Positions 1 to 22,743 of a DNA stretch of 22,743 nt are shown here, one piece after another. This DNA is from a virus: IMG/VR virus record IMGVR_UViG_3300037674_000148, positions 1 to 22,743 of that record; one strand, given 5' to 3'. The notes under the pieces were generated by a model. That model saw only the letters and a program-made list of their open reading frames with translations, ran no database searches and was not told the DNA's origin. A program made the translations under genes and the position numbers. How positions within the stretch are numbered: position 1 is the first letter of the stretch; every line of letters starts with the position of its first letter.

Positions 1-13
1 TAGTTATTAAATA

Positions 14-460
14 CTATTTAATATCTATTGTTTTTAACTTCATTTCATCTGGAATTATTTTCTCCATTGAAATTTTTAAAAGACCATCTTTCAACTCAGC
101 GCCTATAACTTTTACATCATTGGCAATTGTGAAAGACCTTTTGAACATCCTTTTAGATATTCCTTTATGTAATACTTCTTCTTGGTCCTTGTCAGAAGTT
201 TTATCTTCCTTCTTGGTCTCAATAGTAAGCATACCATTCTCTACCGATATGTTAATGTCTTTTTTATTGAATCCTGCTAATGCAATTTCAATATCGTAAG
301 TGTTCTTACCAGACTTAACTATATTGTATGGTGGATATGATGGTTGTACATCATAGATAAAATCATCATCAAACATTGATCCAAAATGATCAAAGATAGA
401 ATCAAATCCTACCGATACTGGTCTTAACTTGTTAAAAATAGATAATGCTCTGTTGGTCAT
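14..460 (-). CDS. hsp20: Small heat shock protein, Hsp20/IbpA family
   Basis: A 148-residue alpha-crystallin-type chaperone, expected to hold unfolding proteins in soluble form in the cytoplasm. The alpha-crystallin domain covers about residues 40-140. It includes a DIEIALAGFNKKDI stretch, a KGISKRMFKRSF segment and the late GLLKISMEK strand typical of the family. The KGI-R-F-R-F-ADYVKV-like region resembles proteobacterial IbpA more than cyanobacterial Hsp17. The ATG at 460 has a strong AAGGAGG ribosome site (466-472) five bases upstream. Hsp20 genes are common in T4-like marine phages, where they are thought to support capsid protein folding. The gene sits alone behind a structured leader and its own putative promoter. 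The product assignment is secure; its target is inferred. Confidence 0.93.
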   Translation of the reverse strand: MTNRALSIFNKLRPVSVGFDSIFDHFGSMFDDDFIYDVQPSYPPYNIVKSGKNTYDIEIALAGFNKKDINISVENGMLTIETKKEDKTSDKDQEEVLHKGISKRMFKRSFTIANDVKVIGAELKDGLLKISMEKIIPDEMKLKTIDIK

Positions 461-498
461 ATAAACCTCCTTTTGTTAAGCAAAGTTTCTATATAATG

Positions 499-527
499 AG
501 AGCCCTTAATGGCACTCTCTATAAGGG
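499..527 (-). promoter_or_regulatory. Competing hairpins in the hsp20 leader
   Basis: Two inverted repeats overlap in the hsp20 5' leader. CCCTTA at 522-527 (minus reading) can pair with TAAGGG at 503-508. Alternatively GAGAG/CTCTC arms inside the same stretch can pair. The two folds exclude each other. A further CCCTTA copy on the plus strand lies at 558-563. Role unknown; a temperature-responsive leader is only a possibility. Confidence 0.35.
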
Positions 528-529
528 TA

Positions 530-557
530 TATATAATCATTTATTCCTATATTACAA
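530..557 (-). promoter_or_regulatory. Putative sigma70-type promoter for hsp20
   Basis: Minus-strand TTGTAA (552-557) and TATATA (530-535) are separated by 16 bases. They lie upstream of the hsp20 leader, which would be about 60 bases long. The region is AT-rich, so a chance match is possible. The location between the bS21/hairpin region and hsp20 fits an independent promoter. Confidence 0.4.
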
Positions 558-562
558 CCCTT

Positions 563-604
563 AAAATGGTAGTTTTTTTGAGTTATAGACTTCAAAAACT
601 ACCA
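563..604 (-). terminator. Long hairpin, probable 3' end of the bS21 transcript
   Basis: Reading the minus strand, TGGTAGTTTTTGA (604-592) pairs with a TC-A7-CTACCA arm (581-567). This gives about 13 base pairs with a two-base bulge and a loop of roughly ten bases. The following T-run is only four bases (566-563), so this may be a weak terminator or a structural/processing hairpin. It separates the structured region next to bS21 from the hsp20 promoter. Confidence 0.45.
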
Positions 605-638
605 AAAAATAGTCTGCTACTTTAGTTTGTTTTTTTAA

Positions 639-782
639 AGTGGTGCGAAACTAAGCGCAAATGCTTAAACAATCCACTATTCGGTTTTTAGTCCGTGAGA
701 CAAGGTTACCGACTACCTCCAACGCCATCAGGATTTATGAATTACCTGACATAATATATTTAGGTCACCGCCTAACGTTGGA
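639..782 (-). ncRNA. Candidate structured RNA between bS21 and hsp20
   Basis: The stretch contains no ORF but many well-nested inverted repeats. A seven-pair stem TCCAACG/CGTTGGA (718-724 with 776-782) closes a three-way junction. The junction holds TCAGG/CCTGA (728-732 with 745-749) and TTAGG/CCTAA (760-764 with 771-775, six-base loop). Next come TCGGT/ACCGA (681-685 with 708-712), enclosing GTC/GAC, and AGTGG/CCACT (639-643 with 674-678), enclosing TAAGC/GCTTA (652-656 with 663-667). It begins six bases past the bS21 stop codon. The minus strand is chosen because it would be co-transcribed with bS21. I see no tRNA, group I intron or known riboswitch core. It may be an independent ncRNA, a cis-regulatory 3' UTR or an unrecognised known family. 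Confidence 0.5.
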
Positions 783-787
783 AACTC

Positions 788-1015
788 TTAATTCTTTCTA
801 ATAGGACCAATACCAAGTTCTCTATTTAACTTGGATTGTTTCTTCTTAAAATTCTTAATACCTTCTTTTTTCTTCTCTCTTTTTATCTCCGAAGGTTTTT
901 GAAAGTACTGCCTACGTTTAAGTTCTTTCATAAAGCCATCTTTTTGGAGTTTTTTCTTTAAAACTCTCATAGCTTTTTCAATATTTCCGTTTCTTACTTC
1001 AACCGTTATACTCAT
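788..1015 (-). CDS. rpsU: Ribosomal protein bS21
   Basis: A 75-residue, very basic protein that matches bS21 along its length. It has an N-terminal ITVEVRNGNIEKAMRVLKKK strand-helix, then the K-GF-E-RRQYF-KPSE-KR signature and a lysine-rich tail. bS21 sits on the small ribosomal subunit near the mRNA exit and Shine-Dalgarno duplex and affects initiation. Phage copies are known, including in pelagiphages, and are thought to enter host ribosomes late in assembly and favour viral messages. The ATG overlaps the stop of the upstream zinc-ribbon gene (1012-1015), so translation is probably coupled. A strongly structured non-coding stretch follows its stop. Family assignment is secure; translational takeover is inferred. 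Confidence 0.9.
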   Translation of the reverse strand: MSITVEVRNGNIEKAMRVLKKKLQKDGFMKELKRRQYFQKPSEIKREKKKEGIKNFKKKQSKLNRELGIGPIRKN

Positions 1016-1245
1016 ATCTTATTACTATATTGTGTTCCACATTTTTGACAAATACCCCACGCTGGAATATGTGGTGTATTATCTAAACATTTACTACACA
1101 ATATAAACTTTCCTTCCTTTAAAAAATTTACATTTCCCATATTAATTTCGTTTGCTTTTCTCTCATCACGTTGTCTAAAAGATTCTTTCATAGACTCATT
1201 TAATTCTTCTTGTTCCTTTTTGGCGTGTTCTAAAAAATCATCCAT
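1012..1245 (-). CDS. Small zinc-ribbon protein, function unknown
   Basis: A 77-residue protein. Residues 1-35 are charged and probably helical (EHAKKEQEELNESMKESFRQ). The C-terminal part carries a CSKC-X13-CQKC arrangement, a typical four-cysteine zinc ribbon. No specific family is recognised. The start lies one base after the stop of the upstream 52-codon gene and lacks a clear ribosome site, so translation is likely coupled. It overlaps the bS21 start by four bases. The gene neighbourhood suggests a nucleic-acid or ribosome-related role, but this is a guess. Confidence 0.75.
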   Translation of the reverse strand: MDDFLEHAKKEQEELNESMKESFRQRDERKANEINMGNVNFLKEGKFILCSKCLDNTPHIPAWGICQKCGTQYSNKI

Positions 1246-1246
1246 C

Positions 1247-1405
1247 TTAAAATATTTTGATAATAATTATCGTTTGCATTATCAACAATACAATTGGAAG
1301 TATAGTTCTAATTAACTCCATTGTATGGTTGTATCTATCTAAAAATCTTTCTAATTTATTTCTTTTATAATTTCGTTTCATATATTCCATATACCAATCA
1401 CTCAT
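1247..1405 (-). CDS. Small single-pass membrane protein, 52 residues
   Basis: A short reading frame starting MSDWYMEYMKRNYKRNK and ending with a hydrophobic segment (about residues 31-52, LIRTILPIVLLIMQTIIIIK). This predicts a basic cytoplasmic N-terminus and one membrane helix. The ATG has a strong AAGGAG site (1411-1416) five bases upstream. The stop falls one base before the start of the zinc-ribbon gene, which supports a three-gene unit with bS21. Function unknown. Confidence 0.65.
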   Translation of the reverse strand: MSDWYMEYMKRNYKRNKLERFLDRYNHTMELIRTILPIVLLIMQTIIIIKIF

Positions 1406-1425
1406 AAAATCTCCTTGTAGTAAAT

Positions 1426-1449
1426 GGAGGAGGGCACTACCCCTCCTCC
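1426..1449 (-). terminator. GC-rich hairpin after the CobS-like gene
   Basis: A perfect nine-pair stem GGAGGAGGG/CCCTCCTCC with a six-base loop stands out in this AT-rich sequence. It follows the end of the AAA+ gene by 24 bases. The T-run after it is poor (ATTTAC), so it may be a weak or partial terminator or an RNA-stabilising hairpin. Its CCTCC arm could also compete for the AAGGAG site of the next gene. Confidence 0.5.
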
Positions 1450-1472
1450 TAGGACTACACTATGGACAAATT

Positions 1473-2699
1473 TTAGATAACGTCTCCCGATACATTATCT
1501 GTATCATCTTCGTCATCTGACTCATTGTCATTGTCGTCTTCTGTTTGAGCAGATACTTCAGCTTTTCTCTGGTCTTCAAGTATTGATTCAATACTTGCAC
1601 CAGCATCCACTTTAGTATATAACTCTACAAAAGAATTCTTTGTATCCTCGTCAAATCTATTAGTACATACTTGTATAGCTTTCATTTTATCTCCAAAGAT
1701 AGCATACGCTTGTACTATGTGGACAAGTCTTCTTGTTGATATAATCTCATCAACTCCGCCATCAAAATATGTTTTTCTGATAACGTCAGCCCACGTTGTT
1801 AATTTCTCAACGAATTTTTTGTCTGATTTACCAGCAACTTTTAATTCATTGTTAAGGATCTTCTGCTCTGTTTTAATAGCAGGATATTTCTGTTCAAAGG
1901 TTACTGGAAATCTTTCCAAAAACGCTTCGTTCAATATGTTAGTTCCGATAAACTTACCATCTTCTGAACCTTGACCTTTAGTATTTGCTGTTGCAACTAC
2001 TTGAAAGCCATTAGCAGGTTTGATAAACTTGTTTATCTTTTTAACATAAACACCAGAACCTTCAAGGATTGGTTGTAAGCACATAATCTTATTACTAGCT
2101 AAGTCAATCTCATCTAATAATAAAAGAGCACCTCTTTCCATCGCTTCAATTACTGGACCATTTTGCCAAACGGTTTGACCATCTTTAAGTCTATAACCAC
2201 CTAATAGATCGTCCTCGTCTGTTTCTATGGTAACGTTAACCCTTATTAATTCCTTTTTAGCTTCGGCACAAGCCTGTATTACAGACATTGTTTTACCATT
2301 ACCAGAAAGACCTGTAATAAAGATAGGGTAAAATTTATTAGATTTTACTATCATCCTAACATCACTATGATTCCCAAATGATACGAAAGTACCAAATTTT
2401 TTAGGAACAATATTGCCTGTTAGAGAAGAGACTATATAAGCCGCTTCAGACTTAACATCTTCCTTTTCTTTAACTACTGGAGTTTCAACTGGTTTTGAAA
2501 TTACTTTTTCATCACCATTTAATGGCAGTTTAAAAGTTGATTTACCAACTTTATATGCCTTATTCTTAATCAACCATTGAGGAGCATATTTACAACCAAA
2601 CTTTTTGTTTGCTTCTTTTAACTCACCAACCGTTAGATTAGATTTTTTAAACAAATCATAAGCGTGGCTTACAAATTGTTTTTGTTTCAAATTTAACAT
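1473..2699 (-). CDS. cobS: AAA+ ATPase, MoxR/CobS-like
   Basis: A 408-residue AAA+ ATPase of the MoxR/CobS type. Walker A is GLSGNGKT (about 130-137), Walker B ALLLLDEID (191-199), a sensor-1-like VVATANT follows (about 234-240), and an arginine-finger candidate lies in LERF (261-264). A short N-terminal domain (1-60) carries the LTVGELKEANKKFG helix seen in phage versions, and the tail is strongly acidic. It is commonly annotated cobalt chelatase subunit CobS in T4-like cyanophages. It has its own promoter, directly follows the CobT-like VWA gene and very probably works with it, as MoxR ATPases do with VWA partners. Whether the pair acts in cobalamin synthesis or as a remodelling chaperone is unproven. 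Confidence 0.85.
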   Translation of the reverse strand: MLNLKQKQFVSHAYDLFKKSNLTVGELKEANKKFGCKYAPQWLIKNKAYKVGKSTFKLPLNGDEKVISKPVETPVVKEKEDVKSEAAYIVSSLTGNIVPKKFGTFVSFGNHSDVRMIVKSNKFYPIFITGLSGNGKTMSVIQACAEAKKELIRVNVTIETDEDDLLGGYRLKDGQTVWQNGPVIEAMERGALLLLDEIDLASNKIMCLQPILEGSGVYVKKINKFIKPANGFQVVATANTKGQGSEDGKFIGTNILNEAFLERFPVTFEQKYPAIKTEQKILNNELKVAGKSDKKFVEKLTTWADVIRKTYFDGGVDEIISTRRLVHIVQAYAIFGDKMKAIQVCTNRFDEDTKNSFVELYTKVDAGASIESILEDQRKAEVSAQTEDDNDNESDDEDDTDNVSGDVI

Positions 2700-2736
2700 A
2701 ATGTAGTTTCCTTTCTCATTGTTAATTTATAGGTCC

Positions 2737-2765
2737 ATCCTAAAGGTTTTTTATCGTTTTGGCAA
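2737..2765 (-). promoter_or_regulatory. Sigma70-like promoter for the CobS-like gene
   Basis: TTGCCA (2760-2765) and TAGGAT (2737-2742) are 17 bases apart, with the CCTTTAGGAT block also seen before the CobT-like gene. A near-late-type TATAAATT (2724-2731) lies just downstream. The leader would be about 30 bases long. Confidence 0.5.
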
Positions 2766-2771
2766 CCCATT

Positions 2772-2791
2772 AAAAAGTGTTGTAAAACAAC
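2772..2791 (-). terminator. Possible weak terminator after the CobT-like gene
   Basis: A five-pair GTTGT/ACAAC stem with a three-base loop begins four bases past the stop. It is followed by CTTTTT on the minus strand. The stem is short, so efficiency would be partial, consistent with a fresh promoter immediately downstream. Confidence 0.35.
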
Positions 2792-2794
2792 CAT

Positions 2795-5173
2795 TTAAGC
2801 GACCTGCTGGATGAATTTACTCAATACTACTCTGGAAATCAGACGATTCGCCATTGATTTACCAAATAATCTTTTAATATCACCCTTTTTTGCGTCCTCT
2901 TTTAGTGTAGATAAGTCAACGTTTTGGACGTCCATTGATTTACCGTTTAAAAGATAGTACTCATCATATCCATCTTTTGAAATTGCTAAAGACTTGTCTT
3001 TTAAAAATTTCTTTCTCATTAAATCTCTATCATTAATTTTGGTCATTCTACCGTTGATTGTTTTATAATTTTCAACGTGTCTATCAAACTCCCACCTTCT
3101 ATTGTTTTTAAGTATAAAGAAACCTATTGCTTTAACACCATATTTTTTTCTAATCATATCTAATAATGTTGATGTTAAGTTTTCAGAAGTTCTCCAATAT
3201 GAATCTTCATTGTCTTGTTGATACCAAAATTTCTTACCATCTTTAATAACAACGGTCTCCCCGTCCTCGTGGTGTGGAGCAAACTCTTCTTTACCTGAAA
3301 CCTCATCTACTTTAGTTTTCCAAACATTACTACCACCACCGTTGGCACCACCATCTGTTAAGGTAATAAACGTCATTTTTTCTATATTGTATTTCTTCTT
3401 CATCATTGGTACTAAATCTTGACAAGCAACTAAAGCTTCATTTAATGGTGTAGAAGATAAATAAAATCTTTCTGGTATACTAATTGCTGAACCTTTAGGT
3501 ATATCCTCATCATTCATACCACTTCCATTTCTTCTTCTTCTATACCAAGAATATCTATCAGTATAATACTCTGCTAATTGAAATAGATATAAACAAGATT
3601 TTTCTAATTCTTTTTTCTTCATTCTATGAGACGCAACATTAACTAGATTAACATAATCTAAAGCAAGGTCTCCTTCTTTAAAATTAAAACACTCCATAGC
3701 ACATTGGTGTCTAGTTCTATCTGATCTATGTTTTTTTGAATCATTAAATAAATAAACTTCAAATGGTATTTGTACTTTTTGGCAAAACCATATTAAGTTT
3801 AATAATTGGTGTACGGTTTTATCAATTACATCTGACATTGAACCAGACCAATCTAACAACATCATCATACCGTGGTTTTTATCGTCTGGTAATATTGTTA
3901 ATCTTTTAAAAATATCTTCTGAAAATTTATAGTCTTTTAATTTTAATGGGTCTATAATACCTGTCTTATCAATACTAGCTCTTTTATAAGCACTAGCAGA
4001 TTTTTTCATTTCAAATTCTTTAACCAAATACATAACCGTTTTATGGTTATTCTTTTTAAATCTTTTAAATTTCTGTTGTAACCATCTATACCAATCTACG
4101 TGGTCAGTTGACCATTGGCCAGTAAAACTTGATCTATTATTCGTATCCATTTCTTTTAAAAATTCTTTGTAAGTAGTCATAGTATTTTTTAAATTAGATT
4201 TTGGTAAATTTACATACTTATAACTATGTTCTTTATCTAATAAAGAGTCTTTTTTATTCTCATAATAATCATCTGTAATTGATCTTAACATATCTTCATC
4301 TGGTGCTCTCTTAACAGCAACGTCATCACCACCAGCACCTAAAGGATTACCAGTTTGAGACTCTTTAGAATCTTTTTTATCTTTTTCTTCATCACCGTCT
4401 CCTTCTTCGGAACCAGTTTCTTCTTTTTTAGTTGTTTCTTCTGAATCTTTTTCCTCACCAGAACCATCTTCTGTTTGATTCTTATCTGAATTCTCTCCTT
4501 CTTCACCATCACCTTCCTTTTCATCTTCTTTTTGATAAGTCATTACAACTGGATGGTCATCAAAGTTTGGTAATTTTTTCATTTCTTCAAGGTCTTCTTT
4601 TGCCTTGTTCATTAATTCTTCAGCCATTTTTAAAACATCTTTAAATGTTTTCATTGCTTTAACTCTTGCAATAATATCGTGGTCTTTATTTGAAAATTTA
4701 AATGATCTTCTGAAAGAAGATTTAAAATGTAGGTTTATTTTATCAATAAACATTAGGTTCTTATCAAGGTCACCGATTGGCGTTAAACCAAAAAAGTCTT
4801 GGTCATCTAATATATCAAATCCGTTCATATAGTTTCTAACTACACCTGGATATTTCTTTTTTATTTTAGCGTCAATTCTACAATCTTCTAGTACATTAAC
4901 ATACTGCCTGAAATTCTTATCGTTTAATTTCTCCCAAGCTTTAGTTGGTGTATATAAAGCGTGAGCACATTCGTGTGCTATTAACATATCATATACATCA
5001 CCTGACTTAACTTTAAATATTGGTAATGTTAATACTCTGGATTTTGTATCAAATGAAGCAGTCTTAACATTGTTATGTTGTACTACTATATTTTCTGTTG
5101 CGATTAATTTTGCTAATTGTGATTTAGTGTCAATGTTTAATGATTGATTCATTTTAGTGTGTCCTTTTTTCAT
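2795..5173 (-). CDS. CobT-like VWA protein with HEXXH metallopeptidase-like domain
   Basis: A 792-residue protein with three visible parts. Residues 40-130 contain HECAH (67-71) followed by NVLEDCRID (93-101). This resembles the zinc site of VWA-associated metallopeptidase-like domains, with Glu96 a possible third ligand. Residues about 215-275 form a very acidic low-complexity linker, as in CobT. Residues 435-790 form a von Willebrand A domain with MIDAS elements DWSGS (441-445), a Thr in SSTPLNEA and TLTDGG (about 605-609). The start at 5173 is supported by GGAGG at 5180-5184; an ATG eight codons later also has a plausible site. It forms a pair with the adjacent AAA+ ATPase. The link to cobalt chelation is by family resemblance only. 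Confidence 0.8.
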   Translation of the reverse strand: MKKGHTKMNQSLNIDTKSQLAKLIATENIVVQHNNVKTASFDTKSRVLTLPIFKVKSGDVYDMLIAHECAHALYTPTKAWEKLNDKNFRQYVNVLEDCRIDAKIKKKYPGVVRNYMNGFDILDDQDFFGLTPIGDLDKNLMFIDKINLHFKSSFRRSFKFSNKDHDIIARVKAMKTFKDVLKMAEELMNKAKEDLEEMKKLPNFDDHPVVMTYQKEDEKEGDGEEGENSDKNQTEDGSGEEKDSEETTKKEETGSEEGDGDEEKDKKDSKESQTGNPLGAGGDDVAVKRAPDEDMLRSITDDYYENKKDSLLDKEHSYKYVNLPKSNLKNTMTTYKEFLKEMDTNNRSSFTGQWSTDHVDWYRWLQQKFKRFKKNNHKTVMYLVKEFEMKKSASAYKRASIDKTGIIDPLKLKDYKFSEDIFKRLTILPDDKNHGMMMLLDWSGSMSDVIDKTVHQLLNLIWFCQKVQIPFEVYLFNDSKKHRSDRTRHQCAMECFNFKEGDLALDYVNLVNVASHRMKKKELEKSCLYLFQLAEYYTDRYSWYRRRRNGSGMNDEDIPKGSAISIPERFYLSSTPLNEALVACQDLVPMMKKKYNIEKMTFITLTDGGANGGGSNVWKTKVDEVSGKEEFAPHHEDGETVVIKDGKKFWYQQDNEDSYWRTSENLTSTLLDMIRKKYGVKAIGFFILKNNRRWEFDRHVENYKTINGRMTKINDRDLMRKKFLKDKSLAISKDGYDEYYLLNGKSMDVQNVDLSTLKEDAKKGDIKRLFGKSMANRLISRVVLSKFIQQVA

Positions 5174-5179
5174 AATATA

Positions 5180-5213
5180 CCTCCGATCCTAAAGGTTTTG
5201 GCACCAGAGTCAA
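5180..5213 (-). promoter_or_regulatory. Sigma70-like promoter and ribosome site of the CobT-like gene
   Basis: TTGACT (5208-5213) and TAGGAT (5186-5191) are separated by 16 bases. They share the TGCCAAAAC and CCTTTAGGAT words with the promoter of the CobS-like gene. GGAGG at 5180-5184 decides the start at 5173. The transcription start would fall close to the ribosome site, giving a very short leader. Confidence 0.5.
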
Positions 5214-5224
5214 GCACTTTTTTT

Positions 5225-5254
5225 AAAAAAAAGCTCAATAAAATCAACGATTTT
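5225..5254 (-). terminator. AT-rich terminator after the DUF4338 gene
   Basis: On the minus strand AAAATC-GTT-GATTTT forms a six-pair hairpin, followed after a few bases by a run of eight T (5232-5225). The stem is AT-rich, so strength is uncertain. Its position between a gene end and a fresh promoter fits a terminator. Confidence 0.4.
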
Positions 5255-5279
5255 TGAATTATTTTGTTCTGGTTATGTT

Positions 5280-6578
5280 CTATCTACCAACCTGGACGAG
5301 ATATTTCTGCTTGGATTCTTCCCAGGACATATAAATCATATCATCATAAAAGAGCGATTCGCTGGATACTCTATTATTCTTAATAAGATTCTCTATTCTC
5401 TTCTTGGCATACTTGTTTTTCCATATATCAGTTAAAGCTTCTACTGAATTATCAAATGCCTTTTCAAGTTTATCTTCTTTTATCTCTTCTTTTAAAAATT
5501 CTTTTGTATTATTATATAACTCACAAAAATATATGCCTCTTGCGTGTTCTGATTTAATTAATTCTTTTGCAATCCCTAGTTGTCTATAGGTAAATGAGTG
5601 TGATCTATTTCTATGGTCTCTTTTGTGTGGTTGTCCAGTATCTTTCTTTGCAACATACCATTCAAAGTATTTGTATGTATGGTTTACCATTAACCATTTT
5701 TGTATTTCTTTTCTAGTTGGTTTAGTAGGTTCATATGATACACTACCTGCTGTCCAACCCATTTTCTTCCAAGGTCTTAATCTATCGTATTGTGATAATG
5801 GTATTGCTTTTGTTTTACCATATAAAGATGTAGTGGTTATACCTACTAACTTGTCTTTATATTGTTTCTCCCAGGTCTTCTGTACCGTATCTGATAGACA
5901 TAATAAGGCTAGTAGTTTCCCACCAACCAGGTTGTATCCAAGTGGTTGTATTGGTACAATTGTACTACCAATGCAAGTATGGTTAATCATACGTTGAGTT
6001 TTAGCTTCACGTTCCCAACCAATATAATTATCTCTAGGTGTTAAATCTAGGAAATCGGAAGACATACAGGTTACACCTAGGTATTTGCCTGTTTTCTTAT
6101 CTCTTATAACAAAATTTAAATTTCTACCTATATTACTATTGTTCTTCATAGTAGATAGGAAAGTTCTGATTGTATTCCATATGGCAGGCATTTTACTACC
6201 TGTTAATGATCTTAAAGTATCATCATCTGTCCATATAAGTTCAGGTTCCAGTTCCATATATTCCATAGGGTCTTCTGGAAACCAAAAATTGTTTTTAACT
6301 TCTTGTATTAGGGTGCCTTGGTCAGGATTGACTAGTGCTGGTTTATCATCAAAAAAAGTATTAACTTCTTGCGTAGGATATTTGTCGTGTATCTCACACC
6401 ATTTCTGATATAAAGTATATTCTTTTACATCCATTTTAGATACATAACTTAAATCTTTGGTTACTATCTCTTTAAGTTCTTCTGTATCTAATGCTTTGAT
6501 TGATTTTAAATCTGTATTGTCCTGCCAACTTTGCCATTGGTCATCAATAGACATACCTTTTTTCCAGCCATACCCCAT
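5280..6578 (-). CDS. DUF4338 (DruA-related) protein
   Basis: A 432-residue protein. Its core at about residues 150-280 matches what I know of DUF4338: RDKKTGKYLGV, then TPRDNYIGWE (180-189), then NLVGGKLLALLCLSD (216-230), then LVGITTTSLYGK (244-255), QYDRL (263-267) and MGWTAGS (273-279). DUF4338 is the domain of DruA in the Druantia anti-phage system and is also found in mobile elements; its biochemical role is not settled. Here it is phage-borne, lies three bases after a 90-residue gene, and is served by a strong early-type promoter. The N-terminal 100 residues and the basic C-terminus (YRQLGIAKELI onward) are not recognised. No Druantia helicase partner is in the window. Confidence 0.7.
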   Translation of the reverse strand: MGYGWKKGMSIDDQWQSWQDNTDLKSIKALDTEELKEIVTKDLSYVSKMDVKEYTLYQKWCEIHDKYPTQEVNTFFDDKPALVNPDQGTLIQEVKNNFWFPEDPMEYMELEPELIWTDDDTLRSLTGSKMPAIWNTIRTFLSTMKNNSNIGRNLNFVIRDKKTGKYLGVTCMSSDFLDLTPRDNYIGWEREAKTQRMINHTCIGSTIVPIQPLGYNLVGGKLLALLCLSDTVQKTWEKQYKDKLVGITTTSLYGKTKAIPLSQYDRLRPWKKMGWTAGSVSYEPTKPTRKEIQKWLMVNHTYKYFEWYVAKKDTGQPHKRDHRNRSHSFTYRQLGIAKELIKSEHARGIYFCELYNNTKEFLKEEIKEDKLEKAFDNSVEALTDIWKNKYAKKRIENLIKNNRVSSESLFYDDMIYMSWEESKQKYLVQVGR

Positions 6579-6581
6579 AAA

Positions 6582-6854
6582 TTATTCTCTATTAGTATAT
6601 ACGCCGGTTCTTGGATTTTTTCCACTAGGCCATTCCATATTGATAGTCAATGTTGAACCATCTTGTTTTAATATTCTAATTTGATGTCCATTAGGAGTTG
6701 AATTATCCCAATATCTCTCATAATCATTTATATTAATAACTTGGTGGTCTTTTAATGGTAAATTTAATTGTTCACCACTATCTTCTGATTGAGCTACCTT
6801 TTGTGCAAAAGCTTCCATATCACTAAAAAATTTAACCTTTTCATTATTATTCAT
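6582..6854 (-). CDS. Hypothetical protein, 90 residues
   Basis: A small, fairly acidic soluble protein with no recognised domain. Visible features are the KVKFFSDMEAFAQKVAQSED helix at the N-terminus and a probable beta-hairpin GHQIRILKQDGSTLTINMEW in the middle. It is the first gene behind the strong promoter at 6862-6890 and ends three bases before the DUF4338 gene, so the two are very likely made together. Function unknown. Confidence 0.7.
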   Translation of the reverse strand: MNNNEKVKFFSDMEAFAQKVAQSEDSGEQLNLPLKDHQVININDYERYWDNSTPNGHQIRILKQDGSTLTINMEWPSGKNPRTGVYTNRE

Positions 6855-6861
6855 ACTATAG

Positions 6862-6890
6862 ATCCTACACTATTATGTCTTTTTTGTCAA
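6862..6890 (-). promoter_or_regulatory. Strong sigma70-type promoter for the DUF4338 operon
   Basis: A perfect TTGACA (6885-6890) and TAGGAT (6862-6867) lie exactly 17 bases apart. The promoter overlaps the 3' end of the peptide deformylase gene. It reads into the 90-residue gene whose ATG is at 6854, so the leader is only a few bases. It is the best host-type promoter on the minus strand of the window. Confidence 0.7.
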
Positions 6891-7445
6891 GCTCGCCCTA
6901 CGTTGTGCAATTTTGAGTTGTTTTAACGCCTTTTTACGTGCCATTGTTAGTTTCATTTTACTTGCGTGTTCTGTAAAATTACGTCCTAACATATGATCGT
7001 ATTCGTGTTGCCATATCCGACTCATCATACCATCTAAATGACCTTCTTTTAGGTCACCATTCTCATCTTCATATTTAACCACAACTTTTCTAGGTCTTAA
7101 TATTGATAAGAATAAAAATGGATAAGTTAAACAACCTTCTTTCATTAATATTGTTTCTTTACTAGCAGATACTATCATTGGATTAAAACAAGACATTTTT
7201 AGTCCATTGTTTATATTCAAGTTATCTCCTATTACAAACATATTAAAAGGTAAACCTACTTGATTAGCAGATAAACCTATACCACCATATCGGTGCATTG
7301 CTTTGAACATATCTTCCGTAAGTTCTTTTCTATCTTTATAGCCTTCATCTTTTAACATATCATTATTAAAAGGTGCTATTGCTGATAACACTCTAGGGTC
7401 TGTAGGTGGTATTAATACTAGTTCTTCCTTTTCTGTCATTTCCAT
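6873..7445 (-). CDS. def: Peptide deformylase
   Basis: A 190-residue metal-dependent enzyme that removes the formyl group from new N-terminal methionines. All three family motifs are present: GIGLSANQ (55-62), EGCLTYP with metal-ligand Cys105 (103-109), and QHEYDHMLG with ligands His147 and His151 and catalytic Glu148 (146-154). The LT in place of the common LS in motif 2 is within family variation. Length is normal for a bacterial enzyme and longer than minimal cyanophage forms. It overlaps the preceding oxygenase gene by ten bases (7436-7445). Phage copies may speed processing of proteins during infection; that role is inferred. Confidence 0.93.
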   Translation of the reverse strand: MEMTEKEELVLIPPTDPRVLSAIAPFNNDMLKDEGYKDRKELTEDMFKAMHRYGGIGLSANQVGLPFNMFVIGDNLNINNGLKMSCFNPMIVSASKETILMKEGCLTYPFLFLSILRPRKVVVKYEDENGDLKEGHLDGMMSRIWQHEYDHMLGRNFTEHASKMKLTMARKKALKQLKIAQRRASLTKKT

Positions 7446-8065
7446 ATCCTTCCTAATTCTAATTTATCTAAACCTAATTCTGTTCCAAAAGTTCCTTTAA
7501 CAAAGGTGTTAAAAGATATACTAATCCTGGTAACATCTGAATCATTGTTATCTACACTATGTTCCAAGCTTGATGGAAATAAAAATAGTTTATGTGGTTC
7601 CATATCAATCCAATAAGATGTAGAATTTTCTATCTTATATTCTTCAAAATTTAACTTTATAGGGAACACATTTTTATCATTGCTATGAAAATTTATAGGT
7701 GATTTATTACCTTGTACATAATATACACCACTAATAATACTATTAGGATGTGAATGTCTATGGTGTTTTTCACCTTTATTATTATAATTAACCCAAGATT
7801 GAGTTATATAAAATTCTGTAGATGATTCAACTTGTAAATGGTTATAAGCATAGTTTTCTATTTGTCCTTGTATAAAATCTCTAAATTTGGACACTTTTAC
7901 ATCTTCTAATATATAACTAGAGTGTGATTTAAAATTCTTACCACCGCCAAAATTAGGAGCCTTCTTTAAACCATTTATATACAATCTTTCTTGAGCATCC
8001 ATTCTATAGGCCTTCTCACATACCATAACTGGCTTTGGAAAAATATTATATATTCTATCAGGCAT
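7436..8065 (-). CDS. Putative 2OG-Fe(II) oxygenase (TIGR02466-like)
   Basis: A 209-residue protein with the signature of a phage 2-oxoglutarate/Fe(II) oxygenase family. It has SWVNYNNKGEKHHRHSHPNS (90-109) with clustered histidines, then ISGVYYVQG, then a distal His169 in FPSSLEHSV and Arg180 for 2-oxoglutarate. The double-stranded beta-helix fold is expected. The substrate is unknown; related phage enzymes have been proposed to modify proteins or nucleic acids. It overlaps gp46 by eight bases and deformylase by ten, so it belongs to the same transcript. The proximal metal motif could use His104 or His106. Confidence in the family is good, in the role low. Confidence 0.75.
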   Translation of the reverse strand: MPDRIYNIFPKPVMVCEKAYRMDAQERLYINGLKKAPNFGGGKNFKSHSSYILEDVKVSKFRDFIQGQIENYAYNHLQVESSTEFYITQSWVNYNNKGEKHHRHSHPNSIISGVYYVQGNKSPINFHSNDKNVFPIKLNFEEYKIENSTSYWIDMEPHKLFLFPSSLEHSVDNNDSDVTRISISFNTFVKGTFGTELGLDKLELGRIWK

Positions 8066-9776
8066 TTGCTAACCTTGTAAAGTTGTGTTCTTTTTCAAAC
8101 TTAATAACATCATTAAATTTGTCAAACATTATATCTCCTTTATGTGATATTATAAAAACATTTTCTTTTTGGAACGTTTTTAATATCTTTAAAAAATCAT
8201 CTGTACCTTGACCATCTAAACTTGAATCAAATATCTCATCAAGTACCAGTATATTGGTGTTGGTACTATTTTTCATACGAGCAATATCTCTCCAAGTAAA
8301 TAACAATGCAAGGTCTATTCTCATCTTTTCACCTTCACTAAAATTATTATAATTAAATTCGTCTCTAAATCTACTCTTCACCGTCTCATTAAACTCTTCG
8401 TCCAAATTAAATGATACAAAGAAATCCATTGCTTGTAAGTATTTATTAACCAGTTGATTCATTATAGGTAGATACTTCTTAATGATTTTTGCTTTAGCCC
8501 CTTTATCATTTAATACTTCTCTTAATACATCTACATAACCTTTTTCTTCTTGTACCTCTTCTAAATCTAATTTTGCCTTATCTAAATTAATCTTCATCTT
8601 TCTTAATTCATCTTGTATCTTTTCTATATCTGTCTCGCCACCATTGGTAAAGATATTAAGTTCTTGGTGTATGTTATCTGTTTGTTGTCTAATACCATCT
8701 AGTGATGTTTGTATCTTAGCCACATCTAAATTTAATTCCGTTATCTTATCTGATATAGCATTAAACTCATTTACTTTAGTTTCTGTTTTAACTATTTCAT
8801 TTAATAAATCTTTTAAACCTTTTTCTAACGTATCAACCTTCTCTTGTTCCTCTAACATCTTTTGTTTTTTAAATTCTGGTGTAAGTGATTGTGTACAAGT
8901 AGGACAATTATCATTATCTTCAAAAAATTCTAAACTATTTTTGTGATTAAGTAAATTGGTTTCTATCTTCGCTTCTAATTTTGCTAACTGATTAACCTTT
9001 TCATCTGTCTTTGGTCTATCAATTAATCTAGTTTTGGTTGCCTCTATCTGATTATTCAATTCATCCATCTTTTTAACATAATTTAATCTATCCTGTTCAT
9101 TTTTTTGTATCAATTTTTGTTTATGTGTTTGGACGTCTATATCCTTGGTCTGGAGAGACTTCAAGTACTTTGCTTCAGTTTCATATCTAGTTGCTATTAG
9201 GTCCGCTTGGTGGCGTGTCTCCACGACCTTTTTTTGGAGATCACTCTGTTGGGAACGTAAAAGTAAATCCATTAGGCCAAAAACTCTTATATCTAAAATT
9301 TCTTCCACTACTTCTCTTCTATAACGTGGTTTCATTTTCATAAATGGTTCATATGAAGAAGACCCTAAAATTACCACCTGAATAAATGACCTGTAATTCA
9401 GTTTCATAATATTTTTCTCTAGGTATTTTTGATAATCTACCACATTAGCGTGTTGATCTATTCTTTCACCATCACAATAAATTTCAAATATGTTTGGTTT
9501 AATTCCTCTTATAATCTTATATGATTTGGTACCTACTTCAAAATCTAATTCAACAATAGTATCTCCATTATTAATGGTGTTGACCATTTGTTCTTTCTTA
9601 ATAATTCTAAAAGGTTTATTAAACAAAGCAAAACATAAAGCGTCCAATAAGGTAGACTTACCACTACCATTTATACCTACTACCAATGTTGTATTGGCTT
9701 TGTTTAAATCAATCTCAACTGGCATATTACCAGAAGATAAAAAGTTTTTGTATTTAATTTTTTTAAATAATATCAT
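8058..9776 (-). CDS. 46: Recombination endonuclease subunit gp46 (SbcC/Rad50-like)
   Basis: A 572-residue SMC-type ATPase, close in length to T4 gp46. Walker A GINGSGKST (34-42), a long coiled coil (about 170-430) with a CPTC zinc hook at 291-294, an ABC signature NFSEGEK (478-484) and Walker B ILVLDEIFD (509-517) are all visible. With gp47 it resects double-strand ends to start recombination-dependent replication and helps degrade host DNA. The gene lies downstream of 47, separated by an oxygenase gene. Its ATG base overlaps the stop of that oxygenase. Confidence 0.95.
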   Translation of the reverse strand: MILFKKIKYKNFLSSGNMPVEIDLNKANTTLVVGINGSGKSTLLDALCFALFNKPFRIIKKEQMVNTINNGDTIVELDFEVGTKSYKIIRGIKPNIFEIYCDGERIDQHANVVDYQKYLEKNIMKLNYRSFIQVVILGSSSYEPFMKMKPRYRREVVEEILDIRVFGLMDLLLRSQQSDLQKKVVETRHQADLIATRYETEAKYLKSLQTKDIDVQTHKQKLIQKNEQDRLNYVKKMDELNNQIEATKTRLIDRPKTDEKVNQLAKLEAKIETNLLNHKNSLEFFEDNDNCPTCTQSLTPEFKKQKMLEEQEKVDTLEKGLKDLLNEIVKTETKVNEFNAISDKITELNLDVAKIQTSLDGIRQQTDNIHQELNIFTNGGETDIEKIQDELRKMKINLDKAKLDLEEVQEEKGYVDVLREVLNDKGAKAKIIKKYLPIMNQLVNKYLQAMDFFVSFNLDEEFNETVKSRFRDEFNYNNFSEGEKMRIDLALLFTWRDIARMKNSTNTNILVLDEIFDSSLDGQGTDDFLKILKTFQKENVFIISHKGDIMFDKFNDVIKFEKEHNFTRLANA

Positions 9777-10369
9777 TAAAATTTCATTGTTATATTACCA
9801 GACATACTAATTCTTTGTACATCTTTTGTTTTAAATGGATGTACATAATGATTCATCATAGCTGGAAATATATACATATCGCCGGTTTTAGGAAAAAATG
9901 TTTGTTGATGTGTTGTCCATTTAGGTATAGTTCTTTCTCCATAATTAAAGGTTATTGAACCTGGTCCTGCTGATTTACCTTTAAACTCTTTTCTTTCTTC
10001 TTCTAATTCTTTTGGTACATTTAAAAATAATACAAACGATAATGTATCTCCGTGTGTATGTGGTGGATTATAATCACCTGCTTTCATAAAATTAATCCAT
10101 AATTTTGTTAATTGTGGTGGAGTTGGAAATCCATTAATGTTGTGAAATTTATAATAACCATCTACATAAGCTTCAAATATAGATTTAGTTTTTGTATAAA
10201 ACCAATCTCTATCTTCTGCTGGAAATAACATTTGATGGTCTAAATTGCCTGCTAGTTCTTCGCTGTGTGATATGGTTAACTTTAAACCTTTTTCAGTACA
10301 TTGATTAATTAAGTCTTGGTCTACCTCTGTTTTAAATACATATGGACCCCAATAATAAAACATACTCAT
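9776..10369 (-). CDS. Putative 2OG-Fe(II) oxygenase between 47 and 46
   Basis: A 197-residue protein with WINFMKAGDYNPPHTHGDTL (91-110). This holds a likely HXD iron site (His106, Asp108) or His104, followed by SFVLFLNVP. A distal MMNHYVHPF histidine (174 or 177) and Arg186 before ISMSGN complete the pattern. This is the layout of a 2OG-Fe(II) dioxygenase beta-helix. It sits between the two subunits of the gp46/47 nuclease with four-base and one-base overlaps, so it is made with them. It differs from the second oxygenase at 7436-8065 and is not a simple duplicate. Substrate unknown; a link to DNA or nuclease modification is only suggested by position. Confidence 0.75.
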   Translation of the reverse strand: MSMFYYWGPYVFKTEVDQDLINQCTEKGLKLTISHSEELAGNLDHQMLFPAEDRDWFYTKTKSIFEAYVDGYYKFHNINGFPTPPQLTKLWINFMKAGDYNPPHTHGDTLSFVLFLNVPKELEEERKEFKGKSAGPGSITFNYGERTIPKWTTHQQTFFPKTGDMYIFPAMMNHYVHPFKTKDVQRISMSGNITMKF

Positions 10370-11415
10370 ACCTCGGATGCCTCAACATATAAATCTTTAG
10401 CAAAGTCTTTTAATTTTTTCTTATCTAAATCTGTATCTACTTGGTCAATATAATTACCTAAAAATGTCATAGTATCCTCACCTTGTTCCAATATATCTTC
10501 TCTTACCGTAGCTTGTATATCGGTTGGGTCTTCAGCAATAACTAATTCGTGTACGGTTATTTGATTATATAATCTATCAATAAATTTTTCATACATTTCA
10601 TTATTTGTTTTTTGAGATACAAATAACTTAACAAAACAATCTTGATAATCCTCTATCTTAACCTCATCATAATTTGTTTGTGTATCATCATATATTATCT
10701 TCTTATGTATTTGAAAAGGATTAGGTACTCTTTTTAAATCTCTTGTTTCTGTATCAAATATATGAAATCCTTTAGGACAATTATAATCTGACCACGTCAT
10801 TTCATATTGACAACCACAATAATATATATGGCCATCACTTGATTTTTTATGAAAGTGTCCTGATATTACTTTTTCAAATCTACCAAATAAATTTTTATCA
10901 TAACCATATTCATTATAAAATCCCTTATGCATTTCAAAACCTTTTATTTCTAAATGTCCCATACAAATTTGAGACGTTGAATTGTCTATTGCATATAAGG
11001 ATTCTTCCTCATTTGCCTCACATATCCAAGGTAGAAATAAAATATCTAAACCATCAAATTCTACCTCTGTTGCCGTCTTATAAATTTTTGCGTCTCTGGA
11101 AAGGCTTAAATTTTCCATAGCATTAACTTCATTTGTATTCTTAAAGTAAGTATCGTGGTTACCTATTATGATATGTGTATCAATATTAAGTTCATCTAAC
11201 TTATCCCAAAATACTTTTTTAAAGTGGCTGGCTGTATTGTAGTTTATAAACTTTCGTCTATCAACAACATCACCTAGGTGTACTAAAGTTTTAATATCAT
11301 TTTCAATAAGATATGGAAAAAATATATCTTTATAAAAACGAGTTTGAAACTTTAAAAACGCAGGTGAATCATTGCGACAACCGAAATGTGTATCATTCAG
11401 TAGGGCTATCTTCAT
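10366..11415 (-). CDS. 47: Recombination endonuclease subunit gp47 (SbcD/Mre11-like)
   Basis: A 349-residue metallophosphoesterase nuclease, close to the length of T4 gp47. The phosphoesterase motifs are in order: NDTHFG (7-12), GDVVDRR (48-54), GNHDTY (85-90), a GHLEIKG box and GHFHKK (about 186). It forms the nuclease half of the gp46/gp47 complex, which processes DNA ends for recombination. It overlaps the end of gp55 by 23 bases and the following oxygenase by four, consistent with a single transcript. Confidence 0.95.
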   Translation of the reverse strand: MKIALLNDTHFGCRNDSPAFLKFQTRFYKDIFFPYLIENDIKTLVHLGDVVDRRKFINYNTASHFKKVFWDKLDELNIDTHIIIGNHDTYFKNTNEVNAMENLSLSRDAKIYKTATEVEFDGLDILFLPWICEANEEESLYAIDNSTSQICMGHLEIKGFEMHKGFYNEYGYDKNLFGRFEKVISGHFHKKSSDGHIYYCGCQYEMTWSDYNCPKGFHIFDTETRDLKRVPNPFQIHKKIIYDDTQTNYDEVKIEDYQDCFVKLFVSQKTNNEMYEKFIDRLYNQITVHELVIAEDPTDIQATVREDILEQGEDTMTFLGNYIDQVDTDLDKKKLKDFAKDLYVEASEV

Positions 11416-11968
11416 AATTAATAAAGTAATCTAATTTACCTTTTCTTTTCCTTCTAGTTGGTTTCTTTTTCTTTCTAGGTTTTGCTAAGTCTTCTTCGGT
11501 TAAAGTTGAGTTCTTTCTTAAAAACTCGGTAAATTGATTTTTAAATTCTCTGTCTTCTCCTGGCTGTAAAGAAATATCATCATAATTGGCCTCTAATATC
11601 ATCTTCTGTTTTACTTTGATTTGTTTCTTTTCCTTTTGTATTCTTCTCACAAAAGCATAGTATATTATTTGTGTAAAATATGCGAAAGGATTATTTGATT
11701 TTGCCGGGTTAAAATTGTCCAAATATTGTAGGCAATTCTCAACACCATCGCTTATCATATCGTCTCTAAATGTATAATTTATAAAGTTCGGTCTGTATGA
11801 TAGGTGATTTGCAATCTTTAAAAAACACTCTCCAATATAATCGGTTACAAGTGGTTTCTGCTGTTTAGAGCGTTCAGCCCTCTTGCAGTCCTTCCTATAC
11901 TCGGTCATAGCCAGTAGAAATCTTTTATTATCTACGTAATGTTCAGGTTTTTTCTTTGTTCGTATCAT
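11393..11968 (-). CDS. 55: Late transcription sigma factor gp55
   Basis: A 191-residue minimal sigma factor that directs host RNA polymerase to TATAAATA late promoters together with the sliding clamp. The region 2-like segment is clear: FRDDMISDGVENCLQYLDNFNPAKSNNPFAYFTQIIYYAFVRR-type residues at about 65-115. A lysine-rich linker (RKKKKPTRRKRKGK) then leads to a C-terminal LDYFINYED. Hydrophobic-acidic C-termini in T4 gp55 bind the gp45 clamp, so this tail is a good clamp-binding candidate. Such late promoters are visible before genes 21 and 22 in this window. The ATG has no good ribosome site; a promoter at 11975-12003 could give a near-leaderless message. Confidence 0.9.
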   Translation of the reverse strand: MIRTKKKPEHYVDNKRFLLAMTEYRKDCKRAERSKQQKPLVTDYIGECFLKIANHLSYRPNFINYTFRDDMISDGVENCLQYLDNFNPAKSNNPFAYFTQIIYYAFVRRIQKEKKQIKVKQKMILEANYDDISLQPGEDREFKNQFTEFLRKNSTLTEEDLAKPRKKKKPTRRKRKGKLDYFINYEDSPTE

Positions 11969-11974
11969 TAATAT

Positions 11975-12003
11975 AATATAACATTATTTTAGGAAAATGG
12001 CAA
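11975..12003 (-). promoter_or_regulatory. Putative promoter for gp55
   Basis: TTGCCA (11998-12003) and TATATT (11975-11980) are 17 bases apart on the minus strand, six bases before the gp55 ATG. If used, the message would be nearly leaderless. It stands back to back with a plus-strand promoter whose -35 box starts ten bases away. The AT-rich context lowers confidence. Confidence 0.35.
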
Positions 12004-12013
12004 TGTTCCACGC

Positions 12014-12041
12014 TTGACAATTTCTCTTCCTTGTATATAAT
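12014..12041 (+). promoter_or_regulatory. Consensus sigma70 promoter on the plus strand
   Basis: Perfect TTGACA (12014-12019) and perfect TATAAT (12036-12041) are separated by 16 bases. This is the closest match to consensus in the window and points against all annotated genes. Two overlapping palindromes, GGTGTACACC (12046-12055) and CACCGGTG (12052-12059), lie over the expected transcription start and look operator-like. Confidence 0.65.
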
Positions 12042-12047
12042 CGGTGG

Positions 12048-12092
12048 TGTACACCGGTGAGGAGATCCTCCTAGTGGAGAGTCCTCTTTTTT
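12048..12092 (+). ncRNA. Predicted short plus-strand RNA, about 45 bases
   Basis: The expected start is about seven bases past the TATAAT box. The RNA would carry a compact hairpin and stop at a T-run, giving roughly 45 bases. It is complementary to the last few bases of the 159-residue gene including its stop codon (12071-12073), and to the intergenic leader of gp55. If the terminator is read through, the transcript becomes antisense to the Sm-like gene and uvsW. No ORF is possible. Existence is inferred from the promoter and terminator only. Confidence 0.5.
12059..12092 (+). terminator. Intrinsic terminator on the plus strand
   Basis: GAGGA (12059-12063) pairs with TCCTC (12082-12086) around an inner CTCC-tagt-GGAG hairpin (12068-12079), directly followed by six T (12087-12092). 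There is no T-run on the other strand, so it works only for plus-strand transcription. Confidence 0.6.
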
Positions 12093-12550
12093 AGGAAGGG
12101 AAAAAGGTCGTCTCGTTCCTCTTCATTAAATATCTCTTGTAGTTTCTCATTTTCTTGTTCATCTAATTCAACCTGATTATAACGTTTCTTATTCTTTTTG
12201 GGGGACGTGATTTTATCGTAGTTATTAGCAAGGCCGGCATACGAATTGGCCATATCACCATTGGCAGTTGTTATAGTCAGTATCTTATCTTTTGGTATGG
12301 TTACTATCTTATCGTTAGTATAACCAGCCCATTTAATTAAAGCAATATAATCTCGGAAACCAGTTGGTGTTATTTGTGGTACGTATTTGATTTGTAATGG
12401 TCTATCCAACCTTAATAAAGGCGAATCGGAAGGTAATTGTTGTTTGCCAGATAATAAATGGCATACTATTTCCTCGCCATTGATTAACTTAACAATCTTT
12501 ATGTTGTTACCATTAAAGGGTTTAGTTTTTTGAAATGATGTTTGTTCCAT
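12071..12550 (-). CDS. Hypothetical protein, possibly Sm-like
   Basis: A 159-residue protein. Residues 17-95 look like a small beta-barrel: IKIVKLINGEEIVCHLLSG begins with the charged turn of Sm/LSm-like folds, followed by LDRPLQIKYVP, YIALIKWAGY and KIVTIPKDKILTI strands. The C-terminal third is charged and helical and ends in an acidic-hydrophobic DDLFPFLKK. That tail resembles clamp-binding ends such as those of gp55 and gp33, but this is weak. The gene overlaps uvsW by 29 bases and precedes gp55, a conserved neighbourhood in marine T4-like phages. The stop codon lies inside the plus-strand terminator hairpin. No secure function. Confidence 0.7.
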   Translation of the reverse strand: MEQTSFQKTKPFNGNNIKIVKLINGEEIVCHLLSGKQQLPSDSPLLRLDRPLQIKYVPQITPTGFRDYIALIKWAGYTNDKIVTIPKDKILTITTANGDMANSYAGLANNYDKITSPKKNKKRYNQVELDEQENEKLQEIFNEEERDDLFPFLKKRTLH

Positions 12551-14021
12551 ATAAGTCTATATTGTGAATTTCGTAGTTAAACTCCTCCTCGCTGTATATA
12601 TTTATCCGTTCTTTGAAGTGTTGGAGTGTATAGTTTTCCTTTTCTCCATAGGAAATATCATCAGCTATATCGTACAATGTAGCGTGTGAATTATTATCTT
12701 TTAGTCTTAACCCCCGACCAATACTCTGTAAATTTCTTATACGAGATTTACTAGGGCTACTAAAAATAATATTGTGTAAATTACGGATATTGATACCAGT
12801 ACTGAACGTCCCATAACTAGCGATAATAATCGCATTATCAGACTTCTCTGTGATTTCTCTAACTCGTTCTCTTTCATCAGCGTCTATTCCTCCATATATG
12901 AAAAACACTTTTTTATCTTCAGCCTTCTCTTCAACCATTTTCTTTAATATCATTCCGTGTTTTTCAACATATTGGAACAGACACAACGAATTGCCTTGTA
13001 GTGATAAGCAAAGATTTCGTATGTATTTATTACGTTGTTCATTTTGAACAATAAAATCCATTTCTTCCTGATAACTTTTATCTTTTAAAAAATGACGAGA
13101 ATTTTTATCGTGTTGTAATATCAAACAAAATATCTTTAAGTCTGCCAAATGTTTCTTCTCTTGAAGTTCAGTAGTACTTACTACCTTATTCACAGCACCA
13201 AATAGTCCTTCTAATACCAGTTTATGTGTCTTACTATCATCTAAAGTACCTGTCATACCAATTCTATATTTGCAATCATCAAGTTTGGTTAGTATTTTAG
13301 TTAATGAAACTGCCTTAAATAAGTGTGCTTCATCACCAATTATACAACCGAATTTTTTAAACCACTTCTTATCCATATTATAAATGGACTGCCAAGTAGA
13401 TATATAAATCTTTTTATCACTTTCTTTACCGTGTCCTTCATATATTCTATGTACATTTTTAACACTATCATAACCATAGTCTTTAAAATCTTTCCATAAT
13501 TGTTCCACCAATGACGTGGTTGGTACTATGATTAATACTTTATTGCTATGGTCATTTCTTATTCTTAATAGATTAAAACGTGTTATCATATAGTTTATTA
13601 AAGACTTACCAGAGGCAGTTGGCGATAATAATAAACAACGATTTTTCTTTATAGCGTGTATAAAAGACTCTTTCTGATAGTCTCTTACCTCCATTGGTAT
13701 TTTTAAAGCTTCAATAAAACCATCTATTGCTTTTAAATCTAAATCAGTATCTTTTATTTTAGTACCATCAACTACCTGTATATCATTTTCTTTACACCAA
13801 TGTAAAATATATGGATATAATCCAGCATAAATCTGACCAGTTGCATATGAAAATAATCTGATTTTTCCATCCCACACCCTATTACGGAATTGTGGCATAA
13901 ATTTAAAACCAGGTACTTCAAAGGTAAAAAATTCACCTAACTCTCTACGTATAGAGGGGTCGGCTTCTACCTTTAAATAAACTTCGTTTTTCTTTTCTAC
14001 TATGATATATCTTGGGGACAT
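12522..14021 (-). CDS. uvsW: UvsW RNA-DNA/DNA helicase
   Basis: A 499-residue superfamily 2 helicase, near-identical in length to T4 UvsW. An N-terminal small domain (1-100) contains FEVPGFKFMPQFRNRVWDG. Then come the RDYQKE entry motif (113-118), Walker A SPTASGKS (133-140), DEAH (230-233), IGMTGTLDD (motif III region) and a late SIGRGLRLKD motif VI. UvsW removes R-loops at origins, which shifts replication to the recombination mode, and it remodels branched DNA. The ATG base overlaps the final base of uvsY, so the two are translationally coupled. Confidence 0.95.
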   Translation of the reverse strand: MSPRYIIVEKKNEVYLKVEADPSIRRELGEFFTFEVPGFKFMPQFRNRVWDGKIRLFSYATGQIYAGLYPYILHWCKENDIQVVDGTKIKDTDLDLKAIDGFIEALKIPMEVRDYQKESFIHAIKKNRCLLLSPTASGKSLINYMITRFNLLRIRNDHSNKVLIIVPTTSLVEQLWKDFKDYGYDSVKNVHRIYEGHGKESDKKIYISTWQSIYNMDKKWFKKFGCIIGDEAHLFKAVSLTKILTKLDDCKYRIGMTGTLDDSKTHKLVLEGLFGAVNKVVSTTELQEKKHLADLKIFCLILQHDKNSRHFLKDKSYQEEMDFIVQNEQRNKYIRNLCLSLQGNSLCLFQYVEKHGMILKKMVEEKAEDKKVFFIYGGIDADERERVREITEKSDNAIIIASYGTFSTGINIRNLHNIIFSSPSKSRIRNLQSIGRGLRLKDNNSHATLYDIADDISYGEKENYTLQHFKERINIYSEEEFNYEIHNIDLYGTNIISKN

Positions 14022-14449
14022 TAGACGGCGCCAGATGTAAATTTACGCCAATCAATTGCGTTCTTAATTGTAAATGTACGATTGGCGATCTGTTTAATCA
14101 GCGAGTCTAGGTAAGTGGTTGTTGTTTGTAAGTAATCCATTTTCTGTTTTGCTTTTATCAAATCATCATCCGAATCCAAATACCTATCAACATCAAACTT
14201 TAATATCTTTAGGTTAAATGGTTTTTCAGCATATACTTTAGGGTCTGCTTTACCAGTATAATACTCCCACTTTTCTCTTTTAAGAGTATAATAATCCGTT
14301 TGTGATTTTGATAATAACAACTTAAAATTATTAAGGTGTTTTAGGTATTTGTTATGTAGTTGTGGAGTTTTAAGTGATTCGATATCCAGTTCTACATCAT
14401 TAATTTTTAAATCTTTATCTGCTTGTAATTGTAATTCTTCTAGGTTCAT
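14021..14449 (-). CDS. uvsY: UvsY recombination mediator
   Basis: A 142-residue, mostly helical protein close in length to T4 UvsY (137). The family pattern is visible in LHNKYLKHLNNFKLLL, followed by YYTLKREKWEYYTGKA and a PFNLKILKFDVDRYLDSD stretch, ending in IKNAIDWRKFTSG. UvsY loads UvsX recombinase on single-stranded DNA coated with gp32. It adjoins uvsW, as in T4. The leader is short and AT-rich with no clear ribosome site. Confidence 0.9.
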   Translation of the reverse strand: MNLEELQLQADKDLKINDVELDIESLKTPQLHNKYLKHLNNFKLLLSKSQTDYYTLKREKWEYYTGKADPKVYAEKPFNLKILKFDVDRYLDSDDDLIKAKQKMDYLQTTTTYLDSLIKQIANRTFTIKNAIDWRKFTSGAV

Positions 14450-14486
14450 TATTATAATATATCATAATTTATTCAAAAAGTAAAGC

Positions 14487-15098
14487 CTAATCAGTCTTTG
14501 GAGCGCCTCTTTCAGCAAATTGGTATATTTTATAATTAAAAGAAGCTGTAGCACTTAAATAATTTATATCAGTTGCTTGTTGGTCATATTGAAGACTAGA
14601 TAATGATATAGGAAATATATCACTAAATCTTACCTCTATATTAGGATTATTTTTACTTGTTAAAACGTTTAAGGTTGCGTCTGAATAGGTACCACCAGAT
14701 GATTCGGCACCATATTTAACTTTACCAGGATCGGTTGCTACTGGAGTTTGACCTGGAAATCTATCTTTACCACTAGCTGTTAAGTCTCTATATTGTTGTC
14801 TATCTTCCGGAAAACCTAAACCTGTTAACCAACTATGCATTTCTCTATAGTTCTCCAAGTTTTCATCTACTAGAAACGTACAAGTTAATTGTTCATAAGT
14901 TAAATTATCACCAGGTAATGGTATATGTTTCAATGGTGTTTGTTGTTCCAATGCACCACCTAAAGAAACACCAGGTATATTAACTGCTGTACAAAAGTAT
15001 TCTACTTTTGGTAGTTTAATAATACTAAACTTAAACTGCGTTGGACTTGCATAGTCTAGTTTAGTTGGTTGTCTTGCTAAAGCGTTTGATTCTGTCAT
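14487..15098 (-). CDS. Tail tube-family protein (gp19-like; gp3 possible)
   Basis: A 203-residue structural protein. The N-terminal PTQFKFSIIKLPKVEYFCTA and VNIPGVSLGG, then LTCTFLVDENLENYREMHSWLTGLGFPED, match phage tail tube proteins, where the FLVDE..NY.E...W segment is conserved. C-terminal beta strands (INYLSATASFNYKIYQF) complete the barrel. T4 gp19 is 163 residues, so this form is longer. In some T4-like cyanophages the gene between 23 and uvsY is called gp3, the tail terminator, which shares ancestry with tube proteins. The present gene could be either. It follows the gp23 terminator and has a near-late promoter at its start. Confidence 0.72.
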   Translation of the reverse strand: MTESNALARQPTKLDYASPTQFKFSIIKLPKVEYFCTAVNIPGVSLGGALEQQTPLKHIPLPGDNLTYEQLTCTFLVDENLENYREMHSWLTGLGFPEDRQQYRDLTASGKDRFPGQTPVATDPGKVKYGAESSGGTYSDATLNVLTSKNNPNIEVRFSDIFPISLSSLQYDQQATDINYLSATASFNYKIYQFAERGAPKTD

Positions 15099-15103
15099 AT
15101 GGA

Positions 15104-15111
15104 TATTTATC
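15104..15111 (-). promoter_or_regulatory. Near-consensus late promoter at the tail gene start
   Basis: GATAAATA on the minus strand differs from T4 late TATAAATA by one base. It sits in the loop and arm of a perfect ATGGAT-AAAT-ATCCAT inverted repeat, only six bases before the ATG at 15098. A transcript would be essentially leaderless, and no ribosome site is visible. Confidence 0.35.
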
Positions 15112-15125
15112 CATTATTTTAGGCC

Positions 15126-15156
15126 AAAAAAAAGGGCGACATAAAGCCGCCCTTTT
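15126..15156 (-). terminator. Intrinsic terminator after gp23
   Basis: AAGGGCG (15154-15148 read on the minus strand) pairs with CGCCCTT (15138-15132), extended by two inner pairs, with a five-base TTTAT loop and a run of eight T (15133-15126). It is the clearest intrinsic terminator in the window and would end the highly expressed capsid transcript before the tail gene. Confidence 0.85.
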
Positions 15157-15184
15157 CTGTATTCGTTATGAATAATATTATAGA

Positions 15185-16522
15185 TTACATCAAGTTTGCA
15201 ACTTGAACACGTCTGTAATATCTGTTTGAGTCCGCAGAACCAGCGTCATTTACTGCCGAAGCAGCACCTGAAATCGCACCAGTTTCAGCGAAAGGATTAG
15301 CAACTAGGCCATACCTTGTTTTGAAACCGATTTTTGGTTGGAATGTGTCTTGACCAACAGCTCTAACCATTTGTAATGGTACATATGGGCAGTAAAATAT
15401 TCCTGCGTCATATGGAGATGTTCCTTTGTAACCAACAACATAGTACTGCTTAGCAGCTGTGTTTGCTGAATACGGATCAATATACACTCTATATCTGCCG
15501 TTTAAAACTCCAGCGAAAGTATTTCCTGTGTCATCAACATTCAAATTATTTGATAATGCTGGTGTATAGTCTAATACTCCTGCCATTTGTAAAGCTGAAG
15601 CAACATCACTTGAACAAATCAAGATGTTACCTTTCCCTCTACGAGTTCTTTGGGCAATTGCGTTTGCGTCTCTTTCAACTTGGAACATTAAGCCTTTAAA
15701 ACGTTCTACAGACCAACGACCATTTGAGTCAGTATCTAAATCAAAGATACCAGCTGCAGTCGTGTTAGTAGCAGCGCCTTTTTCAGCATTAACGTAAATA
15801 GTTCTAACAACTTCTCTGTTGATTTCCGCAAGGATTTCAGCAGATAAAATATTTGCTAGTTCTGTTTCTGCGTCAAGACCGTGAATTGCTTTAAGGTCCT
15901 GTGCAAGTTCCATTGTGTACTCTGCTTTAAGAGCTCTTGACTTAGCAGTTACCGTTGACTTCTCAATAGAGAATGCCATTTCAGCAAATGCGTTGCCAGA
16001 AGCGTCGCCTAGTGCCTCAGCTTTTGCAGTCGTCATTGCAGTACCTTTTGTATAAGTTCCTGCAGGTGAGTCGTTCAAAACCGCTGGGTTAGCACCCGAA
16101 TGGTCAGTTGCTGAGTAACCGTCAACAGACGATCCAGCAGCATTTCTGCCAGCGAAATCAGAATCAGCTTCGTCAAATAGTGCTTCAGCACCAGTTTGAG
16201 AAGTATATCTTGATCTCATAGCGAAGATAAGGCCAGTTGGTCCAGTCATTGGCTGAACGCCAGCAATATCATATGCAATTAAATTAGGCATTGCTCTTCG
16301 TACCAGAGAAATTAGGATCGGGTCCCAATTTGCTACAGCTGAACCAGTTGCGTTAGTCGGTGCAGCTTCTGATAAAAATGCGTTGTCTTCTTTAAGTGCT
16401 CTTTCTTGGTTTTCCAAGATAACAGAGGTAACGGCACGTTTGTAAGTATCGCTGATTTTTGGTAAATCAGGATGCTCTAAAACTGGCTGCCATTTTTTTT
16501 CATAAGTTTCGGATAGATACAT
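15185..16522 (-). CDS. 23: Major capsid protein gp23
   Basis: A 445-residue HK97-fold capsid protein of the T4-like marine type. The diagnostic N-terminal region is present: NWDPILISLVRRAMPNLIAY, then GVQPMTGPTGLIFAMRSRY. The C-terminal FKTRYGLVANPFAE is also typical. A likely prohead protease site is LSE|A at residues 50-53, matching the LXE rule for gp21, so about 52 residues would be removed in maturation. An AGAGGGAGA ribosome site precedes the ATG. A TATAAAAATA-like element in the end of gene 22 may be its promoter. Length is shorter than T4 gp23 (521) but normal for marine relatives. Confidence 0.97.
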   Translation of the reverse strand: MYLSETYEKKWQPVLEHPDLPKISDTYKRAVTSVILENQERALKEDNAFLSEAAPTNATGSAVANWDPILISLVRRAMPNLIAYDIAGVQPMTGPTGLIFAMRSRYTSQTGAEALFDEADSDFAGRNAAGSSVDGYSATDHSGANPAVLNDSPAGTYTKGTAMTTAKAEALGDASGNAFAEMAFSIEKSTVTAKSRALKAEYTMELAQDLKAIHGLDAETELANILSAEILAEINREVVRTIYVNAEKGAATNTTAAGIFDLDTDSNGRWSVERFKGLMFQVERDANAIAQRTRRGKGNILICSSDVASALQMAGVLDYTPALSNNLNVDDTGNTFAGVLNGRYRVYIDPYSANTAAKQYYVVGYKGTSPYDAGIFYCPYVPLQMVRAVGQDTFQPKIGFKTRYGLVANPFAETGAISGAASAVNDAGSADSNRYYRRVQVANLM

Positions 16523-16540
16523 ATTTGTCTCCCTCTTTCT

Positions 16541-17791
16541 TTACTTAGCTATTTTTATATTTTTATATTTACTAATAGCGGTACTATAAGCAGCCATTGC
16601 ATTGGATAGATCTTCGTTAGAAGTTCCATCTGTTACCGCCACATCATCTACTTGCTCGCCTGAAACAGATTTTTTACCAAAGTAAGATTCTTTAATAGTT
16701 TCTACTTTAGCTTTATAATCTTTTTCGTTTGAGTATTCAATCTCTTCTGAAAGTTTGTTAAACTTTTCTTTTTGTGTATCAGCTAAATCACTAGCAACTT
16801 CTTGTTTAATTGCTTGTTTATTTAACTCGCCACTTGATTTTTTAAGTTCAACATTCTTTTCAATCTCTTCATTAACTTGCTTTTCTAAAGTTTCAATTTT
16901 AGAAGCTTGATCTTCTAATACATCATACTTTTCGTCTGGCACGTCAATATAATGGTCTTCAAAAAGTTTTTTAAGACCACTAATAAAGTCCTCAGCGATT
17001 TCACCTTTGATACCTTTTTCTAAAGCTATCTGGTTTTCTTTCATCCACTCTTCTACTACGTAGTTTAGATATGAGTCGACTTTAGTAACCATAGTTTCTT
17101 TTGTCGCTGAAATTTCTTCGTTTAATTTAGTATTATATTCTGCTTCCATTTTCTCAGCAATTTCATCCACTTTGGATTTAATAGCGCCTTCAAAAATTGT
17201 TGCAGCTTTATTTTTAAACTCTTCTGTAAGATCAGACTCGCCAGAAACAAGAGCTTCAACGTGTTCTTTAACGTCAATCTCTTCTTTTGAGTAAGTTATT
17301 TTAGACTCTTTCTTTTCATCTTTCTTAGCGTCAATAGCTTTCTTTAAAGCTGGTGGTAATTCACCTTCTTTAACTTCTTTTGCTTTAACTTCATCATCTT
17401 TTTTGTCGTCTTCTTTAACTTCTTTTTCTTTTGCGTCTTTATCTTTATCGGAGTCAGTTTCTTCTACCTTCATTGCTTGACCTGGATGTGATACTTGAGT
17501 CACCCCTGCTTGTGTGTTTGGTCTACCAGTTGTATCCGGTGAACCGCCCTTATCAGCCGTAGCACTAATTTGGTCAGAAACTTTTTTTGATTTTTTAGTT
17601 GCGTCAGGATTGCTGTCTGTTGGTTTAACAACAGCTGGACCCAAATCTTCTGCATTGTTCATTTTTGCAATATGAGAAGGTTCAGCCGCAACAGCATTCT
17701 TTTTAGGAGCATCAGCCATAGGATTCTTAGCATTCGCTTCAGAAACCGCTTCTGCTTCTAACGCCTCTATATTTTTGTCTGTATCGGCCAT
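16541..17791 (-). CDS. 22: Prohead core scaffold protein gp22
   Basis: A 416-residue, lysine/glutamate-rich, largely helical and coiled-coil protein. The first 180 residues are low-complexity and disordered-looking (SDKDKDAKEKEVKEDDKK). Residues 180-370 form the scaffold proper, with EEWMKENQIALEKGIKGEIA-type sequence typical of gp22. It builds the inner core on which gp23 assembles and is later digested by gp21. It is much longer than T4 gp22 (269), as in marine relatives. The order 21-22-23 and its own late promoter at 17843-17850 support the call. Confidence 0.9.
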   Translation of the reverse strand: MADTDKNIEALEAEAVSEANAKNPMADAPKKNAVAAEPSHIAKMNNAEDLGPAVVKPTDSNPDATKKSKKVSDQISATADKGGSPDTTGRPNTQAGVTQVSHPGQAMKVEETDSDKDKDAKEKEVKEDDKKDDEVKAKEVKEGELPPALKKAIDAKKDEKKESKITYSKEEIDVKEHVEALVSGESDLTEEFKNKAATIFEGAIKSKVDEIAEKMEAEYNTKLNEEISATKETMVTKVDSYLNYVVEEWMKENQIALEKGIKGEIAEDFISGLKKLFEDHYIDVPDEKYDVLEDQASKIETLEKQVNEEIEKNVELKKSSGELNKQAIKQEVASDLADTQKEKFNKLSEEIEYSNEKDYKAKVETIKESYFGKKSVSGEQVDDVAVTDGTSNEDLSNAMAAYSTAISKYKNIKIAK

Positions 17792-17842
17792 TGAGAATTA
17801 CTCCTTAATTAATTAATTACTAGTTTTCTTTTTCTCTAGTTC

Positions 17843-17850
17843 TATTTATA
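17843..17850 (-). promoter_or_regulatory. T4-type late promoter before gene 22
   Basis: A perfect TATAAATA on the minus strand in the gap between genes 21 and 22, about 50 bases before the gp22 ATG. This is the sequence recognised by gp55-programmed polymerase. No -35 element is needed. Confidence 0.75.
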
Positions 17851-17853
17851 AGT

Positions 17854-18498
17854 TTATAGCTTTTTAAGAAACGATTTAAAGACTTCCGCCTTCTTTTCCG
17901 CTAAAGCTATACGAGTGGAACTTTCAATAAACTCTTTCCACTCTTGGATATTACGCTCTTGTATTATCCCATTACTCCAAATCCATTCTTTATTCTCCAT
18001 AATGCCTTCTACGAAAGCGTCCGGAGCGGAAGGATCTGCAACAATATCAGCGGCAGTAGCTAAGTAGAAGTCGTCTCCTACGTAGTTTGCGCCACCTCTT
18101 TTAGATAATGATCCCATACCTCTTGAAGATACTCCTAATTGAGCGCCTTCATCAATAAGATTTTTTACTATCTTACCGTATGGTGTGTCCATTACCTTTG
18201 CCTCACCAATAAAATTCTTGCCATCCGGATATAAAGATTTAATCATATGACTAACTCTTTCCAAATTTACCGTTGGTCCGTCAGGATGTCCTAACTCACC
18301 AAATGCACGATTTCTATTGATAAATTCTTTGTTATAACGAGAGACTTCTTTCTGTAAAATGTCGTTACCATATACTCTTCCATTTCTGTTTTTTATATCA
18401 GCTTGTAAGAATATGCCACGAATTTTATAGTCTTTAGCACCATTAGGTTTTTCCTCAATGATGTATTCTGCGTCTATTGTTTCTGTTATTAACTTCAT
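17854..18498 (-). CDS. 21: Prohead protease gp21
   Basis: A 214-residue serine protease of the herpes/T4 assemblin type, the same size as T4 gp21 (212). The N-terminal domain starts MKLITETIDAEYIIEEK. The catalytic His is in GELGHPDGP (His71), and the nucleophile Ser lies in GVSSRGMGS (124 or 125). It digests the core proteins and trims gp23 during head maturation. It follows a perfect late promoter and precedes gp22. Confidence 0.93.
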   Translation of the reverse strand: MKLITETIDAEYIIEEKPNGAKDYKIRGIFLQADIKNRNGRVYGNDILQKEVSRYNKEFINRNRAFGELGHPDGPTVNLERVSHMIKSLYPDGKNFIGEAKVMDTPYGKIVKNLIDEGAQLGVSSRGMGSLSKRGGANYVGDDFYLATAADIVADPSAPDAFVEGIMENKEWIWSNGIIQERNIQEWKEFIESSTRIALAEKKAEVFKSFLKKL

Positions 18499-18511
18499 AT
18501 CTCTCTCTTAC

Positions 18512-18519
18512 TATTTATA
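18512..18519 (-). promoter_or_regulatory. T4-type late promoter before gene 21
   Basis: A perfect TATAAATA on the minus strand, 13 bases before the gp21 ATG, in the gap after the 130-residue gene. The transcript start would be within a few bases of an AGAGAGAT ribosome-site-like run. Confidence 0.7.
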
Positions 18520-18526
18520 AGTATTT

Positions 18527-18919
18527 TTACCTAAATTCAACAATAATTGTGTAGTTATCGCCATTGGTAAAGTTCTTTGTATTCAACATAACATCACCAG
18601 TTGGTGTAATTGCATTGTTCAATATCTCATTACCATTATCTCGTAAGTTCCAAAAACCATTACCTCCCAATATTAAAGCAGTTGATTGTGTTGCGCCGTC
18701 CCATACTAACTCTACTGCTGATTTGGGGTTAACCGTATTAACAGAGTACCATATCTTTGAAACCTTTTTGGTACCGTCTTCGGACATAAAAGTTGTCTCT
18801 GAAGCGTCTATCTTTTTAACGTTTGATTCACCTGTTCCATCGGACATATTAGTCATCTTAACAACATACTTTACGCCTGCTGTGTCTGTTATATTTTGTA
18901 TTGATACTACGTCTGCCAT
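18527..18919 (-). CDS. Hypothetical beta-rich protein, possible virion protein
   Basis: A 130-residue soluble protein with alternating beta-type segments (GVKYVVKMTNMSDGTGE, KIWYSVNTVNPKSAVELVW, NYTIIVEF) and a glycine-rich GGNGFWNLRDNG turn. No known domain is recognised. It lies in the late morphogenesis cluster directly before gp21, eight bases after a 74-residue gene, so a capsid decoration or structural role is possible but unproven. Confidence 0.7.
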   Translation of the reverse strand: MADVVSIQNITDTAGVKYVVKMTNMSDGTGESNVKKIDASETTFMSEDGTKKVSKIWYSVNTVNPKSAVELVWDGATQSTALILGGNGFWNLRDNGNEILNNAITPTGDVMLNTKNFTNGDNYTIIVEFR

Positions 18920-18927
18920 TTTATCTC

Positions 18928-19152
18928 CTATTGTCCGTCATAGTAAGTTTTTGATAACTCACCTCTTTCAACTGAATCAGATTTTGTTCTACATCTAGCA
19001 TAAGTTTCTACCGTATCACTAGTGCCAGGATAAGTATATGTTCTTACACCACCTGAATATGTTCCAGGAGCGTCTGCATATGTATTGGAAGCTGTGGCAC
19101 CATTTTCATATTGCCAAACACTATTTGAACCTGGTACATCTACCCAAGCCAT
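18928..19152 (-). CDS. Hypothetical protein, 74 residues
   Basis: A small tyrosine-, glycine- and threonine-rich protein (WQYENGATASNTYADAPGTY, then VRTYTYPGTSDTVETYARCR) with no membrane segment. The composition looks like a short beta-structured virion protein. Its ATG shares a base with the stop of the upstream 46-codon gene (TAATG). Function unknown. Confidence 0.65.
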   Translation of the reverse strand: MAWVDVPGSNSVWQYENGATASNTYADAPGTYSGGVRTYTYPGTSDTVETYARCRTKSDSVERGELSKTYYDGQ

Positions 19153-19292
19153 TAGATACTATCCATTATTGCTTTGATTAATTTAGAGTTTGCTTTCTTT
19201 GTTTCATCACATATAGTTCCTGCTGTCTTAACAGAACTACCACAAATTTCTTTTGAAACCTCTATTAACCATTTTTTAATTTGTTCTAACAT
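19152..19292 (-). CDS. Hypothetical protein, 46 residues
   Basis: A short frame beginning MLEQIKKWLIEVSKEICGSS and ending KLIKAIMDSI, predicted as two amphipathic helices with two cysteines. Its ATG overlaps the upstream stop as TAATG, and its own stop overlaps the next ATG in the same way. This chain of coupled junctions supports a real gene. Function unknown. Confidence 0.6.
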   Translation of the reverse strand: MLEQIKKWLIEVSKEICGSSVKTAGTICDETKKANSKLIKAIMDSI

Positions 19293-19783
19293 TATTCTTC
19301 CTTCTTATGTTTGCCTAGTATTTTAACTATTTCCCAAGTACCATCATTATAGTGATGTACTTCTGCGTCAACTAGATCACACATAAATGCTAATGATTCA
19401 CCATCTATCTTATAAGTGATACCATTAATTTCTACGCTATCTGTACCTTCTGCTCTATTTCTCCAAAGTTTTTCAACTTCTCTTTTAGTCTTCAAACAAT
19501 CGGACATATTATTTGCACCTTTATGGTCAATTAAATGTCCATCTGAAAATACACATACAGCAAAAACTACTTCTGGTTTTGGAGCGTGTGAATGTTCTTC
19601 ACCTTCTAAAGGACATTGTTCGTGTCCATCTTTTCCACAACCTGTGCAATCTGCATTAGCTCTTTGACTATGCAATACTACACCAAATACTATAGCAATT
19701 AAAAATAAGGCACCTAAAATTTTAAGCATCCATCTAGTATCGCCATTTCTAAATCCTATTTTGTCTATTAATTTTTTAAACAT
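19292..19783 (-). CDS. Membrane-anchored or exported Cys/His protein with DCLK-type domain
   Basis: A 163-residue protein with one hydrophobic segment (about 18-38). A possible signal-peptidase site ANA|D follows, then a CTGC-X4-H-X2-C-X6-HSH cluster (46-66) that looks metal-binding. The C-terminal domain (70-160) contains VFAVCVFSDGHLIDHK and SDCLKTKREVEK (94-105), then a second conserved cysteine. The DCLK block recurs in the 100-residue protein at 20821-21123, suggesting paralogous domains on either side of the amino-acid-binding gene. Topology is most likely periplasmic. Function unknown. Confidence 0.7.
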   Translation of the reverse strand: MFKKLIDKIGFRNGDTRWMLKILGALFLIAIVFGVVLHSQRANADCTGCGKDGHEQCPLEGEEHSHAPKPEVVFAVCVFSDGHLIDHKGANNMSDCLKTKREVEKLWRNRAEGTDSVEINGITYKIDGESLAFMCDLVDAEVHHYNDGTWEIVKILGKHKKEE

Positions 19784-19784
19784 A

Positions 19785-20816
19785 TTATCTTATTGGTGGT
19801 ACATACATTATTCCACCATCCTTCCAAAGTTTGTTTAATCCTCTTTCTAAAGCAAGTGGAGTTTTTGGTCCTACATTTCTTTCATAAGACTCACCATAGT
19901 TTCCTACTTGTTTAATAATATTATAACCGAATTTCATACCAAGTCCTAACATAGGACCAATATAACCTTCAACACCTAATATTCTTTTAATCTCTTTATT
20001 TTTTGCAGTCAACATCATATCAACATTATACATTGTGATACCTGCCTCTTCAGCATTAACCATAATGAAATGTGTCCATCTAACTACGTCTTCCCATTCT
20101 TGGTCGCCTTGTCTTACAAGTGGACCTAAAGGCTCTTTAGATATAATTTCTGGCAACACCATCCATTTACTAGGGTCTTCTGCGCCAGCTCTTGCTGAAG
20201 CTAAACCTGAAGCGTCTGTTGTGAATACATCACAATCACCACCAAATAATTTTGCTTTTGCCTCTTTATTACCTTCAACATATATTGGTTGATATGCCAT
20301 ATTGTTTTCTGCAAAGTAATCATTTAAATTTAATTCACTTGTAGTTTCTTTTGTAATACATACAAAAGCACCATCTAATTCTTTTGCACTCTTAATATCT
20401 AAATCTGTTGGTATTAAAAATCCTTGACCGTCATAGTAATTAACACCTGCAAATTCAAACATTAAATTAACATCACGGCTAATTGTCCAAGTAGTATTTC
20501 TCGCAAGTAAATCAATTGAACCGGACGCCAATGTTGGAAATCTTTGACCAGCATTTAGTCCTATAAATTCTACTTTACTTGAATCACCAAATACAGCAGC
20601 TGCAACTGCCTTACAGAAATCTACATCTAAACCACTCCAATTTCCTTCTTCATCTTGAGCAGAAAATCCAGGTAAACCTGCATTAACACCACATACAACA
20701 TAACCCCGTTCTTTTACGGTTTGAAGTAATCCTACTTCTTGATCTACTTTAATGCTCTTTGTTGGAGCACAACTCACTAATAATAATGTAATTAATATCG
20801 CAAATAATTTTTTCAT
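19785..20816 (-). CDS. Amino-acid ABC transporter substrate-binding lipoprotein, AapJ-like
   Basis: A 343-residue periplasmic binding protein family 2 member, full length. It begins with a lipoprotein signal (MKKLFAILITLLLVSC, lipobox LVSC, Cys16), then VKERGYVVCGVNAGLPGFS, GNWSGLDVDFCKAVAAAVFG, LLARNTTWTISRD and FAGVNYYDGQGF. It ends with VGNYGESYERNVG and GGIMYVPPIR. These blocks match AapJ, the general L-amino-acid binder of Alphaproteobacteria. No permease or ATPase genes accompany it, so it must use the host transporter or serve another purpose. AapJ is usually secreted without lipidation, so the lipobox is unusual. It sits between two DCLK-domain genes within the head cluster. Confidence 0.92.
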   Translation of the reverse strand: MKKLFAILITLLLVSCAPTKSIKVDQEVGLLQTVKERGYVVCGVNAGLPGFSAQDEEGNWSGLDVDFCKAVAAAVFGDSSKVEFIGLNAGQRFPTLASGSIDLLARNTTWTISRDVNLMFEFAGVNYYDGQGFLIPTDLDIKSAKELDGAFVCITKETTSELNLNDYFAENNMAYQPIYVEGNKEAKAKLFGGDCDVFTTDASGLASARAGAEDPSKWMVLPEIISKEPLGPLVRQGDQEWEDVVRWTHFIMVNAEEAGITMYNVDMMLTAKNKEIKRILGVEGYIGPMLGLGMKFGYNIIKQVGNYGESYERNVGPKTPLALERGLNKLWKDGGIMYVPPIR

Positions 20817-20820
20817 ATAA

Positions 20821-21123
20821 TTAATCCTGTGTTAATACTTTAACTTTTTTTTCTTTTTTCTTTTCTGTTAATGATTTAGCTGTACCACCAAGTTTTAAAC
20901 TACCTGATTGGTCTGGCATTTTATTTTTAATACTAATAATGTTACCGTCTTTATCTATTTCTGCCATTGATGGACCACAAATAACTCTACGACCATCTTT
21001 CATTTTTTCAATCTTTCTTTTTTCCTTCAAACAATCCATAAGGCCATCATACTTAACAAATTCGCTAGATGTATCGGTCACAATAAACATTGTGATAATG
21101 GTAACTAATGTAGCTGCATCCAT
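20821..21123 (-). CDS. Small DCLK-domain protein with hydrophobic N-terminus
   Basis: A 100-residue protein. Residues 4-16 are hydrophobic (ATLVTIITMFIV), suggesting a short signal or membrane anchor. A DCLKEKRKIEK block (30-40) and a following Cys49 align with the larger protein at 19292-19783. It ends in a lysine-rich tail (KSLTEKKKEKKVKV). It lies four bases upstream of the amino-acid-binding lipoprotein gene and two bases after the coiled-coil gene. Function unknown; export or membrane association is inferred. Confidence 0.65.
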   Translation of the reverse strand: MDAATLVTIITMFIVTDTSSEFVKYDGLMDCLKEKRKIEKMKDGRRVICGPSMAEIDKDGNIISIKNKMPDQSGSLKLGGTAKSLTEKKKEKKVKVLTQD

Positions 21124-21125
21124 CT

Positions 21126-21578
21126 TTACTCTCCTATTGTATGTCCGTTTTGGACACCTCTTATTTTATCCTTTAATTTTTCAACGTCAGCCAAAACCTT
21201 CTCCATATCCTTCTGCAATCTCTCAATATTAACGGCATTGTTCATCATATTTTGTAAATCTTTCTGGATTTGTTCCACTTGTCCGCTCAAAAATTCAATC
21301 AACATAAATTGCTCAGAATCGGCAGGCGGAGAACCTAAATCTCCCCTTGGCCACTTGATCCTAAATTCGTTATTCTTTTCTATATCAGCACCTAAAGCTT
21401 CTTCTGATTGTGTTAAATCTTTTTCTAATAATGTTGTATTAGTTTCCAATTTATTTAACCGCTCAATCACCCCGAAATATGCCCACACTCCCATAGCTAC
21501 TGCTCCGACAATAGCAATTAGGTTTTTCATTGGCATACTTACAGCCGATTCACTTGATATATCTAATCTCTTGCTCAT
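21126..21578 (-). CDS. Membrane-anchored coiled-coil protein
   Basis: A 150-residue protein with one membrane helix (about 19-37, NLIAIVGAVAMGVWAYFGV) followed by two coiled-coil stretches (38-70 and 100-142). Between these lies a FRIKWPRGDLGSPPADSEQF block (73-92), which looks conserved. The architecture resembles small phage spanin-like or membrane-scaffold proteins, but no lysis gene partner is visible. It overlaps the upstream 77-residue gene by four bases. Confidence 0.7.
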   Translation of the reverse strand: MSKRLDISSESAVSMPMKNLIAIVGAVAMGVWAYFGVIERLNKLETNTTLLEKDLTQSEEALGADIEKNNEFRIKWPRGDLGSPPADSEQFMLIEFLSGQVEQIQKDLQNMMNNAVNIERLQKDMEKVLADVEKLKDKIRGVQNGHTIGE

Positions 21579-21808
21579 ATATTATTCGTTTCTCTCTCAA
21601 TATAATCATAAACATCTTGTTTATCTACATTATATTTATTAGACAAAGTGTCAACATTTGCTTCAAAATCTGGCACAAAGTTGTTGTCCTTATACTCTTT
21701 ATTAGTCAAATCACCTATAACGTCTTTCATTACAGGTGATAATTCTTTATAACTCGGTGTATCTAATAGTTCTTTACTATTAAATATATTACTGACCTTC
21801 TGTACCAC
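21575..21808 (-). CDS. Hypothetical protein, 77 residues (gene 68 position)
   Basis: A small acidic helical protein (LSPVMKDVIGDLTNKEYKD, then NKYNVDKQDVYDYIERE) with no recognised domain. It occupies the place of T4 gene 68, after the gp67-like gene, but sequence similarity to gp68 cannot be claimed. It overlaps the preceding gene by 20 bases and the next by four. Confidence 0.65.
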   Translation of the reverse strand: MVQKVSNIFNSKELLDTPSYKELSPVMKDVIGDLTNKEYKDNNFVPDFEANVDTLSNKYNVDKQDVYDYIERETNNI

Positions 21809-22169
21809 TTGGCGCCTCTACTGGTGCGTCACCAGATACTCCTGATTCCACTCCTGCGTCCTGTGTTACCGGTTCTGGTGCAGTCGGTTCAGTTTGACCA
21901 TCTGCCGTTTTTGGTTCAAAACTAATTTGATTACCATCTGCGTCCATAATTTGGTCCGTTCTTGCAGCTGGATCAGTTACCGCTGGTTTAGCGTCGCTTT
22001 GTGGTTGCACAAAATTATCTGGATTGAAAATTTTACTTGCAACATCTTTTCTTTGAGCGTCTAAAGCGTCACCAACTTTTGTACGTAAAGCATCCTTAAA
22101 TGCTTCACCTGCGCCTATGTTATCTTGGTCTGCTAATGCGTCAACAAACTTTTTAACTTCTTCTGACAT
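21789..22169 (-). CDS. 67: Prohead core protein, gp67-like
   Basis: A 126-residue protein. Residues 1-48 (FVDALADQDNIGAGEAFKDA, then ALDAQRKDVASKIF) resemble the N-terminal helices of T4 gp67. The rest is acidic, proline-rich and disordered-looking. It immediately follows portal gene 20, as gp67 does in T4, with a one-base overlap. gp67 is an internal prohead core protein cleaved by gp21. The tail differs from the polyacidic tail of T4 gp67, so the call is likely but not certain. Confidence 0.65.
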   Translation of the reverse strand: MSEEVKKFVDALADQDNIGAGEAFKDALRTKVGDALDAQRKDVASKIFNPDNFVQPQSDAKPAVTDPAARTDQIMDADGNQISFEPKTADGQTEPTAPEPVTQDAGVESGVSGDAPVEAPSGTEGQ

Positions 22170-22743
22170 TATTTTTCTCCTTTAGAGACTTGTTCCATTG
22201 TATCTACCTGCGCCTCTGGCGAAGATATTATTCCATCGTCAATCTCTTTTTTAATTTGTCTATCTATTTCGTCTATTTCTCTATCTGATTGCTTAAGGAT
22301 ATTCTTTCTTACATATTGAGTACTATAAAACTTACCAATATAATCTCTTACTTCATTAGCAAGTAATAGTCTTTCTTTCATCATTTCAGCATTTTTCAAT
22401 TCTGCAAAGTGTCCATCTTGTAAGAAGTCATATTTAATTCTTTGGTGTAGCATATGCCAATCTTCATCAGCAATAACACCCTTTAAAACTAATTGTGTTT
22501 TCAATAAATCATTAAATACTTCCGTAAATTTCTTACGCAATCTTTGTACAAACTTCGTAAATTTAAGTTCGTCTCTAGTAATTTCAGTACTTCTACCTAA
22601 ATTAAATCCAGAGGATGCTTCTAATCTACTTGAAGGCACGTTTAAACTTCTGTAAAGTTTTGATCTAAAATATTCTATATCAGAAATTTCACCTAAATTT
22701 GCACCACCAGGTAACGTCTCAATAGAGGTACCTCGGCCGCCTT
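22169..22743 (-). CDS. 20: Portal vertex protein gp20, C-terminal part (runs off the window)
   Basis: The frame is open to the right edge of the window, so the 5' part is missing. The visible product starts near GGRGTSIETLPGGANLGEIS (22741 downward), the conserved portal segment of T4-like phages. It continues through IEYFRSKLYRSLNVPSSRLE and LRKKFTEVFNDLLKTQL to an acidic helical tail. An internal GTG at 22639 could be mistaken for the start, but the upstream codons clearly encode portal sequence. gp20 forms the dodecameric portal that begins head assembly and passes DNA. The gp67-like gene follows directly. Confidence 0.93.
   Translation of the reverse strand, partial: GGRGTSIETLPGGANLGEISDIEYFRSKLYRSLNVPSSRLEASSGFNLGRSTEITRDELKFTKFVQRLRKKFTEVFNDLLKTQLVLKGVIADEDWHMLHQRIKYDFLQDGHFAELKNAEMMKERLLLANEVRDYIGKFYSTQYVRKNILKQSDREIDEIDRQIKKEIDDGIISSPEAQVDTMEQVSKGEK

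Follow-up and report, generated by a model that had tools for sequence, protein, structure and literature searches.

A conserved hairpin and pseudoknot chain between bS21 and hsp20 in marine phages, a candidate late noncoding RNA

The window, the whole 22,743-nucleotide stretch analysed (a 22.7-kb virus record), carries T4-like genes, and bS21 is followed in it on the minus strand by hsp20 (Table 1). The approximately 330 nt separating both genes contain no minus-strand ORF of at least 40 aa, in agreement with a previous sequence-only reading of this DNA, which had described the stretch as ORF-free and placed in it a candidate structured RNA starting just past the bS21 stop. The element indeed begins about 5 nt after that stop. 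It is bigger than previously given, spanning about positions 783-568 in the bS21 sense (minus strand); the "long hairpin" before which it was supposed to end (615-568) belongs to the element as PK-V. The 3' boundary of the RNA is presumably the promoter-like sequence of hsp20. Elsewhere in the window (19785-20816, minus strand), a solute-binding lipoprotein-like protein is encoded (SBP_bac_3, E 5e-13), likely an auxiliary metabolic gene.

Table 1 Features of the bS21-hsp20 region, listed along the minus strand (window positions; paired strands written 5' to 3').
Feature	Position	Strand	Pairing and basis
bS21 gene	788..1015	-	Upstream neighbour; Pfam Ribosomal_S21, E 4e-16
P1 5' strand TCCAACGTT	774..782	-	Pairs with 726-718; covariance model, covariation
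AT box TAAATATATTAT	751..762	-	T4-type late promoter sequence TATAAATA(G) in many relatives; degenerate in the window
P3 hairpin	728..749	-	TCAGG 749-745 with CCTGA 732-728; conserved 12-nt loop TAATTCATAAAT 744-733
P1 3' strand GGCGTTGGA	718..726	-	Covariance model, covariation
PK-I S1	681..717	-	GGT 717-715 with ACC 706-704 (AGGT/ACCT); small hairpin in loop 3
PK-I S2	681..717	-	TCGGT 712-708 with ACCGA 685-681
PK-IV S1	622..678	-	AGTGG 678-674 with CCACT 643-639
PK-IV inner hairpin	622..678	-	TAAGC 667-663 with GCTTA 656-652, loop ATTTGC
PK-IV S2	622..678	-	AGTTT 652-648 with AAACT 628-624; extension into GCTTA possible
PK-V S1	568..615	-	AGACT 615-611 with AGTCT 591-587
PK-V S2	568..615	-	GGTAGTTTTT 603-594 with AAAAACTACC 577-568
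hsp20 promoter-like sequence	528..557	-	TTGTAA 557-552, TATATATA 535-528; sequence inspection
hsp20 gene	14..460	-	Downstream neighbour; Pfam HSP20, E 4e-17

Folded as a single sequence, the window barely beats its shuffles (minus strand: z -1.6, 10 of 200 shuffles equally good; plus strand: z -2.2, 7 of 200) and is thus unconvincing alone; the structure was settled by the relatives. These comprised bS21-linked IMG/VR loci, two cultured pelagiphages and the products of DNA-pattern scans independent of bS21, and more than 100 related viral sequences lie behind the conserved fold. All the loci retrieved by both P1/P3 pattern scans have bS21. Among cultured phages, HTVC008M and Mosig carry the element and Melnitz a reduced form of it; HTVC008M also has a tRNA-Gly gene (L219:241-314) immediately before bS21. 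The P1/P3 and late-promoter patterns had no exact match in 84,980 bacterial and archaeal genomes, and an exact-motif scan using the window's own PK-I sequence gave zero matches.

Directly after bS21, the relatives have in common a stem (P1), the AT box and a second stem (P3), whose loop measures 12 nt in every relative parsed (consensus CNNYTCRTAAGW) and whose C1-G11 is replaced by T1-A11 in the window, L011 and HTVC008M. P1 reads CCAACGTT/GGCGTTGG in the window, and TCCATGCC/GGCGTGGA, TTTACGCC/GGCGTAAA, TCTATGCC/GGTATAGA or CCTATAAG/CTTATAGG across the relatives. Blocks were anchored on the P3 loop, and P1 on visible pairing with single-nucleotide bulges removed in some rows; automatic pairing, confounded by chance stems, was dropped. 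In the alignment of 47 distinct relative sequences, 97.4% of the P1/P3 cells were paired, a percentage favoured by this anchoring, and both-sided changes, which the anchoring does not explain, occurred at 11 of the 13 pairs. The covariation score was 0.573, compared to 0.226 after shuffling and 0.07-0.15 with slid partners. The non-Watson-Crick cells included 35 G-U and no A-C when read on the bS21-sense strand, indicating that the RNA is on the minus strand, a point missed in the sequence-only reading. The both-sided compensatory changes, with G-U tolerated on one strand, identify the element at the bS21-hsp20 locus, on comparative grounds, as a real structured RNA. A covariance model whose alignment excludes the window matched its positions 782-718 (32.4 bits, E 4.8e-6), and each large relative carrying the element has one strong copy.

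Several of the stems proposed earlier are present: TCCAACG/CGTTGGA (seven pairs), TCAGG/CCTGA, and AGTGG/CCACT enclosing TAAGC/GCTTA. The TTAGG/CCTAA arm, by contrast, is private to the window, the closest relative (L005) having a different hairpin and the others none. Consequently, the three-way junction that included it is not conserved, and the suggested GTGA/TCAC loop-loop contact, which needs this arm, is left unsupported.

Downstream of P1, the modules of the relatives are H-type pseudoknots, and the comparison revealed three of them in the window that had gone unseen (PK-I, PK-IV and PK-V). The two stem-loops with inner helices described previously do contain those stems, but their topology is really that of H-type pseudoknots. 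A search based on a simple stacking energy over 59 intergenic regions, many of them related and so not 59 independent samples, found 64 pseudoknots at a stacking of -20 or better, compared to 2.9 (sd 1.4) in shuffles, and 155 at -14 or better, compared to 54 (sd 5.5). PK-V, whose loop 1 is rich in U and loop 3 in A, reached -23.6 in the stem search. Both stems changed in step in PK-I (62 both-sided cells compared to 16.9) and in the PK-II/V class (100 compared to 23.0); as the pseudoknots were preselected for pairing, only this count of coordinated changes is informative, and the cells represent sequences, not events. S1, the inner hairpin and S2 of PK-IV also vary in step across relatives.

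Because the relatives carry extra modules after PK-I and before PK-IV, arrays differ in how many modules they have and in what order. Many arrays, but not that of the window, hold a larger module that combines pseudoknot pairing with conserved GGTCTTCGTAG ... GGGTGAGACCTACC sequence (minus strand of L002, about 3088-3171; likewise L010, L024 and L059). A hairpin module, TTCACTAGGGAACTGGTAGGGATCCTCAGCCTAGTGAA, is near-identical downstream of bS21 in L065, L073 and L195, whose arrays are otherwise different, which suggests module exchange between phages. Two tiny "hypothetical proteins" of Mosig (9619-9735 and 9748-9867; L002:3003-3251) overlap the structured RNA, and these ORFs were rejected as probably spurious. 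In P-SSM2, about 240 gene-free nucleotides between regA and purL (L222:1060-1300) resemble another structured RNA.

In HTVC008M and several contigs, a gene separates bS21 from the element; P1 is then missing, and a longer P3 stands directly behind CATAAATAG or TATAAATAG. Scanning IMG/VR for TATAAATAG followed by 3-10 nt and the P3 loop motif returned 82 stretches, with a box-to-loop spacing of 11 nt in 25 of 31 distinct sequences and of 10-12 nt in all 31. The late-promoter motif was also present upstream of the head protease gene in 8 of 9 relatives (in one as CATAAATA) and upstream of gp22 in 5 of 5. The T4 rule would place the transcription start inside or adjoining P3. The same T4-like late promoter sequence was used by others for Melnitz (PMC9004378); the search for late promoters in pelagimyophages was reported as unsuccessful by an earlier study (PMC7029224). 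TATATATA replaces TATAAATA in roughly half of the relatives with P1, and the late genes of some of these do use TATAAATA. The window's own box is degenerate and would make a poor late promoter, and no enrichment of TATAAATA itself was seen there; the promoter claim consequently rests on the relatives, from which we infer that the AT box may act as a promoter.

We hold, with about even confidence, that the element is a late, autonomous phage noncoding RNA; among the roles suggested by the sequence-only reading, the independent viral RNA is thus the one favoured, its transcription being predicted. T4-type late transcription would start at the AT box after bS21, or after the gene inserted there, and the transcript would begin at or inside the P3 hairpin and run through the pseudoknot chain to the promoter of the next gene. 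The base-paired 5' end and the compact pseudoknots, several of which would bring a U-rich loop 1 alongside the A-U pairs of stem 2, with an A-rich loop 3, in a triple-helix-like arrangement, would protect it from nucleases. Such an RNA would accumulate late and work in trans, the conserved P3 loop recruiting a partner and the variable pseudoknots giving stability or serving as decoys; its role is perhaps that of a nuclease-resistant decoy. Where bS21 is adjacent, read-through transcripts from this gene would form the additional P1 helix. Against this reading, P1 covaries as RNA although part of it precedes the presumed start, so that some functional transcripts must originate further upstream.

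The relationship with the neighbouring genes bears directly on this reading. At the 80 late-promoter loci examined, bS21 was never found within 100 nt, and it was not found in the methylophage Melnitz, in which a terminator-like hairpin precedes the reduced element and a P3-like hairpin (loop CAGTTCGTAAGT), a hairpin and a pseudoknot lie before hsp20. Judged from these gene orders, the association with bS21 is a matter of position and not a requirement. Two of the roles suggested previously, control of bS21 and binding to ribosomes, received no specific support; pairing between the P3 loop and 16S rRNA was also considered and was dropped as probably no better than chance. The element being tied to neither neighbour, an autonomous RNA is favoured.

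A possible but somewhat unlikely alternative is a cis-acting untranslated region, namely a 3' UTR of bS21 and/or a long 5' leader of hsp20, which would stabilise the mRNA or control the translation of its neighbours. In most relatives with P1, no more than about 20 nt lie between the bS21 stop and the start of the element, and P1 needs transcription from upstream; hsp20 lies within 1.2 kb downstream in 61 of the 80 contigs and no terminator was found between it and the array, which could therefore be a long hsp20 leader. However, the array is retained when another gene separates it from bS21, in Melnitz, and in the 17 of 80 contigs with room downstream but no hsp20 close by, and the next gene is often preceded by a promoter-like sequence of its own (L294, for instance, has a TTGACA/TATAAT promoter downstream of the array). 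The hsp20 leader proper (window 498-519, minus strand; L222 about 1700-1755; L220 about 1735-1775) is conserved: it has a promoter-like box, a G.G-mismatch hairpin (GAGAGTGCCATTAAGGGCTCTC) and a CTT-N4-AAG mini-hairpin on the Shine-Dalgarno, is similar in Melnitz and cyanophage P-SSM2, and is a possible control element of hsp20.

Known RNA families did not account for the element. Rfam 15 at curated/gathering thresholds gave no match in the window (permissive thresholds gave sub-threshold matches only), and in 31 further loci it detected only tRNA and the glutamine riboswitch, none over the array; the literature searched on pelagimyophages, Melnitz, phage bS21 and Pelagibacter RNAs contains no description of it. 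With the covariation found in the relatives, this upholds the earlier view of an undescribed structured RNA. The glutamine riboswitch (RF01739) was rejected, its matches in related contigs lying only elsewhere; it occurs downstream of hsp20 (64-67 bits; L065:1398-1448, L068:3488-3538), not beside tmRNA in those pelagiphage contigs, whereas in Melnitz it is beside tmRNA. SAM-II and SAM-V riboswitches are H-type pseudoknots common in Pelagibacter, but the element is not followed by a SAM-related gene; both were rejected, SAM-II giving a sub-threshold match over PK-IV (18.4 bits, cut-off 44) and SAM-V being absent from the matches at E up to 5.

Type III antitoxin RNAs (ToxI, CptI, TenpI) are likewise chains of short H-type pseudoknots, and their mimicry by viruses is documented: the phage pseudo-ToxI of PhiTE neutralises a host toxin (PMC5449768). 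By analogy, the element might be an antitoxin mimic silencing a ToxN-like host ribonuclease, which we judge quite unlikely: type III antitoxins are near-identical tandem repeats, whereas PK-I, PK-IV and PK-V differ from one another in sequence and layout and come after a hairpin at the 5' end whose loop is conserved, no ToxI family matched in Rfam, and no toxin gene lies beside the element in the gene orders seen. A DNA-level feature (operator, recombination or replication site), for which the inverted repeats adjoining a promoter-like box could speak, is very improbable given the G-U cells without A-C in P1/P3 and a pseudoknot topology that is meaningless in duplex DNA. A permuted tmRNA, or part of one, can practically be dismissed: the two-piece tmRNA of alphaproteobacteria and marine phages (RF01849) is also pseudoknot-rich and tmRNA is common in these phages (PMC9004378), but the element has no tRNA-like domain, neither ARAGORN nor Rfam finds a tmRNA here, and the tmRNA model matches far from it in 5 of the 10 genomes searched (HTVC008M, Mosig, Melnitz and two contigs).

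With somewhat less than even confidence, we propose that the autonomous late RNA represents a new class: a separately transcribed late RNA, widespread in phages of SAR11 and related marine bacteria, with exchangeable, non-identical pseudoknots behind a conserved-loop hairpin, which would act in trans on the RNA-decay, translation or defence machinery of the host. By way of analogy, strings of pseudoknots and exonuclease-resistant RNAs occur in plant and animal RNA viruses, where tandem pseudoknots are thought to stabilise the RNA or block nucleases. Pseudoknot strings are thus a known kind of RNA, and the present family is new and unrelated to those: the viruses are unrelated, and here a DNA phage would make such an RNA from its own late promoter.

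Phages of SAR11, the most abundant bacteria in the ocean, rank with the most numerous biological entities of marine waters, and we came across no earlier account of a dedicated structured RNA of this type in these phages. Conservation within the family suffices for covariance models, many of its members have the late-promoter signature, and its presence in cultured phages makes transcription, stability and function directly testable. Should the RNA prove to be a decoy that resists nucleases, the type III antitoxins and the pseudoknot strings of RNA viruses would have in it a counterpart from bacterial viruses.

Follow-up and report, generated by a model that had tools for sequence, protein, structure and literature searches.

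Why should a T4-like phage of SAR11 bacteria carry, amid its structural genes, a gene for a periplasmic amino-acid-binding protein, and what might the protein do there? The gene (hereafter SBP) occupies positions 19785 to 20816 on the minus strand of the window, i.e., of the whole 22,743-nucleotide stretch of viral DNA analysed here (IMG/VR record IMGVR_UViG_3300037674_000148). Its open reading frame starts with ATG, is intact with no internal stops, and encodes 343 amino acids with a lipobox (LVSC, Cys16). The protein matched the Pfam family SBP_bac_3 with an E-value of 4.9e-13 (49.4 bits against a curated cut-off of 26.4). Its top PDB sequence match was 4z9n, an amino-acid-binding protein of Brucella ovis whose entry title reads 'with glutathione bound' (E 1.4e-105). 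As this match spans residues 30-343, homology to AapJ, the substrate-binding protein of the general L-amino-acid ABC transporter, is full-length and includes the C-terminal extension. An AlphaFold2 model (pLDDT 87; TM-score versus 4z9n 0.88/0.95) predicts the two-lobed, type-2 periplasmic binding fold with a ligand cleft. The original prediction of a complete periplasmic amino-acid-binding protein is thus borne out. Among PHROGs, only PHROG 10776, a family without function, was matched, and weakly (3.5e-8). Because tblastn matches in INPHARED were only about 25% identical, several of them on records resembling bacterial contamination, no annotated isolate in that collection carries SBP.

With gp20, gp21, gp22 and gp23 around it, SBP sits on bona fide phage DNA. 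Profile searches located a partial portal gene gp20 (22169-22741, minus strand) and the prohead protease gene gp21 (Peptidase_S77; 17854-18498, minus strand). The phage belongs to the T4-like phages of SAR11, and its gp23 shares 90% identity with the gp23 of Pelagibacter phage Mosig. Only two matches to the late-promoter motif TATAAATA were present in the window, before gp21 and gp22, which is fewer than chance expects, and a search of the window for riboswitches and other RNA families found none. Late expression of SBP, as originally proposed, is an inference. Elsewhere in the window, and likewise on the minus strand, lie a 432-aa protein with a DruA domain (5280-6578; PF14236, E 1.2e-21), a component of the Druantia defence system carried here by a phage of SAR11, and a CobS-like ATPase with a CobT/VWA-like partner (1473-2699 and 2795-5173), a pair judged by eye from the sequence; the 792-aa CobT/VWA-like protein had no Pfam match. 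A peptide deformylase gene and two 2OG-Fe(II) oxygenase-like genes (6873-7445, 7436-8065 and 9776-10369, minus strand) are assigned according to the annotation of Mosig at the same place.

SBP had been placed between a gp67-like gene and gene 21, and the head-assembly setting had been taken as meaningful. Neither view held. Its immediate neighbours are the second and fourth genes of a four-gene membrane/periplasm cassette, all on the minus strand and separated by gaps of 1-4 nt in the window. The cassette encodes, in order, a 150-aa protein of phrog_20984 with one N-terminal hydrophobic segment and a coiled coil (21126-21578), a 100-aa protein distantly related to the pelagipodophage small-protein family phrog_24646 (20821-21123), SBP, and a 163-aa Cys-rich secreted protein with an N-terminal signal or anchor, a Cys/His-rich linker and a conserved phrog_24646-related domain (19292-19783). 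A gp67/68 identity for the neighbours was rejected, as the gp20-gp21 interval of Mosig is matched only by 77- and 126-aa genes and not by cassette genes. Compared with Mosig, the cassette is a clean 2.3-kb insertion between homologues of Mosig_00042 (a 77-aa gene upstream, 21575-21808, minus strand) and Mosig_00041 (a 74-aa gene downstream, 18928-19152, minus strand).

Relatives of SBP were found at 78 viral loci with 77-100% identity; a later search added others at a greater distance (76%), giving about 80 contigs. The gene order of the cassette is invariant wherever flanks are available, and the cassette itself occupies several genome sites, so that the head cluster provides no functional clue. 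The interval between gp20 and gp21 harbours only a minority of cassettes; most are flanked by a TM gene on one side and a baseplate-region gene of 629-664 aa on the other, and the remaining ones adjoin DUF6267, TctA or cyclase genes. In one contig (L064, 1208-2238), SBP is split across two frames at residue 245/246, probably through an assembly error. Six contigs carry the cassette without SBP. Since two of these (L354, L530) share the site after DUF6267 with two SBP-bearing contigs (L003, L059), presence of SBP behaves as an allele of that site. The 100-aa protein is of a conserved type in all SBP-bearing cassettes (71-98% identity within these phages) and divergent in all six SBP-less contigs (23-34% identity in the three aligned). 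An SBP-less cassette in L365 is immediately followed by a gene for a 688-aa CHASE2-domain class III nucleotide cyclase (2834-4900), homologues of which also lie downstream of the cassette in L028 and L055.

The origin of SBP was addressed by phylogeny. As a first tree contained divergent SAR11 paralogues on very long branches, it was rebuilt without them, and the latter tree is the one used. All phage SBPs form one clade (support 100/100) that is sister to core SAR11 AapJ (100/96), with a long stem of 0.56 substitutions per site and a top identity to core-clade AapJ of 61-63%. The genomes of the sister clade measure 0.7-1.6 Mb at approximately 30% GC; they are labelled SAR11 because of this small size and GC content, their order membership and the host of the phage. 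In this clade, aapJ is followed by genes of 387, 377 and 247 aa in the order AapQ, AapM, AapP, names assigned by length, order and sequence. Median dN/dS of SBP within phages was 0.18, which indicates purifying selection, and as dozens of viral contigs carry the gene under this constraint, its occurrence is not due to chance. Judged from these sequence comparisons, SBP is a single old acquisition derived from the host lineage, in agreement with the AapJ type and cellular character proposed initially.

Predicted membrane tethering sets the phage proteins apart. The N-terminus of SBP, MKKLFAILITLLLVSC, carries a lipobox, as do 51 of the 75 phage SBPs with complete N-termini, in which a linker of about 12-15 residues is present. 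The other 24 have a longer, signal-anchor-like hydrophobic N-terminus instead, and for two of them (L059, L065) cleavage by signal peptidase I is possible. AapJ proteins of bacteria are soluble in the periplasm and have AxA-type signal peptides; a true lipobox was found in none of approximately 110, as had been anticipated, and the lone regular-expression match (L082) falls within an ordinary AxA signal peptide.

Pocket residues were mapped by alignment to HisJ/ArgT of E. coli. Residues N107, T109, R114, T158, T159 and D201, which align with S70, S72, R77, T120, T121 and D161 of HisJ, are fixed in phage SBPs; R114 was present in 61/61 phage and 110/110 bacterial proteins, and D201 in 61/61 and 106/110, respectively. 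We take these positions to have the roles of their HisJ counterparts in binding the amino-acid backbone, R77 contacting the carboxylate and D161 the ammonium group. Degradation of the pocket, which had been named as an argument against transport, was therefore not found, and what has changed is one ligand loop. Seven positions show fixed differences between phages and bacteria; two of these (G157E, T160S) lie in the ligand loop aligned with HisJ 117-122, where Q155T is also near-fixed in phages. As these loop substitutions are phage-only, SBP cannot be presumed to have kept the specificity of AapJ. From the alignment, binding of an amino-acid-like ligand is most likely retained, but with a specificity that may have shifted. 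In summary, SBP resembles AapJ of SAR11 and other Alphaproteobacteria (including 4z9n) in full-length homology at 50-63% identity, fold, C-terminal extension and backbone residues, but differs in having a lipobox or N-terminal anchor rather than an AxA signal, in G157E, T160S and Q155T, and in the lack of adjoining aapQMP genes, which are present as an operon in the host clade.

No ABC permease (PF00528, BPD_transp_1) was detected beside SBP or in 21 related virus records, including those of 170 and 177 kb, consistent with the original prediction that neither permease nor ATPase accompanies the gene. If SBP serves in transport, it must therefore use a host permease. Transport genes of other types do occur in these phages: a TctA permease was found in four of the 21 related records, including both full-size ones, and the outer-membrane pore CsgG in eight of 17. 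TctA belongs to the tripartite tricarboxylate transporters (PF01970, E 3e-96 in L314, at 2793-4232) and is present in T4-like SAR11 phages, also in the records behind L014, L019, L071 and L363; it immediately follows the cassette in L314, L361, L363 and L366.

The tethered protein probably, though by no means certainly, feeds the host AapQMP transporter, as has been proposed for PstS of cyanophages with phosphate. The aapJ gene would have entered a SAR11 phage from a forebear of the core SAR11 clade and been retained there as an auxiliary gene for nutrient capture. SBP would be exported and then tethered to a membrane, by a lipid on Cys16 here and by an N-terminal anchor in some relatives, pick up from the periplasm an amino acid or a small ligand resembling one, and hand it to AapQMP, so that uptake would continue or shift during virion production. 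Of this scheme, we infer export, lipidation, docking to AapQM, which ligand is bound and what the phage gains. Shown, and speaking for it, are the gene, its predicted fold, the lipobox, ancestry, purifying selection, intact backbone residues, the lack of a phage permease and the presence of aapQMP in the host clade; the permease-less PstS precedent in T4-like cyanophages and the envelope-transport genes TctA and CsgG carried by the same phages speak for it as well. With host aapJQMP present and the backbone residues invariant, an uptake boost via the host Aap system thus stands as the best reading of the original proposal, but the AapJ-like specificity it implied, and even transport, are not assured given the three loop substitutions. 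It is unusual for a partner of the AapJ kind to be tethered, and in view of the long stem the permease-docking surface may have changed. A further point against uptake is that the small membrane/periplasmic proteins of the block have podophage relatives near endolysin genes, not near nutrient genes.

The latter observation bears on the main rival, which we consider unlikely: that the tethered SBP is a sensor reporting the periplasmic amino-acid level, be it starvation or lysing neighbours, to cassette partners that time lysis. In this reading, the lysis side would consist of the coiled-coil TM protein together with the small proteins that contain Cys. The phrog_20984 protein has homologues in 45 phage records; 40 bear the name of a Pelagibacter phage, and the others come from uncultured phages or phages of unknown host. 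The protein is nearly a signature of short-genome SAR11 phages, and the 45 include neither of the T4-like isolates, Mosig and HTVC008M. In pelagipodophages, phrog_24646 is a small DCLK-motif protein encoded after phrog_20984, and in the HTVC010P, HTVC027P and HTVC019P types the pair has M15 peptidase or lysozyme genes and TM genes in its vicinity, a neighbourhood that suggests a link of the cassette partners to lysis. Homologues of this pair frame the present cassette, but here two distant members of the small-protein family, the 163-aa Cys-rich protein (hhalign 96.9%) and, as a weaker relative, the 100-aa protein (93.8%), have SBP set between them. The invariant gene order, the rebuilt specificity loop and the 100-aa partner, whose type tracks the presence of SBP and whose dN/dS is very low (0.06, versus 0.09 and 0.21 for the other partners), fit a sensor as well. 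Against it, the association of partner type with SBP is not independent of ancestry. Moreover, the partners have no demonstrated lysis function: their closest PHROGs have no assigned function, matches to lysis families are marginal, and Pfam did not support the identification of the upstream TM proteins as holins. For the Cys-rich partner, AlphaFold2 reached a pLDDT of only 69 and no PDB match for the fold was found. Rather unlikely, too, is the variant in which the G157E loop has altered the specificity of the tethered sensor such that AapQMP is no longer served, and in which the co-inherited 100-aa and Cys-rich partners couple amino acids to lysis time.

We think it improbable that SBP acts in superinfection exclusion, where, as a lipoprotein at the surface or in the periplasm, it would keep rival phages from entering or would cover a host component that serves as receptor. 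Phage lipoproteins used in this way, such as Ltp, have been described (PMC3952083), and a late, abundant lipoprotein is plausible. However, about a third of the relatives (24/75) lack the lipobox, a strongly constrained ligand pocket would be unnecessary for this purpose, and the Pfam, NCBIfam and PHROG matches include no known exclusion family. A spanin-like role, in which SBP as an outer-membrane lipoprotein would pair with the inner-membrane coiled-coil protein (21126-21578) and disrupt the envelope at lysis, is disfavoured and has very little probability. The topology of the pair, an N-terminal hydrophobic segment with a coiled coil on one side and a lipoprotein on the other, recalls i-spanin and o-spanin. 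Yet o-spanins are short outer-membrane lipoproteins for which lipidation is essential, whereas SBP is a binding protein of 343 aa whose pocket is intact; moreover, the lipidation signal is not kept by all relatives, and SBP-less cassettes exist. That SBP is a functionless passenger, picked up recently from the host, has hardly any credence despite its SAR11 ancestry, being refuted by purifying selection on a single old acquisition that is spread over many contigs with invariant backbone residues.

For the preferred role in uptake through AapQMP, PstS of T4-like cyanophages (Kyanoviridae) is the closest precedent. This permease-less protein has been proposed to sustain uptake as host mRNA is lost (PMC10976474); like SBP, it is a virus-borne, host-derived periplasmic binding protein of T4-like marine phages, and the virus family of the PstS-bearing cyanophages also includes Mosig and HTVC008M. 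SBP differs from it in being of the amino-acid type (SBP_bac_3) instead of binding phosphate, in its membrane tether and in its fixed four-gene cassette. Whereas PstS genes group with their counterparts in the particular host infected (PMC10976474), SBP goes back to a single old acquisition and has a long stem. A second parallel is the curli module (CsgG/CsgF) of pelagiphages, envelope genes in the same kind of SAR11 phages, from which the SBP cassette differs in genes and location. These curli genes are published (PMC7029224, PMC9599517), with a suggestion of import through the CsgG pore; in the passages searched, neither SBP nor a transporter of its kind is named. Likewise, no phage amino-acid-binding protein of this type was named in the literature searched. 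What is new here is the substrate class, the tethering, the rebuilt ligand loop and the fixed cassette.

SAR11 bacteria are among the commonest bacteria of the sea and live on high-affinity uptake, and their phages are very abundant. If the altered-specificity sensor were true, it would represent nutrient-gated lysis control by ambient or released amino acids. SBP also offers a tractable protein for asking what a phage gains by altering the specificity of a host receptor. As a virus-borne, tethered amino-acid receptor, it extends the idea developed for PstS from phosphate and cyanobacteria to organic nitrogen or carbon and heterotrophs.
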